Under the pieces are notes generated by a model. The model was not told the DNA's origin, did no database searches, and was given only the letters and a program-made list of their open reading frames with translations. A DNA stretch of 64,000 nucleotides from Pseudorhodobacter wandonensis (GTDB taxonomy: Bacteria; Pseudomonadota; Alphaproteobacteria; Rhodobacterales; Rhodobacteraceae): NCBI RefSeq assembly GCF_001202035.1, contig NZ_LGHT01000044.1, forward strand, positions 62,001 through 126,000, in the 5' to 3' direction. This document shows, one piece after another, positions 1-64,000 of this stretch. A program made the position numbers and the translations under genes. The stretch's first letter is position 1; the number at the start of each line of letters is the position of its first letter.

Positions 1-981
1 CTATCGGATGAGGCCGAAGCCACGATTTCCCAACTGCTCGAGTCGGGCGTGGCACCGGCTGCGCCCGAAAACATTGGCCGCGCACGCCGGTTTGAGGATG
101 CCCGTGGGCGCTATATCGAATATGCCAAAACCACCTTCCCCGGCAGCAAGCGGCTGGAAGGATTGCGCATTGTGGTTGATTGCGCCAATGGTGCCGCCTA
201 TCGCACGGCGCCTGCGGTATTGTGGGAATTGGGGGCCGATGTGATTCCGATCGGTGTTGATCCTGACGGTACCAATATCAATGCCAATTGTGGATCTACC
301 CACCCCGAGGCGGCGGCCCGCAAAGTGCTGGAAACCCGCGCCGATATAGGGATTTGCCTTGATGGCGATGCAGACCGCCTTATCCTGATTGATGAAACCG
401 GCGCTGTGGCTGATGGTGACCAGATCATGGGGCTGATCGCGACGCGCTGGGCGGCAGAGGGTAAGCTGGCCGGAAAAACCCTTGTTTCAACTGTCATGTC
501 CAACCTTGGGCTGGAACGCCATTTGCAATCGCAAGGTATCGCGATGGAACGCACTGCCGTCGGCGACCGCAATGTGGTCGAGCGGATGCAGGCTGGCGGG
601 TTCAACCTTGGCGGCGAACAATCGGGCCATATCGTGATGACCGACCACACCAGCACTGGTGACGGCCTGATCGCAGCGTTGCAGTTTCTGGGCTTTATGG
701 TCGAAACCGGCAAAAAGGCCAGCCAGCTTGCCAAAGTGTTCAAACCTATTCCGCAACGGTTGGTCAACCTGCGCTTTACCGCAGGCACCGCACCGCTCGA
801 GTCTGATGAAGTGCTGGCCGCCATTCAGACCTGCGAAAAGATGCTGGAAGGCAGCGGTCGGCTTTTGATCCGCAAATCAGGGACCGAACCCCTGATCCGC
901 GTCATGGCCGAAGACGAAGATCCAGCCAAACTGGAACATGTTTTGAACACTGTGGTACAAGCCGTCAAAAAGGCCTGCTGA
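1..981 (+). CDS. glmM: Phosphoglucosamine mutase, 3' part (5' end outside window)
   Basis: The reading frame is open from base 1 to the TGA at 979-981 and gives the last 326 residues; full-length GlmM is about 445-450, so roughly a quarter is missing at the window edge. GlmM interconverts glucosamine-6-phosphate and glucosamine-1-phosphate for UDP-GlcNAc, peptidoglycan and LPS synthesis in the cytoplasm. Visible family signatures are the metal-binding DGDADR, the sugar-binding GEQSGH, and the phosphate-binding loop RKSGTEPLIRVM near the C terminus. The phosphoserine active-site loop would lie upstream of the window. No frameshift is seen. Confidence 0.95.
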   Translation, partial: LSDEAEATISQLLESGVAPAAPENIGRARRFEDARGRYIEYAKTTFPGSKRLEGLRIVVDCANGAAYRTAPAVLWELGADVIPIGVDPDGTNINANCGSTHPEAAARKVLETRADIGICLDGDADRLILIDETGAVADGDQIMGLIATRWAAEGKLAGKTLVSTVMSNLGLERHLQSQGIAMERTAVGDRNVVERMQAGGFNLGGEQSGHIVMTDHTSTGDGLIAALQFLGFMVETGKKASQLAKVFKPIPQRLVNLRFTAGTAPLESDEVLAAIQTCEKMLEGSGRLLIRKSGTEPLIRVMAEDEDPAKLEHVLNTVVQAVKKAC

Positions 982-1010
982 TCAGGACCAGCAATCCTCG
1001 GTTTTGCGAC

Positions 1011-1016
1011 TATAAT
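1011..1016 (+). promoter_or_regulatory. Possible -10 element upstream of cysD
   Basis: TATAAT lies in the 117-base gap between glmM and cysD, about 80 bases before the cysD start. No good -35 hexamer is seen 16-18 bases upstream (988-993 reads CCAGCA), so this is only a suggestion that the sulfate-activation genes have their own promoter. Confidence 0.25.
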
Positions 1017-1098
1017 TCAGGGCAAATTGGCATTATTGCCTTTAAGCTGACGCATGTTTTTGGCAAGTACGGGCCAGCCAGTTCAAAAGGGTATTACA

Positions 1099-2022
1099 AT
1101 GCCATCTTCCGAGACGATTTCGCCAAACCGGTTGACCCATCTTCAGCGGTTGGAGGCTGAAAGCATCCACATCATGCGCGAAGTGGTTGCCAATGCCGAA
1201 AACCCAGTGATGTTATATTCTGTTGGCAAAGACTCTGCCTGCATGCTGCATTTGGCAAAAAAGGCATTTTATCCTGCACCGCCGCCGTTTCCGCTGTTGC
1301 ATGTCGATACCACATGGAAGTTTCAGGAAATGTACAAGCTGCGCGAAAAAGCAGCCAAAGACGCGGGCATGGATCTGATCGTTTACCAAAACCCCGAGGC
1401 TTTGGAAAAGGGCATCAACCCGTTCGATCATGGCGCGGCCCATACCGACATGTGGAAAACCGAAGGCCTGAAGCAGGCCCTGACCAAGTATAAATTCGAC
1501 GTGGCCTTTGGTGGCGCGCGTCGCGACGAAGAAAAATCCCGCGCTAAAGAGCGGATCTTCTCATTCCGGTCAGCCAATCACCGCTGGGACCCAAAGCAAC
1601 AGCGCCCCGAGCTGTGGAAGCTGTACAATACCCGCAAAGCCAAAGGCGAAAGCATCCGCGCCTTTCCACTGTCAAACTGGACGGAACTGGACATCTGGCA
1701 ATATATCCATTTGGAAAACATCGAAATTGTACCGCTGTACTTCTCGGCCCCCCGCCCTGTGGTCGAACGTGGCGGCATGTTGATTATGGTCGATGACAAC
1801 CGTTTCCGGCTTGAGGCAGGCGAGGTGCCGATGATGAAATCGGTTCGATTCCGCACGCTGGGCTGCTATCCTTTGACCGGCGCTGTCGAAAGCCTGGCCG
1901 CCACCCTGCCCGAGGTTATTCAGGAAATGCTGCTGACAACCACATCCGAACGCCAGGGCCGCGCGATTGACCACGACCAAGCCGCCAGCATGGAGAAGAA
2001 AAAGCAAGAGGGGTATTTCTGA
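1099..2022 (+). CDS. cysD: Sulfate adenylyltransferase subunit 2
   Basis: 307 residues, close to the family's about 300. CysD is the ATP-pyrophosphatase-type subunit that forms adenosine 5'-phosphosulfate from ATP and sulfate with the GTPase CysN. Hallmarks are the PP-loop [53 protein letters not shown] and the C-terminal [11 protein letters not shown] 1099 is chosen over the in-frame ATG at 1054 because AAAAGGG (1085-1090) is well spaced and the family begins near [15 protein letters not shown]. The TGA overlaps the cysNC ATG by one base, so the two are translationally coupled. Confidence 0.95.
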
Positions 2023-3941
2023 TGTCTACGCTTACACCCAAAGACCCCACATATGTGACCGACAGCCTGATTGCCGAGGATATCGACGCCTATCTGGTCA
2101 AGCATCAGCACAAAACCATGTTGCGCTTTATCACCTGCGGCTCGGTGGATGATGGCAAATCGACGCTGATCGGCAGGTTGCTTTATGACAGCAAGATGAT
2201 CTTTGAAGACCAGCTTGCCAGCCTTGAAAATGACAGCAAATCCCACGGCACCCAAGGTGCGGGCATCGATTTTGCTTTGCTGGTCGATGGTCTGGCCGCT
2301 GAACGCGAGCAAGGCATCACGATCGACGTGGCCTACCGCTTTTTTGCCACCGACAAACGCAAGTTCATCGTCGCCGATACCCCAGGCCATGAACAATACA
2401 CCCGCAACATGGTCACCGGTGCGTCTACCGCCGACCTCGCCGTAATCCTGATTGATGCGCGCCAAGGCGTGCTGACCCAAACGCGGCGGCATTCCTATCT
2501 GGTTAACCTGCTGGGCATCAAAAACATCGTGCTGGCGGTGAATAAGATGGATTTGGTCGGTTACTCTGCCGAGCGGTTCTATGAAATCGTCAAAGAATAC
2601 TCGCAATTCGCCCAGAAAATCGGGATGAAGTCGTTCTTGCCGATGCCGATTTCGGGGCTGGCGGGCGACAATATCGTCACCAAGTCTGAAAATATGCCGT
2701 GGTATCAGGGCCCTACCCTGCTGGGCCACCTCGAAGACGCGCCGATCAACGTAACGCAAATGGCGGATGAGCCGTTCCGCATGGCTGTGCAATGGGTGAA
2801 CCGCCCTAACCTCGATTTCCGCGGCTTTGCGGGGCAAATCGGCTCGGGTTCTATCGCGCCGGGTGATGCGATCCGCGTGCTACCTTCGGGCAAAACCACA
2901 ACCGTGAAATCGATTGTCACCTATACCGGCAATCTTGATCTCGCAGTTGCGGGCCAATCGATCACTCTGACCTTCGCGGATGAGGTGGATTGCTCACGCG
3001 GCGATGTTATCACTGCATCCGACGCGCCCTGTGAGGTTGCCGATCAGTTTGAGGCAACTCTGGTCTGGATGGATGAGGCCGAAATGCTGCCCGGCCGTCC
3101 GTACCTGCTGAAAATCGGCACGCAAACCATGACCGCCACCGTAACCGAGCCGAAGTATGAGGTGAACGTCAACACACTGGAACATCTGTCATCGCAAACC
3201 TTGGGGCTGAACGCGATTGGCGTGGTCAATATTTCCACCGACCGCGCGATTCCGTTTGAATCCTATGCGCAAAACCCCGATCTGGGCGGCTTTATCCTGA
3301 TTGACCGGATGACAAATGCGACCGTGGCCGCCGGCATGGTGCATTTCGCCCTGCGCCGCAGCCAGAACATCCACTGGCAAGCGCTGGATGTTGACCGCAC
3401 CGCCCATGCCGCGATCAAGACGCAAAAACCAAAGGTGGTGTGGTTTACAGGTCTGTCCGGCTCTGGCAAATCGACCATTGCGAACATCGTGGAAAAGAAA
3501 CTGCATGCGATGGGCAAACACACCTTCTTGCTGGATGGCGATAACGTGCGCCACGGGTTGAACCGCGACCTTGGCTTTACCGATGCCGACCGCGTGGAAA
3601 ACATTCGCCGCGTGGGCGAAGTCGCCAAGCTGATGACAGACGCCGGCCTGATCGTGCTAACCGCCTTTATCTCGCCCTTCCGCGCCGAGCGCCGGATGGT
3701 GCGCGAAATGATGCACGAGGGCGAGTTTATGGAGGTTTACGTCAACACTCCGCTGGCTGTGGCCGAAGAGCGTGACGTAAAGGGTCTGTATAAAAAGGCC
3801 CGTGCCGGCAATCTGAAAAACTTTACCGGTATCGACAGCCCCTATGAGGCACCAGAAGCACCCGAGATCACGGTAAACACCGTTGAACTGACCGCCGAAG
3901 AGGCCGCAGAACAGGTCATCGCGGCGCTGCTCGCAAGCTAA
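2022..3941 (+). CDS. cysNC: Bifunctional sulfate adenylyltransferase subunit 1 / APS kinase (CysN-CysC fusion)
   Basis: 639 residues. The N-terminal ~430 are the CysN GTPase: P-loop GSVDDGKST, switch [18 protein letters not shown], then two beta-barrel domains. The C-terminal ~190 are adenylylsulfate kinase CysC: P-loop [39 protein letters not shown]. Together with CysD the protein converts sulfate to APS and then PAPS, which feeds cysteine synthesis and sulfotransferases. The fusion is common in Alphaproteobacteria. Both P-loops and the inter-domain joint are intact. A strong terminator follows. Confidence 0.96.
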
Positions 3942-3946
3942 AAACC

Positions 3947-3977
3947 AAAGGGCGGGCCTGATTGGTCCGCCCTTTTT
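3947..3977 (+). terminator. Intrinsic terminator after cysNC
   Basis: Inverted repeat AAAGGGCGG (3947-3955) and CCGCCCTTT (3967-3975) with a short loop, followed by a T run. It lies six bases after the cysNC stop and ends the cysD-cysNC transcript before hslV. Confidence 0.85.
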
Positions 3978-4039
3978 CGCTGTTGGCTTGTACTGCCCAC
4001 CTCACCTCGCCATATATAGCACTGAAACGGAGGGCGATC

Positions 4040-4597
4040 ATGGCAGAAGATAAATTCCCCGGTTGGCACGGCACAACCATTCTGGCAGTGCGGCGCGGGG
4101 GTGAGGTTGTGGTGGCTGGCGATGGCCAGGTTAGCCTTGGCCAAACGGTTATCAAAGGCTCGGCCCGCAAGGTGCGCCGCCTGTCCCCCGGTGGGCGTGA
4201 TGTGGTCTGCGGCTTTGCCGGATCAACCGCCGATGCCTTTACCTTGTTGGAACGGCTGGAAAAAAAGCTAGAGGCAATGCCGGGGCAACTGGCCCGCGCA
4301 AGCGTTGATCTGGCCAAAGACTGGCGGATGGACAAATACCTGCGCAATCTTGAGGCAATGCTGATCGTCACAGATGGCCGCGATTTGTTAGTGATTACGG
4401 GCGCCGGTGATGTGCTGGAACCCGAACATGACATCGCGGCGATAGGCTCGGGCGGCAACTTTGCCTTAGCCGCCGCGCGGGGGTTAATGACAACCGACCT
4501 GCCCGCCGAGGATATCGCCCGCAAAGCCATGGCAATTGCCGCCGACATTTGCGTCTATACCAACGGCAACCTTACGGTGGAAACCATCCGTGGCTGA
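4040..4597 (+). CDS. hslV: ATP-dependent protease peptidase subunit HslV (ClpQ)
   Basis: 185 residues. HslV forms the dodecameric threonine-protease core of the cytoplasmic HslVU complex. The mature N-terminal threonine is probably Thr12 in [12 protein letters not shown], so the first 11 residues are a removable leader. Other family marks are [34 protein letters not shown] and [11 protein letters not shown] 4040 follows CGGAGGG (4028-4034); an upstream in-frame start at 3962 is rejected because it would add 26 residues unlike the family. The 3' end overlaps the next gene by 8 bases. Confidence 0.95.
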
Positions 4598-5660
4598 TAT
4601 CTCTGCCGATGACCTGCGCGCCGCCGTCGCTGCGGGCACAATATCCGAGGCACAGGCCGCCAGCCTGCTGGCAACAGCCCAAGCCCGCGCCGGCCTTCGC
4701 ATTGCCGAGGATGAACCCTTTGAGCTGTTCAAGGGCTTTGCCGAGATTTTCGTGGCGGTGGGTCTGTGCATCCTGATCGCCGGTATCGCTGGTCTGACAA
4801 TGCTTATTGAAAACAATGGGCTGGCCGCCGCCGCCTATGCTGTTATGGCTTGGTGGCTTGCACGGTATTTCACGCTAAACCGCCGGATGATGTTGCCGTC
4901 TATCGTGCTGGTCTGCGCCTATGCTGCGGCCTGCGCTGTGGGGGTGTTCTGGCTGCTCGCGCTGGTCATGCCTAATCCAGTCATGACGGCTGTTCCCATC
5001 GGCCTTACCCTCGCGGGGACAATCGGGTTTTTGTTGCTATGGTATCGCAAGTTCCGTCTGCCCTTTACCATGTTTCTTGTCGGGCTTGCAGGGTTCAGCA
5101 TCGCAATGTCGATCTCGGGCAACCTTGATGGCACACGATTTGGCTTTGGCAACCTTGGACGCGCCTTTGATTTGCGCACTGGCTCCAGCCTGCCGTTAGG
5201 CACGCTCATATTTGGCCTAATCGCACTGACGGCAGCTCTGTGGTTTGACATGCGCGACCCGCACCGCCTTGGTCGCAACGCCGCCTCGGGGTTTTGGCTG
5301 CACATCCTGGCCGCACCAGCCTTGGTCAATACCGTGGCGCTGACTTTTTACAACATGGGCGCTGGGTTGGGCTATGCGCTGCTGGCCGTGTCGCTCGCGC
5401 TGGTTGCCGTGCTGGCGCTGGTGATCGACCGCCGCTCATTCCTGACCGCTGGCATCGGCTACCTGATTTTCCTAATTAGCTATGTGCTGACTGACCCCAC
5501 CTCGCCCGGATCTTGGGCCTTGGTGCTGTTCATCGTCGGCCTTGGCCTGACCCTGCTGGGCACATTCTGGACCCAGCTGCGCATCGGCCTGATGCGCCTT
5601 TTACCCAACTTTCCCGGCAAATCCCGTTTGCCGCCCTATGCCAAGGTGATCCATGACTGA
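4590..5660 (+). CDS. Polytopic membrane protein between hslV and hslU (DUF2157-like)
   Basis: 356 residues from a GTG that overlaps the end of hslV by 8 bases; its own end overlaps the hslU ATG by 8 bases. The first ~60 residues are soluble and include [20 protein letters not shown], which resembles the helical N terminus of DUF2157 membrane proteins. The rest is about ten hydrophobic segments ending in a short basic tail. The tight double overlap means it is co-translated with HslV and HslU, but nothing in it indicates a role in proteolysis. An alternative ATG at 4536 would lie deep inside hslV and is unlikely. Function is unknown. Confidence 0.75.
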
Positions 5661-6957
5661 TCTTACCCCCCGCGAAATCGTATCCGAACTCGACCGCTTT
5701 ATCATCGGCCAAAAAGAGGCCAAGCGTGCCGTCGCCGTTGCCCTGCGCAACCGCTGGCGCCGCAAACAGCTGGGCGACGATCTGCGCGATGAGGTGTATC
5801 CGAAAAACATCCTGATGATCGGACCAACCGGCGTTGGCAAAACCGAAATCAGTCGCCGTCTGGCCAAACTCGCCCGTGCGCCCTTTCTGAAAATAGAGGC
5901 AACCAAATTCACCGAGGTCGGCTATGTCGGCCGCGATGTCGATAGCATCATCCGCGATCTGGTAGACGCCGCGATGATCGACACCCGCGCCCATATGCGC
6001 GAAGACGTTAATGCCCGCGCCAAACTCGCCGCCGAAGACCGCGTGATCGAGGCAATCGCCGGCAAGGACGCGCGCGAACAAACCCGCGAAATGTTCCGCC
6101 GCAAACTAAAAGCGGGCGAGTTGGACGATACCGTGATCGAGCTTGAAATTGCCGACACCTCCAACCCTTTTGCCGCCTTTGACCCAACCGGCCAAGGTGG
6201 TGGCCAAATGGGTGGCATGATGAACCTTGGCGAGATCTTTGGCAAAATGGGCCGCACCCAAAAACGCCGCGTAACCGTCGCTGAAAGCCACGAGTTGCTG
6301 GTGTCAGAAGAGGCAGATAAACTGCTTGATGATGAGGCCGTTAAACTGGCAGCCCTAGAGGCCGTGCAAGAGAACGGCATTGTTTTCATTGACGAAATTG
6401 ACAAAGTTTGCGCCCGCGCCGATGCACGCGGCGCCGATGTTTCACGTGAAGGCGTGCAGCGCGACTTGCTGCCCTTGATCGAAGGCACAACCGTTTCCAC
6501 CAAACACGGCCCCGTCAAAACCGATCATATCCTGTTCATCGCAAGCGGCGCGTTCCACATCGCCAAACCCTCGGATCTTCTGCCCGAACTCCAAGGCCGC
6601 CTGCCGATCCGCGTCGAACTCCGCCCTCTCACCGAAGAAGACTTCGTCCGTATCCTGACCGAAACCGACAACGCCCTTACCTTGCAATACACCGCTCTGA
6701 TGGGCACCGAAGGCGTCACAGTTAACTTCACCGAGGATGGTATCAAGGCCCTCGCCCGCATCGCCGCCGAGGTGAACCAATCGGTCGAAAACATCGGCGC
6801 CCGCCGCCTATACACGGTGATCGAACGCGTCTTCGAAGACCTTTCCTTCAACGCCCCTGACCGCGATGGCGAAAGGGTTGAGGTTAACGCAAGTTTCGTC
6901 GAACAGCACCTGGGCGAGCTTTCCCGCTCCGCCGACCTGTCACGCTACGTCCTCTAA
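5653..6957 (+). CDS. hslU: ATP-dependent protease ATPase subunit HslU (ClpY)
   Basis: 434 residues, full length. HslU is the AAA+ hexameric unfoldase that feeds substrates to HslV. Visible are the N-terminal [17 protein letters not shown], Walker A GPTGVGKT (about 57-64), the pore loop in [12 protein letters not shown], an intermediate domain (about 110-240) with the glycine- and methionine-rich stretch [15 protein letters not shown], Walker B VFIDEID, and the C-terminal sensor region [14 protein letters not shown]. The C terminus LSRYVL matches the family tail that inserts into HslV. An imperfect parS-like sequence lies within it at 6438. Confidence 0.96.
6438..6453 (+). promoter_or_regulatory. 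Imperfect parS-like site inside hslU
   Basis: TGTTTCACGTGAAGGC matches the first 13 of 16 bases of the perfect parS consensus found three times further right. It is 7 kb left of the proposed origin. The palindrome is incomplete on one side, so ParB binding is uncertain and chance is possible. Confidence 0.3.
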
Positions 6958-6980
6958 GGGCCAAAGCCCGGCTTACATAT

Positions 6981-7025
6981 CATCTATCCACAAATATCCC
7001 GGGGGTCCGGGGGCAGCGCCCCCGG
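6981..7025 (+). repeat. GC-rich hairpin repeat, copy 1 (between hslU and smr)
   Basis: Consists of CATCTATCCACAAATATCCC, then GGGGGT, then the perfect hairpin CCGGGGGC-AGC-GCCCCCGG (7007-7025). The same unit recurs at 25592, 30711, 56974 and 60262. It lies just past the hslU stop in the gap to the convergent smr gene and may act as a transcript end or 3' stabiliser. The rest of the gap (7026-7138) shows nothing recognisable. Confidence 0.8.
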
Positions 7026-7138
7026 CCGTCTTCAAAACAATGAAACTCGCCTCACAAGCGGCACTTTGCTGCCATTTCCGGCGACGGAATGCGCAGTCCA
7101 GGTCTTGCGGTTGCACAACGCCCGTCTGCCCCAATTAC

Positions 7139-7711
7139 CTAACGACTGCGCCGCAAATACACATAGACAGCCCCACTGCCACCGTGGCGCAAATGGGCCT
7201 CAGTCACTTGCAAAATGGCCGGCGCGCAGGGGTTTTGGCGCAACCAATGCGGCACTTGTTGCCGCAAAATCCCAGTGCGGCGCGGAATTGGGCCGCTATC
7301 AACCCCCGGTTTGCCCTTGCCGGTAATCACCAAGACCAAACGCAGGCCATTAGCGTAGGCGTTCAGGATAAACCGGATCAGCTCGGGATGCGCCACATCC
7401 AAGGTCATTCCATGCAAATCGATCCGCGCCTCCGGCATCAATTTGCCACGGGTCATCTTGCCAAAAGCTTTGGCATCCATTTGCAAAGCCGATGCTGCGG
7501 TCGGCTTTGGCTGCGGCGTGGCGGGTTTTTCCCCCATCCGAAAGGGCGCGATCCGCGGGGTCGAGGGTAACTTTATCGCGGGCGAGGGCGGCTCTGCTGC
7601 GGCCTCACTTATTTTTCTGCGAAAAATCGGGGCGTGCATTGGCTTGGTTGTGCGCGCCACAGCCTTCCACAGCTCTTCCTCTTCGGGGCGCAAAGACCGG
7701 CGGCGAGACAT
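7139..7711 (-). CDS. Smr-domain protein
   Basis: 190 residues. The first ~90 are basic and proline-rich and probably disordered; the rest is a Smr (small MutS-related) domain with RIDLHGMTLDVAH, ITGKGKPG and the C-terminal LRHGGSGAVYVYLRR, in which the LHG and TGKG motifs form the nuclease core of the family. Stand-alone alphaproteobacterial Smr proteins are not well characterised; nicking or RNA cleavage is inferred from relatives. ATG 7711 overlaps the mltA TGA (TGATG), so it is chosen over the GTG one codon upstream. It is the last gene of the timA-like/mltA/smr run. Confidence 0.88.
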   Translation of the reverse strand: MSRRRSLRPEEEELWKAVARTTKPMHAPIFRRKISEAAAEPPSPAIKLPSTPRIAPFRMGEKPATPQPKPTAASALQMDAKAFGKMTRGKLMPEARIDLHGMTLDVAHPELIRFILNAYANGLRLVLVITGKGKPGVDSGPIPRRTGILRQQVPHWLRQNPCAPAILQVTEAHLRHGGSGAVYVYLRRSR

Positions 7712-8754
7712 CACTCTGCCTCCAGCTGCGCAAAGGCACGCTCGATCGGCAGCAACACAATCATCCGCCCGTCATCTTTTACAGCGCCAGCATCTTCGCC
7801 TGCCTGCACACCCGAACCAAAGAAAATATCGGCCCGTTGTGGCCCTTTGATCGCGCCGCCCGTATCTTGTGCCACCATCAACCGTCGCAAAGGGTTGCGC
7901 CCGTTCTTTTCCAGCCAAACCGGTGCGCCCAGCGGGGTAAATTCAGGGTCCACCGCCACGCTGCGCAGGGTAGTGATTGATCGCCCCATCGCGCCAATCG
8001 GGCCCTTTTCAGGCGGCAAATCGGGCAGGCGGCGGAAAAACACGAATGAAGGATTATGCTGCAAAAGCTCAGCACCAAGTACGGGGTTCGCCCGAACCCA
8101 GGCCTTGATGCCCTGGGCGGAAACATCATGCTCTCCCAGAATTCCGCGCCGTATCAGCTCTTTGCCAACTGAACGGTATTCATGGCCATTTCGCCCCGCA
8201 TAGCCCACACGCATCACCTGCCCATTTGGCATTCGAATGCGGCCAGAACCTTGAACTTGCAGGAAAAACACCTCGACCGGATCTTCCAGCCAAGCAATTT
8301 CCAAGCCGCGCCCGCGCAAGGCGCCGCTGGCCTCGATACTGCCACGGTCCAGCCATTGCTGGCCATCCTGCAACTCGGGTGGGCGGGCAAAGATCGGATA
8401 GAGGAAACGCGGGGTGCGTACCGGCGAACCCGCCAGCTCTGGCTCATAATAGCCGGTAAACAGCGCCGGCCCTTCACCAATCACAACCGGCCGAAACAGC
8501 ATTTCAAAGAACCCGCGCGCTGCCGCATCAGATGCCATTGCATCGGGGGCAAGGCGGCAAATTGGTGCCCAGTCAGGGTCATCCAACACTGTGCAAGTAT
8601 CGATAAATGTGGAAAGGGCGGCGCGATGATTGTCATCCTGCCACCCGTCCAAATCTGAAAACTCCAGCATCTGCGCCATCGCAGGCCTCATCATCAAGCC
8701 CAGCGCAAGCACGGGCGGCAACGCCCATGCCAAAAATCGGGCCGCGCCACGCAT
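7711..8754 (-). CDS. mltA: Membrane-bound lytic murein transglycosylase A
   Basis: 347 residues beginning with a cleavable signal (ARFLAWALPPVLALGLMMRPAMAQ); there is no lipobox cysteine, so this version is probably soluble periplasmic. The MltA domain covers the middle (LFTGYYEPELAGS, LEIAWLEDPVEVFFLQVQGSGR) and a 3D domain follows with the three aspartates in VDPEFTPLGAPVWL, AQDTGGAIKG and RADIFFGSG. It cleaves the MurNAc-GlcNAc bond to 1,6-anhydro products. ATG 8754 overlaps the stop of the preceding gene by one base; an ATG 22 codons upstream lies inside that gene and is rejected. Confidence 0.93.
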   Translation of the reverse strand: MRGAARFLAWALPPVLALGLMMRPAMAQMLEFSDLDGWQDDNHRAALSTFIDTCTVLDDPDWAPICRLAPDAMASDAAARGFFEMLFRPVVIGEGPALFTGYYEPELAGSPVRTPRFLYPIFARPPELQDGQQWLDRGSIEASGALRGRGLEIAWLEDPVEVFFLQVQGSGRIRMPNGQVMRVGYAGRNGHEYRSVGKELIRRGILGEHDVSAQGIKAWVRANPVLGAELLQHNPSFVFFRRLPDLPPEKGPIGAMGRSITTLRSVAVDPEFTPLGAPVWLEKNGRNPLRRLMVAQDTGGAIKGPQRADIFFGSGVQAGEDAGAVKDDGRMIVLLPIERAFAQLEAE

Positions 8755-9413
8755 CAGTCCCCGGTGGCAACCAGCAGCCAGTTCGGGTCTTGCGCCCCCA
8801 TCTGGCGCGAGAACGTCCAAACATCGCGCTGGCGTTTGATCTCGGACGCGCTACCTTCGACAATCTCGCCCATTTTATTGCGCACGATTGAATTCAGCTC
8901 GGCGACAAAGCGTACCGAAATCTCGCCTTCGCCCGTTGCGGCGTCAAACGTCGCATCTTGCAGCGCCAATTCGCGGATACCAATAAATTTTGCCTCAATC
9001 GTCAGGCCCTGCGCCTCACGTGCGGCAACCGCCTCGGAAAAGCTTTCAAACACGTCGGCACCAAGGAACGGCTTGATCTGCGCCATTTCGCCTTTTTCAA
9101 ACGCCATAAAGATCATCTCATAGGCACCGCGCGCGCCGCCCAAAAATTCGCCCACGGCAAAGCTCGGCTCGGCCGATTTCATCGCGGCCAACGCCTTGGC
9201 GGCATCGCTGCCATCGGGCACGTGGTCGGTAATATCGCGGTCGGGGCCGCCCTCGATCACCTCAAACCCTTTGCGACCACGCGGCTTGGCGTCCTCTAGC
9301 GGGATCTGTGGCTTTTCAAAACCTTCACGTGTGCCAAGCACAGATTTCAGCTTTAGGATCAGGAAAACAGCAATCCCTGCCAGAACGAGAAGTTGGATCA
9401 GCGAAGAGTTCAT
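8754..9413 (-). CDS. Tim44-like domain protein (TimA/TIM44 family)
   Basis: 219 residues: one N-terminal membrane anchor (about 4-22), a charged linker, then a C-terminal Tim44-like domain (about 85-215, for example FLGGARGAYEMIFMAFEKG and WTFSRQMGAQDPNWLLVATGD). Alphaproteobacterial members are relatives of the mitochondrial import component Tim44 and are thought to work at the inner membrane in envelope protein handling. It is the first gene of the minus-strand run with mltA and smr, and it is divergent from fxsA across 150 bases. Family assignment is firm; the exact role is not. Confidence 0.85.
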   Translation of the reverse strand: MNSSLIQLLVLAGIAVFLILKLKSVLGTREGFEKPQIPLEDAKPRGRKGFEVIEGGPDRDITDHVPDGSDAAKALAAMKSAEPSFAVGEFLGGARGAYEMIFMAFEKGEMAQIKPFLGADVFESFSEAVAAREAQGLTIEAKFIGIRELALQDATFDAATGEGEISVRFVAELNSIVRNKMGEIVEGSASEIKRQRDVWTFSRQMGAQDPNWLLVATGD

Positions 9414-9563
9414 ATCGGACCTCAGAATGCCGGGGATAGGCCCCGAAACAAGATTGGGGTGTTGGTGTCACACCGCTTTATCCTTATGTAGGGCGTAGGG
9501 GGGCGCAAGTCTACCGCCCCACATACAAAGAAATTGCCGGATATCCGGGAAAGGAGACCCACT

Positions 9564-10082
9564 GTGTGGCTTTTGATGGCCTTTATCGCCGTACCGCTGA
9601 TTGAAATCGGGCTTTTCATCAAAGTCGGGGGCTGGCTTACGCTTTGGCCAACGCTTGCAATAGTGCTGGCCACAGGCATCATCGGCACACATCTGGTACG
9701 GCAGCAAGGCATCAAGGTTCTGGGTGAGCTGCGCAATTCCATGTCGCAGATGCGTGACCCGCTTTCGCCACTGGCCCATGGCGCGCTGATCGTGCTGGCA
9801 GGTGTTTTGCTGCTGACGCCAGGTTTTTTTACCGATGCAATCGGGTTTTTGCTGCTGGTGCCGCCTGTGCGTCAAGCTGTTATCGGTTTCTTGGCCTCGC
9901 GCGTGCAGGTCGCCAGCTTTGGTGGCGGTTTTCAGGCTGGCCCGCAGGCGCCGCCAGATCCACGCCCGCGGTATGACGACATTATCGATGGCGAGTATGC
10001 CGACCTATCGGGCAAGCCAAAACCACAAGACACGCCTCATAAACCCATAAACAAACGCCCTTCCGGCTGGACAGAGCATTGA
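9564..10082 (+). CDS. fxsA: FxsA family inner-membrane protein
   Basis: 172 residues. Starts MWLLMAFIAVPLIEIGLF and has membrane segments around 1-20, 30-50 and 75-95 with the family sequence LLLTPGFFTDAIGFLLLVPP, followed by a glycine-rich soluble tail. In E. coli FxsA affects phage F-exclusion; its cellular role is unclear. GTG 9564 is chosen because AAGGAG (9551-9556) is 7 bases upstream; the in-frame ATG at 9534 lacks such a site and ATG 9576 is too far from it. secB follows 54 bases downstream on the same strand. Confidence 0.88.
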   Translation: MWLLMAFIAVPLIEIGLFIKVGGWLTLWPTLAIVLATGIIGTHLVRQQGIKVLGELRNSMSQMRDPLSPLAHGALIVLAGVLLLTPGFFTDAIGFLLLVPPVRQAVIGFLASRVQVASFGGGFQAGPQAPPDPRPRYDDIIDGEYADLSGKPKPQDTPHKPINKRPSGWTEH

Positions 10083-10136
10083 GACCGTTTCAATGACCTG
10101 CTAAACCTACGCCAACGAATTTTTGGGAGAACACAA

Positions 10137-10634
10137 ATGACCGAAGCAAACGGGGCAGCTGCCCAACCCTCTGAAGGCGTAAAAATGCAAGTACTCGCGC
10201 AATTCGTCCGCGATCTGTCATTTGAAAACGCCGTGGCGCAGCGCGGCATGCAAGGCGGCGACGTGCAGCCAGATACCCAAGTGGCTGTTAGCCTTGACGC
10301 ACGCAAGCGCACGGCTGATAACCAGTTTGAAGTCATTACCAAATTCCGCGTCACGTCCAAGAACAAGGCCAATGATGAGGTTTTGTTCGTGGTAGAGCTG
10401 GATTACGGCGGCATCTTCCACGTAGAAGGCGTGCCAGAGGATCAGATGCATCCGTTCCTGCTGATCGAATGCCCGCGCATGTTGTTCCCCTTCGTGCGTC
10501 GCATCATTTCAGATGTAACCCGCGATGGTGGCTTCCCGCCGCTGAACATCGACACGGTAGATTTCCTGGCGCTATACCGCGCCGAGCTTGCCCGCCGGAT
10601 GGAACAGCAAAAAGCCGCGCAGCCTGCCAACTAA
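10137..10634 (+). CDS. secB: Protein-export chaperone SecB
   Basis: 165 residues. SecB is the tetrameric cytosolic chaperone that keeps preproteins unfolded and delivers them to SecA. Family marks are QFVRDLSFENA near the N terminus, ELDYGGIFHVEGVPEDQ and LLIECPRMLFPFVRRIISD, then GGFPPLNIDTVDF. A GGGAG site (10125-10129) precedes the ATG. It faces dnaQ tail to tail, and both share the terminator at 10653-10682. Confidence 0.96.
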   Translation: MTEANGAAAQPSEGVKMQVLAQFVRDLSFENAVAQRGMQGGDVQPDTQVAVSLDARKRTADNQFEVITKFRVTSKNKANDEVLFVVELDYGGIFHVEGVPEDQMHPFLLIECPRMLFPFVRRIISDVTRDGGFPPLNIDTVDFLALYRAELARRMEQQKAAQPAN

Positions 10635-10652
10635 GGTATTGGAAAGTATTAG

Positions 10653-10682
10653 AAAAAGCCGGGCGCGTTGCCCGGCTTTTTT
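10653..10682. terminator. Bidirectional terminator between secB and dnaQ
   Basis: AAAAAGCCGGGC (10653-10664), loop GCGTT, GCCCGGCTTTTTT (10670-10682). A T run is present on both strands, so it can end secB (+) and dnaQ (-); the last T bases are also the dnaQ stop codon. Confidence 0.88.
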
Positions 10683-11373
10683 ATTGGCGTTTGCGCCAGA
10701 CCGCGGCATCACCCAGCTTTTCGACAAAAGCCATGTGGGCGGCAATTTCGACTTCGGTGATACGGGGGGGCAGCGCGATCGGGCGCGGTTTTGGGCGCCA
10801 TTCCTCGGTTTGCACACCGCTGGCGCTGTTTTGTCGATCAAGCGACAGCGCAAAATCGGGCTGGCGGCCGCCGATCAGTTCTAGATAAACCTCGGCCAGA
10901 ATTTCGCTATCCAACAACGCGCCGTGCTTTTCGCGGTTCGAGTTATCAACCCCAAAGCGTCGGCACAGCGCATCCAGTGAGGCCGGAGAACCGGGGAATT
11001 TTTGCCGCGCAATCGCCAGGGTATCCAGCGCCTGCGTCGAAGGCAGTTTTGGCAAGCCGACAACGCCCAGCTCGTGATTGAGAAATTTCATATCAAAACT
11101 GGCATTGTGAATAACCAGCAAATCGCTGCCGACAAAATCAAGAAACGCCTGTGCGATTTCGCGAAACACCGGTTTGTCGCGCAGGAAGTCATCACCTAGA
11201 CCATGCACCTCAAACGCGGCTTTGGGCATCGGGCGTTCGGGATTGATATATTGATGATAGGTACGGCCGGTGGGCATATGGTTGAACAGCTCGACAGCGC
11301 CGATTTCGACGATGCGGTCGCCTTCGGTCGGTTCAAACCCCGTGGTTTCGGTATCGAGTACGATTTCACGCAT
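10681..11373 (-). CDS. dnaQ: DNA polymerase III epsilon subunit (3'-5' proofreading exonuclease)
   Basis: 230 residues. DEDDh exonuclease motifs are complete: LDTETTGFEP (Exo I), HNASFDMKFLNHEL (Exo II) and HGALLDSEILAEVYLEL (Exo III, with the catalytic histidine). The C-terminal ~60 residues are the variable region that binds the polymerase alpha subunit. ATG 11373 begins MREIVLDTETTGF, the normal family start, and overlaps the end of coaE by 8 bases. It is the last gene of the maf-aroE-coaE-dnaQ run, an order typical beside alphaproteobacterial replication origins. Confidence 0.95.
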   Translation of the reverse strand: MREIVLDTETTGFEPTEGDRIVEIGAVELFNHMPTGRTYHQYINPERPMPKAAFEVHGLGDDFLRDKPVFREIAQAFLDFVGSDLLVIHNASFDMKFLNHELGVVGLPKLPSTQALDTLAIARQKFPGSPASLDALCRRFGVDNSNREKHGALLDSEILAEVYLELIGGRQPDFALSLDRQNSASGVQTEEWRPKPRPIALPPRITEVEIAAHMAFVEKLGDAAVWRKRQ

Positions 11374-11959
11374 GGCGTTGCTCTCGGATATAGGCAATCA
11401 GGGCAGTCACATAGGTGCTGACTGCCTCCAGGCTCAGGGTTTCGACAATATGCATCGCGCGCTGGCGCTTTTCAACATCGGGCATTTGGCGTGACAGGAT
11501 AGTTTCAAACTGCGCCGCAGTCATGCCGTCCCGTGCCAAAACGCGGGCACGTTGCAGGGCAGGGGGTGCTGTGACCAACAGCGTCGCATCCATATCGGCC
11601 TCGGTGCCCTTTTCAAACAAAAGCGGAATATCAAAAACCGCAATATCCGTCGTACATCCGGCCAGAAAATCAGCGCGGTCTTGGGCGACCAAGGGGTGTA
11701 CGATCTGTTCAATCTGGGTCAGGGCCGTTGGGTCTGCGACAATAATCTTTTTCAGCGCGCTGCGGTCAATTGCTCCGGCACTCAATGCCTGTGGCCAGCG
11801 TGCAGCAATGTCTGCAACAGCCGCCCCACCAACCGAATACATCCGGTGAACAGCTGCATCCGCATCCCAGACTGGAACACCGGCAGCAACGAAAAACCCG
11901 GCCGTGGTTGATTTTCCCATGCCGATAGATCCGGTCAAACCCAGCCGGTAAGGCATCAT
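11366..11959 (-). CDS. coaE: Dephospho-CoA kinase
   Basis: 197 residues. Catalyses the last step of coenzyme A synthesis, phosphorylation of dephospho-CoA. P-loop GLTGSIGMGKSTTAGFF is at the N terminus, followed by the conserved VWDADAAVHRMY and DIPLLFEKG. The start is one of two adjacent ATGs (11959 or 11956); the first gives the ATGA overlap with aroE. The end overlaps the dnaQ start. Confidence 0.94.
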   Translation of the reverse strand: MMPYRLGLTGSIGMGKSTTAGFFVAAGVPVWDADAAVHRMYSVGGAAVADIAARWPQALSAGAIDRSALKKIIVADPTALTQIEQIVHPLVAQDRADFLAGCTTDIAVFDIPLLFEKGTEADMDATLLVTAPPALQRARVLARDGMTAAQFETILSRQMPDVEKRQRAMHIVETLSLEAVSTYVTALIAYIREQRHA

Positions 11960-12795
11960 AGCCCCATCACGGTGTCGCGCGTTTCCTCATCAACCTCGGG
12001 GCGCTGGCCGAACCAACGCTCAAAGCCTGGCGCGGCCTGATGCAACAACATGCCAAGACCGTCGACCGTTTTGCAGCCGCGCTCTGCTGCAACTGACAAG
12101 AATTCGGTTTGAATTGGCGTGTATACAAGGTCATTGACCAAGGCTTTGGGGTTCAGATTATCCAATGGGATATTCAACTCGGGCTTACCAATCATCCCCA
12201 AGGCCGTGGTATTGACCACTGTCACTGCATCATCCAGCATATGCGGGATTTGCACCCAATCAACAACCGTAATCTTGGCACCAAAATCGGCGCGCAATGC
12301 CTCGGCGCGGGCACGGGTACGGTTTGTTATGCGAATTTCAGGGGCACCAACCTCGATCAAGGCCGCAATTACCGCGCGGGCGGCACCACCGGCGCCAAAA
12401 ACCACGGCAGGGCCGGCCTTGGGCTGCCAATCAGGCGCGTGTTGCCGCAAGTTGGCTACAAAACCCGACCCATCAGTGTTGTCAGCATGAATTTTACCAT
12501 CACTGCGAAAAATCAACGTATTTGCAGCGCCGATCAGGGCCGCGCGATCCGTGACAATATCGGCCAAGCGGATGACGTTTTCTTTGTGCGGAATAGTGAC
12601 ATTCAGGCCAACAAACCCCATTCTGGGCAAAAGCCGCAACACCTCGGCCAAATCGCCTTGGCCGATATCCATCGGGATGTAATGGCCTTTGATGCCATAG
12701 CGTTTCAGCCAGTAATTATGTAAAATCGGCGAGCGGCTGTGTGCAATCGGTGATCCGATAACCCCTGCCAGTGGAATGCGCGGATGATCTGTCAT
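11956..12795 (-). CDS. aroE: Shikimate dehydrogenase (NADP+)
   Basis: 279 residues. Reduces 3-dehydroshikimate to shikimate in the chorismate pathway. Substrate-binding N terminus has [19 protein letters not shown] and [12 protein letters not shown] (catalytic Lys in the latter); ADNTDGSGF supplies the aspartate; the NADP-binding loop is [14 protein letters not shown] with the NRTRARA phosphate-binding arginines; VNTTALGM and [15 protein letters not shown] close the fold. ATGA overlaps at both ends place it in one operon with maf and coaE. Confidence 0.95.
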
Positions 12796-13394
12796 GTTTC
12801 AATAAATCCTCTTGATCTGAGATAGCCCAAGAGCGGCAACAGGGGAAGCCCAAGGATAGTAAAGTAATCGCCCTGTACAGCAGAAAACAGGCGAACGCCT
12901 TCGTGTTCCAGCAAATAGCAACCGGCCGTATGGCGGATGGTTTCCCAATTGTGGTCAACATACCCTGCCAAATAGCCGTCAGACACGTCATGCATGGTCA
13001 GCTGCGCCTTACCGATATGGCGCCAGACCGGCTCGCCCTGGTGATAGGTCACAATGGCGGACAATAGATGATGCGTTTGGCCGCGCAGCTGAGTAAGTTG
13101 GGAAATGGCCTCTTGTGAGTTTTCCGGCTTTCCCCATGTTTTTCCTTTGAAATCAAGAACTTGATCACATCCTATTACAAAGGCATCGGGGTTTTTCTCG
13201 GCCAGTTTACGGGCTTTCATTTCGGCCAGTAGGTCAGCGATATCTCGCGGCTTTGCACCCTCGGACTCTAGGCTGGCGCGAATAGCAGCCTCATCGATGC
13301 GGGCAGGGGCATGCAAAAAGGTAAGGCCAGCAGCATTTAGCAGCTGCACGCGGGTCTGGGATGACGTGGCAAGGATGATTTCTGGCGTGGCCAT
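12792..13394 (-). CDS. maf: Maf family nucleotide pyrophosphatase
   Basis: 200 residues. Maf proteins hydrolyse modified or canonical nucleoside triphosphates to monophosphates and act as house-cleaning enzymes. The N-terminal [15 protein letters not shown] corresponds to the family S-x-R motif, [17 protein letters not shown] is the mid-domain active-site segment, and [16 protein letters not shown] is the C-terminal motif. It is the first gene of the maf-aroE-coaE-dnaQ run and is divergent from hemJ across the proposed origin. Confidence 0.93.
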
Positions 13395-13787
13395 AGGTGT
13401 GAACAGTCCTGTGGAAAGTCTTGATATGTTCCGGCAAGCGGTTTTGTGGAGAACCTGGTATTTGGCCTTTGGTGTGGGTAAGGCAGGCTTTTTGTCAAGC
13501 TTGCAGGGAGGATATCCCCATGTGGAAAGTGGTTGGCCAGAGTTAGGGAGAACCTGTCAAAGAACCTCGTTGTTGATAAGTCATAGCTTTTGGGTGGTCG
13601 GTTAAAAAATTGAATCTGTTGTGTTTTTTCGCGATATTGTTGCTTTACTTACATCATTGTACACAAGACAAACTCTGTGGATGAAACTTGGGGCAAATTG
13701 CAGTATTCCCATATCCATAGGCCCATCTATTACTACATCTTTCTATAATACTTATATTTATAGGAAGTAAGGCAAAGGAAAAATCGA
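13395..13787. other. oriC: Candidate chromosomal replication origin (oriC)
   Basis: A 393-base gene-free gap between the divergent maf and hemJ genes. It holds seven 9-mers close to the DnaA box TTATNCACA or its complement: one mismatch at 13445, 13473, 13571, 13657 and 13676; two mismatches at 13410 and 13521. The right half is AT-rich (about 13601-13660 and 13725-13770), suitable for duplex unwinding. One GANTC methylation site (GAATC, 13612) is present. The neighbours are those that flank alphaproteobacterial origins, and parAB with three parS sites lies 3.3-9 kb to the right. No full CtrA palindrome is seen, and dnaA is not in the window. The hemJ promoter (TATAAT at 13744) is also here. 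Confidence 0.65.
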
Positions 13788-14237
13788 ATGACCTCGTTTC
13801 TGGCGGATGCGTATCTTTGGGTTAAAGCCCTGCATGTGATGGCAGTGATCACCTGGATGGCAGGGTTGTTCTATTTGCCACGTTTGTTTGTGTACCATGC
13901 CGAGCAGGTGAAGGCGGGCGAGCCAACTGACAAGCTGTTCCAAACCATGGAGATGAAACTGCTGCGGCTGATTATGAATCCTGCAATGCTTGCGACCTGG
14001 GGGTTTGGTTTGCTGTTGGTTTTTACGCCAGGGATTGTGGATTGGTCGATGGTTTGGCCCTGGACCAAAGCGGCATCAGTGATTGCAATGACGTGGTTCC
14101 ATATGTGGCTTGCAGCGCGTCGCAAGGATTTCGAGGCAGGGCAAAACCACCTGACGGGGCGGCGCTATCGGATGATGAATGAGCTGCCGACGGTTTTGAT
14201 GATCGTGATTGTGCTGTCGGTTATCGTCAAGTTTTAA
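13788..14237 (+). CDS. hemJ: Protoporphyrinogen IX oxidase HemJ
   Basis: 149 residues with four predicted membrane helices. HemJ is the non-flavin membrane protoporphyrinogen oxidase used by many Alphaproteobacteria in place of HemG or HemY; it makes protoporphyrin IX for heme. Conserved residues include the N-terminal histidine in VKALHVMAVITWMAGLFYLPRLFVYH, MEMKLLRLIMNPAM and WFHMWLAA, ending NELPTVLMI. A TATAAT box at 13744 and GGCAAAGGAA before the ATG support independent expression. Ferrochelatase, the next enzyme, is at 48194. Confidence 0.93.
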   Translation: MTSFLADAYLWVKALHVMAVITWMAGLFYLPRLFVYHAEQVKAGEPTDKLFQTMEMKLLRLIMNPAMLATWGFGLLLVFTPGIVDWSMVWPWTKAASVIAMTWFHMWLAARRKDFEAGQNHLTGRRYRMMNELPTVLMIVIVLSVIVKF

Positions 14238-14369
14238 GGCAATCATTGACTTTTCCAGGGGCTTCGCTTAGCTGCTTCTCAGCTGGGCCGTCCGGTCCGT
14301 AAAGCGATTCCCATTTCTTATGCGATGCCAGAACCCGCCTTGGGGTTTGGGGCAAGGATGATTGTTAAG

Positions 14370-15668
14370 ATGAACGAAGAAAACACCATTGTAGAAGACG
14401 ATGTGCAGCGTCTTAATCTTGCGGATCTGAAGGCGAAAACGCCTGCTGATTTGCTGGCGATGGCAGAAGAGTGGGATATCGATAACGCGCCTTCGATGCG
14501 TAAAGGCGAGATGATGTTCTCTCTGCTGAAAGAACATGCCGAAGAAGGCTGGGAAATCGGCGGCGACGGTGTGTTGGAAGTGGTGCAGGATGGCTTTGGC
14601 TTTTTGCGCTCGCCCTCGGCGAACTACCTGCCTGGACCAGATGATATTTATGTTTCGCCCGAAATCATTCGCATGTTTTCCTTGCGTACGGGTGATACAA
14701 TTGAAGGCGTAATTGCTGCCCCGCGTGAGGCCGAACGCTATTTCAGCATGACCAAGGTGACACGGATCAACTTTGATGATCCTGAAAAGGCCCGCCACAA
14801 GGTTCATTTTGATAACCTGACACCGCTATATCCTGATGAGCGACTGAAAATGGAGGTCGAAGACCCGACGCTGAAAGATCGTTCGGCGCGGATTATCGAC
14901 CTCGTTTCTCCGATCGGGAAAGGCCAGCGTGGCTTGATCGTGGCACCTCCACGGACAGGTAAGACGGTGCTGCTGCAGAATATTGCCCATTCGATCGCGA
15001 CCAATCACCCCGAGTGCTATTTAATCGTGCTGTTGATCGATGAACGCCCAGAAGAAGTGACGGATATGCAGCGCTCGGTTAAGGGCGAAGTTGTGTCTTC
15101 GACGTTTGACGAACCGGCAACGCGGCACGTGGCTGTAGCGGAAATGGTAATTGAAAAGGCGAAACGCCTGGTCGAGCACAAGCGCGATGTGGTGATCTTG
15201 CTGGATTCGATCACGCGTTTGGGCCGTGCATTCAACACGGTTGTGCCATCCTCGGGCAAGGTTTTGACCGGTGGTGTGGATGCGAATGCGCTGCAGCGGC
15301 CAAAGCGGTTCTTTGGGGCTGCTCGGAACATTGAAGAAGGTGGGTCGCTGACGATCATCGCGACAGCGCTTATCGATACCGGTTCGCGCATGGACGAGGT
15401 GATCTTTGAAGAATTCAAAGGTACAGGTAACTCGGAAATCGTTCTGGACCGCAAGGTTGCTGATAAACGTGTGTTCCCGGCGATGGATATTCTGAAATCC
15501 GGTACGCGCAAGGAAGATTTGCTGGTTGATAAAATTGACCTGCAGAAAACCTATGTTCTGCGCCGTATTCTGAACCCGATGGGAACCACGGATGCGATCG
15601 AGTTCCTGATTTCAAAACTGAAGCAAACCAAGTCGAATTCGGATTTCTTTGATTCGATGAATACGTAA
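14370..15668 (+). CDS. rho: Transcription termination factor Rho
   Basis: 432 residues. Rho is the hexameric RNA-dependent ATPase that ends transcription. It has the N-terminal [20 protein letters not shown] domain, an RNA-binding cold-shock-like domain with DGFGFLRSP, Walker [12 protein letters not shown], Walker [19 protein letters not shown]-loop and R-loop regions, and the C-terminal [18 protein letters not shown] 14370 gives MNEEN and has AAGGA at 14354; in-frame starts at 14325 and 14358 add residues outside the usual family start. Confidence 0.96.
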
Positions 15669-15770
15669 AACAAACGGGCTTTGGTACGGATCTGACGGTT
15701 TTCGCAGCCCTTGATAGGGAAGCGAAAACCGAATTCGTTTTGGATGTGCCTCATGACGGGGGATTTTGCA

Positions 15771-17066
15771 GTGATCGATACGATTTATGCGCTGGCCTCG
15801 GCAAGGGGGAAGGCCGGTATAGCCGTTGTTCGTTTGTCTGGCCCTAAGGCGCATGAGGCCTTGGGTATGATGACAAATGTGCCGAAAGCGCGACAGGCGA
15901 GTTTGCGTCGGTTGATTTGGGACGACGTCTTGTTGGATGAAGCCCTTGTTTTGGTGTTTGACCATGGGGCGAGCTTTACCGGCGAAGCGAGTGTAGAGCT
16001 GCATTTGCACGGCGGGCAGGCGGTTGTTGCGGCCGTTATGGACGCTTTGGCGAAGATTGACGGGCTGAGATTGGCAGAGGCCGGCGAGTTTACACGCCGC
16101 GCGCTGGAAAACGGTTGTCTTGACCTTACGCAGGTTGAGGGGCTGGCGGATCTGATCGATGCAGAAACCGAGGCGCAGAGGGTGCAGTCGCTTCGGGTTT
16201 TATCCGGTGCTATTGGCAAAAAAGTCGAAGGTTGGCGGCGCGATCTGGTGCGGGCCGGGGCGTTGCTGGAAGCTACAATTGATTTCGCTGACGAGGATGT
16301 TCCTGTCGATGTGATGCCTGAAGTAACTGCTCTACTTGCAGGATTGAAGGCCGATCTGGCAAAGGAAATTGAGGCCGCAAAAATCTCGGAGCGGATTCGG
16401 GAAGGGTTTGAGGTTGCGATTATTGGCAGGCCAAACATCGGTAAATCGACGCTTTTGAACGCTTTTGCAGGCCGCAAAGCGGCGATTACTTCTGAAATTG
16501 CAGGGACGACGCGCGATGTTATTGAGGTTCGAATGGATGTTGATGGGCTTGCCGTTACGTTTTTGGATACAGCGGGGCTGCGTGAAACCGATGACAAAAT
16601 AGAAGCCTTGGGTGTTGATCTTGCTATTGAACGGTCATCTGCGGCAGACCTTCGAATTTTTTTGACTGATGGTGTCGAGGTTATTCCTGGCGTGAAGCGT
16701 CAAGATGGTGATTTGATCGTTCTCGGTAAGGCTGATATGGTGAGCGAACGTTGTACAGATCTGGTTCGTGTTTCTGGTTTGACAGGCGAAGGGGTATCAG
16801 CTTTGCTTTCCGCCGTGTCGCGATGTTTGTCTGAAAGAGCGGCAGTCGCAGGCACACTAACCAGAACGCGTCATAGAAATGCTATTGTTGGTGCAGTTGT
16901 CGCGTTAGAGGCGGCATTAGACGAATTGGCTAAGCCATTGGTTGTCGTGGAACTGGCGGCGGAAGAGCTGCGCTTGGCGGCCCGCGCGCTGGAGATGTTG
17001 TTGGGAAGAGTTGACGTGGAAGTGTTGCTTGGCGAAATATTCGCAAGCTTTTGTATTGGCAAATAG
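15771..17066 (+). CDS. mnmE: tRNA uridine-5-carboxymethylaminomethyl(34) synthesis GTPase MnmE
   Basis: 431 residues. With MnmG it modifies the wobble uridine of tRNAs. Domains: N-terminal tetrahydrofolate-binding part ([22 protein letters not shown]), a helical region with the inserted G domain ([23 protein letters not shown]), and the C-terminal FCIGK with the conserved cysteine. GTG 15771 is chosen because the family begins at this point and GGGGGA (15758-15763) is 7 bases away; ATG 15753 would add six residues and is possible. The stop is two bases before the mnmG ATG. Confidence 0.93.
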
Positions 17067-17068
17067 GG

Positions 17069-18943
17069 ATGTTTCACGTGAAACAGTTTGACGTAATCGT
17101 AGTGGGCGGCGGGCACGCGGGATGTGAAGCTGCCGCGGTTTCGGCACGGATGGGTGCAAAAACTGCATTAATCACGCTGAAACGTGATTCATTGGGTGTA
17201 ATGTCGTGTAATCCTGCGATTGGCGGGCTTGGTAAGGGCCATCTTGTAAGAGAAATCGACGCTTTTGACGGGATAATGGGTGTAGCCGCCGATCAAGCCG
17301 GTATCCAGTTTAGGTTGTTAAATCATAGTAAGGGACCTGCTGTTCAGGGGCCCCGTATTCAAGCGGACAGAAAACTCTACCGCCGTGCAATTCAACAGAT
17401 TTTGTTCTCGACGCAGAACTTACAGGTGATTGAAGGCGAAGTGGTTGATTTTATTTTGAATGCTACGAGCATTCGTGGTGTGAAATTGCAGGATGGGGCG
17501 GAGGTTTTGTCTCATAGTGTGATTCTGACGGCCGGAACCTTCTTGAATGGCATTATCCATATCGGCGATCAAAGAAGCTCTGGCGGGCGGATTGGTGATC
17601 TGCCGTCTATTCAATTGGCGCAAAAGCTGGCAGAGTTCGGCTTTTCGAGGGGGCGCCTAAAGACCGGCACGCCGCCTCGCTTAGATGGAAAAACAATCGC
17701 TTGGGATAAACTTGAAGCGCAATCCGGTGACGCGGATCCCACCATGCTATCATTCTTGAGCGAAAATCCCACTGCCCGGCAAATCAGCTGTGGGATCACA
17801 GAAACAAATGAACGCACCCATGAAATTGTTCGTTCGAATTTATCGAGATCTGCGATGTACGGCGGGCATATCGAAGGGGTAGGCCCACGCTATTGCCCAT
17901 CAATTGAGGATAAGATCGTTCGCTTTGCTGATAAAACCTCGCATCAGATTTTCTTAGAACCAGAAGGTCTTGATGATGATACCGTTTATCCCAATGGGAT
18001 ATCTACGTCTTTGCCTGCTGACGTCCAAGAGGCATACGTCAGGTCGATCTCTGGACTGGAAAATACGGTTATTCTTCAGCCAGGCTACGCAATAGAATAC
18101 GATTTCTTTGATCCAAGGGGTCTTTCGCCCAGCCTGTCAGTAAAGGGTTTTTCTGGCCTCTATTTTGCCGGCCAGATTAATGGTACTACCGGATATGAGG
18201 AAGCTGCGGCGCAAGGTCTGGTTGCCGGGTCAAATGCTGCTGCTGCTGCACTTGGCCGTGACGAGGTTATGTTTAGTCGCGCAGACAGTTATATAGGCGT
18301 GATGATTGATGATCTGACGACGCGCGGGGTTTCGGAACCATATCGGATGTTTACCTCACGCGCTGAATATCGTTTGGTGTTGCGCGCTGACAATGCCGAT
18401 CAAAGATTGACGCCAAAGGGTATCGATATCGGGGCAGTTGGTGAGCATAGGAATAGGGCCTTTACCCAAAAGCTGGAGTCGTTGAGAGCCTGTAAGTCGC
18501 TATTAGAATCAATAACTTATACACCGCAGCAAATAGCCAAGGCTGGCTTCAAGGTGCGTCAAGATGGGTCCCGTCGTAGTGGATTTTCTATCCTCTCGCA
18601 ACTAGAAGGAGGGATTGTGAACATTTCTGAGAGCTTACCGGATTTCCCCCAAATTCCAGTTGCACATCTAACACAGCTTTGGCGCGAGTCATTGTATGCC
18701 AACTACTCGGATAGACAGGCAAATGAAGCGGCAAAATTGAAACGTGATGAGGATACTCGTATCCCTGAGTGCTTTGACTATTCAAATCTTGCCGGGCTCT
18801 CTCGCGAGCTGTGCCTTAAGTTGCAAGCCCATCGCCCGTCATCTATTGCTCAGGCCAGCCGGATTGAAGGAATGACACCTTCGGCCTTAGTTCTAATTCT
18901 CTCACGCTTGAAAAGTGGTCAAGACAGGCGCAATGTTGTATGA
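17069..18943 (+). CDS. mnmG: tRNA uridine-5-carboxymethylaminomethyl(34) synthesis enzyme MnmG (GidA)
   Basis: 624 residues. FAD enzyme and partner of MnmE. The dinucleotide-binding motif [14 protein letters not shown] follows immediately after MFHVKQ; further signatures are [32 protein letters not shown] and [13 protein letters not shown]. The C-terminal helical domain ends normally. ATG 17069 is embedded in a perfect parS site, so the first residues are dictated by the centromere sequence. A TTG at 17051 is rejected because it lies in mnmE. The end overlaps rsmG in an ATGA. Confidence 0.96.
17070..17085. promoter_or_regulatory. parS: parS site 1 (ParB-binding centromere), at the mnmG start
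   Basis: TGTTTCACGTGAAACA is a perfect 16-base palindrome identical to the widely conserved bacterial parS consensus. It starts one base into the mnmG start codon. Confidence 0.93.
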
Positions 18944-19566
18944 ATGGCTTTGATTTGGATGACGTGCCAGGCCTCAATGTTTCACGTGAAACAGTAGAGA
19001 GGCTCAAAGCATACGACCAGCTGGTACGGAAGTGGAATCCCACGATTAATCTTGCCTCCAAACAAAGCATAAGCGAACTTTGGAGCCGTCACATTGTGGA
19101 CTCCGCGCAGATTTTTCCACACATTCCGGCGAGCTCAAATCTCTGCCTGGATGTTGGAAGTGGTGGAGGATTTCCTGGAATCGTTCTGGCTACAATTTCG
19201 ACTGAGCATGTTCCAACACGTCGATTTATCCTTGTTGAATCAGATCAGCGAAAAGCTGCCTTTCTAAGGGAAGTGATCCGTAGCCTTAAACTGAGGGCCG
19301 AAGTACGATCAGAACGTATTGAATCGCTCGAAAAAATTGGGGCAGACTTTTTTACAGCTAGGGCTTTAGCGCCATTGTCAAAGCTTTTGGCATTTGCGCA
19401 TCAACATTTATCCCTACAAGGTGTATGTATTTTTCCAAAAGGCGAAAATCACCTAGAAGAGATAAAAGTGGCTCAAAAACTATTTCGCTTTGAATATCAA
19501 TCTATTCAAAGCCTTACAGACCCAAGAAGCGCAATCTTAAGAATTTACGGAATTGAAAATGCCTGA
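18940..19566 (+). CDS. rsmG: 16S rRNA (guanine(527)-N7)-methyltransferase RsmG
   Basis: 208 residues. SAM-dependent methyltransferase (GidB) with the glycine-rich motif [28 protein letters not shown], and [14 protein letters not shown]. The start overlaps mnmG (ATGA) and the end overlaps parA by 8 bases. A perfect parS site (18978) encodes NVSRETV near the N terminus. The last 180 bases (19381-19560) contain only 63 G+C, far lower than neighbouring genes, although the protein remains plausible to the end. Confidence 0.94.
18978..18993. promoter_or_regulatory. parS: parS site 2, inside rsmG
   Basis: A perfect TGTTTCACGTGAAACA palindrome in the first tenth of rsmG, about 1.9 kb right of site 1 and 0.6 kb left of parA. 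Confidence 0.93.
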
Positions 19567-20380
19567 GACACATATCGAGAATGCGCCACGTATTATTGCC
19601 CTTACAAACCAAAAAGGGGGCGTCGCAAAAACGACGACCACAATCAATCTGGCAGCGGGGCTTGCCGAACTCGGCTCCAAAGTATTGGTTATAGATCTCG
19701 ATCCTCAGGGAAATGCGTCGACCGGTTTGGGTGTCGAGGTCGCAAGCCGTGGTTTGACAACCTATGATCTGATGGTTGAGGATGCGCCACTCGATCAGGT
19801 GGTAAATGCCACTGGCGTTGATGGCATTTTTATCTGTCCTGCCAATTCCGATCTTTCTTCGGCCGATATGGAAATGATCTCGAATGAAAAGCGCAGCTTT
19901 TTGCTACATGATGCGCTGCGCCAACCTGCTATGGCGGGTTTTGGCTTTGATTTTATTCTCATCGACTGCCCACCATCGCTTAATCTTCTCACTGTCAATG
20001 CGCTTGTTGCCTGTCACTCTGTGCTCATTCCTCTTCAAAGCGAGTTTTTCGCTTTAGAAGGCCTGTCTCAACTTATGCTTACAGTTCGGGAAATCCGTCA
20101 GACGGCCAATAGTGACCTGCGTATCGAAGGCGTTTTGCTGACAATGTATGATAAGCGCAACAATCTATCGCAGCTGGTTGAGGCAGATGCACGTGAGAAT
20201 CTGGGCGAATTGGTCTTTGAAACCGTTATTCCGCGCAATGTTCGGGTCAGTGAGGCGCCGTCCTATGCTTTACCTGTTCTCATTTATGATTCGGCGTCAA
20301 AAGGGTCCGAGGCTTACCGCGCTCTTTCGAAAGAGATTGCCGGGCGTTATGGTTTGAAAATGCGAAAGAACGAGGTGTGA
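19559..20380 (+). CDS. parA: Chromosome-partitioning ATPase ParA (Soj)
   Basis: 273 residues. Deviant Walker A motif NQKGGVAKTTTTINLAAGLA, the DLDPQGNASTGLG segment and DFILIDCPPSL identify a chromosomal ParA of the short type, with no N-terminal helix-turn-helix. It forms ATP-dependent nucleoid gradients that move ParB-parS complexes. ATG 19559 overlaps the rsmG stop by 8 bases; a TTG two codons upstream is less likely. parB begins 4 bases after its stop. Confidence 0.96.
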   Translation: MPETHIENAPRIIALTNQKGGVAKTTTTINLAAGLAELGSKVLVIDLDPQGNASTGLGVEVASRGLTTYDLMVEDAPLDQVVNATGVDGIFICPANSDLSSADMEMISNEKRSFLLHDALRQPAMAGFGFDFILIDCPPSLNLLTVNALVACHSVLIPLQSEFFALEGLSQLMLTVREIRQTANSDLRIEGVLLTMYDKRNNLSQLVEADARENLGELVFETVIPRNVRVSEAPSYALPVLIYDSASKGSEAYRALSKEIAGRYGLKMRKNEV

Positions 20381-20384
20381 TCTG

Positions 20385-21293
20385 ATGGAAAAAAAGCATG
20401 AACGACGCGGCTTGGGTCGGGGGCTGTCGGCTCTGATGTCAGATATCAATCTGGCACCTGAGAATGTGGGTGAGGCTCAGGCCAGTAAACGTCAAGAGTT
20501 GCTTATTGCAGTTGAAAAATTGGTTCCGAACCCAAACCAGCCGCGGCGCGATTTCACCCGTGAGGCGTTGGAAAGCCTTGCCGCGTCTATCAAGCAAAAG
20601 GGCATACTTCAGCCGCTGATTGTGCGGCCAATTGCAGGGTCAGACACCTATGAAATTGTTGCGGGCGAGCGTCGTTGGCGCGCTGCCCAGATTGCCCAGC
20701 TTCACAAACTTCCCGCCATAGTACGCAATTTTGACGATACCGAGGTGCTGGAAGTCGCAATTATCGAGAACATTCAACGCGCAGACCTGAATGCAATTGA
20801 AGAGGCCGCCGGCTTCCGCCAGTTGATGGACCGTTTTGGGCACACCCAAGAAAAGATCGCTGAAGCACTCTCGAAAAGCCGCAGCCATATTGCGAACCTG
20901 CTTCGTTTGCTCAATCTGCCGGGTGATGTGCAGGGTCTTATCCGCGACGGCAGCCTTACCGCTGGCCACGCACGGGCACTTATCAATACTACTGACCCTT
21001 CGAGCCTGGCTAAGACGATCATTGAAAAAGGCCTTTCGGTGCGTGAGACCGAAAAGCTGGCACGTGAAACATCTACGACCCGGCCGAGACCAAAGGGGGC
21101 GGCTGGGCATGCGCGGTCTGAGAAAGACGCGGATACACGTGCCCTCGAGGCTGATCTGGCCGCAAACCTTAGGATGGCCGTCAGTATTAATCATGAGCCA
21201 GGCGGCGAGCGCGGCACATTGTCTATTCGTTATAATACCTTGGATGATCTGGACAACTTGTGTCGTACCTTGTCGCAAATGGATCGCGAATAG
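20385..21293 (+). CDS. parB: Chromosome-partitioning protein ParB (parS-binding CTPase clamp)
   Basis: 302 residues. The basic N terminus RRGLGRGLSALM probably contacts ParA. The CTPase domain carries NPNQPRRDF and GERRWRAAQ, followed by ENIQRADLNAIEEA and a helix-turn-helix region (TQEKIAEALSKSRSHIANLLRL) that reads parS. The C-terminal ~45 residues form the dimerisation domain. It ends 9 bases before the convergent hemW stop. Confidence 0.96.
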   Translation: MEKKHERRGLGRGLSALMSDINLAPENVGEAQASKRQELLIAVEKLVPNPNQPRRDFTREALESLAASIKQKGILQPLIVRPIAGSDTYEIVAGERRWRAAQIAQLHKLPAIVRNFDDTEVLEVAIIENIQRADLNAIEEAAGFRQLMDRFGHTQEKIAEALSKSRSHIANLLRLLNLPGDVQGLIRDGSLTAGHARALINTTDPSSLAKTIIEKGLSVRETEKLARETSTTRPRPKGAAGHARSEKDADTRALEADLAANLRMAVSINHEPGGERGTLSIRYNTLDDLDNLCRTLSQMDRE

Positions 21294-21302
21294 GGTTTCG
21301 CG

Positions 21303-22481
21303 TCACTCCATCAGGTTTTCGATAACCGCGTTCAAGACGAGCCGCCCTTGCTGTGTTGCAATGAGGCGGCTTTCTTTTATCTCAACCATACCAAGGCCGC
21401 GGAGCAGATCTATCTTTTGTTCTGAAATTTGCTGCCCGGAAATGCGATAGTACCGCTCTAGATCGATTCCTGTGTCTCGTCGCAAACCCATCAAAAGATA
21501 TTCAGTACCTTGTTCAACCGGCTGAATACGCTCTCTTTTTTCAACAGAACCAAGTGTTTCAACTCCCGTAAGCCAATCTACCGGATTAGAAATGGCTTCT
21601 GTCGACATCCTTACGTTGCCCAAGGTCAGTCTGCCATGAGCGCCCGGACCAATGCCTATATAGTCGCCGGCATTCCAATAAATGCAGTTGTGTTTGGCGT
21701 CATGGCCACTCTTGGCGTAATTCGAAATCTCATATGACCGATAGCCCGCTGCTTCCGTTAGTTCTTGGGTCAAGAGATACATATCGGCGCCAAGGTCTTC
21801 ATTTGGCAATCCGCGCAAAAGGCCGCGCTTAAACCGGTCACCGAAGGCCGTACCATCCTCTATCGTCAGTTGGTAAAGCGAAAGGTGGCCACTTGCCAAA
21901 GAAAGGGCTTCGGTTAGCTCGGCCTTCCAGCTGATCAGGTCTTGATTTTGCCGCGCATAGATCAAATCAAAACTGACGCGGTCAAATACGCTTTGCGCCA
22001 ATGCGATGGCTCGCTTTGCCTCACTCACATCGTGCAGGCGCCCTAATGCCTTTAGATCGGGGTCATTCAGGGCTTGCACACCAATGGACACGCGGTTAAC
22101 CCCTGCGGCCGAATAGCCTCGAAAGCGATCACTTTCAACCGATCCGGGGTTTGCCTCCATAGTAATCTCAAGGTCATTCGATGTTGGCCATGTGCCCTTG
22201 ATCCTTGAGATTATCGCGTGGACCAGTTCCGGCGCCATTAGCGATGGGGTGCCACCGCCAAAGAAAACCGTCTGCAGCACTCTGCCACTTGTTTCTGTGC
22301 CAAAGCGTTCAATTTCTGAAAGATACGCAGCTTCCCACCGCTTTTGGTCGAGGCTGGCTGAAACATGGCTGTTAAAATCGCAATACGGGCATTTTGATTG
22401 GCAGAACGGCCAATGAATATACAACCCAAATCCACCTGTCTGCCAATCTTCTACTGCGGGAAACTGTTTCACGTGAAACAA
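21303..22481 (-). CDS. hemW: Heme chaperone HemW (HemN-like radical SAM protein)
   Basis: 392 residues. Radical-SAM cluster motif FCQSKCPYCDF sits near the N terminus with HWPF before it; FFGGGTPSLM, EANPGS and GVNRVSIGVQALND follow. HemW-type proteins lack the extra N-terminal residues of true coproporphyrinogen dehydrogenase HemN and are thought to insert heme into respiratory enzymes. The best start is TTG 22481, giving MFHVKQ inside a perfect parS site; GTG 22472 is the alternative. It overlaps the end of rdgB by 13 bases. Confidence 0.9.
   Translation of the reverse strand: MFHVKQFPAVEDWQTGGFGLYIHWPFCQSKCPYCDFNSHVSASLDQKRWEAAYLSEIERFGTETSGRVLQTVFFGGGTPSLMAPELVHAIISRIKGTWPTSNDLEITMEANPGSVESDRFRGYSAAGVNRVSIGVQALNDPDLKALGRLHDVSEAKRAIALAQSVFDRVSFDLIYARQNQDLISWKAELTEALSLASGHLSLYQLTIEDGTAFGDRFKRGLLRGLPNEDLGADMYLLTQELTEAAGYRSYEISNYAKSGHDAKHNCIYWNAGDYIGIGPGAHGRLTLGNVRMSTEAISNPVDWLTGVETLGSVEKRERIQPVEQGTEYLLMGLRRDTGIDLERYYRISGQQISEQKIDLLRGLGMVEIKESRLIATQQGRLVLNAVIENLME
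22465..22480. promoter_or_regulatory. parS: parS site 3, in the hemW start / rdgB end overlap
   Basis: A perfect TGTTTCACGTGAAACA palindrome, 1.2 kb right of parB. It is coding in two frames at once: the N terminus of HemW and the last residues (GCFT) of RdgB. Confidence 0.93.
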
Positions 22482-23077
22482 CCCGTCACCAGTTTGCGAA
22501 ATGCGTCAGAGCGGTGGCTGATCTCGTTCTTCTGATCTGCTTTCATTTCGCCAAATGTTGTTTCGAAACCTTCTGGTTGAAATATGGGATCATAGCCATG
22601 CCCCAAGTCGCCGCGCATGGGCCAGACGACCTGCCCACGCATTTCGCCTTCGAAAACCTCGTCATGGCCATCAGGCCACGCCAATACAAGCGTACAGCAA
22701 AACCGGGCCAAACGCGGCTTAGGTGCCTCCACCGTTTCCAACTCGCGCCAAGTGCGCTCCATGGCCATTTTGAAATCGCGTCCGTTGGGGGTTTCGGCCC
22801 AATCAGCGGTGTAAACACCCGGTGCGCCTTTTAACCCATCAACGCAAATGCCGGAATCGTCTGCCAGCGCTATCATACCCGCAGCTTTTGCGGCTGCATG
22901 GGCCTTAATGCGTGCGTTTCCGACAAAATTGTCTTCTGTCTCAAGTGGTTCTGGCAGCCCCAGCGCCCCGGCCGAGACAACTGTAACACCAAACGGCTTT
23001 AGCAGTGCGCCAATTTCTGCCAGCTTCCCTGCATTATGTGTTGCAACCAACAACTGTTTCCCATCAAACTTGCGCAT
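22469..23077 (-). CDS. rdgB: XTP/dITP diphosphatase (RdgB/HAM1 family)
   Basis: 202 residues. Hydrolyses inosine, xanthosine and related non-canonical triphosphates to prevent their incorporation into DNA and RNA. Family marks: VATHNAGKLAEIGALL, TEDNFVGNARIKAHAAA, LADDSGICVDGLKGAPGVYTADW split across the active site, and GYDPIFQPEG with SHRSDAF near the end. It follows rph by 3 bases and overlaps hemW. Confidence 0.95.
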   Translation of the reverse strand: MRKFDGKQLLVATHNAGKLAEIGALLKPFGVTVVSAGALGLPEPLETEDNFVGNARIKAHAAAKAAGMIALADDSGICVDGLKGAPGVYTADWAETPNGRDFKMAMERTWRELETVEAPKPRLARFCCTLVLAWPDGHDEVFEGEMRGQVVWPMRGDLGHGYDPIFQPEGFETTFGEMKADQKNEISHRSDAFRKLVTGCFT

Positions 23078-23080
23078 AAG

Positions 23081-23794
23081 TTAGGCCAACGCAGCTTTTT
23101 GGGCGGCTACCAGGTCCGCGCACCCCATCTCGGCCAAGTCCATCAACTCGCCCATCTCACCGCGCGAGAAAGTCGCCCCTTCAGCCGACATCTGAATTTC
23201 GATCAAACGCGCCGAACCAGTCAGAATAAAGTTACCATCGGTGCCAGCGTTTGAATCCTCGGCATAGTCCAAATCCAGAACCGGTTGGCCAGCATAGATC
23301 CCGCAAGAGACAGCAACAACGTGGTCCACGATCGGGTCAGACGTCACTAACCCCGCCTTAATCAGCTTGTTTATTGCCAAACGCAGTGCAATCCAACCGC
23401 CTGTAATTGACGCACAACGCGTGCCGCCATCGGCCTGCAACACATCACAATCCACAACAATTTGCCGTTCACCCAATGCTCGACGGTCAACACCAGCCCT
23501 TAGCGCGCGGCCAATCAGCCGTTGAATCTCTTGTGTGCGCCCGCTTTGTTTTCCCAGCGCTGCCTCGCGGCGGTTGCGTGAATTGGTCGCGCGCGGTAGC
23601 ATTCCATATTCTGCCGTCACCCAACCTTGTCCGGTATTTTTCAAAAATGACGGGGCCTTGTCTTCGATAGAGGCCGAACACAGCACATGCGTTTCCCCCA
23701 TCTTGATCAGGCAAGAGCCCTCGGCATGTTTCATCACACCGGTCTCAATGGTCACATTGCGCATTTGGTCTAGGTTTCGGGCGGATGGCCGCAT
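23081..23794 (-). CDS. rph: Ribonuclease PH
   Basis: 237 residues. Phosphorolytic 3'-5' exoribonuclease that trims tRNA 3' ends. Visible motifs are [14 protein letters not shown] at the start, [11 protein letters not shown]-like sequence ([19 protein letters not shown]), GGWIALRLA and [21 protein letters not shown] with the phosphate-binding and catalytic residues. ATG 23794 has AAGGAG upstream; the longer in-frame start at 23881 would run through the hrcA promoter. First gene of rph-rdgB-hemW and divergent from hrcA. Confidence 0.95.
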
Positions 23795-23813
23795 GGGATG
23801 CTCCTTTTCAAAG

Positions 23814-23822
23814 TTATCCACA
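23814..23822 (+). promoter_or_regulatory. Perfect DnaA box between rph and hrcA
   Basis: TTATCCACA matches the DnaA-box consensus exactly. It lies 20 bases upstream of the rph start and about 90 bases upstream of hrcA, in their shared intergenic region. A single box fits a regulatory or titration site rather than an origin. Confidence 0.5.
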
Positions 23823-23856
23823 GTTACCTGTCCTGTCGATAAGGATGCAAGCCTCA

Positions 23857-23886
23857 TTGACGAAGCCGTCCGCCACTCCATAATGT
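23857..23886 (+). promoter_or_regulatory. Predicted sigma70-type promoter for hrcA
   Basis: TTGACG (23857-23862), an 18-base spacer and TAATGT (23881-23886) precede the hrcA ATG, leaving a short leader of roughly 20 bases. No CIRCE inverted repeat is seen here. Confidence 0.5.
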
Positions 23887-23910
23887 ATATTGCCCGTCGA
23901 AAGCAGCCAA

Positions 23911-24990
23911 ATGACCGATCAGAAAAATCGTGCCGCCATTATGTCCGAACTCAATGACCGTTCGCGCGAGGTTTTTCGCCGCGTGGTCGAGGGCTATCTG
24001 ACGTCGGGAGAGCCAGTCGGTTCCCGCACGCTGACACGCAGTATGTCCGAAAAGGTTAGCGCGGCAACCATCCGGAATGTGATGCAAGATCTCGAGTATC
24101 TTGGCCTTCTTGGCAGCCCGCATACGTCATCAGGTCGCATACCCACCCAAACCGGCCTTCGCATGTTTGTTGATGGCGTGTTAGAGGTCGGCGAGGTTGC
24201 GTCCGAGGATCGCGATTTGATTGATGCCACGATGGGCAATCGGCAATCCGATGTCAGCACCTTGCTTGATCGCATCGGCTCAACCCTCTCGGGCATTACG
24301 CAGGGTGCCAGTCTTGTGCTCAGCCCCAAGCACGAAGCCCCCATAAAGCATATCGAATTTGTCAGCCTCAGCGCTGATCGCGCTTTGGTTGTACTTGTCT
24401 TTGCTGATAGCCACGTCGAAAACCGGGTGTTTACGCCACCTCCCGGTCAAACCCCGTCTTCGATGCGCGAGGCCGCAAATTTCCTCAACGCGCTTGCCGC
24501 CGGAAAAACCCTGTCCGAATTGCGCAAATCGGTTACTGTCGAGATCAACAACCGTCGGCAAGAAATTGACATCCTTGCCCGTCAGCTGGTGGAAACAGGT
24601 CTTGTCTTATGGGAAAATCCTGGCGAACAAAGCGAGCGCCTGATCGTGCGGGGCAGGGCGAACCTTCTCGACGGTACGACCGAGGCGCTGGATTTTGAAC
24701 GAATCCGCCACCTCTTTGATGACCTTGAGCGCAAGCGTGACATCGCCGAATTCCTAGAGCTGACAGAGGAAGGCGAAGGCGTACGCATTTTTATTGGCTC
24801 TGAAAACAAGTTGTTCTCACTTTCGGGGTCGTCTCTTGTTGTTTCTCCCTATATGAACGCTGATCGAAAGATCATCGGTGCTGTCGGTGTGATTGGTCCG
24901 ACGCGGTTGAATTACGGCCGCATCGTCCCCATCGTTGACTACACAGCGCAGCTTGTCGGGCGGCTTATATCCGACCGGTCAAGAGGATGA
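23911..24990 (+). CDS. hrcA: Heat-inducible transcription repressor HrcA
   Basis: 359 residues. HrcA binds CIRCE operators of groESL-type operons and depends on GroEL for activity. The N-terminal winged helix contains [23 protein letters not shown] and [16 protein letters not shown]; the segment [17 protein letters not shown] follows; the C-terminal GAF-like domain ends [24 protein letters not shown] 23911 is chosen to fit the short predicted leader; ATG 23941 is possible. grpE follows 6 bases after the stop. Confidence 0.94.
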
Positions 24991-24996
24991 TTGCGA

Positions 24997-25575
24997 ATGA
25001 GTGAAACAAGGAAAGACGACATGGCCAACGAACAGGCAGCCAAAACCGAACCCCTAGACACGGCAGCAGCCGAAATTGATATGTCCGAATTTGGGGCCGA
25101 GCCTCCTATGGATGAGCTGCACGCCGTCCGCGCCGAGCGTGATGATTTCCGCGATCGTTTCATGCGCGCGCTTGCCGACGCCGAAAACGCCCGCAAGCGC
25201 AGTGAGCGTGATCGGCGCGAGGCCGAGCAATACGGCAGCTCCAAACTCGCGCGCGATTTGTTGCCAGTATATGACAACCTCCGCCGTGCGTTGGATGCGG
25301 CAACCGACCAGCACCGTGCAGATGCCTCTCCTATTATCGAAGGCGTAGAGCTGACGTTGCGTGAGTTGCTGTCAGTTATGACCAAGCACAATGTGACCCC
25401 GATCGTACCCGAGATTGGCGACCAGTTTGATCCACAGACGCACCAAGCCATGTTTGAGGCACCCGTCCAGGGTACCAAGGCTGGCCAAATTATTCAGGTG
25501 ATGACCGAGGGCTTCTTGCTCCACGACCGCTTGCTGCGCCCTGCGCAGGTCGGCGTTTCTTCTACGCCAGCGTGA
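24997..25575 (+). CDS. grpE: Nucleotide exchange factor GrpE
   Basis: 192 residues. GrpE dimers release ADP from DnaK. An acidic N terminus is followed by a long coiled coil (ELHAVRAERDDFRDRFMRALADAENARKR), then the beta domain with the family signature in MTEGFLLHDRLLRPAQVGVS. ATG 24997 is coupled to hrcA; ATG 25021 has a better-spaced AAGGAA (25008-25013) and could be the true start. dnaK is not nearby. Confidence 0.93.
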   Translation: MSETRKDDMANEQAAKTEPLDTAAAEIDMSEFGAEPPMDELHAVRAERDDFRDRFMRALADAENARKRSERDRREAEQYGSSKLARDLLPVYDNLRRALDAATDQHRADASPIIEGVELTLRELLSVMTKHNVTPIVPEIGDQFDPQTHQAMFEAPVQGTKAGQIIQVMTEGFLLHDRLLRPAQVGVSSTPA

Positions 25576-25591
25576 TTTAACTTGGCGAGCG

Positions 25592-25647
25592 CCGGGGGGC
25601 TGTCTGCCCCCCGGACCCCCCGAGGATATTTTTGCCGAAAAGAAAGC
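25592..25647 (-). repeat. GC-rich hairpin repeat, copy 2 (between grpE and mutS)
   Basis: CCGGGGGGC (25592-25600), loop TGTCT, GCCCCCCGG (25606-25614), then ACCCCC, CGAGGATATT and TTTGCCGAAAAGAAAG. It is the reverse complement orientation of copy 1, reading outward from the end of mutS. It fills the whole gap between the convergent grpE and mutS genes. Confidence 0.8.
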
Positions 25648-25649
25648 TG

Positions 25650-28274
25650 TTAAGAGCTTAGTTTTGATTTGAGTTCATATATCAGACCTAGCGCCTCGAT
25701 TGGCGTGAGTTGATCCGGTAATATGTCTCGCAATCTTTCCTCAACTTCCGACGCCTTAATCTGTTTGGTTGCCGGGGCAGGGGGGGCCACTCGAAACAAT
25801 GGCAAATCGTCAATGAGCGCCTTTTGCTTGCCGCCTGCGCGCTCACCCGCTTCTAGGGCCTCTAGCACCACTTTAGCGCGATCTGTTACCGCCAAGGGCA
25901 ACCCGGCCAGCTTGGCAACCTGCACGCCATATGAACGATCTGCGGCCCCCTTGCGCACTTCGTGCAAGAAGATCACATCGCCTTCCCATTCTTTAACGCT
26001 AACGGTGGCATTCTCTACCCCTGCGAGTTTGCCGGCCAGGGATGTCATTTCGTGGTAATGGGTGGCAAACAATGCGCGGCACTGGTTTTTGTCGTGTAGA
26101 TATTCCAGCGTTGCCCATGCAATCGACAGCCCGTCATATGTTGCGGTGCCGCGTCCGATTTCATCCAATATCACCAACGCCCGTGCATCTGCCTGATGCA
26201 AGATTGCTGCTGTCTCTACCATTTCAACCATGAAAGTTGAGCGCCCGCGCGCCAGATCATCCGACGCGCCGACACGGCTGAAAAGCTGACTGACAAGGCC
26301 AATATGGGCGTTTTTTGCCGGCACAAAACTGCCTGCCTGCGCCAATAGGGCGATAAGCGCGTTCTGTCGCAAGAAGGTTGACTTACCTGCCATGTTTGGC
26401 CCGGTCAAAAGCCAAATTGCTGCCGTACCATCCGCCGACAGATTGCAATCATTGGCTACGAACTGCGCACCGCTTTGTTTGCGCAGGGCACGCTCTACAA
26501 CCGGATGCCGCCCGCCGGTAATTTCAAACGCCCGGCTGTTATCAACCACGGGTTCAACCCAGTTTTCCTCGGCCGCCAAATCGGCAAATGCTGCCGCTAG
26601 GTCAATCTCGGCAATTGCCCGCGCGGTGGCCGATAGCGCTGCTGCCTCATCCAGGATCGCTTGTCGCAGGCTTGCATAGTGCCGCTTTTCAATCTCAATC
26701 GTCAGATTGCCCGCGTTCAGTATCTTGGTTTCCATTTCCGATAAAGGCACCGTCGTGAACCGCACTTGCCCTGCAGTGGTCTGCCGGTGAATAAAGGTTT
26801 CAGACAATGGCGCCGACAGCATCTTTTCGGCATGGGTCGAGGTTACATCGACGAAATATCCCAGCACATTGTTGTGCTTGATTTTCAGACTGCTGATACC
26901 GGTTTGTGCCGCATAATCGGCTTGCATCGCGGCAATCACTGCCCGCCCTTCATCCCGCAGTTTGCGGGCTTCATCCAATTCAGGATCATAGCCTGTTGCA
27001 ATAAACCCGCCGTCCCGCGCCAAAAGCGGCGGTTCAGCCACCAATGCCGCATCCAGTAAGGCGTGCAGCGTGTCATGCCCTGTCAGCGCCGCAGCGGCCG
27101 TTTGCATCAACAGCGGGCCTTGCGATCCGATCGCTTTGCTTAACTGTTGCGCCTGTTCCAACCCGGTCCGGATGGCTGTCAGATCTCGCGGGCCGCCACG
27201 GTCCAGCGCCAGCCGTGACAGCGCGCGATCTGCATCAGGGCAGCGCCGCAAAAAGCTGCGGATATCCTCGCGAAAGCGGCTCTGTTCGTGCGTGAAACGT
27301 ACTGCTTGCAACCGCCCATGGATAACATCCAGATGCCGCGAAGGGGCAGAAAGCCGACGTTCCAGCAACCGCCCGCCTGCCGCAGTCAACGTCCGGTCAA
27401 TTGCTGCCAGCAAAGATCCTTCTTTCCCCCCCGAAAGCACCGCTGTAATTTCAAGGTTTCGTCGGGTTGAGGCATCGATTTGCACAAGCCCACCCGGATC
27501 TTCATGCACTGGTGGGCGCAGCAGGGGCAGGTTGCCGCGCTGCGTCAGGTCCAGATAATCTACCAGCGCCCCCATCGCCGAAATCTCGGCGCGGTCAAAC
27601 TGGCCAAAGCTTTCAAGCGAGGCAACTTCAAACAGGTCGCACAGCTTTCGTTCCGCACCAGCGCTATCAAAGCTTGACCGTGCAAGCGGCGTCATTGCGG
27701 GGCCATCGTCCAAGGACAAATCAAACCCGTCAACCACCAGCAGTTCTTTCGGCGCCAAGCGTGCCAACTCGGGCCCAAGCCGTGTGGCGGGGCAGGGCAT
27801 CACCCGAAACTCGCCCGTTGAAATATCACACCAGGCCAGTGCCGCGATGTCTCTAACCTCGCTGAAAGCGGCCAGAAAGTTGTGCCGCCGCGCCTCTAGC
27901 AGCGTATCCTCGGTCAGCGTACCGGGTGTCACCAGCCGCACCACATCGCGTGCCACAACCGATTTGGCCCCACGCTTTTTCGCCTCGGCCGGGTTCTCCA
28001 TCTGTTCGGCAATCGCCACGCGAAAGCCTTTGCGGATCAGCGTCAGCAAATAGCCCTCGGCAGCATGAACCGGCACGCCGCACATCGCGATATCTTTGCC
28101 CAAATGCTTGCCACGTTTCGTCAGCGCAATATCCAGTGCCGCCGCCGCGTTTACCGCATCGTCAAAAAACATCTCATAAAAATCGCCCATCCGGTAGAAC
28201 AGCAGCGCGTCGCGGTGCCGGCCCTTGATTTCCAGATATTGCGCCATCATCGGCGTTGCCGTTTCGGTATTCAA
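25650..28274 (-). CDS. mutS: DNA mismatch repair protein MutS
   Basis: 874 residues, a normal length. The mismatch-reading FYE motif is in LFYRMGDFYEMFFDDA; the connector, lever and clamp domains follow; the ATPase has Walker A GPNMAGKSTFLRQ, the LARGRSTFMVEM loop and Walker B LVILDEIGRGT, and an FATHYHEMTSL motif. TTG 28274 (MNTETATPMMAQYLEIK) is chosen because the family starts here; ATG 28250 is possible. The frame runs open to 28469 but that would overlap the divergent maeB. Confidence 0.94.
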   Translation of the reverse strand: MNTETATPMMAQYLEIKGRHRDALLFYRMGDFYEMFFDDAVNAAAALDIALTKRGKHLGKDIAMCGVPVHAAEGYLLTLIRKGFRVAIAEQMENPAEAKKRGAKSVVARDVVRLVTPGTLTEDTLLEARRHNFLAAFSEVRDIAALAWCDISTGEFRVMPCPATRLGPELARLAPKELLVVDGFDLSLDDGPAMTPLARSSFDSAGAERKLCDLFEVASLESFGQFDRAEISAMGALVDYLDLTQRGNLPLLRPPVHEDPGGLVQIDASTRRNLEITAVLSGGKEGSLLAAIDRTLTAAGGRLLERRLSAPSRHLDVIHGRLQAVRFTHEQSRFREDIRSFLRRCPDADRALSRLALDRGGPRDLTAIRTGLEQAQQLSKAIGSQGPLLMQTAAAALTGHDTLHALLDAALVAEPPLLARDGGFIATGYDPELDEARKLRDEGRAVIAAMQADYAAQTGISSLKIKHNNVLGYFVDVTSTHAEKMLSAPLSETFIHRQTTAGQVRFTTVPLSEMETKILNAGNLTIEIEKRHYASLRQAILDEAAALSATARAIAEIDLAAAFADLAAEENWVEPVVDNSRAFEITGGRHPVVERALRKQSGAQFVANDCNLSADGTAAIWLLTGPNMAGKSTFLRQNALIALLAQAGSFVPAKNAHIGLVSQLFSRVGASDDLARGRSTFMVEMVETAAILHQADARALVILDEIGRGTATYDGLSIAWATLEYLHDKNQCRALFATHYHEMTSLAGKLAGVENATVSVKEWEGDVIFLHEVRKGAADRSYGVQVAKLAGLPLAVTDRAKVVLEALEAGERAGGKQKALIDDLPLFRVAPPAPATKQIKASEVEERLRDILPDQLTPIEALGLIYELKSKLSS

Positions 28275-28421
28275 TGCCCACCCCCAGTTTGGCCCCGACC
28301 CTACAAAACCGCGGGCCAAGGGGAAAGGGGTTCCATTTGCCGCGTTTTGTTGGGCGCTAACAAAGTTGTGCCAATCGCCGCAGCCCCCTAGTATCGCGGA
28401 AATCCCACAAAAGGTTGCCCC

Positions 28422-30680
28422 ATGTCGTCCAAGAACCGCGTTACCCCAGAAGAAGCCCTCGCCTATCACCTGGAGCCAAAGCCCGGTAAGTACGAAATCA
28501 CTGCCTCCACGCCGATGGCAACCCAGCGTGATCTCTCGCTGGCCTACAGCCCGGGTGTTGCGGTGCCGGTGCAGGCCATCGCTGACAATCCGGAAACAGC
28601 TTATGATTACACGGTCAAAGGCAACATGGTTGCGGTCATTTCCAATGGCACTGCGATTTTGGGCATGGGCAACCTTGGCGCATTGGCCTCAAAGCCGGTG
28701 ATGGAGGGTAAGGCCGTTCTGTTTAAACGTTTTGCCGATGTGAACGCCATTGATATCGAGCTGGATACCGAAGACGCCGACGAAATCATCAAGGCCGTGT
28801 CGCTCATGGGGCCCACTTTCGGCGGCATTAACCTCGAAGATATCAAGGCGCCCGAGTGTTTCATCATCGAGCAGCGCCTGAAAGAAATCATGGACATCCC
28901 GGTTTTCCATGATGATCAGCACGGCACCGCTGTTATCTGCGCGGCCGGCCTGATCAACGCTTTGGAAATCTCGGGCAAGAAAATCCAGGATTGCCGCATC
29001 GTGCTGAACGGGGCAGGGGCCGCCGGTATCGCCTGCTTGGAATTGCTGAAATCCATGGGCGCCCAGCATGACAATTGCATCATGTGCGACACCAAAGGCG
29101 TGATCTATCAAGGCCGGACCGAAGGCATGAACCAATGGAAATCGGCCCATGCCGCCAACACCGACCTGCGCACGCTGGATGAGGCGATGAAAGGCGCAGA
29201 TGTGTTTCTCGGCGTTTCTGCCAAAGGCGCGGTAACGCAAGAAATGGTCACAAACATGGCCGAAAACCCGGTGATTTTCGCGATGGCCAACCCCGATCCC
29301 GAAATCACGCCCGAGGATGCCCATGCCGTTCGCCCCGATGCGATCGTTGCCACAGGGCGTTCGGATTACCCGAACCAGGTGAACAACGTCCTTGGCTTTC
29401 CCTACCTGTTTCGGGGTGCGTTGGATATCCACGCTCGTGCGATCAATGACGAGATGAAAATCGCTTGCGCCAACGCGCTCGCCAAACTTGCACGCGAAGA
29501 TGTGCCGGATGAGGTGGCAATGGCTTATGGCCGCAAACTGTCTTTTGGCCGCGACTATATCATCCCCACCCCGTTCGACCCGCGGCTGATCTATGTTATC
29601 CCGCCCGCGGTCGCCAAGGCCGGCATGGATACCGGCGTTGCCCGTCGCCCGATCATCGATTTGCACGCCTATGAACTATCCCTGAAATCGCGGATGGACC
29701 CAACGGCCTCTATCCTGCAAGGTCTCCATGCCCGCGCAAAACAGGCCCAGGCCCGTATGATCTTTGCCGAAGGCGATGATCCCCGCGTGCTGCGTGCGGC
29801 TGTTGCCTACCAACGGGCAGGCCTCGGAAAATCTATCGTCGTCGGGCGCGAATCAGACGTAAAGGAAAAGCTAGAGGCCGCAGGTCTCGGCGATGCCGTC
29901 CGGGAACTCGAGGTGGTTAACGCCGCGAACACCCGCCACCTCCATGCATACCGCGAATTTCTGTACAACCGCCTGCAACGCAACGGCTTTGACCGGCTTG
30001 ATATCCACCGCCTCGCCGCCCGCGACCGGCATGTGTTTGCGTCACTTATGCTGGCCCACGGTCACGGCGACGGGCTTGTCACCGGCGTCACGCGCAAATC
30101 GGCGCATGTTCTTTCTCACATCAATCATGTCTTTGATGCCAAAGCCACCGATGGCGCCGTTGGCGTTACGGCTCTGCTGCACAAAGGTAAAATCGTCCTG
30201 ATCGCCGATACCTTGGTCCATGAATGGCCCGAGCCGGAAGATCTTGCCACCATCGCCACCAAAGCCGCAGGCGTCGCCCGCAATCTGGGGTTAGAGCCGC
30301 GCGTCGCCTTTGTATCCTTTTCCACCTTTGGCTATCCGGTCTCAGAGCGCGCGACCAAAATGCACGAGGCCCCGAAGCTTCTCGATGCCCGCAATGTCGA
30401 TTTCGAATACGAAGGCGAAATGACCGTCGATGTCGCCCTCAACCCCGAGGCTGCGGCGCAATATCCCTTCAGCCGTCTGACAGGCCCGGCCAATATCCTT
30501 GTGGTTCCCGCACGTCACTCGGCCTCGATCTCGGTCAAGCTGATGCAGGAAATGGCCGGCGCCACTGTCATCGGCCCCATTCTGACCGGCGTAAACCGCC
30601 CGATCCAAATCTGCAGCACCGCCTCAACAGTGAACGACATCCTGAACATGGCTGTTCTCGCCGCTTGCAAGGTCGGCTAA
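28422..30680 (+). CDS. maeB: NADP-dependent malic enzyme with C-terminal phosphotransacetylase-like domain
   Basis: 752 residues. The N-terminal ~430 are malic enzyme (YSPGVAVPVQAI, DVNAIDIEL, VFHDDQHGTAVICAA, NGAGAAGIACLELL, FAMANPDPEITPEDA). The C-terminal ~320 resemble phosphate acetyltransferase (RMIFAEGDDPRVLRAA, GHGDGLVTGVTRKSA, ILTGVNRPIQI); in characterised rhizobial MaeB this part is regulatory and binds acetyl-CoA rather than acting as a transacetylase. It converts malate to pyruvate and CO2 with reduction of NADP+. It is divergent from mutS and followed by a terminator and hairpin repeat. Confidence 0.95.
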   Translation: MSSKNRVTPEEALAYHLEPKPGKYEITASTPMATQRDLSLAYSPGVAVPVQAIADNPETAYDYTVKGNMVAVISNGTAILGMGNLGALASKPVMEGKAVLFKRFADVNAIDIELDTEDADEIIKAVSLMGPTFGGINLEDIKAPECFIIEQRLKEIMDIPVFHDDQHGTAVICAAGLINALEISGKKIQDCRIVLNGAGAAGIACLELLKSMGAQHDNCIMCDTKGVIYQGRTEGMNQWKSAHAANTDLRTLDEAMKGADVFLGVSAKGAVTQEMVTNMAENPVIFAMANPDPEITPEDAHAVRPDAIVATGRSDYPNQVNNVLGFPYLFRGALDIHARAINDEMKIACANALAKLAREDVPDEVAMAYGRKLSFGRDYIIPTPFDPRLIYVIPPAVAKAGMDTGVARRPIIDLHAYELSLKSRMDPTASILQGLHARAKQAQARMIFAEGDDPRVLRAAVAYQRAGLGKSIVVGRESDVKEKLEAAGLGDAVRELEVVNAANTRHLHAYREFLYNRLQRNGFDRLDIHRLAARDRHVFASLMLAHGHGDGLVTGVTRKSAHVLSHINHVFDAKATDGAVGVTALLHKGKIVLIADTLVHEWPEPEDLATIATKAAGVARNLGLEPRVAFVSFSTFGYPVSERATKMHEAPKLLDARNVDFEYEGEMTVDVALNPEAAAQYPFSRLTGPANILVVPARHSASISVKLMQEMAGATVIGPILTGVNRPIQICSTASTVNDILNMAVLAACKVG

Positions 30681-30687
30681 TCTACTT

Positions 30688-30710
30688 GACGGGGCCGCAT
30701 CAACCCCGTC
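30688..30710 (+). terminator. Probable terminator after maeB
   Basis: GACGGGG (30688-30694) pairs with CCCCGTC (30704-30710) across a 9-base loop. The following TCATCTATCTTC is only partly T-rich, so termination may be incomplete. The repeat copy 3 begins directly after it. Confidence 0.55.
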
Positions 30711-30753
30711 TCATCTATCTTCAAATATCCCGGGGTCCGGGGCAGCGCCCCGG
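30711..30753 (+). repeat. GC-rich hairpin repeat, copy 3 (between maeB and the sugar kinase)
   Basis: TCATCTATCTTCAAATATCC, CGGGGT, then the hairpin CCGGGGC-AGC-GCCCCGG (30737-30753). The stem is one base pair shorter than copy 1 but otherwise the same element in the same orientation relative to the upstream gene. Confidence 0.8.
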
Positions 30754-30797
30754 CCTTGCCCGATCCCCGTACAAAGCTGCACAGCAAAGGCACAGAT

Positions 30798-31664
30798 ATG
30801 GCGATCTACACGCTCGGCTCCATCAACATAGATCACGTCTACCAGGTGCCACATCTTGCCAAACCCGGCGAAACCCTCGCGGCAACCAGTTACACCAAAG
30901 GCCTCGGTGGCAAAGGCGCGAACCAATCCGTCGCCGCAAGCAAAGCCGGTGCCAAAGTCTTTCTCATCGGTGCTATCGGTCCTGATTCCAATTGGGTGTT
31001 GGATGAGTTGAACCACTACGGCGTCAATACCAGCAGCGTTCTACACCTCACAACAGCTACAGGTCACGCCATCATTCAGGTCGATCCCGCTGCCGAAAAC
31101 AACATCATCCTTTACCCCGGCGCCAATCGCCAAATCACCGATGCCCACGCCACCCGCGCCTTGGCCTCGGCCCGCCCGAATGACCTGCTTCTGGTCCAGA
31201 ATGAAACTTCGGCCCAATCCGCCACCATCCGACTTGCCGCCGATATGGGCCTGCGTGTCCTTTACACCCCTGCGCCATTCGATCTTGTGCCGCTGCAACT
31301 GGCCATCCCTTACGCCCATTTGCTTTTGATGAACGCAGGCGAGGCGGCCGAGATGACCCGTGCGCTCGGCGGTTTGCCAGATTGCGATGTCATCATCACA
31401 AAGGGCGCAGACGGGGCCGAGTGGCACAGCCCCAAAACCAGCCCTCTTTCCATTCCTTCATTTCCGGTCAACCCGATTGACACAACCGGCGCCGGAGATT
31501 GCTTTGCAGGCTTTATCGCTGCGGCCCTTGATGCGGGCTTGGCACCGGAACAGGCGCTCCGCCGTGCCAGTGCCGCGGCCGCGCTGCAAGTCACCCGCAA
31601 AGGTGCGGCCGCCGCGATGCCAAATGCGGACGACGTAGATTCTTTTCTAGAATCAGCGCCTTAA
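30798..31664 (+). CDS. PfkB-family carbohydrate kinase, probable ribokinase
   Basis: 288 residues. The two PfkB signatures are present: GGKGANQSVAASKAGA (about residues 37-52), in the ribokinase form, and DTTGAGDCFAGF near 228-239 with the catalytic aspartate and anion hole. It probably phosphorylates ribose or a related sugar or nucleoside; no sugar transporter lies beside it, so the substrate is uncertain. ATG 30798 is chosen over TTG 30756, which adds 14 residues before the conserved IYTLGSINID. Its stop overlaps the convergent msrA stop by 4 bases. Confidence 0.85.
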   Translation: MAIYTLGSINIDHVYQVPHLAKPGETLAATSYTKGLGGKGANQSVAASKAGAKVFLIGAIGPDSNWVLDELNHYGVNTSSVLHLTTATGHAIIQVDPAAENNIILYPGANRQITDAHATRALASARPNDLLLVQNETSAQSATIRLAADMGLRVLYTPAPFDLVPLQLAIPYAHLLLMNAGEAAEMTRALGGLPDCDVIITKGADGAEWHSPKTSPLSIPSFPVNPIDTTGAGDCFAGFIAAALDAGLAPEQALRRASAAAALQVTRKGAAAAMPNADDVDSFLESAP

Positions 31665-32284
31665 TGCGCAAACGCGGCAGCTTTCCCCCAAAGCGCTTTC
31701 ACCTTGGCATCCCGCCCGCAGGCTTTGCGGTAAAACTTATACGCCTCTGACTGTGTCTTGGGCCCGCGCCGCGTAATCACGATATTACTGCCTTTATAGT
31801 AATCTTGATGATAGGCTTCGGCCTTGTAAAACGGCCCCGCCGTCAGCACAGGTGTCACGATCTTGCGCCCCAGCGCCCGCGCCGCTTCGGCTTTTGCTGC
31901 CTCGGCCGCGGCCTTTTGTCCGGCATTCAACGCAAACACTGCTGTGCGATAACTCTCGCCCCGATCACAAAACTGCCCCCCCGCATCCGTCGGATCAACA
32001 GACCGGAAAAACAGTTCCATAATTTTTGCATAGCTTACGCGTGCCGGATCAAACGAAATCTCTACGGCCTCATAATGGCCGGTTCCCCCCTTGCCGACTT
32101 GCTTATAGGTCGGGTTCGCGGTCGCCCCGCCGGTATAGCCGGACACAACCGATTTCACCCCCGGCACCTGCTCAAAATCCGATTCCACACACCAAAAACA
32201 CCCGCCGGCAAGAATTGCTTTTTCCGTCGCCGCCTGCGCCGCGCCCGTGCCCATCGCCAGTGCTACCAATAGCCATTTCAACAT
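31661..32284 (-). CDS. msrA: Peptide-methionine (S)-S-oxide reductase MsrA, exported
   Basis: 207 residues. A signal peptide (MLKWLLVALAMGTGAAQA) precedes the MsrA domain with the catalytic GGCFWCVESDFEQVPGV motif, GYTGG and GHYEAVEISFDP. This enzyme reduces methionine-S-sulfoxide in proteins; the leader indicates it acts in the periplasm, unlike the cytoplasmic E. coli enzyme. ATG 32284 is chosen because the leader begins there; an upstream in-frame start at 32335 would spoil the signal. A cysteine near the end (RKACGRD) could be the resolving residue. Confidence 0.9.
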   Translation of the reverse strand: MLKWLLVALAMGTGAAQAATEKAILAGGCFWCVESDFEQVPGVKSVVSGYTGGATANPTYKQVGKGGTGHYEAVEISFDPARVSYAKIMELFFRSVDPTDAGGQFCDRGESYRTAVFALNAGQKAAAEAAKAEAARALGRKIVTPVLTAGPFYKAEAYHQDYYKGSNIVITRRGPKTQSEAYKFYRKACGRDAKVKALWGKAAAFAH

Positions 32285-32493
32285 GCGCAATCCTCCATTT
32301 CCCCAAGCATGGCGCTGCATCCGACAAAAGCGCAACCGTTACGCCGTCCTTGTCACAGTAAGGTGAATTCTGCATCGCATTCCGTGTTTCACGAACGCGT
32401 CAAAACCATTCGTTTGCAGCAGTCTTTTATCTTTCCAGCTAAGCACGAAGCAGGTTACCCTCGCCCCAATATCATCTAATCCAAGTAACCCAC

Positions 32494-32548
32494 GGGGGTC
32501 AGTCGCATTCTGTCCAGTGCGACGCGGGGGTGTGAAACCCCGACCACC
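32494..32548 (+). ncRNA. Possible structured leader RNA upstream of the sulfotransferase-like gene
   Basis: Three helices can form a compact three-way junction: an outer stem GGGGGTC (32494-32500) with GACCACC (32542-32548, one mismatch), hairpin GTCGCA/TGCGAC (32502-32507 and 32518-32523) and hairpin GGGG/CCCC (32526-32529 and 32538-32541). The ribosome-binding AAGGA of the downstream gene starts about 10 bases later, so it could regulate translation. It does not match a riboswitch I recognise. The rest of the gap (32285-32493) shows nothing clear. Confidence 0.35.
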
Positions 32549-32569
32549 ATCTGAGCAAGGAAGCCTCTT

Positions 32570-33289
32570 TTGAAAATCGCTATGTGGTCTGGTCCGCGCA
32601 ATCTTTCTACCGCCATGATGTACAGTTTTGCGTCTCGCGGCGATTGTGCTGTGGTCGATGAACCGTTTTATGCAGCCTATCTTACCCAATCAGGCCAAAT
32701 ACACCCGATGCAGGCCGAAACGCTCGCCAGCCAATCCAGTGATCCTGCGCAGGTCGCAGCTGACCTCACTGGCCCAATTCCGGATGAAAAGCGCTATCTC
32801 TACCAAAAACACATGACCCATCACATGTTGCCGGGTATGGATCTGTCATGGATGGAAAGCTGTGAAAACGTCTTTCTAATCCGTCACCCCGCACGTGTCA
32901 TTGCCTCATATGCGCGCAAAAGGCAGGGGCCAACATTGAACGATATTGGCTTTGTACAACAAGCCGCGCTGTTTCAATCCGAGACCACGCGGCTTGGTCG
33001 TCCGCCGATTGTGATCGACAGCTTTGATATCCGTGCCAACCCTGCCCAAGCCTTGGCCAGGCTTTGCGCAGCACTCGGCATTCCTTACACCGAAAACATG
33101 CTGCACTGGCCATCTGGCGGCCATCCCGATGATGGCGCTTGGGCGCCGCATTGGTATGGCGCTGTTCATCGTTCAACGGGGTTCGAAGATGCCGAAGGCC
33201 CGCTTCCGGCCCTGTCAGATGACTATTCCGACCTGCTCAACGCTGCCTTGCCCTTCTACGAACAGATGGTGGCGTTCAAGCTGGAATAG
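32570..33289 (+). CDS. Sulfotransferase-family protein
   Basis: 239 residues. The N-terminal MKIAMWSGPRNLSTAMMYSF is the 5'-phosphosulfate-binding loop form found in a bacterial sulfotransferase-like group, and VFLIRHPARVIASYARKR is the 3'-phosphate-binding region. Such proteins would use PAPS, which CysNC makes, but the substrate is not known and some members of the group may have other activities. The TTG start at 32570 is supported by AAGGA 8 bases upstream and by the conserved KIAMWSGPRNLS; ATG 32582 would cut into it. Confidence 0.75.
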   Translation: MKIAMWSGPRNLSTAMMYSFASRGDCAVVDEPFYAAYLTQSGQIHPMQAETLASQSSDPAQVAADLTGPIPDEKRYLYQKHMTHHMLPGMDLSWMESCENVFLIRHPARVIASYARKRQGPTLNDIGFVQQAALFQSETTRLGRPPIVIDSFDIRANPAQALARLCAALGIPYTENMLHWPSGGHPDDGAWAPHWYGAVHRSTGFEDAEGPLPALSDDYSDLLNAALPFYEQMVAFKLE

Positions 33290-33406
33290 CGCAAAAATCG
33301 AACCCTTGATGGACGGCAAAAGATTTTTGGCCTTGACGTGAAACTTTTGGCGAAGGCCGTACGTAGCTACCCCGTGATCCATACAACTTTCAAAGGGAAT
33401 GCTCAT

Positions 33407-33817
33407 ATGAAACTTTTCACAACAACCGCCGCTTTGTTTTTGTCCACAGGTGTGGCTTTTGCTGCAGGCGATATGATGCAAGGTGTCACTGCTTCCAATC
33501 AAGATGTCGCAAACGGTATCGTATCGGCTGAAAAAATTTCCGCCGCGCAGAATGGTTGGATGGTAGTGCATCGCACCAATGCTGAAATGAAACCTGGCCC
33601 GGTTGTAGGCTACGCCCCGATCCGTGAAGGGGAAACGATGGATGTAGCCGCTATTCTGACCGAGCCGGTAAAATCTGGCGACATGCTGATGCTCATGGTT
33701 CATGGAGAAGATGGCGGCAATATCGTCGGCAACTTTGAATATACCTTGGGTGCCAAAGAAGACGGCCCTGTCAAAGTTGACGGTAAATTGGTGATGACAG
33801 TTATTACTGTAGAGTAG
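33407..33817 (+). CDS. Small secreted protein, DUF7282-like domain
   Basis: 136 residues. A signal peptide (MKLFTTTAALFLSTGVAFAAG) is followed by one beta-rich domain of about 110 residues with VVHRTNAEMKPGPVVGYAPI, DVAAIL, and MLMVHGEDGGNIVGNFEY. This resembles the DUF7282 domain of bacterial and archaeal secreted proteins, whose function is unknown. AAGGGA precedes ATG 33407; the in-frame ATG at 33338 would bury the signal peptide. It stands alone between a sulfotransferase-like gene and convergent argG. Confidence 0.75.
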   Translation: MKLFTTTAALFLSTGVAFAAGDMMQGVTASNQDVANGIVSAEKISAAQNGWMVVHRTNAEMKPGPVVGYAPIREGETMDVAAILTEPVKSGDMLMLMVHGEDGGNIVGNFEYTLGAKEDGPVKVDGKLVMTVITVE

Positions 33818-33842
33818 ACTGAGTCACGTGACCTAGAAAAAA

Positions 33843-33865
33843 GCGACCCCCAAAGTGGGGGTCGC
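33843..33865 (-). terminator. Terminator for argG
   Basis: Stem GCGACCCCC (33843-33851) and GGGGGTCGC (33857-33865) with a 5-base loop. On the minus strand it is followed by a T run, so it mainly ends argG transcription; on the plus strand the following sequence is A-rich. Confidence 0.8.
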
Positions 33866-33905
33866 GAAAAACATTTTGTACATAGTTTTAAGTGCGGGTC
33901 AGATC

Positions 33906-35144
33906 TTACTTTACCCGCGCATTCCGCGTGGCAATCAATTTCAAACGCAAGGCATTCAGGCGAATAAAGCCGGCTGCATCTTTCTGATCATAGGCGCCGG
34001 CATCGTCTTCAAACGTGACATGCGCCTCGGAATACAAGGAATGTTCAGACCAGCGGCCCACGCAGCTTGCCGTGCCTTTATACAGCTTCAACCGCACCGT
34101 ACCCGAGACGTGCTCTTGCGACTTATCGATCAAAGCCTGCAACATCTCGCGCTCGGGGCTGAACCAGAAACCGTTATAAATCAGCTCGGCATAGCGGGGC
34201 ATGATGCTGTCTTTTAGGTGGCCCGAACCCGCATCCAGCGTGATCTGTTCCATGGCGCGGTGGGCCTCAAGCAGCACAGTCCCGCCGGGGGTTTCATAGA
34301 TCCCGCGCGATTTCATACCGACGAAGCGGTTTTCAACAAAGTCGAGGCGGCCAATCCCATGCGCGCCGCCCAGCTCGTTCAGCTTGGTCAAAATCGTCGC
34401 CGGGCTCATTGCCTCGCCATTGATCGCGACGGCGTCACCCTTTTCAAAGGTCACTTCGATATATTCGGGCGTATTCGGTGCCTGTTCGGGCGAAACGGTC
34501 CGCTGATATACATACTCGGGCGCTTCTTGTGCAGGGTTTTCCAACGCCTTGCCTTCGGACGAAGTATGCAAAAGATTCGCATCAACCGAGAAGGGCGCTT
34601 CGCCGCGCTTATCTTTGGCAATCGGGATCTGGTTCGCTTCGGCAAATTCCAGCAGCTTGGTGCGGCTGGTCAAATCCCACTCGCGCCATGGTGCGATCAC
34701 CTTGATCGCAGGGTCCAAAGCATAGGCGGAAAGTTCAAACCGAACCTGGTCGTTGCCTTTGCCTGTCGCACCATGCGCAACCGCATCGGCCCCATGCTCA
34801 TGCGCCAACTCTACCAAACGCTTGGAAATCAATGGCCGCGCGATTGAGGTGCCGAGCAGGTAAAGCCCCTCATACAGGGCGTTTGCGCGAAACATCGGGA
34901 ACACGAAATCACGAACAAACTCTTCGCGTACGTCTTCGATATGAATGTTCTCGGGTTTAATCCCAAGCAGTACGGCCTTTTGGCGCGCTGGTTCCAGCTC
35001 TTCGCCTTGGCCCAGATCGGCGGTAAAGGTAACAACCTCGCAACCATATTCGGTTTGCAACCATTTCAGAATGATCGAGGTATCCAGCCCGCCGGAATAG
35101 GCGAGGACGACTTTTTTTGGGGCAAATTTTGGGGCGGCAGACAT
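33906..35144 (-). CDS. argG: Argininosuccinate synthase
   Basis: 412 residues. Joins citrulline and aspartate using ATP in arginine synthesis. The N-terminal ATP-binding loop [14 protein letters not shown], the citrulline/aspartate-binding [15 protein letters not shown] and the [17 protein letters not shown] segment are intact. ATG 35144 follows AAGGAG; the frame is open for 95 codons further upstream but that part has no family resemblance. It is divergent from ilvA across 205 bases, in which I see no clear promoter. Confidence 0.96.
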
Positions 35145-35349
35145 GGGCTTCTCCTTCGCAATTTCCCTGCGATTACTGGGTATTTGCGCTAAGGGCAAGC
35201 ATTGGCTGCGGGCTTTACGGCTTGCAGGGTTAATCGATGCGGCCTGGGCCGACGGCCGTGCGCGAAATTGGTGTTTTTTTCGCCTGCAAACTTGGGCCGA
35301 ACCTATTGTCAGACTTGTCTTTCCGGGCTGGTTGGGTCTAATCGATTGC

Positions 35350-36597
35350 ATGCATGATTTCGCCCTTGACGCCCGCACCGCCACCGCCGCCCTGCGCGAT
35401 CTATTTGATCCGACGCCGTTGCAGCGCAATGACCATCTGTCTGCCCGCTACAATGCCGAAATTTGGCTAAAGCGCGAAGATTTGGCACCAGTGCGTTCCT
35501 ACAAAATTCGCGGTGCAGTGAATGCGATGCGCAAAGTGCGCGAAACCAACCCAACGCAATGCCAGTTTGTCTGCGCCAGCGCGGGCAATCACGCGCAGGG
35601 CGTCGCCTATGCGTGCCGTCATTTTGGGGTGCATGGGACAATTTTCATGCCCGTTACCACGCCGCAACAAAAGATCGACAAAACCCGCGTTTTCGGCGGG
35701 GATAGTATCAAAATTGTTCTGACCGGCGATTATTTTGACCAAACCCTAAGTGCCGCCCAAAAGTTTTGTGCAGAAAAGGGCGCCCATTTTCTATCGCCAT
35801 TCGATGACCCTGACGTGATTGAGGGTCAGGCAAGTGTCGCAGTTGAGATTATGGAGCAGCTTGGTTATGCGCCTGATATGATTGTGTTGCCTGTGGGTGG
35901 CGGTGGTCTAGCCTCGGGGGTGACAGGGTTTATGCGTCAGGTCGCGCCTGATACGCAATTCCGGTTTGTTGAACCTTTGGGCGGGGCAAGCCTGACCGCG
36001 GCTTTGGCCAGCGGTGCGGCCGTAACGATTCCAAAGGTTAATTCGTTCGTTGATGGCGCGGCAGTGGCGCGATTGGGGGCGTGCACGTTTGAAATGTTAA
36101 AGTGGGTCGATCCTGCCGATGTCTTGCTTGCGCCCGAAGACCGGATTTGTACGACTATGCTAGAGATGCTGAATGTCGAAGGCATCGTGTTAGAACCGGC
36201 AGGGGCGCTTTCGGTGGATGTTTTGCCCAGCCTTGCGGATCAAATCTCGGGCAAAACAGTGGTTTGCGTTACCTCTGGTGGTAATTTCGATTTTGAGCGT
36301 CTGCCTGAGGTGAAGGAACGGGCGCAGCGCTATGCGGGACTGAAAAAATATTTCATTTTACGCATGCCGCAACGCCCTGGCGCGCTGCGCGAGTTCTTGA
36401 TGATGCTTGGCCCAGACGATGATATTGCGCGATTTGAGTATCTTAAAAAATCGGCAAGGAACTTTGGCTCTGTTTTGATTGGCATTGAGACCAAAGATGC
36501 CGACAATTTTAGACATCTGTTCGGCAACATGGACAGGGCTGGGTTCAGCTTTCGTGATATCACGGCAGATGAGGCGCTGGCCGAGTTCTTGATTTAA
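35350..36597 (+). CDS. ilvA: Threonine ammonia-lyase (threonine dehydratase), single-ACT form
   Basis: 415 residues. PLP enzyme making 2-oxobutanoate for isoleucine synthesis. The PLP-lysine is in [14 protein letters not shown], with [13 protein letters not shown], the glycine loop [12 protein letters not shown] and [11 protein letters not shown]. The C-terminal ~85 residues form one ACT-like regulatory domain ([18 protein letters not shown]), so it is the short form rather than the two-ACT biosynthetic form of E. coli. ATG 35350 ([15 protein letters not shown]) fits family length; the frame is open back to 35143. Confidence 0.93.
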
Positions 36598-36600
36598 GGG

Positions 36601-36933
36601 TCACGCGGCATCTTCTGCCCTTTGACCCGCTTCAAAGGCCCGTTTTGATGCCGCGTACACTTCGACGACTTTGTCGATGTTGATGCTAAGGCAGTTGCCC
36701 GCGGCTGCGGCCCTTTCACCGGCCTGACACATCTCTGCCAGCTTGCGAAATCCAAGATTTAAGGCGCTGCCCTTTAGAAAATGCAAAGCAGACTCAATAG
36801 CTTGCGATGACTGGTCTTTGGCCAATGTGGCGGCCACCTCATCCGTCTCTTCTAAAAAAAGCTGAACAACTTCATCAAAGTCGTCAGCGCCTATTTCATT
36901 GCGAAGCTCACGCACACGGCTCCAATCGATCAT
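36601..36933 (-). CDS. Histidine phosphotransfer (Hpt) domain protein
   Basis: 110 residues, a single Hpt four-helix domain. The phosphoacceptor is probably His51 in ALHFLKGSALNLGFRKLAEMC, with the usual lysine and glycine around it. It has no kinase or receiver part and so relays phosphate between partners. It is divergent from the response regulator-phosphatase at 37101 across 167 bases, a likely partner. ATG 36933 is chosen over the ATG one codon upstream because of spacing from GGGGG. Its stop is 3 bases from the ilvA stop. Confidence 0.85.
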   Translation of the reverse strand: MIDWSRVRELRNEIGADDFDEVVQLFLEETDEVAATLAKDQSSQAIESALHFLKGSALNLGFRKLAEMCQAGERAAAAGNCLSINIDKVVEVYAASKRAFEAGQRAEDAA

Positions 36934-37100
36934 CATAACCCCCAAGATTTTAAGGTTCGCCCACACCTGTCAAACATCTTGCAGCGCTATCCTTAACAAC
37001 TGGTGTTGGTGGCAAAGCAAGATTGCGAAAGTTTTAGGGTTCATTCTGCCTTAAGTTTTTTGGTGGCACATCGGTCAAAGGCATAAGAAAGGGATACCGC

Positions 37101-38363
37101 GTGGCCGTTGTGACGCCAAAGAGATCATCGAAATCGATCGCTTCCGCGGTGCCTCGGCATGTTTTGGTTGTGGATGACAGTCGTGCGCAACGGCGAATTT
37201 TGTCATTAGCTCTTACGCGCGGCGGATATAAGGTCACCGAGGCAGACTCGGGCGTTTCGGCCTTGGCGTTGTGCCAGAAAAATTGCTTTGATTTTGTGCT
37301 AAGCGATTGGATGATGCCCGAGATGAATGGTCTTGATTTCTGTCGATCTTTCAAGGCGTTACCACGTGAAGGTTATGGCTATTTCATCTTGCTTACAGCA
37401 AAGTCCGAAAAGGGTGAGGTAGCAGATGGTTTGGATTGCGGCGCGGATGATTATTTGTCCAAACCCGTTAATCCGGATGAGCTGCGGGCACGTTTGCGGG
37501 CAGGCGAACGTATCTTGGGCATGCAATCTGAATTGATGCAAAAGAACCGGCTTATCGGCGCAACCCTGGATGAACTGCAAAAACTGTATGATTCGCTGGA
37601 CCGAGATCTGATTGAAGCGCGGAGATTGCAGCAAACCCTGGTCCGCGAACGGTTCCGCGATTTCGGGCGGGGTGAAGTTTCTGCCATGTTGCGCCCGTCA
37701 GGCCATGTTGGTGGTGATTTGGTCGGCTTTTTTGAAATCAGCTCACATCGGATCGGAATCTATTCGGTTGATGTTTCTGGCCACGGCGTTGCATCGGCTA
37801 TGATGACGGCGCGGCTTTCGGGGCTGTTATCGGGGTCGTCTCCTGACCAAAATGTAGCATTGATGCGGGGTGAATTTGGCGAAATGGATGCTCACCCGCC
37901 AGAAGAGGTTGCAGCCAAGCTGAATAGCATGATGTTCAATGATATTCAGGTCGAACAGTATTTTACGCTCGCCTATGCAGATATTAACCTGCGCACCGGC
38001 TTTGTGCAGATGGTGCAAGCGGGCCACCCGCATCCGGCGCTGATTCGGCAAAGTGGCGAGATTGAGTTTATTGGCGCGGGCGGGATGCCGATCGGGCTGA
38101 TACAGGGGGCGGTGTATGACCGTATTGAGTTGACGCTAAAGCCTGGTGACAGGCTGTTTCTGGTTTCGGACGGGGTAACGGAATGTCCCTCACCCAAAGG
38201 GGAAGAGCTGGGTGAGGAGGGGTTGGCCAAAATCTTGCAGGCAAATTTCGGCATGGGCGGTTCGGACCTGCTTGAGGCGTTGGTTTGGGATCTTTCAAAG
38301 CATTTCGGCGATGAGGATTTTCCGGATGATGTTTCTGGTGTGCTGTTCTTGTTAAAGGGCTAG
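37101..38363 (+). CDS. Response regulator with PP2C-type (SpoIIE/RsbU) phosphatase output domain
   Basis: 420 residues. Receiver domain about 20-140: acidic pair VVDDSR, phosphoacceptor Asp69 in LSDWMMPEMNG, and KPVNPDEL. A coiled-coil linker (about 145-185, RLIGATLDELQKLYDSLDRDL) leads to a PP2C/SpoIIE phosphatase (about 190-420) with HVGGDLVGFF, DVSGHGVASAM and SDGVTECPSP. This type usually dephosphorylates an anti-sigma antagonist in partner switching; no antagonist or anti-sigma factor gene lies next to it. GTG 37101 follows AAAGGGA. Confidence 0.9.
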   Translation: MAVVTPKRSSKSIASAVPRHVLVVDDSRAQRRILSLALTRGGYKVTEADSGVSALALCQKNCFDFVLSDWMMPEMNGLDFCRSFKALPREGYGYFILLTAKSEKGEVADGLDCGADDYLSKPVNPDELRARLRAGERILGMQSELMQKNRLIGATLDELQKLYDSLDRDLIEARRLQQTLVRERFRDFGRGEVSAMLRPSGHVGGDLVGFFEISSHRIGIYSVDVSGHGVASAMMTARLSGLLSGSSPDQNVALMRGEFGEMDAHPPEEVAAKLNSMMFNDIQVEQYFTLAYADINLRTGFVQMVQAGHPHPALIRQSGEIEFIGAGGMPIGLIQGAVYDRIELTLKPGDRLFLVSDGVTECPSPKGEELGEEGLAKILQANFGMGGSDLLEALVWDLSKHFGDEDFPDDVSGVLFLLKG

Positions 38364-38798
38364 TCGTGCAAAACTTTCCATCATGGCACGGTCGCCGGGG
38401 TTGCCCAATACAGATGCGGCGTTCTTGGCGGGCATCCAAAGCGGCATGTGATCGGGTTCTGTTGGTGCGGACATCTGCATTGTCGGGCGGCCCACATAAA
38501 TTGTGCATATTTTTTCGGCCCAAAGATTGTACTCGGGCATAAAGGCAAAGCGACGAAAGGTACCAAACTTGAATTGGAGTGCCATGTGCCAGCCGGTCTC
38601 TTCATAGACTTCACGATGCAGCGCCGCGATAGGGTTTTCGCCCGCATCTATTCCGCCACCGGGAAGCTGGATTTCCGACGATGGCACGGCCTGATGTGTC
38701 AACAAAACCTCGCCATTGCGGTGTAAAATCGCATAGACACCCGGACGTCGTGTATAGGCTTGGCCCGATTTCGGTACATCACCATAGCGTTTAATCAT
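38352..38798 (-). CDS. Nudix hydrolase
   Basis: 148 residues. The Nudix box is complete: GGGIDAGENPIAALHREVYEETGW. Outside it the protein has a short core (YAILHRNGEVLLTHQ) and a C-terminal MMESFARLAL; the substrate cannot be told. Start ATG 38798 follows GGGGG at a usable distance; ATG one codon upstream is possible. Its 3' end overlaps the convergent phosphatase gene by 12 bases. Confidence 0.88.
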   Translation of the reverse strand: MIKRYGDVPKSGQAYTRRPGVYAILHRNGEVLLTHQAVPSSEIQLPGGGIDAGENPIAALHREVYEETGWHMALQFKFGTFRRFAFMPEYNLWAEKICTIYVGRPTMQMSAPTEPDHMPLWMPAKNAASVLGNPGDRAMMESFARLAL

Positions 38799-38874
38799 CA
38801 TTACCCCCTTGGCCCATTGGTTGCTGTCCCTATATGTTAGCGGTATGCCAAGGCTGGCTTGCCAAGGGAACCCC

Positions 38875-39861
38875 ATGACCATCGGAACAAAAATTGCTTG
38901 GGACGATACCGTCCTACCATTTCAGCTTGATAACTCTGACATCCGCGGTCGCGTTGCGCGGCTTGATGGTGCGTTGGAATCTGTGTTGAAACAACATGAA
39001 TATCCACCCCAGGTAGAGGCATTGGTGGCCGAAGCCACGCTTTTGACGGCGATGATTGGCCAAACCATCAAATTGCGCTGGAAACTGTCGTTGCAAATTC
39101 GCGGCAATGGTCCAGTTAGCATGATTGCGACAGATTATTACGGCCCGACAGAGGACGGTGAACCTGCACGCGTCCGGGCCTATGCTGCCTTTGACAAAGA
39201 GGCCGATATCGATGGAAAAGAACCTTTTTCCCTTGTCGGAGAAGGTTTTTTTGCGATTCTGATCGATCAAGGCGAAGGCATGGTACCGTATCAAGGTATC
39301 ACTCCAATTGCCGGAAAGTCGCTTTCAGATTGCGCCGAGACATATTTTGCACAGTCCGAGCAACTGCCAACCCGTTTTCAGCTAAGCTTTGGCAAAAGCA
39401 TTTTGCCGGGCGAAGATGCGGCATGGCGTGCAGGCGGTGTGATGTTGCAAATAATGCCCAAGGCATCGCCCTCTGCGCAGGGTGATGGCGGTTCGGGTGA
39501 GGGTGGTTTGCTGGGCCATCAGGATTTGTTGACTGACGATGAAGGCGAAAACTGGAACCGTGCCAACCATCTGTTGGATACCGTCGAAGAAATGGAGCTT
39601 GTTGGCCCGCAGGTTGCGCCGACCGACTTGCTGATTCGCCTGTTTCACGAAGATCGGCCGCGTGTTTTTGACCCGCAGCCTATTCGTTTTGGTTGCACTT
39701 GTTCGGAAGAGCGGGTCCGTGAATCGCTCTCGATTTACACGGCCGAAGATTTGGCGGATATGATCACCGAAGACGGCGTGGTGACGGCGGATTGCCAGTT
39801 TTGCAGCGCGCATTACGTGCTGGATCCAAAGACGCTGGGGATACAGCCGGATGATAACTGA
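38875..39861 (+). CDS. hslO: Redox-regulated chaperone Hsp33
   Basis: 328 residues. Hsp33 is a cytoplasmic holdase activated by oxidation. The four zinc-binding cysteines near the C terminus are present as FGCTCSEERV and CQFCSAHY, about 30 residues apart. The N-terminal core has VEALVAEATLLTAMIG and LQIRGNGPVSMIATDY. ATG 38875 with AAGGGA upstream is preferred to ATG 38809. It overlaps the next gene by 11 bases and is the first of an hslO-nudix-cca run. Confidence 0.94.
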   Translation: MTIGTKIAWDDTVLPFQLDNSDIRGRVARLDGALESVLKQHEYPPQVEALVAEATLLTAMIGQTIKLRWKLSLQIRGNGPVSMIATDYYGPTEDGEPARVRAYAAFDKEADIDGKEPFSLVGEGFFAILIDQGEGMVPYQGITPIAGKSLSDCAETYFAQSEQLPTRFQLSFGKSILPGEDAAWRAGGVMLQIMPKASPSAQGDGGSGEGGLLGHQDLLTDDEGENWNRANHLLDTVEEMELVGPQVAPTDLLIRLFHEDRPRVFDPQPIRFGCTCSEERVRESLSIYTAEDLADMITEDGVVTADCQFCSAHYVLDPKTLGIQPDDN

Positions 39862-40438
39862 TGCCCTGCGCCGGGCTCTTGATCAGGAAACCGGCGCGTC
39901 ATCGGACTTTGACCTAAACCCCGGCGTCATTTTGCCGCCGGGGCGAAAGCTGCGCGATGCTGCCGTTCTGGTGGCGGTGCAAGATACGGGCGAGGGGCCG
40001 CGCTTGTTATTAACCAAGCGCTCCTCGCATCTAAAACACCATCCCGGCCAAATCGCCTTTCCGGGTGGCAAGCTGGACCCTATCGACGCAACTCCAACCG
40101 CTGCCGCCCTGCGTGAAGCACGGGAAGAGGTTGGCCTGCTGCCCGCTTCGGTGACGGTGTTAGGCGTTTTGCCAGCGCATGAAACCGTGACTGGCTTTAC
40201 TGTTTACCCGATATTGGCCACAATAACGGGCGCGTTCACTCCGGTGCCAGAGGCGGGTGAGGTGGAGGAAGTGTTTTCGGTTCCGCTCGAGTTCGTCACT
40301 AATCCAGCCAATTTTCGTATTGAGGCGCGTCTTTGGCGCGGAGAGCTGCGGCGCTATTATGCGGTGCCATACGGCCCTTACTATATTTGGGGCGCAACCG
40401 CGCGGATCTTGCGCGGGTTGGCCGAAAGGATGGCGTGA
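39851..40438 (+). CDS. CoA pyrophosphatase-type Nudix hydrolase
   Basis: 195 residues. It carries the motif LLTKRSSHLKHHPGQIAFPGG that precedes the Nudix box in the CoA diphosphatase (NudL/NUDT7) family, and the box itself is present (GGKLDPIDATPTAAALREAREEVGL). Members cleave CoA and derivatives to 3',5'-ADP and phosphopantetheine. The start overlaps hslO and its TGA overlaps the cca ATG by one base. Confidence 0.9.
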   Translation: MITDALRRALDQETGASSDFDLNPGVILPPGRKLRDAAVLVAVQDTGEGPRLLLTKRSSHLKHHPGQIAFPGGKLDPIDATPTAAALREAREEVGLLPASVTVLGVLPAHETVTGFTVYPILATITGAFTPVPEAGEVEEVFSVPLEFVTNPANFRIEARLWRGELRRYYAVPYGPYYIWGATARILRGLAERMA

Positions 40439-41565
40439 TGCAGGTTACGGGTGATTGGCTACATCATTCCGGCACGCAAGGCCTGTGTCAGGCCCTGTCG
40501 GCCATGGGGTTTCAGGCGCTATTTGTGGGGGGGTGTGTGCGCAACGCATTGATCGGGGCACCGGTCAATGACATCGATATTGCAACCGACGCAACGCCTG
40601 AAATGGTGACTAACATAGCGGAAAAGGCCGGTTTCAAAGTGATCCCGACGGGATTTGAACATGGCACCGTGACCGTTTTCGCCAATGGTATTGCGCATGA
40701 GGTGACGACCTTTCGACGCGATATTGAAACCGATGGCAGGCGCGCCGTTGTGCGTTTTTCGACCGATGTCGCCGAGGATGCGGCGCGGCGTGACTTTACG
40801 ATGAACGCACTTTATGCGCGCGCAGATGGTGAGGTTGTTGACCCATTGGGCGGCTTGCCCGACCTCTTGGCGCGGCGGGTGCGGTTTGTTGGCGATGCAG
40901 ACGCGCGGATTGCCGAAGACTATCTTCGCATCTTGCGGTTTTTTCGGTTTTTTGCGTGGTACGGCGATCAATCCCTTGGCCTCGACGCCGACGGGCTTGC
41001 TGCCTGTGCTGCCCATTCTGCAGGGTTAGAGACGCTTTCACGCGAAAGAGTTGGCGACGAGTTTCGTAAACTGCTGTCTGCCCCTGACCCGTCAATGGCA
41101 GTGGCCGCGATGGCGCAATCAGGGGTATTGGGCGCGGCATTGCCCGGGGCAGATGCGCGGGCGTTTCCGATTGCGGTGCATTTTGGCGTTAATGACTGGC
41201 TGGCGCGGCTGGTGGTTTTGGGCGGAATGCCGGAAAGCCTGCGATTGTCGCGCAGCGCGCTGGCGCAAGTATCGCTGATCCGCGAAGAATTGGGTCAATT
41301 GCGCTCGCCGCAAGAGCTTGGTTATCGTCACGGGGCAAAGGTGGCGAAAGCAATTATTCTGTGTCGCGCCGCCTTGTTTGAAACGCAGCCGCCGCAGGGG
41401 TGGATGCATGATGTTGAGGTCGGTGCCAAGGCTGTTTTTCCTGTGGCCGCTGCCGATTTAATGCCAGACCTGCAGGGTAAGGCGCTGGGCGATCGGTTGC
41501 GCGCGTTGGAGCAAATCTGGATCGATTCTGACTTTGCGCCTACAAAAGCCGATTTGCTGGGCTGA
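40438..41565 (+). CDS. cca: CCA tRNA nucleotidyltransferase / poly(A) polymerase family protein
   Basis: 375 residues. Nucleotidyltransferase motif FVGGCVRNALIGAPVNDIDIATDATPE has the catalytic DxD; RRDFTMNALYA and EDYLRILRFFRFFAWYG are the ribose-selection and template parts of the class II head and neck. It repairs or adds the 3' CCA of tRNAs, although poly(A) polymerase activity cannot be excluded from sequence. ATG 40438 overlaps the upstream stop. The gene is followed by a broken ABC transporter remnant. Confidence 0.9.
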   Translation: MQVTGDWLHHSGTQGLCQALSAMGFQALFVGGCVRNALIGAPVNDIDIATDATPEMVTNIAEKAGFKVIPTGFEHGTVTVFANGIAHEVTTFRRDIETDGRRAVVRFSTDVAEDAARRDFTMNALYARADGEVVDPLGGLPDLLARRVRFVGDADARIAEDYLRILRFFRFFAWYGDQSLGLDADGLAACAAHSAGLETLSRERVGDEFRKLLSAPDPSMAVAAMAQSGVLGAALPGADARAFPIAVHFGVNDWLARLVVLGGMPESLRLSRSALAQVSLIREELGQLRSPQELGYRHGAKVAKAIILCRAALFETQPPQGWMHDVEVGAKAVFPVAAADLMPDLQGKALGDRLRALEQIWIDSDFAPTKADLLG

Positions 41566-41570
41566 GGTTG

Positions 41571-41818
41571 TTCAAGCCAGGCAAGAGTCAAGCGAGGTAG
41601 AATCTGTCATACAAGGATTGCTTTACGCTGGCTGCGGGGCAAAACGGTGATTGCGATTGCGTACAGCCTGACTGCGATCGCGCTTTGTGGCGCTGGGCGA
41701 TAGTGTGATTGAGGAAATTGGCGACCATGCCGCGCTTTTGGTGCAAGGTGGGCTATATGCCAACTTCTGGGCCTGCCAATCGGGTGGATTTTTGAGAACC
41801 GAAAAGGATATGGAATGA
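41571..41818 (+). pseudogene. Decayed remnant of an ABC exporter (C-terminal end only)
   Basis: Pieces of an ABC ATPase C terminus are readable in two of the three frames: SSEVESVIQGLL (from about 41588), GKTVIAIAYSLTAIAL (from 41638) and SVIEEIGDHAALLVQGGLYA plus NFWACQSGGFL (from 41702), ending at a TGA that overlaps the next ATG. They align in order with EVEAAIQETL, GKTVLAIAHRLSTIAA and GSHDALLAMNGLYARYWNRQSGGF of the intact neighbour at 41815. At least two frameshifts and an altered H-loop histidine (AYS for AHR) show it is dead; the first ~520 residues are gone. Confidence 0.8.
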
Positions 41819-43659
41819 GTTTTGTCACGCGCATCGGCGGCTTGATCGAGGCGTTTCGCCCGGCCGATGGCCCGCCACCGCAAAATCTGGGCGCATTCTT
41901 TCGCTGGTGCCTAAATGGTAGCTGGCCGATGCTCTGGGTCGCGGGTGTTATTTCTGCCATTGCAGGCGCGATGGAGGTGGTTTCGGCCTTGTTACTTGGC
42001 TGGGTTATTGATGCTGCGCTAACCTCTGGCGCGGATGTGTTTTTCAGCAAGAACTTTTGGTTGCTGTTTGGCTTCATCGGCTTTTATCTGATTTTGCGGC
42101 CATTGGCCTTTGCAGCCTCGGCCGCGTCAAACTCGATTATCGTTGGGCCGAATGTGTTGCCCTTGGTGTTGTCACGCCTGCACCGCTGGACCCTGGGGCA
42201 GGCGGTGACGTTTTTCGACAATGATTTTGCGGGTCGGATTGCGCAAAAGCAGATGCAAGCCGCGCGTGCCGTCACCGATGTGGCGACCGAGGTGATCAAT
42301 ACTGTGGCTTTTGCTTTGGCCTCGGTGATCGGTTCGGTTGTCTTTTTGTTTTCGGTTGATTACCGGGCCGCGTTGGCGCTGGCAGTGTGGCTGGTTGGTT
42401 ACGTGTTTACGATCCGGTTTTTCATGCCGCGGGTACGGGTGAATTCGGCGGCGCGGGCCTCGGCGCGGGCGATGGTAACGGGGCAGGTGGTCGATACGAT
42501 CACCAATATCAAAACCGTGAAACTGTTTGCCCATTCGGCGTTCGAAGACCAAGTGGCCCTGAAGGCGATGCAGGTCTTTCGCGATAGGTCGCTGGAGTTT
42601 GGCCAAATCTCAACGATGTTCCGCCTTGCGCTGATGACGCTTTCGGGCACGTTGCCGGTGTTGCTGATCGGCGGCACGTTGTGGCTGTGGTCGCATGGTA
42701 TGACGACGGCGGGCGCGATTGCGGCCTCGGGGGCAATCGCGATGCGGATTGCGCAGATGTCGGGTTGGGTCAGTTTTACATTGATGTCGATCTACACATC
42801 GATTGGCGAGGTCGAGGATGGCATGCGTACCCTGTCCATTCCGCACACGCTGGCCGATGCGCCTGATGCGATTTCACTGCCACGCGTCAAGGGCGAAGTG
42901 AAATTTCAGGATGTGTCCTTTGCCTATGGCCGCAAGCGCGGCGGGGTGGAAAACATCAATCTGACCATTCGCGCAGGCGAAAAACTGGGCATCGTCGGTG
43001 CCTCGGGCGCGGGCAAATCGACGCTGGTTTCGCTGCTTTTACGTCTCTATGACACCGAAAAAGGAGCAGTTTTGATTGATGGCCAGGATGTCCGTACCGT
43101 AACCCAGGAAAGCCTGCGGCGGCAAATCGGCATGGTCACGCAGGAAACGGCGATGTTCAACCGCTCGGCCCGTGATAACATCAAATACGGTCGTCCCGAT
43201 GCCGACGAGGCGGCGGTAATTGATGCCACCCGTGCCGCCGAGGCGCATGAGTTTATTGAACACATGATCGACCATAATGACCGTAAGGGCTATGATGCGT
43301 ATCTGGGGGAACGGGGTGTGAAACTGTCTGGCGGGCAGCGCCAACGCATTGCGCTGGCCCGCACCTTCCTGAAGGACGCGCCAATTCTGGTTTTGGATGA
43401 GGCGACGAGCGCGTTGGACAGCGAAGTTGAAGCCGCCATTCAGGAAACGCTGGGCAAGGTGATGGAAGGCAAAACCGTGTTGGCAATTGCGCATCGCTTG
43501 TCAACGATTGCTGCGATGGACCGCATTGTGGTGCTGGACAATGGCCGCATAGTCGAAGAAGGCAGTCATGACGCGCTGTTGGCGATGAATGGCCTTTACG
43601 CGCGGTATTGGAACCGCCAATCCGGCGGGTTTATCGGATCGGAAGAGGCAGCAGAGTGA
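41815..43659 (+). CDS. ABC transporter, fused permease-ATPase (exporter type)
   Basis: 614 residues. Six-helix transmembrane domain (about 35-330) followed by the ATPase: Walker A VGASGAGKSTLVSLLLRLYD, signature LSGGQRQRIALARTFL, Walker B ILVLDEATSALDSE and H-loop IAHRLST. It is a half-transporter of the MsbA/multidrug type; the substrate is unknown. It may now work as a homodimer because its probable former partner upstream is a pseudogene. It overlaps the remnant (ATGA) and the next gene (GTGA). Confidence 0.92.
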   Translation: MSFVTRIGGLIEAFRPADGPPPQNLGAFFRWCLNGSWPMLWVAGVISAIAGAMEVVSALLLGWVIDAALTSGADVFFSKNFWLLFGFIGFYLILRPLAFAASAASNSIIVGPNVLPLVLSRLHRWTLGQAVTFFDNDFAGRIAQKQMQAARAVTDVATEVINTVAFALASVIGSVVFLFSVDYRAALALAVWLVGYVFTIRFFMPRVRVNSAARASARAMVTGQVVDTITNIKTVKLFAHSAFEDQVALKAMQVFRDRSLEFGQISTMFRLALMTLSGTLPVLLIGGTLWLWSHGMTTAGAIAASGAIAMRIAQMSGWVSFTLMSIYTSIGEVEDGMRTLSIPHTLADAPDAISLPRVKGEVKFQDVSFAYGRKRGGVENINLTIRAGEKLGIVGASGAGKSTLVSLLLRLYDTEKGAVLIDGQDVRTVTQESLRRQIGMVTQETAMFNRSARDNIKYGRPDADEAAVIDATRAAEAHEFIEHMIDHNDRKGYDAYLGERGVKLSGGQRQRIALARTFLKDAPILVLDEATSALDSEVEAAIQETLGKVMEGKTVLAIAHRLSTIAAMDRIVVLDNGRIVEEGSHDALLAMNGLYARYWNRQSGGFIGSEEAAE

Positions 43660-44876
43660 TAGTAACAATCGAACGTTTGGGCCATTTGGGTGACGCAATC
43701 GCACAGGGCGAAAACGGCCAGATTTTTGTGGCTCAGATGCTGCCGGGTGAGGTGGTAGAGGGTGATCTGCAAGGCGACAAGCTGGTCAACACCCGTATCA
43801 TTACGCCGTCGCCTGATCGCGTGCGCCCGCCTTGCGCCCATGCCCGCACTTGCGGCGGTTGCTTGATGCAGCACGCGACCGATGATTTGGTTGCCACTTG
43901 GAAAACCGAAGTTGTGCGCTCCGCTTTGGCGGGGCAGGGGATAGAGGCACCGTTGCGGCCCATTCTGACCTCGCCCGCCAATTCGCGGCGACGTGCGGTG
44001 ATTGCGGGGCGGCGCACCAAAAGCGGCGCTATGCTGGGCTTTCATGCGCGCGGGTCTGATGCGTTGGTTGCGGTGCCGAATTGCCAGTTGCTTCACCCCG
44101 ATCTAATGGCGGCCTTTCCGGCGCTTGAGGCGCTGGTGCTAACCGGTGGCTCGCGCAAATCCGAACTGGCGCTGACGATTACGCGCACCCTTGCAGGTGC
44201 CGATATTTCGGTGACGGGCGGCAAGCCCTTGGATGGGCAGCTGCGGCTGGAACTGGCCCGCGTGGCCGAGGCGCATGGCCTGTCGCGCCTGTCGTGGGAG
44301 CATGAGGTGGTGGCGTTGCGCACCGCGCCGATGCAGGCGATGGGCCGCGCCATGGTCGCCCCACCCCCCGGTGCGTTTTTGCAAGCGACCGAGCAAGGGC
44401 AAGCCGACTTGCTGGCTGCAGTGCAAGAGGCTGTGGGCGATGCCAAGCGTGTCACGGATCTTTTTGCGGGATCAGGCACTTTTGCCCTGCCCTTGGCCGA
44501 AAAGGCCGAGGTTTTCGCTGTCGAAGGCGATGCCGCGATGATTGCTGCGCTGGATAAAGGTTGGCGTCAGGCCGAAGGGCTAAAGCGTGTCACCTCTGAG
44601 GTGCGTGATCTGTTCCGCCGCCCGCTGGAACCGGATGAGTTCAAGAACGTGCAAGCCGTGGTGATCGACCCGCCGCGTGCAGGTGCCGAGGCACAGACCA
44701 AAACGCTGGCGCAGACAAAGGTGCCGGTCATTGCCTTTGTCTCTTGCAACCCTGTTACCTTTGCCCGCGATGCCAAGGTTTTGATTTCGGCAGGGTATAC
44801 ACTTGATTGGGTGCAGCCTGTTGACCAATTCCGTTGGTCATCCCATGTAGAGCTTGCCGCGCGTTTTAGCCGGTAA
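43656..44876 (+). CDS. RNA m5U methyltransferase, RlmD/TrmA-RumA family
   Basis: 406 residues. Iron-sulfur cysteines are seen as CAHARTCGGC; the SAM domain has VTDLFAGSGTFALPLAE and VEGDAAMIAA; VVIDPPRAGAEAQT and the nucleophile motif FVSCNPVTFARD complete the family set. Members methylate uridine C5 in 23S rRNA (U747/U1939) or tRNA U54; which position is not clear. GTG 43656 overlaps the ABC gene by four bases and suits the family start VTIERLGHLGD. Confidence 0.9.
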   Translation: MIVTIERLGHLGDAIAQGENGQIFVAQMLPGEVVEGDLQGDKLVNTRIITPSPDRVRPPCAHARTCGGCLMQHATDDLVATWKTEVVRSALAGQGIEAPLRPILTSPANSRRRAVIAGRRTKSGAMLGFHARGSDALVAVPNCQLLHPDLMAAFPALEALVLTGGSRKSELALTITRTLAGADISVTGGKPLDGQLRLELARVAEAHGLSRLSWEHEVVALRTAPMQAMGRAMVAPPPGAFLQATEQGQADLLAAVQEAVGDAKRVTDLFAGSGTFALPLAEKAEVFAVEGDAAMIAALDKGWRQAEGLKRVTSEVRDLFRRPLEPDEFKNVQAVVIDPPRAGAEAQTKTLAQTKVPVIAFVSCNPVTFARDAKVLISAGYTLDWVQPVDQFRWSSHVELAARFSR

Positions 44877-44898
44877 CATCCGCCCGAGAGAGCCCAAT

Positions 44899-45699
44899 AT
44901 GACCCTTCGCGCCCGCGTTGCTGCCTTAATGAACCTGCCGTTTACCCAGCGGTTTGTCCTTGGTGTTATCCTGTTCAACGCCGTTTTGCTGGGGTTAGAG
45001 ACATCCGAGACGGTCATGTCCAGTTTTGGCCCGGCGGTGATTTTTCTGGATACGCTTTGCCTTGGTGTTTTTATCATTGAGATTTCGCTAAAGCTATTTG
45101 CGCTGGGCCCGCGGTTTTTCAAATCAGGCTGGAACATTTTTGACATGATTGTCGTGGGCATTGCCATTGTTCCCGGCGCGCAATCGCTTTCGGTGCTGCG
45201 TGCATTGCGGATATTGCGATTGCTGCGCGTCATCTCGGTCGCGCCCTCGTTACGGCGCGTGGTCGAAGGGTTTGTGACCGCGCTGCCGGGCATGGGTTCG
45301 GTGTTTTTGTTGATGGCGATTATCTTTTACATCGGTTCGGTCATGGCGACCAAATTGTTTGGCGCGGCGTTTCCCGAATGGTTTGGCACGCTTGGTGCCT
45401 CGGCCTATTCCTTGTTCCAGATCATGACGTTGGAAAGCTGGTCGATGGGCATCGTGCGTCCGGTGATGGAACAATACGCCTATGCCTGGGCGTTCTTTGT
45501 ACCGTTTATCATGATGACAACCTTTGCCGTGGTAAACCTTTTGGTAGGTTTGATCGTCAACTCGATGCAAGATGCGCATCATCAGGCCGATGTTGAACGG
45601 ACGGATGAGTACCGCGAAGAGGTAATCCAACGTCTGATTGCGATTGAACAACGGCTTGCTGCGCAAGATGACAAGCCTGAAAGCCAAGAACGCCAATAG
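44899..45699 (+). CDS. Voltage-gated sodium channel, NaChBac/NavAb type
   Basis: 266 residues with six transmembrane segments. The S4 voltage sensor has arginines at every third position (101, 104, 107, 110 in SVLRALRILRLLRVISVAPS). The selectivity filter is TLESWSM (177-183), identical to that of the crystallised NavAb and NavMs channels. S6 is PFIMMTTFAVVNLLVGLIVNSM, and the tail EEVIQRLIAIEQRLAAQ fits the tetramer-forming coiled coil. It would conduct Na+ across the inner membrane on depolarisation. ATG 44899 is preferred to 44854, which lies within the upstream gene. Confidence 0.93.
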   Translation: MTLRARVAALMNLPFTQRFVLGVILFNAVLLGLETSETVMSSFGPAVIFLDTLCLGVFIIEISLKLFALGPRFFKSGWNIFDMIVVGIAIVPGAQSLSVLRALRILRLLRVISVAPSLRRVVEGFVTALPGMGSVFLLMAIIFYIGSVMATKLFGAAFPEWFGTLGASAYSLFQIMTLESWSMGIVRPVMEQYAYAWAFFVPFIMMTTFAVVNLLVGLIVNSMQDAHHQADVERTDEYREEVIQRLIAIEQRLAAQDDKPESQERQ

Positions 45700-45789
45700 A
45701 GAATTCCTGTTCCCCTGCCGCGCGTTCTGGGCTATCAGGCGCGCAAATCATAGGGTGGTAAAAACCATCGATACATATTGAGGCGTGGA

Positions 45790-46293
45790 ATGCGGATTCT
45801 AAAGCAAATTGCGGCGTTTTTTCTGGTTGTTGGGCTGGCGGCCTGCGGCGGTGGTGACGGAAAGTTTCAAAAATATGACGGGCCAGCGATAACTCAGATT
45901 GTTGTCTATAAGGGCGCGCATAAAATGCAGATGTTCCATGGCAATAAAATCGTAAAAATATACGATGTGTCATTGGGCTTTGCGCCAACCGGACACAAAC
46001 AGTTTGAAGGTGACGGCAAAACGCCAGAGGGCGCGTACCGGATTGACCGGCGCAACCCGAACAGCCGCTACCATCTATCTTTGGGCATCAACTATCCGAA
46101 TAAAGCAGATATCGCCTATGCCGAGGCGCAAGGCAAAGAACCCGGAGGCGATATCTTTATCCATGGCAAAACCGGATTTGGCGGCAAGAACATTGGCGAT
46201 TGGACCTTTGGCTGCATAGCGGTGTCGGATGAAGAGATCGAAGAAATCTATGCGATGGTGCAAGATGGAACGCCGATCTTTATTTTCCCATAA
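45790..46293 (+). CDS. L,D-transpeptidase family lipoprotein (YkuD domain)
   Basis: 167 residues. A lipoprotein signal ends in the lipobox LAAC (Cys19), so the protein is anchored in the envelope. The YkuD domain has VVYKGAHKMQMFHG, GDGKTPEGAYRI, and the catalytic His115 (IFIHG) with Cys132 in WTFGCIAVSDEE, where the usual serine-histidine before GC is replaced by TF, as in the YafK-like branch. It may cross-link peptidoglycan or detach linked lipoprotein. ATG 45790 is used; a TTG four codons earlier is possible. Confidence 0.87.
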   Translation: MRILKQIAAFFLVVGLAACGGGDGKFQKYDGPAITQIVVYKGAHKMQMFHGNKIVKIYDVSLGFAPTGHKQFEGDGKTPEGAYRIDRRNPNSRYHLSLGINYPNKADIAYAEAQGKEPGGDIFIHGKTGFGGKNIGDWTFGCIAVSDEEIEEIYAMVQDGTPIFIFP

Positions 46294-46306
46294 AGGTTAG
46301 CAAATC

Positions 46307-46340
46307 AAAAAGCCCCGGGCATTCAATGCTCGGGGCTTTT
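46307..46340. terminator. Bidirectional terminator between the YkuD lipoprotein and the CAP lipoprotein genes
   Basis: AAAAGCCCCGGGC (46308-46320) pairs with GCTCGGGGCTTTT (46328-46340) through a 7-base loop, with runs of A and T on both sides. It serves the two convergent genes. Confidence 0.85.
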
Positions 46341-46382
46341 CAAATATTATGGTTTCGTTTCGTTTCGGTCGCGGCGCCTGGG

Positions 46383-46913
46383 TTAATTACCAAGCCCCGC
46401 TTCCGAGCCTGTTACCAAAGTCCACCAAATCTTGCCCGATGGCTCTTGGAACCAGGCAAAGCCAATCTCATGGGCTTGCGGGTCCATAATAATATCACGC
46501 GTATCTGCCTCGGCCATCCATGCCGACAAGGTTTCAAGCTCTGTTTCAAATGTTTCAGAGATGTTTTCGCCGACCAGTCGGCCTGTATAGCCGACGCGTT
46601 GAACGCGGTCCAAGGGCGACGACCCGTCAGACCCGAAATGCCATGGCCGGTTCTGGACCGACATATCGCGGGAGTGGGTCGCTGCTGCGGCGTTCAGTTG
46701 GGCGTTGAATTGCAAAGGTGCGGCACCTTTTGCATTGCGCAAAGCGTTTACAGAATCAAGCAAGCGAAAAGGGATAATTGCCTCTTGCGCACTGTCAATC
46801 TTGTAAACTTGGGGCAATGGGCGACCATCGCTTCCCACTTTGATTTGGTTTCCTGTACCACAAGCGGCAAGCGCAAGGGACGCACAGACTGCGATAACGG
46901 ACAAAGCTCTCAT
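46383..46913 (-). CDS. CAP/SCP-domain lipoprotein
   Basis: 176 residues. The leader MRALSVIAVCASLALAACG ends in a lipobox cysteine. The rest is a CAP (cysteine-rich secretory protein, PR-1) domain: LLDSVNALRNAKGAAPLQFN, AAATHSRDMSVQ, HFGSDGSSPLDRVQRVGY and GENISETF, with the His/Glu pocket residues. Bacterial CAP proteins are secreted and often associated with the cell wall; no activity can be assigned. ATG 46913 is chosen because the lipoprotein signal starts there. It lies between two L,D-transpeptidase genes. Confidence 0.85.
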   Translation of the reverse strand: MRALSVIAVCASLALAACGTGNQIKVGSDGRPLPQVYKIDSAQEAIIPFRLLDSVNALRNAKGAAPLQFNAQLNAAAATHSRDMSVQNRPWHFGSDGSSPLDRVQRVGYTGRLVGENISETFETELETLSAWMAEADTRDIIMDPQAHEIGFAWFQEPSGKIWWTLVTGSEAGLGN

Positions 46914-47073
46914 TTTATTCCCATTCGGTGCCAAACTAGCCCCGTCTTTAGCGCTTTGTTCACGCATGAGCAAATGCAACTCTGCAATATCCCGCCTAGC
47001 CACATCACTGTGATTTGAAAGCCGCCGCAAAAAGAGTTACTTATGGCGCAGGCTATCAACAAGGAGTCTGGCG

Positions 47074-47670
47074 ATGAATGCCGACCGATCAAAGCAGTTT
47101 AACAGGCGCACATTGATGGGTGCGGCCGCCGCAACTTTGGGTATGTCGGCGGTGCCATCCTTTGCTCAGGACAACTCGACCGAAATGGAGCCTGTCAACA
47201 GCGCCGTTCGCAACAACATTTCAAGCTTCCGGATGTTGGACTGGCGCCCCTATTTCAGCGACACGAAAAACGGTGCGATTTTGGTTGATACGACCTCGCG
47301 CGCTTTGCATTTCTGGTCCGAAGACCAAACGATTTACAAGCTGTATCCGACGTCGGTGCCGCTGACCGAAGATCTGACCCGTCGTGGGCGGACCGAGGTT
47401 GTTCAAAAAGTGGTTGGGCCTACATGGCGCCCCACGCCCGAGATGAAAATACGCAATCCAGAATGGCCGGATGTGGTTGGACCTGGCCCGGATAACCCGT
47501 TGGGTACACATGCGCTTTATTTGTCTTGGACCTATTATCGAATCCACGGCACGCATGACACGCGCAAAATCGGTCGGCGCTCGTCAAACGGCTGCGTTGG
47601 CCTATATAATGAGCATATCGCCATTCTTTTTGGCCTTACAAAGGTCGGGACGCAGGTTCTTTTGGTTTAA
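47074..47670 (+). CDS. Periplasmic L,D-transpeptidase (YkuD domain)
   Basis: 198 residues. The N terminus RRTLMGAAAATLGMSAVPSFAQ resembles a twin-arginine signal. The YkuD domain (about 65-198) has AILVDTTSRALHFW, GTHALYLSWTYYRIHGTHD and the catalytic RSSNGCVGLYNEH with histidine, serine and cysteine intact. It is of the ErfK/YbiS type that makes 3-3 cross-links or attaches proteins to peptidoglycan. AAGGAG is well spaced before the ATG. A strong terminator follows. Confidence 0.9.
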   Translation: MNADRSKQFNRRTLMGAAAATLGMSAVPSFAQDNSTEMEPVNSAVRNNISSFRMLDWRPYFSDTKNGAILVDTTSRALHFWSEDQTIYKLYPTSVPLTEDLTRRGRTEVVQKVVGPTWRPTPEMKIRNPEWPDVVGPGPDNPLGTHALYLSWTYYRIHGTHDTRKIGRRSSNGCVGLYNEHIAILFGLTKVGTQVLLV

Positions 47671-47695
47671 GGGCAGGTGAAATCGAACGATGTAC

Positions 47696-47719
47696 AAGGG
47701 GCCAACGGCCCCTTTTTTT
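47696..47719 (+). terminator. Intrinsic terminator after the L,D-transpeptidase
   Basis: AAGGGGCC-AAC-GGCCCCTT (47696-47714) followed by a T run to 47719. The following 220 bases up to the small gene at 47941 hold no other gene; a TATAGT at 47875-47880 could be its -10 box. Confidence 0.9.
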
Positions 47720-47940
47720 ATATTTTACCCAAAACTGCGTAGGCGCTTGGTCATCTGAGGCATTTGGGGAACCAAGAGTGTTGCTAAATTGACGAAACTA
47801 TCAGTCGACGTGTCAGAAAGTTACGACCCAGATTGCAATCGCTCTATCAAGCAGGTTAAAAAACCCCCACGAGGTATAGTCTTGGGTGCGCGCTGTCGTC
47901 CTCTGAAAAATTCGGTTGCGCGCGAAAACTGGAGGTTACT

Positions 47941-48120
47941 ATGAAGAAACTTGCACTCGCAGCGGCTCTGACCGTTGCTGCATCGACCGCTTTTGCTGGC
48001 GGTATGGCTGAACCAGTAATGGAACCAGCTGTAGTAGAAGCTGCAACTTCGTCGTCTGCTGGCGGCATCGTTGTTCCATTGCTGTTGCTGTTGGTTATCG
48101 CAGCTGCTGCATCGAAGTAA
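47941..48120 (+). CDS. 59-residue exported small protein with a C-terminal hydrophobic helix
   Basis: A short gene with a strong GGAGG site (47931-47935) ahead of the ATG and its own terminator. The product starts with a signal peptide (MKKLALAAALTVAASTAFAG), continues with MAEPVMEPAVVEAATSSSAG and ends with a hydrophobic helix (GIVVPLLLLLVIAAAASK). Similar tiny proteins, as I recall, are common in Rhodobacterales and have no known function. The strong ribosome site, stand-alone transcript and alanine-rich codons suggest high expression. It lies between a transpeptidase and hemH. Confidence 0.75.
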   Translation: MKKLALAAALTVAASTAFAGGMAEPVMEPAVVEAATSSSAGGIVVPLLLLLVIAAAASK

Positions 48121-48143
48121 TCCTTACGGATTGCAACGAATTA

Positions 48144-48176
48144 GGGGCGGTAGGGCAACCTACCGTCCTTTTTTTA
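48144..48176 (+). terminator. Intrinsic terminator after the small exported protein
   Basis: GGGCGGTAGG (48145-48154), loop GCAA, CCTACCGTCC (48159-48168), then a run of seven T. It lies 25 bases past the stop. Confidence 0.88.
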
Positions 48177-48193
48177 TGCGTCAGGCCGGGGTG

Positions 48194-49273
48194 TCACACC
48201 CAGCCTGCAAGGTTTTCCTTAATAACCGTGACCAGCGCATCGATATGCGCGGCATCATCGTTCAGACAAGGAATATAGGTAAAGCGCTCGCCCCCTGCAT
48301 GTTCAAATGCTTCTCTGATTTCGCCGTTGATTTCTTCTAGCGTTTCAATGCAATCGGCAGAAAAAGCCGGCGCAATCACGGCAATACGTTTCTTGCCTTG
48401 CTTTGCCAATTCGGCCACATGCTCAACGGTATAGGGCTTCAGCCACTCTTCGCGGCCGAAAACCGATTGAAAGCTGGTATCAATATCAGCCTTGTCCCAA
48501 CCCAGACGTTCGCGCAACAGCCGTGTGGTTTTGGCGCATTGGCAATGATAGGGGTCGCCTTCCATCAAATAGCGAATCGGCATGCCGTGATAGCTGGCAA
48601 CCAGAACATCGGGCCGGTGATCCAGCTTGGCATAAGCGCGCTCAACCGAACCAGCCAGCGCCTCGATATAGGCGGGGTGTTCAAAGTATTCCGGCACGGT
48701 GCGGACGGCTGGCTGGCGCTTTTCTTTCATCAGCGCGGCAAAGAATGAGTCATTTGCCGTGGCCGAAGTCGCGCCCGCGTAATGCGGATAGAGCGGAAAA
48801 AACAATATCTTTTCACATCCTGCCGCAACCATCGCCTTGACCTTGGATTCGGTTGTCGGATTGCCGTAGCGCATGCAGAAATCTACCAGAACATCGCCGC
48901 CATAGGCCGCAGACATCTGCGCCGCAATCGCGTCGGTCTGGTCGCGCGTTATCGTCAGCAGCGGGCTTTCGTTTTTTTCATGGTTCCAGATCAGCTTGTA
49001 ATTCGCACCAGAGGCAAAAGGGCGTTTGGTCAGAATCACCAGTTGCAGCAGCGGTTGCCAGATCCAATCGGAAATATCGACAACGCGCTTATCAGACAGA
49101 AATTCATTCAAATAGCGGCGCATCGACCAATAGTCGTAATTGTCAGGCGTGCCGAGGTTGGCCACCAGAACCCCTATCTTGGGCGCTTTGACTGCGGGGT
49201 GATCGGTAGGCGCGTGGGTCAGCCGCCCTTTACCTGCAGAAATATCGGGTTGGCTGTACTTGGCATCCGGCAT
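48194..49273 (-). CDS. hemH: Ferrochelatase
   Basis: 359 residues. Inserts Fe2+ into protoporphyrin IX, the step after HemJ. Family marks: VANLGTPDNYDYWSMRRYLNEFLSD, LVDFCMRYGNP, FPLYPHYAGATSA, LVASYHGMPIRYL (metal-ligand His) and PAFSADCIETLEEI. Cysteines in YHCQCAKT, SADCIETLEE and YIPCLND fit the [2Fe-2S]-cluster type known in Caulobacter. It starts at ATG 49273, and its stop is near the terminator of the convergent small gene. Confidence 0.95.
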   Translation of the reverse strand: MPDAKYSQPDISAGKGRLTHAPTDHPAVKAPKIGVLVANLGTPDNYDYWSMRRYLNEFLSDKRVVDISDWIWQPLLQLVILTKRPFASGANYKLIWNHEKNESPLLTITRDQTDAIAAQMSAAYGGDVLVDFCMRYGNPTTESKVKAMVAAGCEKILFFPLYPHYAGATSATANDSFFAALMKEKRQPAVRTVPEYFEHPAYIEALAGSVERAYAKLDHRPDVLVASYHGMPIRYLMEGDPYHCQCAKTTRLLRERLGWDKADIDTSFQSVFGREEWLKPYTVEHVAELAKQGKKRIAVIAPAFSADCIETLEEINGEIREAFEHAGGERFTYIPCLNDDAAHIDALVTVIKENLAGWV

Positions 49274-49324
49274 CGCTTTTTCCTTATCTATTCATCTCAG
49301 CACCTAAGGCCAAACTGCGGTGCG

Positions 49325-50158
49325 TCAACCCTCGCCTTTTGTCGCAGGAACGATGATTTCTGCGGCATTCAGTGCATCCGCCAGCCGGTTTACCGCTGAT
49401 CCGGGGCGCAAAGGTTTTTGCTGGCTTTCATGTGGCGCCCAACCGGTCAGGAATACCATATCAAACGTTGCTGCGACACGGCCACCGTCAACGGCATATG
49501 CCTGCGCATACAGCTCGGCCATTTTGGCAAATACAGCGCGGCGGGTCGGGCGGCGCAAGCGGTCGTTCAGCGCATTGCCTTCACCCATCGCCCGCAAGTC
49601 CTGCATCAGATGAAAGGCGTCGCGGTAATGCACCTTGCGGGCAAAGCTGTCAGCGACCGGAAGCGCGAGGCCAGCACGTTGCAGCAACCCGCCCAGATCC
49701 CTGATCTCGGCCATCGGCAAGACGCGGGGCGAAATGCCGCCTGTCACTGCTGATTCGGCCTCGGCCAGACAGGCGCGCAGCTCATACAGGGTTTGCCCGC
49801 CCAATAGCGCCGCCAGCAATAGCCCGTCGGGTTGCAATGCGCGTCGGCATTGAATCAATTGTCCCACGGGGTCATTTGCCCAGTGCAAGGCCATCGCATG
49901 GATCACAAGGTCAAATGCGCCCGGTTCCAGCGCCAATACCTCATCATCAGGGATAATCCGCGCCGTTGGAAAGGCCTCGCGCCAGAAATCGGGAAAACCG
50001 GTCACAATCGCAATCGACGTAAACGACTTATTAACCTCGGCAAGTCTTTCCTTAATCTCGTCACGCAGGTCTTCGTGCAGGAACAGGGCAGGTGCGCGCA
50101 TCGCGCGGGCGCGGTTGCGGGTCAGGGCTTGGGTATCGGTCAAATCGGGCATTTTCAT
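49325..50158 (-). CDS. SAM-dependent methyltransferase-like protein (NDUFAF5/BioC type)
   Basis: 277 residues. A class I methyltransferase-like fold with DLVIHAMALHWANDPVGQLIQCRRALQPDGLLLAALLGG (split here for discussion as the HWANDP and ALQPDG motifs), resembling the alphaproteobacterial and mitochondrial NDUFAF5 group, whose human member hydroxylates an arginine of complex I. The glycine-rich SAM loop is not clear in the first ~70 residues, so binding may be altered. ATG 50158 or 50152 may be used. It is divergent from comF. Confidence 0.8.
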   Translation of the reverse strand: MKMPDLTDTQALTRNRARAMRAPALFLHEDLRDEIKERLAEVNKSFTSIAIVTGFPDFWREAFPTARIIPDDEVLALEPGAFDLVIHAMALHWANDPVGQLIQCRRALQPDGLLLAALLGGQTLYELRACLAEAESAVTGGISPRVLPMAEIRDLGGLLQRAGLALPVADSFARKVHYRDAFHLMQDLRAMGEGNALNDRLRRPTRRAVFAKMAELYAQAYAVDGGRVAATFDMVFLTGWAPHESQQKPLRPGSAVNRLADALNAAEIIVPATKGEG

Positions 50159-50181
50159 GCGCCGAACAATAGGAGGGAAAG

Positions 50182-50904
50182 TTGGGATTGCAAGCCATGC
50201 TGCGATTGGTCTACCCCCCGCAATGCCTTGGCTGTGACGAGCTTGTGACCTCGGATTTCGGGTTGTGCGGCCGATGTTGGCGCGAAACGCCGTTTATCGC
50301 GGGTTTGGTCTGCGATACCTGTGGCATTCCGCTGCCCGGCGACAATGCGGATGAGGTGGCGCATTGCGATGATTGCCTAACCCTGACACGGCCTTGGGTA
50401 CAGGGGCGCGCGGCTCTGCTATACAAAGACAATGGCCGCAAAATGGTGTTGCAGTTGAAACACGGAGACCGGCTAGACCTTGCCAAACCTGCCGGAAAAT
50501 GGCTGATGCGGGCGGCCATGCCTATGTTGCGGCCAGATACATTGCTTGCCCCCGTGCCTTTGCATTGGTTTCGGATGTTGCGGCGGCGCTATAACCAATC
50601 GGCGCTTTTGGCGGCATCGCTGGGCCGTTTGGCGGGGGTTGAGCATTGCCCCGACCTGCTCATCCGTCACAAACGCACCCCCAGCCAAGAGGGGCGCGAC
50701 AGACACGCGCGATTCGAGAACCTGCAGGATGCGATTCGCATCCATCCCCGTCGTGGCGCAAAGGTAAAAGGGCGGCAAATCCTGTTGGTTGATGATGTTA
50801 TGACCTCGGGCGCGACCCTTGCTGCCGCAACTGATGCCTGTTTGGCAGCTGGCGCGACCGAGGTTAGGGTTTTGGTACTGGCACGCGTTGCTAAGGATGC
50901 CTAA
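50182..50904 (+). CDS. comF: ComF family protein (zinc finger plus phosphoribosyltransferase-like)
   Basis: 240 residues. The N-terminal zinc finger has CLGCDEL, LCGRC, CDTCG and CDDC; the PRTase-like part has APVPLHWFRMLRRRYNQS and the PRPP-binding LLVDDVMTSGATLAAAT. ComF proteins act in DNA uptake in competent bacteria and are widespread; the biochemical role is unknown. The TTG at 50182 is chosen because AGGAGG (50171-50176) is 5 bases upstream; ATG 50197 is too far from it. Confidence 0.9.
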   Translation: MGLQAMLRLVYPPQCLGCDELVTSDFGLCGRCWRETPFIAGLVCDTCGIPLPGDNADEVAHCDDCLTLTRPWVQGRAALLYKDNGRKMVLQLKHGDRLDLAKPAGKWLMRAAMPMLRPDTLLAPVPLHWFRMLRRRYNQSALLAASLGRLAGVEHCPDLLIRHKRTPSQEGRDRHARFENLQDAIRIHPRRGAKVKGRQILLVDDVMTSGATLAAATDACLAAGATEVRVLVLARVAKDA

Positions 50905-50940
50905 ATCCCTATAGTCACTGTGACCAATAGGATGACTTTT

Positions 50941-51198
50941 ATGAAAACTGTCGAGATTTATACATCCCCGCTCTGTGGCTATTGCCATGCGGCCAAACGC
51001 CTTCTTGCCAAAAAGGGCGCTGCCTTTACGGAATATGATGTGTCGCGCGACCCGGAAATGCGCGCCCAGATGATGCAACGTGCCAAAGGGGGCCGCACAG
51101 TCCCGCAAATTTTTATTGGCGATCAACATGTTGGCGGGTCGGATGACCTGCACGCGCTTGACCATGCGGGCAAGCTTGACGCGCTTTTGGCGGGCTGA
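50941..51198 (+). CDS. grxC: Glutaredoxin 3
   Basis: 85 residues. Redox motif CGYC in SPLCGYCHAAKRLL, with TVPQIFIGDQHVGGSDDL providing the cis-proline and glutathione-binding residues. Reduces disulfides and glutathionylated proteins in the cytoplasm. ATG 50941 is used; ATG 50932 and 50920 in frame would add a few residues. The next gene starts 3 bases after its stop. Confidence 0.93.
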   Translation: MKTVEIYTSPLCGYCHAAKRLLAKKGAAFTEYDVSRDPEMRAQMMQRAKGGRTVPQIFIGDQHVGGSDDLHALDHAGKLDALLAG

Positions 51199-51201
51199 CG
51201 C

Positions 51202-52035
51202 ATGCGCATCGGCCTTGTGCAGCTTTGTGTGACGGATGATCCGGCGACCAACCTGCCGGAAACCCGTAGGCTGGTGCAGCAGGCGGTTGACGGGGGTGCC
51301 ACGTTTATCCTGACGCCAGAGTGCACGAATGGCCTGTCGTCCAGTCGCAAACATCAGGCCGCCGTGTTCCATCATCAGGCCGATGACCCCAGTTTGCAGG
51401 CATTGCGCGATGATGCGTCGCGGCTGGGCGTTTGGCTGTTGATCGGATCACTGGCTTTGCTGACGGGTGATGCCGATGGCCGCTTTGCGAACAGGTCATT
51501 TCTGATTGATCCACAGGGTGAGATCGCCGCATGGTATGATAAAATTCACATGTTTGATGTCACAGTGTCGGAAACCGAACGCTACCGCGAATCAGAGGGG
51601 TATCGCCCCGGTGATCGGGCTGTTTTGGCGCAAACACCGTTTGGCGCGGTGGGCATGACGGTGTGCTATGACGTGCGTTTTGCCTATCTTTATCGCCAGT
51701 TGGCACAGGCGGGCGCGCAAATCCTGACAGTTCCGGCAGCTTTTAACCACATCACCGGCGCCGCACATTGGGAGGTGTTGCTGCGTGCCCGTGCAATTGA
51801 GACGGGCTGTTATGTCCTCGCGCCCGCTCAAACAGGCTTTCACAATGAAACAGCAGGCGGCAAGGGGCGGCGCACCTATGGTCACAGCCTTGCGATTGCC
51901 CCTTGGGGCGAAGTGATCGCCGATGGTGGCACCGAGGTTGGCGTCACATTTGCCGAGATTGACCTTGCACAGGTCGCGCAGGCACGCGGCCGTGTTCCAT
52001 CAATTTCGCATGATCGGGCGATAGTGGGGCCATAA
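51202..52035 (+). CDS. Carbon-nitrogen hydrolase (nitrilase superfamily, Nit1-like)
   Basis: 277 residues. The catalytic triad is present: Glu40 in LTPECTNG, Lys in WYDKIHMFD and Cys in VGMTVCYDVRF. It resembles the Nit1/NitFhit branch, whose members hydrolyse deaminated glutathione, which would fit the grxC neighbour. A 3-base gap from grxC and a 1-base overlap (TAATG) with the MarR gene place it in one operon. Confidence 0.9.
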   Translation: MRIGLVQLCVTDDPATNLPETRRLVQQAVDGGATFILTPECTNGLSSSRKHQAAVFHHQADDPSLQALRDDASRLGVWLLIGSLALLTGDADGRFANRSFLIDPQGEIAAWYDKIHMFDVTVSETERYRESEGYRPGDRAVLAQTPFGAVGMTVCYDVRFAYLYRQLAQAGAQILTVPAAFNHITGAAHWEVLLRARAIETGCYVLAPAQTGFHNETAGGKGRRTYGHSLAIAPWGEVIADGGTEVGVTFAEIDLAQVAQARGRVPSISHDRAIVGP

Positions 52036-52478
52036 TGCCAGAAAGCGCCGAAGACCTTGCTGTTTCCCTGTTCGGAGAGCTGTTCATGGCCGATCAGCTG
52101 GCCCGCAACCGCATTTCCAAGGTTTTGCCCCGCGGGATGGAGCTGTCACATTTCGCGGTATTGAACCATCTGACCCGCGTAAACGATGAACGCTCGCCTG
52201 CCCAGTTGGCGCGGGCATTTCATGTGACCCGCGGGGCGATGACGAACACGCTGAGCAAATTGGAATGGGCGGGCCATGTTCACATCCGCCCCGATTGGGA
52301 TGATGCGCGACGCAAGTTTGTGGCAATCAGCCCTTCAGGCCGCGCTGCGCGAGATGCCGCCGTGCAGGCCGTGGCGCCCCTGATCGCTGAATTCGTGACA
52401 GACTTGGGGGCTGAACGTGTGCGGGCCTTTATGCCGGTTCTGCGCGAGCTGCGCGTCAGGTTAGAGGGGAATGAGTGA
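52035..52478 (+). CDS. MarR-family transcriptional regulator
   Basis: 147 residues. The winged helix spans about 35-100, with LSHFAVLNHLTRV, SPAQLARAFHVTRGAMTNTLSKL and the wing WDDARRKFVAISPSGR. It may control its own grxC-nitrilase operon, but no operator palindrome is identified. Ligand unknown. Confidence 0.88.
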   Translation: MPESAEDLAVSLFGELFMADQLARNRISKVLPRGMELSHFAVLNHLTRVNDERSPAQLARAFHVTRGAMTNTLSKLEWAGHVHIRPDWDDARRKFVAISPSGRAARDAAVQAVAPLIAEFVTDLGAERVRAFMPVLRELRVRLEGNE

Positions 52479-52484
52479 GCCGGA

Positions 52485-53129
52485 ATGCCTGCTAAAATTC
52501 CGCCCAGCAAACGATTGCTTGATCTGGTTTTGGTTCTCATCTTGTCGGCAATTCTGGTCGTTCCGTTTTCAATTTTGCTGGTTGTGATGCTTTTCAAAGA
52601 GGGTCTGCCGCTGTTTTACGTGGCCGAGCGGATGAATGGCGTGGACCAGGCTTTCTGGCTTTGGAAGTTGCGAACGATGACGGTTTCAGCTGGCGAAGCT
52701 GGCGTCTCGGGTGGTGATAAGGCAGGCCGTATCACGCCTCTGGGGGCCTTTATCCGGCGGGCCCGGATGGATGAGGTGCCGCAGATCTGGAACGTTCTGA
52801 AAGGGGATATGAGCTTTGTCGGCCCGCGCCCCCCTTTGCGGGTTTATGTCGAGCGATTTCCTGAAATTTATGCGCAGGTTTTGAAAAGCCCGACGGGCAT
52901 TTCGGGGCTTGCCAGCCTGCGGTTTCATGACCGCGAAGAGGCGCTTTTGGCTGCCTGTAAAAGCGCCGAGGAAACGGACCGTGTTTATTCAGAAAAATGC
53001 GTGCCACAAAAGGCGCGGCTGGATTTGATCTATCAAAAAAACTGGTCAATCTGTTTTGATCTGAAACTGATTTGGGAAGCCGGAACCAGAATTCTGATTC
53101 ACAGGTTCTTTAAGGGCCGCATATCCTAG
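52485..53129 (+). CDS. Bacterial sugar transferase (undecaprenyl-phosphate sugar-phosphotransferase)
   Basis: 214 residues. One N-terminal membrane segment (about 10-38) and the family's catalytic region with FYVAERMNG, WLWKLRTM, RRARMDEVPQIWNVLKGDMS and FVGPRPPL. It is the short PglC-like form without the WcaJ four-helix domain. It starts oligosaccharide assembly by moving a sugar-phosphate to undecaprenyl phosphate. No polysaccharide cluster surrounds it, which is unusual. It ends 73 bases before the convergent hyuB stop. Confidence 0.88.
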   Translation: MPAKIPPSKRLLDLVLVLILSAILVVPFSILLVVMLFKEGLPLFYVAERMNGVDQAFWLWKLRTMTVSAGEAGVSGGDKAGRITPLGAFIRRARMDEVPQIWNVLKGDMSFVGPRPPLRVYVERFPEIYAQVLKSPTGISGLASLRFHDREEALLAACKSAEETDRVYSEKCVPQKARLDLIYQKNWSICFDLKLIWEAGTRILIHRFFKGRIS

Positions 53130-53202
53130 TTTGCGGACCGCGCGCGGACATTCTGGTAAAGCATTGATATACAACACTATCGCCAAAAAAATTAACCTGA
53201 AA

Positions 53203-54918
53203 TTAATCTTTTGAAACGCGTTTGAACAAAGTGCGCGCCTGTTCAATGGTGTAGCGGCCAAGGCGGATGTCTTCGGCGATCAGGGCAGGGTCACGCGCGG
53301 CAGGGTTGCCATATCCGCCGCCGCCGGGGGTGCGGACGCGCACGCTGTCGCCGGGTTGCAGGGCGATATCCTGGGCCTTGGACAGGTGAGGCGGGGTAAA
53401 GGTTTCGCCGCCACGGGTAATTTCAACGCGGTTTACCGCCCCATCACTGCCACCCATCGCGCCCTGTGGCCCTGTTCGGCCGTGGTCCATTACGAAACTG
53501 GCGCGCGCGGTGCCGCGCAGCAGCACCACCTCATAATCCAGCCCAAAGCCGCCGCGATGTTGGCCCGCGCCGCCCGAGCCTTCGTGCAGGGCGTAGCGGC
53601 GGTAGAGAACGGGGAAAGTTTGCTCCATAATTTCAACCGGTGGGGCCTTGGAAATACCGATGGTCGAGCAACCGTTGGATAGGCCGTCATGGTCACTATT
53701 GCCGCCATAACCGCCGCCTGAGATTTGATACATCACAAAATCCCGGCCCTTTTCGGGGTCATGCCCGCCAAGGCCGAAATTGCCCGAGGTGCCTGCGGGG
53801 GCGGCTGTTACCAGCTTTGGCACCGCCTGAACAAGGGCGGCAAAAACCGCCTCGGCGATGCGCTGGCTGACCTCGGCCGCGCAACCTGACACGGGGCGGG
53901 GGTAGTGGGCATCAAGGAATGTGCCATCAATGCCCGTGATGTGCAGCGGCTCAAACGCGCCGGCCGAGAGCGGCACATCGGGGAAAATGTGGCGTAGGGC
54001 AAGGTAAACCGAGGAAAACGTGGTCGCCTGAACCGAGTTCATCGGGCCGGCGCAGGGCGGGGAAGAACCTGTGAAATCAAAGGTCAGCCGATCGCCCGTG
54101 CGGGTGACTTTCAGCGCGATGGTTAGTGGTTCGTTTACCACGCCGTCACTGTCGATATAGGCCTTGGCGCTGTACGAGCCTTGGGGGATCAGCGCGATTT
54201 TGGCGCGCATTTGGGCAGCGGCGAGGGTGCGAATTTCAGCGATGGCTGCGGTGACGGTGGCATCGCCGTAGCGGTCCAGCAGCGCGGTAAGCCGATCTGC
54301 ACCGACCAGCAGAGCCGAGGCCTGGGCCTGCACATCGCCGATGCGTTGTTCGGATACGCGGATGTTGGAACAGATCACCGCCCAGATTTCAGTGTCTAAT
54401 ATGCCCTTTTTGAACAGTTTGACGGGGGGAAGGCGCAGGCCCTCTTGTTCTGCTGCGGTGGCCGAGGCGGAAAAACCGCCCGGCACAGCGCCGCCGGTAT
54501 CGGGCCAATGGCCGGTATTGGACAGCCAGCAAAAGATTTTGCCATCGCGGTAAAACGGCATGGCAAAGCGCACGTCCATCAGATGCGTGCCGCCAAGGTA
54601 GGGGTCGTTGACGATGTAAATGTCACCCGGTTCAGGCGGCAGGGTTTCGCCCGAGGCGATACGGCGGATGATGTGGCGAGTCGAAAACTGCATGGTGCCG
54701 ACGAAGACGGGCAACCCGCGCGCGCCTTGGGCGATCAGCGCGCCATCGCTGGCGGAATAGATGCCGTCTGACCGGTCGTCAGCCTCGGCTATCACGGGGG
54801 AAAAGGCGGCGCGGCTGAAGGTCAGGTCCATCTCATCGCAGGTTTGTTGCAGGCCTGCCTGAATCACGGCGAGGGTGATCGGGTCAATTTTGGCGGTGTT
54901 AGAGCCTGTTTCAGGCAT
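53203..54918 (-). CDS. hyuB: Hydantoinase B / oxoprolinase beta-type subunit
   Basis: 571 residues. HyuB family marks include DPITLAVIQAGLQQTCDEMD, DIYIVNDPYLGGTHLMDV, GNFGLGGHD, HEGSGGAGQHRGGFGL and the C-terminal TPGGGGYGNPAARDP. With HyuA it makes an ATP-dependent enzyme that hydrolyses cyclic amides such as N-methylhydantoin or 5-oxoproline, or carboxylates ketones in related members. ATG 54918 overlaps the hyuA stop by 8 bases. It is the last gene of the ten-gene run. Confidence 0.93.
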   Translation of the reverse strand: MPETGSNTAKIDPITLAVIQAGLQQTCDEMDLTFSRAAFSPVIAEADDRSDGIYSASDGALIAQGARGLPVFVGTMQFSTRHIIRRIASGETLPPEPGDIYIVNDPYLGGTHLMDVRFAMPFYRDGKIFCWLSNTGHWPDTGGAVPGGFSASATAAEQEGLRLPPVKLFKKGILDTEIWAVICSNIRVSEQRIGDVQAQASALLVGADRLTALLDRYGDATVTAAIAEIRTLAAAQMRAKIALIPQGSYSAKAYIDSDGVVNEPLTIALKVTRTGDRLTFDFTGSSPPCAGPMNSVQATTFSSVYLALRHIFPDVPLSAGAFEPLHITGIDGTFLDAHYPRPVSGCAAEVSQRIAEAVFAALVQAVPKLVTAAPAGTSGNFGLGGHDPEKGRDFVMYQISGGGYGGNSDHDGLSNGCSTIGISKAPPVEIMEQTFPVLYRRYALHEGSGGAGQHRGGFGLDYEVVLLRGTARASFVMDHGRTGPQGAMGGSDGAVNRVEITRGGETFTPPHLSKAQDIALQPGDSVRVRTPGGGGYGNPAARDPALIAEDIRLGRYTIEQARTLFKRVSKD

Positions 54919-56944
54919 TTGGCACCTCAATAATCAGGTTTCCATCGGGGTCGGATGTAACGGTGCAACCGGGGTGGACAAGGGTTGTTGTATCCATCTG
55001 TTCTATAACCGCGGGGCCGTTAAGATGCAGGTTTAGCGGCAGGTGATCGCGCCAATAGACAGGCGTTTCTAGCCAACCGTTGAACCAAACGGGGCGGGTG
55101 GTTTGTGGGGTGGGCTTGGCAAGGCGCGCGGCGGGGTCGATCAGGCGCGACAGGTCCATTTCAGGGCGTTGGCCGATGACGGATGTGTTCAGGTTCACCA
55201 GATTGGCGCGGATTGTTGGCAGGTTCACCCGGAAACGCGCGTGGTAGGCGGCCTCAAACCGTTGTTGCAGGTCATCGCGCGTGGGGGTGGCATGGGGCAG
55301 CGGGACGCGCAGCAGGTGGGTTTGGCCGATGAACTGCATATCGGCGGAAAGCTCGGTCTGGGTGTTGGTCAGGTTGACGCCGGCGGCGTTGATGCGATCG
55401 GTGCCTGTGGCGATTTGATCGGCAAGGATGGCGTGGATTTCGGCAATATCGGCACTGTCGAGCGGGCGGTTGACGGTGCGCACGGAATCGTGGCGCAGGT
55501 CGGCGACGACGCAACCAAGCGCGTTGGTCATGCCGGGGCGGGCAGGGACCAGAACGCGGGGGATGCCAAGTTCGGCCGCAAGGGCCGTGGCGTGCAGCGG
55601 GCCTGCACCGCCGAAAGCGAACAGGGCATAATCACGCGGGTCGGCCCCGAGCGAGAGCGAGACCATGCGGATTGCACCGGCCATATGGGTGTTGGCGATG
55701 CGGATCACGGCCTCGGCCGCGGCCTCGGGGGAAAGGCCAAGGGGTTGGCCTATTTTAGTGCCGAATATGGCGGAAAGCGCGGTTATATCGGTGTTGAAGC
55801 GGGTCGCCGGAAGGCGGCCGAGCAGCAGGTTGGCATCGGAAATGGTGGGCTCGGTTCCGCCTTTGCCATAGCAGATCGGGCCGGGGGTAGAGCCTGCGGA
55901 TTGCGGGCCAACGCGCAGCATGCCGCCGCCATCGACCCGCGCGATAGAGCCGCCACCTGCGCCAACCGTGCGGACATCAACCATCGGGACGTGGATCGGC
56001 ATGGCGTATTCGACTTCGATTTCGTTCGATACCGGGGCGCGGGCGTTTTTGATGAGGGCGACATCGGTAGAGGTGCCGCCCATGTCATAGGTGATGAGGT
56101 TGGGGATGCCGGCGCGGCGGCCGGTGGCGACTGCGGCCATAACGCCAGACGCGGGGCCGGACATCACGGTTTTGACCGCCTCGGCGCTGACTTGGGATGC
56201 CGGGACCATACCACCGTTGCCGTTCATCACGAGGAGGTCGTGTTGATAGCCTTTGGTGTGGAGGGCGGTGGCAAGTGAGCGGATGTAGCGTTCAAGGAGC
56301 GGTTGGACGGCGGCGTTGACGGCGGCTGTGACGCCCCTTTCATATTCGCGCGATTCCGAGAGCAGGGTATGGCCGCAGGTGATGTAGTTGGTGGGCCAGA
56401 TTTCGGCCGCGATTTCGGCGGCGCGTTGTTCATGGGCGGGGTTGGCATAGGCGTGGAGGAAGTGGATGACGAGAGATTCGCAGCCCATTTTAGCCAGTTT
56501 AGTGACGTTTTGGCGCAGTTCATCCTCATCCAGAGGGGTAAGAATGCGGCCTTTCGCATCCATGCGTTCGGTAACCTCGAGCCGCAGGTCGCGGGGGATG
56601 ACGGGGGTGAACTGGCCCGTCATGCCGTAGGCGTGGGGGCGGGTACGGCGGCCGAGCTCTAGGATATCACGAAAGCCGCGGGTGGTGATGAGGCCGGTTT
56701 TGGCGAGCTTGCGTTCCAACACGGCGTTGGTGGTGGTTGTGGTGCCATGAACGATAAGCGCAACTTGATCGAGCGGTGTTTGGGACTGTTCGAGAGCGGC
56801 CAGGACGCCAGCTGACTGGCCGCCCGTGGCGGGGTCTAATGTTGTCGGGGTTTTGGCGAGGCGCACCTCACCCATGGCGGGGTTCAGAATAACGAGATCG
56901 GTGAAGGTGCCGCCGACATCGGCGCCTGCAATGAGGTTGGTCAT
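54911..56944 (-). CDS. hyuA: Hydantoinase A / oxoprolinase alpha-type subunit
   Basis: 677 residues. ASKHA-type ATP-binding motif AGADVGGTFTDLVIL at the N terminus, HGTTTTTNAVLERKLAKTGL, YDMGGTSTDVALI and FAFGGAGPLHATALAAELG. It is the ATP-using subunit and pairs with HyuB. ATG 56944 is preferred to the start at 56971, which adds nine residues before the conserved motif. It follows livF by 96 bases, most of them repeat copy 4. Confidence 0.93.
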   Translation of the reverse strand: MTNLIAGADVGGTFTDLVILNPAMGEVRLAKTPTTLDPATGGQSAGVLAALEQSQTPLDQVALIVHGTTTTTNAVLERKLAKTGLITTRGFRDILELGRRTRPHAYGMTGQFTPVIPRDLRLEVTERMDAKGRILTPLDEDELRQNVTKLAKMGCESLVIHFLHAYANPAHEQRAAEIAAEIWPTNYITCGHTLLSESREYERGVTAAVNAAVQPLLERYIRSLATALHTKGYQHDLLVMNGNGGMVPASQVSAEAVKTVMSGPASGVMAAVATGRRAGIPNLITYDMGGTSTDVALIKNARAPVSNEIEVEYAMPIHVPMVDVRTVGAGGGSIARVDGGGMLRVGPQSAGSTPGPICYGKGGTEPTISDANLLLGRLPATRFNTDITALSAIFGTKIGQPLGLSPEAAAEAVIRIANTHMAGAIRMVSLSLGADPRDYALFAFGGAGPLHATALAAELGIPRVLVPARPGMTNALGCVVADLRHDSVRTVNRPLDSADIAEIHAILADQIATGTDRINAAGVNLTNTQTELSADMQFIGQTHLLRVPLPHATPTRDDLQQRFEAAYHARFRVNLPTIRANLVNLNTSVIGQRPEMDLSRLIDPAARLAKPTPQTTRPVWFNGWLETPVYWRDHLPLNLHLNGPAVIEQMDTTTLVHPGCTVTSDPDGNLIIEVPNA

Positions 56945-56973
56945 CTGCTTGTGCCGGAGGGTTGATGGCAAGG

Positions 56974-57029
56974 CTGGGGGGCTGACTGCCCCCCAGACCC
57001 CCCGTGGATATTTATGCCGAAAAGAAAGC
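56974..57029 (-). repeat. GC-rich hairpin repeat, copy 4 (between livF and hyuA)
   Basis: CTGGGGGGC (56974-56982), loop TGACT, GCCCCCCAG (56988-56996), then ACCCCCC, GTGGATATT and TATGCCGAAAAGAAAG. Orientation is the same relative to the upstream gene (livF, minus strand) as copy 2 has to mutS. Confidence 0.8.
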
Positions 57030-57040
57030 GGGGGTGCATT

Positions 57041-57736
57041 TTAGATACCTACATAGGTTTGGAATTGCGGGGTGGCGGGTGTGAGGTTTGTGTTTTCCAG
57101 TGTCTCGGCCACGGTGCCATTGCTGACGAATGCGATTTGATTGGCCATGCTGAGGACTGCATCAACCCGTTGCTCGACAAGGATGGTGGCGACGCCTGTG
57201 GCTTTCAGGGTGAGCAACGTCTCGCGGATCAGGGTGATCATTGAGGGTTGCAGGCCTTCGGTTGGTTCATCCAGCAGCAGGACCGCCGGTTCGAGGCAGA
57301 GCGCGCGGGCGATGGCGAGCATTTGTTGCTCGCCGCCCGAGAGGGTGGAAGAGCGTTGTGCAAGCCTTTCGCGCAGGCGGGGGAAAAGCGACAGCACGTA
57401 GTCGCGGGTTTTTGCGGTTTTGTGGCGGGTCATCAGGCCGATTTCGATATTTTGCGCGACGGTCAGTTCGCCAAACAGGCGGCGGCCCTGAGGAACATAG
57501 CCGATGCCGTGGCGCGGAACCTCATGCGCGGGGAGGCCGTGTAAGGGGGTGTTGTTCAAGGTGATGCTGCCTGCCTGCGCCTGCACCTGACCCATGATCG
57601 TGCGCAGCATGGTGGTTTTACCGGCGCCGTTGCGGCCCATAACGCAGGTGACTTGCCCCGGTTTGGCGGTCAGTGACAGGTTGCGCAGCACTTGAACATT
57701 GCCATAGCCTGCGTTGATGGCTTTGAGTTCCAGCAA
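57041..57736 (-). CDS. livF: Branched-chain-type ABC transporter ATPase LivF
   Basis: 231 residues. Walker A MGRNGAGKTTMLRT, signature STLSGGEQQMLAIARAL, Walker B LLLDEPTEGLQP. Residues VPQGRRLFGELTVAQNI are typical of LivF. With LivG it powers the LivHM permease; the substrate is inferred to be a cyclic amide or related amino compound rather than a branched-chain amino acid because of the hyuAB neighbours. Three bases separate it from livG. Confidence 0.92.
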   Translation of the reverse strand: MLELKAINAGYGNVQVLRNLSLTAKPGQVTCVMGRNGAGKTTMLRTIMGQVQAQAGSITLNNTPLHGLPAHEVPRHGIGYVPQGRRLFGELTVAQNIEIGLMTRHKTAKTRDYVLSLFPRLRERLAQRSSTLSGGEQQMLAIARALCLEPAVLLLDEPTEGLQPSMITLIRETLLTLKATGVATILVEQRVDAVLSMANQIAFVSNGTVAETLENTNLTPATPQFQTYVGI

Positions 57737-57739
57737 TTT

Positions 57740-58447
57740 CTAACCCCCCAGATAGGCGGTTTGCACCGCTTTATTGGCGCGGATTTCGGCAGGGGTTCCG
57801 GTCGCCAGCTTTTCGCCAAAGTTCAGCACGGTAATCTGGTCGGCAAGGTCCATCACCACATCCATGTTATGTTCGATCAGCAGGACAGTGGTTTGGGGGG
57901 TGACGGCGCGGATCAGGGCCTTGAAAGCCTCAATTTCGGAATTGGCGAGGCCTTGGGTCGGTTCATCCAAAATCAGAAGTTTGGGGTTCATCGACAGGCC
58001 CATCGCGATTTCCAGCAGGCGTTGGTGACCATAGGCCAGCGTGCCTGCGGTTTGGTCGGCCATTTTGTCGAGGCCGACGCGGGCAAGGGCGGCCATAGTG
58101 TCGGTTTTCAGGTGTTTGCTGCCTTTGCGTTGAATTGCCAGTGCGACGTTATCAAACACAGGCAAATTAGCGTAGATCGAGGTGATTTGGAACGTGTAGG
58201 CGATGCCGCGCGCGACGCGGCTATGGGCGGGCAGGCGCGTGATGTCGGCGCCGTCAAACTGAATGGTCCCTGCGCTGGGCGTGATGCGGCCTGACAGCAG
58301 GCTGACAAAGGTGGTTTTGCCCGCGCCATTCGGGCCGATGAGGGCGTGAATCTGGCCGGCAGTCAGGTCGAAATCGACGTTCTCAACCGCTTTGATGCCA
58401 TCGTAATGCTTGGTTAATCCGCGTGCAAACAGGATTATGGCAGCCAT
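57740..58447 (-). CDS. livG: Branched-chain-type ABC transporter ATPase LivG
   Basis: 235 residues. Walker A IGPNGAGKTTFVSLL, GIAYTFQITSIYANLPVFDNV (the LivG-type Q-loop region), the signature TLAYGHQRLLEIAMGL (a variant of LSGG) and Walker B LLILDEPTQGL. The glycine-rich signature is AYGHQ, as in other LivG proteins. ATG 58447 overlaps the livM stop by 13 bases. Confidence 0.91.
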   Translation of the reverse strand: MAAIILFARGLTKHYDGIKAVENVDFDLTAGQIHALIGPNGAGKTTFVSLLSGRITPSAGTIQFDGADITRLPAHSRVARGIAYTFQITSIYANLPVFDNVALAIQRKGSKHLKTDTMAALARVGLDKMADQTAGTLAYGHQRLLEIAMGLSMNPKLLILDEPTQGLANSEIEAFKALIRAVTPQTTVLLIEHNMDVVMDLADQITVLNFGEKLATGTPAEIRANKAVQTAYLGG

Positions 58448-59370
58448 TTCACCGCCCTTTCGCGCAGGGTGCCAAGGATGCCTTTGGGCGCGAACAGCAC
58501 CAGCACCAACAGCGCCGCGCCGACGACAAACAAATGTGCCGTGGTATAGCCGGAGGAGATGTCGATGAGGTAAAACATGATAAGCGCGCCAAGGAATGGC
58601 CCCAGCGTGGTGCCTGCCCCCCCTAGCAGGACATAAAGCAGCGGCAGGATAGAGTATTGGATCGTGGCAAAGCTGGCCCCGACATAGCCGAACAGCACCC
58701 CATAGGCCGCACCCGCAGCGCCCGCGTAAAGGCCCGAGATGACCAAAGCGATCAGTTTTACGCGAAACGGGTTATAGCCGAGCATGCGCGAGCGTTGCTC
58801 ATTTTCGCGCATGGCGATCATCGACCGGCCGAGGCGCGAGCGGGTGAGCATCAGGTTGATAAGAAGCGCGATGGCAAAGAGCGTGAGGGCGGCAAAATAA
58901 CGGGGTGTATCGGCCGAAAGATCCAAGCTGCCGATAGCGCGGGCGGCGCGGTTGATGACGATGCCTTCGTCGCCGCGCGTATAGGTACCGAAATACAGGA
59001 TGGTCAGATAGCCGGTTTGGGCGAACATCAAAGTGACGATCATAAAGCTGACGCCGCTGGTCCGCAGAGCCAAAACACCGGTTGCCGCTGCGATTGCGCC
59101 GCCTGCGATCAGGCCGAGCAGCAGGGCAGGTGCAGCGGATAGGCCTGCAAGCTCTATCCCGAGGCCGGTTGCATAGAGCCCCGCCGCGAAAAACAACGCG
59201 TGGCCAAGCGAGAGCAGCCCCGTATAGCCAAAGGCGATGTTATAGCCCATTGCAAACACCGCCAGCACCATGATGCGGGCGATGTTGGTCTGGTGATAGG
59301 ATGGCAGCAGGTATTGCGCGGCAAACAGCGCTGCGATTACGCCAAGGTGGAGGGCAAGCGCGCGCGTCAT
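58435..59370 (-). CDS. livM: Branched-chain-type ABC transporter permease LivM
   Basis: 311 residues with about nine membrane helices. Family sequence features are MGYNIAFGYTGLLSLGHALFF, the EAA-like cytoplasmic loop RSMIAMRENEQRSRMLGYNPFRVKL, LLGGAGTTLGPFLGAL and the C-terminal FAPKGILGTLRER. It pairs with LivH. The start overlaps the livH stop by 4 bases. Confidence 0.92.
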   Translation of the reverse strand: MTRALALHLGVIAALFAAQYLLPSYHQTNIARIMVLAVFAMGYNIAFGYTGLLSLGHALFFAAGLYATGLGIELAGLSAAPALLLGLIAGGAIAAATGVLALRTSGVSFMIVTLMFAQTGYLTILYFGTYTRGDEGIVINRAARAIGSLDLSADTPRYFAALTLFAIALLINLMLTRSRLGRSMIAMRENEQRSRMLGYNPFRVKLIALVISGLYAGAAGAAYGVLFGYVGASFATIQYSILPLLYVLLGGAGTTLGPFLGALIMFYLIDISSGYTTAHLFVVGAALLVLVLFAPKGILGTLRERAVKWLP

Positions 59371-60245
59371 TGCTTTACCCCGAACAGGCCTTGGGGGCGG
59401 AATACCAGCACCATTGCGACCAAAAGGGTGGCAAGGATTTTCGCCAATGTGGGCGAGAAAAACACCGAGATCACGCCATCGGACAGTCCGATGACCAGTG
59501 CCGCCAGCAACGTGCCGCGCAAGCTCCCCAATCCGCCGATGATCACGACGATAAAAGACAGCAGCAGCGGGTCATGCCCCATCAGGTAATGGGCTTGTTG
59601 AATTGGCACGATCAACACCGCCGCCACCGCCGCCAGCCCGGCGCCCAGCGCAAAAACGGCAGCATAGACCCGATCTACATTGATACCAAAGGCGCGGGCT
59701 GTGGTGCGATCAAGCTGCGTCGCGCGCATGATCAGGCCTGCGCGGGTTCGGGTCATCAACAGCCAAACCGCCAGCAAAATCACAATCGCTGCGACCACGA
59801 CCGCGATTTTATAGCCGGAATAACCGAACCACGGCAGCTGAATACGCAGGTCAAACGGTGCCTCAACCGGCCGCGCATCAGGGCCATAAAACGTCAGCGC
59901 GGCTTGCTGGAAAATGTAACTCAGCCCGATGGTCGCCACGATCGTCGCTTCGGGGTCATAGTTCAACCGCTTCAGGATCAGCGTGTCCGACAGCGCCGCA
60001 ACCCCGCCGACCAGCAGCGGGCAAATCACCAAAGCCGCGGCAAATCCTACTGCCGGTGGTCCCGGCATGTAATGCGTCACAAACCATGCAATCACCGCGC
60101 CGAGCATGAAAAACTCGCCATGCGCGACATTGACAACCCGCATCACCCCAAACACCAGCGACAGCCCCACGGCGGTCAACGCCAGAACGGCGGCCATGAC
60201 AGTGCCTTCCATCAGGGCCAGCAGCAAGAAAGGGCCGAAATCCAT
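59367..60245 (-). CDS. livH: Branched-chain-type ABC transporter permease LivH
   Basis: 292 residues, about eight membrane helices. Family features are ALTAVGLSLVFGVMRVVNVAHGEFFMLGA, the cytoplasmic loop RATQLDRTTARAFGINVDRVY, IIGGLGSLRGTLLAALVIG and VFRPQGLFG. It is 77 bases downstream of the solute-binding-protein gene, a gap holding repeat copy 5. Confidence 0.92.
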   Translation of the reverse strand: MDFGPFLLLALMEGTVMAAVLALTAVGLSLVFGVMRVVNVAHGEFFMLGAVIAWFVTHYMPGPPAVGFAAALVICPLLVGGVAALSDTLILKRLNYDPEATIVATIGLSYIFQQAALTFYGPDARPVEAPFDLRIQLPWFGYSGYKIAVVVAAIVILLAVWLLMTRTRAGLIMRATQLDRTTARAFGINVDRVYAAVFALGAGLAAVAAVLIVPIQQAHYLMGHDPLLLSFIVVIIGGLGSLRGTLLAALVIGLSDGVISVFFSPTLAKILATLLVAMVLVFRPQGLFGVKQ

Positions 60246-60261
60246 TCAGACGTACCTGTAT

Positions 60262-60308
60262 TTCATCTTGGAAAAAATACCTCGGGGGTCAGGGGGCAGC
60301 GCCCCCTG
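60262..60308 (+). repeat. GC-rich hairpin repeat, copy 5 (between the solute-binding protein gene and livH)
   Basis: TTCATCTTGGAAAAAATACC, TCGGGGGT, then the hairpin CAGGGGGC-AGC-GCCCCCTG (60290-60308). Its orientation relative to the upstream gene is opposite to that of copies 1-4. Confidence 0.8.
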
Positions 60309-60322
60309 CCTGTTTCGGTCCC

Positions 60323-61603
60323 TTAGAACGACATCGCTGTGTAATCTGTGTCGTTCTCGTACATGGTTTCCTCGATGCTGGTCCGGTACACCCGCACCAA
60401 TTTGCCGCCTTCTACTTTTGAGATATTTTGGTGACCAAAGACCTGGTGCATCTTGGCGTTAAAGACCTTATCGCCCTGCGGATGCGCCGCGCTTTCGGGC
60501 ATTGTGGTCATAGCCTCGATCGCCTCTACCAGTTTCTGGCGGTCGGCGACGCCTTGATATCCCGCCGCTTCCATCCCGGCCTTTAGTATGAACAGCGTTT
60601 CCCAGCACGAAAACATATGGGCATAGGTAGAGATGTCCTTGGCATCCGAAACCGATGCGCCATTGTCATCCACACCGACGGCCATGCGGTAAAAGGCCTC
60701 ATTCTCGCTGGCATCGGCCTGTTTTACGCGGCAATTGCCTTCCCAGAAATGGGTTCCTTCCAGAAACTCCAGGCCCGGCGAGGCGGTATCAACGGCTTCC
60801 AGGCTGTCGATGAAACCAAAGATCTCGGGGCGTGCGCCGGTGCCGTAAAACTCGCCCAGCTCTTTCACAAAGGTCAGAACGGCAGGGCCGACCATGACGT
60901 GGTAAAGCACCTCGGTTTCCTTGGGGATTTGCGGCAGGTAGCGGGTAAAGCTGGTTTCGGTTGGCGGAATGGCGATGTGCTTGATGACCTCACCGCCCTG
61001 CGCCTGAATTGCCGCTGTGAAATAATCGCGGTGGTCATGGCCAAAGGCGTAATCGGGGAACACCATCGTGACCTTTTTGCCCAAATTATTCGCAACCCAA
61101 GGCGCCATGGATGAAACCTGCGCGCGTACATCGGTAATGCCGGGCTGCATGGTCCAACGGTTCAACATGCCACTGGCGACGTGATAGCCTTCGGAGCAGA
61201 CAAGATAGGGCACTTTCAGCTCGCCCGCGCGGGGGGCCGAGCCGATGACGACATGGGAAAACAACGGCCCAAAGATTGCGTCACAGCCAGCCTGGCTGGC
61301 CAGTTTCTCGACCACTTCGGCACCGCGTTTCGGGTCGGTGCCATCATCCTCGAATATCACCTCTACCGGGCGGCCATTGATGCCACCCTGATCATTCACC
61401 ACTTTCAACGCGGCCTGCGTTGTGCGTTCATACCAGCGGCCATAGGCGGCGCCGATACCGGTGCGGTGCAATTGAAACCCCAGCTTGATCGGGGCCGAAC
61501 TTTGCGCCTGTACAAAACCGGGCAGCGCAAGCGCCGAGGCGGTGGCGGCCATACCCTTTAGCAGGCCGCGGCGAGAGGGGGTCATTCCGATCAATCTTGT
61601 CAT
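60323..61603 (-). CDS. Tat-exported periplasmic solute-binding protein (Liv/AmiC-UrtA type)
   Basis: 426 residues. The N terminus TPSRRGLLKGMAATASALALPGFVQA has a twin-arginine signal, implying export in folded form. The mature part is the type I periplasmic binding fold: IKLGFQLHRTGIGAAYGRWYERTTQAALKVVNDQGGINGRP (given here in separate motifs: GFQLHRTG, VVNDQGGINGRP) and VTMVFPDYAFGHDHRD. Such proteins bind amides, urea or amino acids. ATG 61603 follows AAGGA. The operon continues with livH. Confidence 0.88.
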   Translation of the reverse strand: MTRLIGMTPSRRGLLKGMAATASALALPGFVQAQSSAPIKLGFQLHRTGIGAAYGRWYERTTQAALKVVNDQGGINGRPVEVIFEDDGTDPKRGAEVVEKLASQAGCDAIFGPLFSHVVIGSAPRAGELKVPYLVCSEGYHVASGMLNRWTMQPGITDVRAQVSSMAPWVANNLGKKVTMVFPDYAFGHDHRDYFTAAIQAQGGEVIKHIAIPPTETSFTRYLPQIPKETEVLYHVMVGPAVLTFVKELGEFYGTGARPEIFGFIDSLEAVDTASPGLEFLEGTHFWEGNCRVKQADASENEAFYRMAVGVDDNGASVSDAKDISTYAHMFSCWETLFILKAGMEAAGYQGVADRQKLVEAIEAMTTMPESAAHPQGDKVFNAKMHQVFGHQNISKVEGGKLVRVYRTSIEETMYENDTDYTAMSF

Positions 61604-61687
61604 GTCACAGTCCTTGCTGCTGGAGGTGGCCATCCTGATCAGGCCTTGGGGAAAGAATGAACGTTTACAAACGGCTTGTCTATTGCT

Positions 61688-63073
61688 TTAGCCGCTGGGC
61701 GATGCCAGCAGCCATAGGCCCAGCACTGTATAGCCCACCATCAGCGCCGTCAGGGGAAAATGCACCCGCGCTTGCACCCCTGCAGGCGTAAGGCGCAAGG
61801 CAAGGATGACCGCAAGGATATGCGCACCAAGGATAAGGGCGAATTGGGTATTCCAGATCAGGGTCATCATTCCCTGATCCGTCAAGAACCCCATTGAGAT
61901 ATAAAAGGGTGGCAGGCCCAGATAGGCATCGCCCTGAAACAGCGGGTCATTCAGGGCGAAAATCATGTATTGGCCAGCGGTTAGCAGGGTCGTCAGGTAA
62001 TGCGCCGCGTGATAGCCTGCCGCGATGGCCAAAAATGACAGCATCACCGGCATCAGGTTTGGCCTCGCCTTGTGCGGCACAGGCCCACCTGCCATGGCAA
62101 GTGCGGGTTGGCGTTGCAACATCGGCCCTGCGTGTAGTGCCGCCATGATTGTTGCGGCCGTCAGCCCCCAAGTGGCGATCAGGCCAAGGCTGTTCACCCC
62201 GATTACCGCCGACCGCCCTGTAAACTCCAACGGGTTTTCCCCGATCAGGCCCATATACCAGAAAGTTTCGCGCAGCCCGTCAAATGTAAGGCCCGCCAGT
62301 GCCAGCGTGACAAAGGCGATGGCGCTGGGCGAAAGCGCTGGCATGATCAGGATTTGTGTGCCGGGCCAGCCGAGTTTCAGCGTGGCGCGGCTGCCTTTCA
62401 TATCTAACCAAAATGGTGCGATTTTAGAGATGAACCCGAAATAGACGGTCAGAAATTCACCCTCTTGCAGCCAATCCTCGCCTTCGGCCACGCCCAGCGC
62501 ATAGATCGCGGTCCAATAGGTTGCGGTGGCGATGGCAAGGGTTTGCGGGTCGTCGGGTGACATGGAAACGATGTAGAACCAGAAAAACCCGAACAGCCCC
62601 GCCACCGCAGGCAGATGCCCAAAGCGCGCCAGCCCGATGTTGCCGGTGCGGCCCAGCATCTGGCGGGTCAGGCGGATCGGCGCTGTCCACGGGTTGATCG
62701 CGTGCCAAAGGTTGCCAAACAGCGTGCAGCCCATCGGCAAGGCAACCCAGATCACCGTCCAGATTGTCAGGGTCAGCAGGTTGTGCATCGGGTCGCGCGC
62801 GCCCAGAAACCCGATAAGGATAAGGCCCAGCAGCACGATCCACGCCGCATAGCTGGTGGCGGTCACAGGCAGCAATATTGGGCGTGTAAACAGGCTGCGC
62901 GCGGTCATGCGCGGCAGCAGGCGTGGCGAGGTGGCCAGCAATCCGGTCACGGCCACGGTGATTGCTGCGCCCAGCATGTAATAGTCGGTCGGCAGAGTCA
63001 TGATGATCGATGGCGGCAAGGCGCAGGCGAGTGCGACACCCGGCGTCAGGCATATTATCGCCGCCAGTCGCAT
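61688..63073 (-). CDS. Polytopic membrane protein of unknown function
   Basis: 461 residues with a possible N-terminal signal (MRLAAIICLTPGVALACA) and about eleven hydrophobic segments. A notable conserved-looking stretch is MGCTLFGNLWHAINPWTAP between segments, similar as far as I recall to proteins annotated fenitrothion hydrolase; that label is weak. The start overlaps the stop of the DUF1185 gene by one base, so it belongs to the operon. It might be a secondary transporter or a membrane enzyme for the same substrate. Confidence 0.75.
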   Translation of the reverse strand: MRLAAIICLTPGVALACALPPSIIMTLPTDYYMLGAAITVAVTGLLATSPRLLPRMTARSLFTRPILLPVTATSYAAWIVLLGLILIGFLGARDPMHNLLTLTIWTVIWVALPMGCTLFGNLWHAINPWTAPIRLTRQMLGRTGNIGLARFGHLPAVAGLFGFFWFYIVSMSPDDPQTLAIATATYWTAIYALGVAEGEDWLQEGEFLTVYFGFISKIAPFWLDMKGSRATLKLGWPGTQILIMPALSPSAIAFVTLALAGLTFDGLRETFWYMGLIGENPLEFTGRSAVIGVNSLGLIATWGLTAATIMAALHAGPMLQRQPALAMAGGPVPHKARPNLMPVMLSFLAIAAGYHAAHYLTTLLTAGQYMIFALNDPLFQGDAYLGLPPFYISMGFLTDQGMMTLIWNTQFALILGAHILAVILALRLTPAGVQARVHFPLTALMVGYTVLGLWLLASPSG

Positions 63074-63654
63074 CAGCGCAACCCGTCCTCGCCCTTTACA
63101 TCCCATGCCTCTAGCCCGCCCATGCGCGAATGCACCCGCCCGCCGCGTGCCATGGCAAGGATAAAGGCGATCTCATCGTTGCGCGGCGCATCGGGGACGC
63201 CAAGTGTCATGGCATCGAAATGGCTGCGCACATAGGCGGCGTTGATATGGCCCAAAGGCACGTCAAGCGTGGCGGCCATCGGGCCAACCTTCATCGCCGA
63301 TGGCACAATTGCCTTGCTGGTGCCAAGCCGTTCGCGCATCGCATAACCGCCTGGCACGTGCCACAGCGCGCCATGTTCAATCTCGCCCCCCGCGCCGACA
63401 ATCGCGCCTTTGCCATAGGCATCAATTCCGTCGCGCCCGCCCATCGCCGCGATCAGGCGGTCGGTCAGCAGCAGGCCAAGCGGTTTCAGCGCCTCCATCG
63501 CGGGTTGCAGATCGGGGGCATAGCGGCCGGCAAAGGGGTTTTTGACCACGGCGATGATGGCCCCGCGTTGGTGCGGTGTTGTGGCGGGTGGGCCGCCTTC
63601 GTGTTGGGTGTCTTCAACAAACAGCAGGGTTTTTCGCAAGGCGAAATCATACAT
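63073..63654 (-). CDS. DUF1185 (amino acid synthesis) family protein
   Basis: 193 residues. The start MYDFALRKTLLFVEDTQHEGG, AIIAVVKNPFAGRYAPDLQPAMEAL and the C-terminal PRNDEIAFILAMARGGRVHSR match the DUF1185 (PF06684) group. The family name is inherited from an old annotation and the activity is not known to me. It overlaps the UPF0280 gene by 8 bases and the membrane protein by 3 bases. Confidence 0.85.
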   Translation of the reverse strand: MYDFALRKTLLFVEDTQHEGGPPATTPHQRGAIIAVVKNPFAGRYAPDLQPAMEALKPLGLLLTDRLIAAMGGRDGIDAYGKGAIVGAGGEIEHGALWHVPGGYAMRERLGTSKAIVPSAMKVGPMAATLDVPLGHINAAYVRSHFDAMTLGVPDAPRNDEIAFILAMARGGRVHSRMGGLEAWDVKGEDGLR

Positions 63655-64000
63655 GGTCGGGGTCCTTTACAAGGCTAAGCGTGCCAAGGGTACGGGTTTC
63701 AGAATGCAGGAAAAGTGCAGTGCCGGCAATAAGCCCTTGGGCGGCATAGGCGCGGGCGGCGGTTTCGCCTGCGCTCAGGGCTTGTGAAATGCCGGCTTGG
63801 GTCAAAGGGCCCACGCCTGTTGTCACCAAAATATCACCAAGGTCGCTATCGGCCTGTAAGGCGCGCGCCGGGCGGCGGGTTATGGCGGGGTGGTCTGGCA
63901 GATCAACCGCATTGGCGATCATCGTCGCAGCGGCGTCGGCCATTGCGGCGGTGCGGGCCACAACCGTCACGCTATCGGCAATGCCGCGCGAAAGGCTGCG
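63647..64000 (-). CDS. UPF0280 family protein, C-terminal part (cut by window end)
   Basis: The frame is open to the last base, giving 117 residues of the C terminus; the upstream part lies outside. The readable sequence begins RSLSRGIADSVTVVARTAAM and continues ADAAATMIANAVDLP, which matches the C-terminal half of UPF0280 (COG2122, ApbE-like fold). Function unknown. It is the most upstream gene of the run in this window, so the operon probably begins further right. Confidence 0.82.
   Translation of the reverse strand, partial: RSLSRGIADSVTVVARTAAMADAAATMIANAVDLPDHPAITRRPARALQADSDLGDILVTTGVGPLTQAGISQALSAGETAARAYAAQGLIAGTALFLHSETRTLGTLSLVKDPDHV

Follow-up and report, generated by a model that had tools for sequence, protein, structure and literature searches.

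A candidate chromosomal replication origin in the divergent maf/hemJ gap of Pseudorhodobacter wandonensis

The maf/hemJ gap and its surroundings

The window analyzed here is a stretch of 64,000 nucleotides of Pseudorhodobacter wandonensis (G000:C44:62001-126000), drawn from a draft genome of 3,887,441 bases in 45 contigs; the contig that carries it, C44, is 550,524 bases long. Among the matches listed, the best-matching named relatives of its HemJ belong to Pseudorhodobacter, with P. ferrugineus at 86%. Within the window, a maf-like gene and hemJ point away from each other across an intergenic gap of 393 bases (Table 1), which an earlier reading of the DNA, made from the letters alone (the sequence-only reading), had put forward as a candidate chromosomal origin at the divergence of a maf-aroE-coaE-dnaQ block and a hemJ-rho block. 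That arrangement stands for HemJ, Rho, AroE and DnaQ, which exceed their NCBIfam cut-offs, as do MnmE, MnmG, RsmG and ParB (TIGR00180); the Maf-like and ParA-like proteins give clear NCBIfam matches that stay under the cut-offs.

The same reading had placed parAB and three parS sites near the gap, and these were recovered as three perfect palindromes located 3.3-8.7 kb past the gap, around a parB gene and its parA-like neighbor. At one mismatch or fewer, they are the only parS sites found in the 3.89-Mb draft. Likewise, one to three parS sites were found in 64 of the 67 full-length loci of relatives, all of them 3-10 kb away on the hemJ side. A parS-like site with three mismatches is present on the opposite side of the gap (window positions 6438-6453) and may be there by chance.

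A gene with a strong DnaA match is also encoded on C44, approximately 252 kb from the gap. Besides DnaA, PF00308 gave eleven matches of 25-34 bits, all of them no more than about 500 bases from a contig end (e.g., L003-L009), and these probably represent an insertion-sequence ATPase whose repeats interrupted the assembly.

Table 1. Positions of the candidate origin, its sequence elements and the neighboring genes and sites, numbered from the first letter of the window.
Feature	Position	Strand	Remark
maf-like gene, left flank	12792-13394	-	below curated NCBIfam cut-off
oriC candidate, whole divergent maf/hemJ gap	13395-13787		393 bases
weak DnaA box, 2 mismatches, CTTTCCACA	13410-13418	-	maf end; minus-strand box common there in relatives
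DnaA box, 1 mismatch, TTCTCCACA	13445-13453	-	
DnaA box, 1 mismatch, TTACCCACA	13473-13481	-	
possible -35 (TTGACA) of maf promoter	13493-13498	-	inference
weak DnaA box, 2 mismatches, CTTTCCACA	13521-13529	-	
DnaA box, 1 mismatch, TTATCAACA	13571-13579	-	
DnaA box, 1 mismatch, TTGTACACA	13657-13665	+	
DnaA box, 1 mismatch, TCATCCACA	13676-13684	-	
module box ATATCCATA, 2 mismatches	13711-13719	+	TTATCCATA or TTATCCACA here in several relatives
GGCCC	13720-13724	+	opens 7-base spacer
likely DNA unwinding element	13725-13775		least stable 51-mer of window, second on C44
candidate DnaA-trios CTA-TTA-CTA	13727-13735	+	bottom strand 3'-GAT AAT GAT-5'
hemJ, right flank	13788-14237	+	TIGR00701 over cut-off
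parS, perfect palindrome	17070-17085	+	
parS, perfect palindrome	18978-18993	+	
parA-like gene	19559-20380	+	under curated cut-offs
parB	20385-21293	+	TIGR00180 over cut-off
parS, perfect palindrome	22465-22480	+	

Loci of relatives were obtained by a search of genome contigs, from which 80 of 251 were kept. In 79 of these 80, maf and hemJ diverge across a gap of 371-448 bases, and the contig of the remaining one (L081) ends before maf; that locus is left out of the gap counts, which throughout refer to 79 relatives plus the window, or 80 gaps. The ends of the relatives' gaps were extrapolated from BLAST starts, and three rows of the gap alignment (A1) overrun the flanking genes by one to six bases.

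The layout of the gap is more widely conserved than its DNA letters. Searched with blastn, the window's gap matches only six of the 79 others, all labelled Pseudorhodobacter; in three of the six (L012, L013 and L023), the match, of 83-86% across 47-58 bases, sits at the hemJ end. An apparent conservation of the gap across genera, with matches in 67 of 198 family genomes, was dropped, as nearly all of the matches sit inside hemJ and are therefore uninformative on the gap; one of the 67 (G151) extends beyond a few bases into it.

DnaA boxes and regulatory motifs

Five 9-mers in the gap, all but one on the minus strand, differ by one mismatch from the DnaA box TTATNCACA; no perfect TTATNCACA was found within the gap. 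Counted again, the five one-mismatch boxes of the sequence-only reading are all there; its two further boxes at two mismatches become nine. By the window average, 0.21 sites at one mismatch or fewer are expected per 393 bases, and dinucleotide shuffles of the gap gave a mean of 0.49 and a maximum of 4, with five reached in 0 of 2000. The gap has the highest box density on C44, and five such boxes are reached nowhere else on that contig.

Sites that titrate or reactivate DnaA are clusters of DnaA boxes too, and the boxes of the gap are weak, as they might be if the gap were a site of this kind close to, rather than at, the origin. A separate origin cluster would then be sought elsewhere; however, no second stretch with four one-mismatch boxes per 393 bases occurs in the first 400 kb of C44, so none is seen there, and the gap itself also holds unstable DNA and a trio-like tract (next section). 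We consider a titrating or reactivating site very improbable and continue with the gap as a candidate origin.

The enrichment extends to relatives. Across the 80 gaps, boxes at one mismatch or fewer average 3.26 versus 0.33 in shuffles, and perfect boxes average 0.51 versus 0.008; three gaps (L020, L059 and L078) have no box at one mismatch or fewer. Boxes have preferred locations: those on the minus strand favor the maf end and a place about 70% of the way along, and those on the plus strand favor the 40-80% range. The window's gap shows this pattern only in part.

No CtrA palindrome had been noticed in the gap by the sequence-only reading, and our scan agrees: it counted zero TTAAN7TTAA, zero IHF consensus sites and zero GATC, alongside one GANTC and one TTAACC. 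Among the 80 gaps, TTAAN7TTAA is present in eight (L020, L049, L056, L066, L068, L072, L074 and L087; shuffle mean 0.8, maximum 6) and IHF sites are present in six (shuffle mean 1.84, maximum 5). Because both motifs exceed the shuffles in a minority of gaps, we do not claim their absence from the Rhodobacteraceae, and CtrA control may persist in some of the members that carry the palindrome.

The gap could also serve transcription. TGTCAA, which reads TTGACA on the maf strand, is perhaps the -35 element of maf in the window; it occurs in 27 of the 80 gaps, and 25 of its 28 hits lie 74-102 bases from maf. This placement would suit a gap that is solely the divergent promoter region of maf and hemJ, with DnaA acting there as a transcription regulator, a role also described for it in Caulobacter (PMC3193534), and with the true origin elsewhere near parAB. 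Yet the length of the gap is almost constant across the 79 relatives, nowhere else in the window is the DNA as unstable, the one strict box-plus-trio match of the contig falls within the gap, and no other 393-base stretch of C44 equals its number of boxes. We therefore regard an exclusive promoter function as improbable; promoter and origin roles may coexist in the gap.

Unstable DNA, the hemJ-end module and strand skew

The AT-rich stretches previously noted in the gap are borne out by its GC content of 0.415 and by the least stable 51-mer of the window, a likely DNA unwinding element at the hemJ end. There, the order is ATATCCATA-GGCCCAT-CTATTACTA, followed by AT-rich DNA. This combination of a DnaA box, GGCCC and a trinucleotide tract (13711-13735), which the sequence-only reading did not mention, resembles the published basal unwinding system (BUS). 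The BUS rule comprises a DnaA box with at most two mismatches, a spacer of at most 16 bases and at least three trios with a central A (PMC8287927), and the gap contains ATATCCATA, a 7-base spacer and CTA TTA CTA.

We searched for this module with patterns of differing strictness. A strict pattern of box, spacer and trios, with a trio set (CTA/TTA/CTT) picked once the sequences had been seen, has one match in all when both strands of C44 are scanned, located in the gap, and is present in 2 of the 80 gaps. The strict trio set comes from the B. subtilis origin. A looser rule, re-coded from the published one for a single box, is matched on the hemJ-facing strand in 50 of the 80 gaps and on the other strand in 18 (spacer 0-16; shuffle mean 10.8, maximum 18); with a spacer of 3-16, the counts are 45 and 16, respectively, the latter being 15 in a scan that kept further inside the gap ends. 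At the hemJ end, CATCATC occurs on the hemJ-facing strand in 40 of the 80 gaps and on the other in none, and some trinucleotide tract, by a pattern picked after inspecting the sequences, occurs in 76 of the 80 versus 11. Among 30 hemJ loci (49 of 57 class genomes matched), one narrow pattern recovered the module at the window's own locus only, and the strict module was found near none of 30 hemE loci (50 of 57 genomes matched); since the flanks of these loci span just 1.5 kb, both results are weak evidence that the module is absent.

Whole-genome skew had been named by the sequence-only reading as a check that could count against an origin here, and its outcome is mixed. For the genome itself, the profile covers C44, one of the 45 contigs. 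The keto-skew minimum (75,038) is to the left of the gap, 357 bases from it; the GC-skew minimum (97,093) is to the right, 21.3 kb away, in a shallow trough that is 185 counts deeper than the value at the gap. When a single change point is fitted to the skew of the contig, the best one is at 512-516 kb, away from the gap.

The skew of three single-contig relatives rests on a sample of 20-40 stretches, each 20 kb long. Two of these relatives, G123 and G141, are the single-contig genomes with a match among the matches listed, a listing that leaves out 111 genomes, and their net skew of -0.01 was left in; G003, a single-contig genome without a match, was left out. In G141, the GC minimum falls in the stretch of the gap, the maximum is at 1.98 Mb (2.06 expected) and the keto minimum is about 0.26 Mb off. 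In chromosome 1 of Luteovulum azotoformans, the GC minimum is one stretch from the gap and the maximum is at 0.96 Mb (0.93 expected), with a keto minimum about 0.4 Mb off and a skew that is almost flat for 0.4 Mb beyond the gap. In G123, the sampled GC and keto minima are both at 2.83 Mb, approximately 370 kb from the gap; a local turn to positive skew comes some 30 kb beyond the gap, 3.38 Mb is also below this local turn in GC, and the maximum is at 0.64-0.72 Mb (0.71 expected). Overall, the skews fit an origin in the region, broadly rather than exactly, and do not fix its position.

The box cluster, the least stable DNA, the only parS sites found and a gap layout shared by 79 relatives are consistent with one another and support the origin proposed by the sequence-only reading. 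Judged from these sequence features, we estimate a probability of roughly 0.93 that this gap serves as the oriC of the chromosome. In the mechanism that we propose, DnaA-ATP would bind the cluster of weak boxes across 13410-13684, and a DnaA filament beginning at the module box would extend past GGCCC onto the bottom strand of the trinucleotide tract and melt the AT-rich element; the helicase would be loaded at that element (13725-13775), two forks would depart, and ParB on the three parS sites would then separate the new origins. Within the oriC reading, we lean modestly towards such a trio-based opening. Such a placement of the replication start would allow a correct reading of gene dosage and strand bias in this genome, and of its par system, and the hemJ-end module would offer a clean test of box-plus-trio unwinding in alphaproteobacteria without a CtrA palindrome at the origin.

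Comparison with known origins

The hemJ-end module shares with BUS (PMC8287927, PMC6669920) a DnaA box, a short spacer, a trinucleotide tract and AT-rich DNA, all inside the published mismatch and spacer limits. It differs in having no more than three clear trios and in that the CATCATC of 40 of the 80 gaps, read in the central-A phase, gives 3'-TAG-5' in place of the consensus 3'-GAT-5'. Among the open-licence papers that the searches listed, we saw no description of such a module in Rhodobacteraceae, and the predictions made over DoriC in PMC8287927 may well include it.

Cori of Caulobacter crescentus is described as having hemE on one side and COG1806 on the other, and as carrying five CtrA sites plus one for IHF (PMC1914354). 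Like the gap, it is intergenic and holds DnaA boxes as well as AT-rich DNA; unlike Cori, the gap is flanked by maf and hemJ, with hemE on a different contig (C26), and has neither the CtrA nor the IHF consensus. A search for a COG1806-family gene (PF03618), positive in Caulobacter as a control, found none in the P. wandonensis draft, whose completeness is scored at 100%. The Caulobacter-like gene order suggested from the sequence is accordingly only partly right, since hemE and COG1806 do not flank the gap, and by its flanks the gap is not a Cori of the Caulobacter/Rickettsia type. Several other families have hemE at a distance of 1.05-1.3 kb before hemJ (G198, G220, G221, G232 and G243), and at least four boxes are present within 400 bases upstream of 12 of 30 hemE loci, or 13 if L239, with four boxes, is counted. 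From these two observations, the gap is probably the counterpart of Cori with its flanks changed.

A more speculative proposal, which we hold to be rather unlikely as a whole, is that the Rhodobacteraceae origin is derived: it would have left the hemE/COG1806 setting, would mostly lack CtrA palindromes (a minority keeping one) and would hold its length at about 400 bases, with a one-sided opening module at the hemJ end, where roughly half of the members have a CATCATC repeat as trio tract; this repeat, best read as 3'-TAG-5', could mean that DnaA reads a trio other than that of B. subtilis.

Finally, the position of the gap has a precedent within the family, for which 101 origins have been assigned by Ori-Finder (PMC6699656). 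OriC1 of Rhodobacter sphaeroides was, as described, placed by GC skew together with replication and partition loci (PMC6315104). For Ketogulonicigenium vulgare Hbe602, an origin directly beside maf was predicted and, from DoriC, reported as conserved in Rhodobacteraceae (PMC4793288); the predicted origin adjoins maf as the gap does here, and we found no difference from it in that account. The maf-adjacent type of oriC calls for an origin-like gap adjoining maf in a member of the Rhodobacteraceae, which is what the window contains. A maf-adjacent origin in this family is already published (PMC4793288), and the gap of P. wandonensis is one more case.
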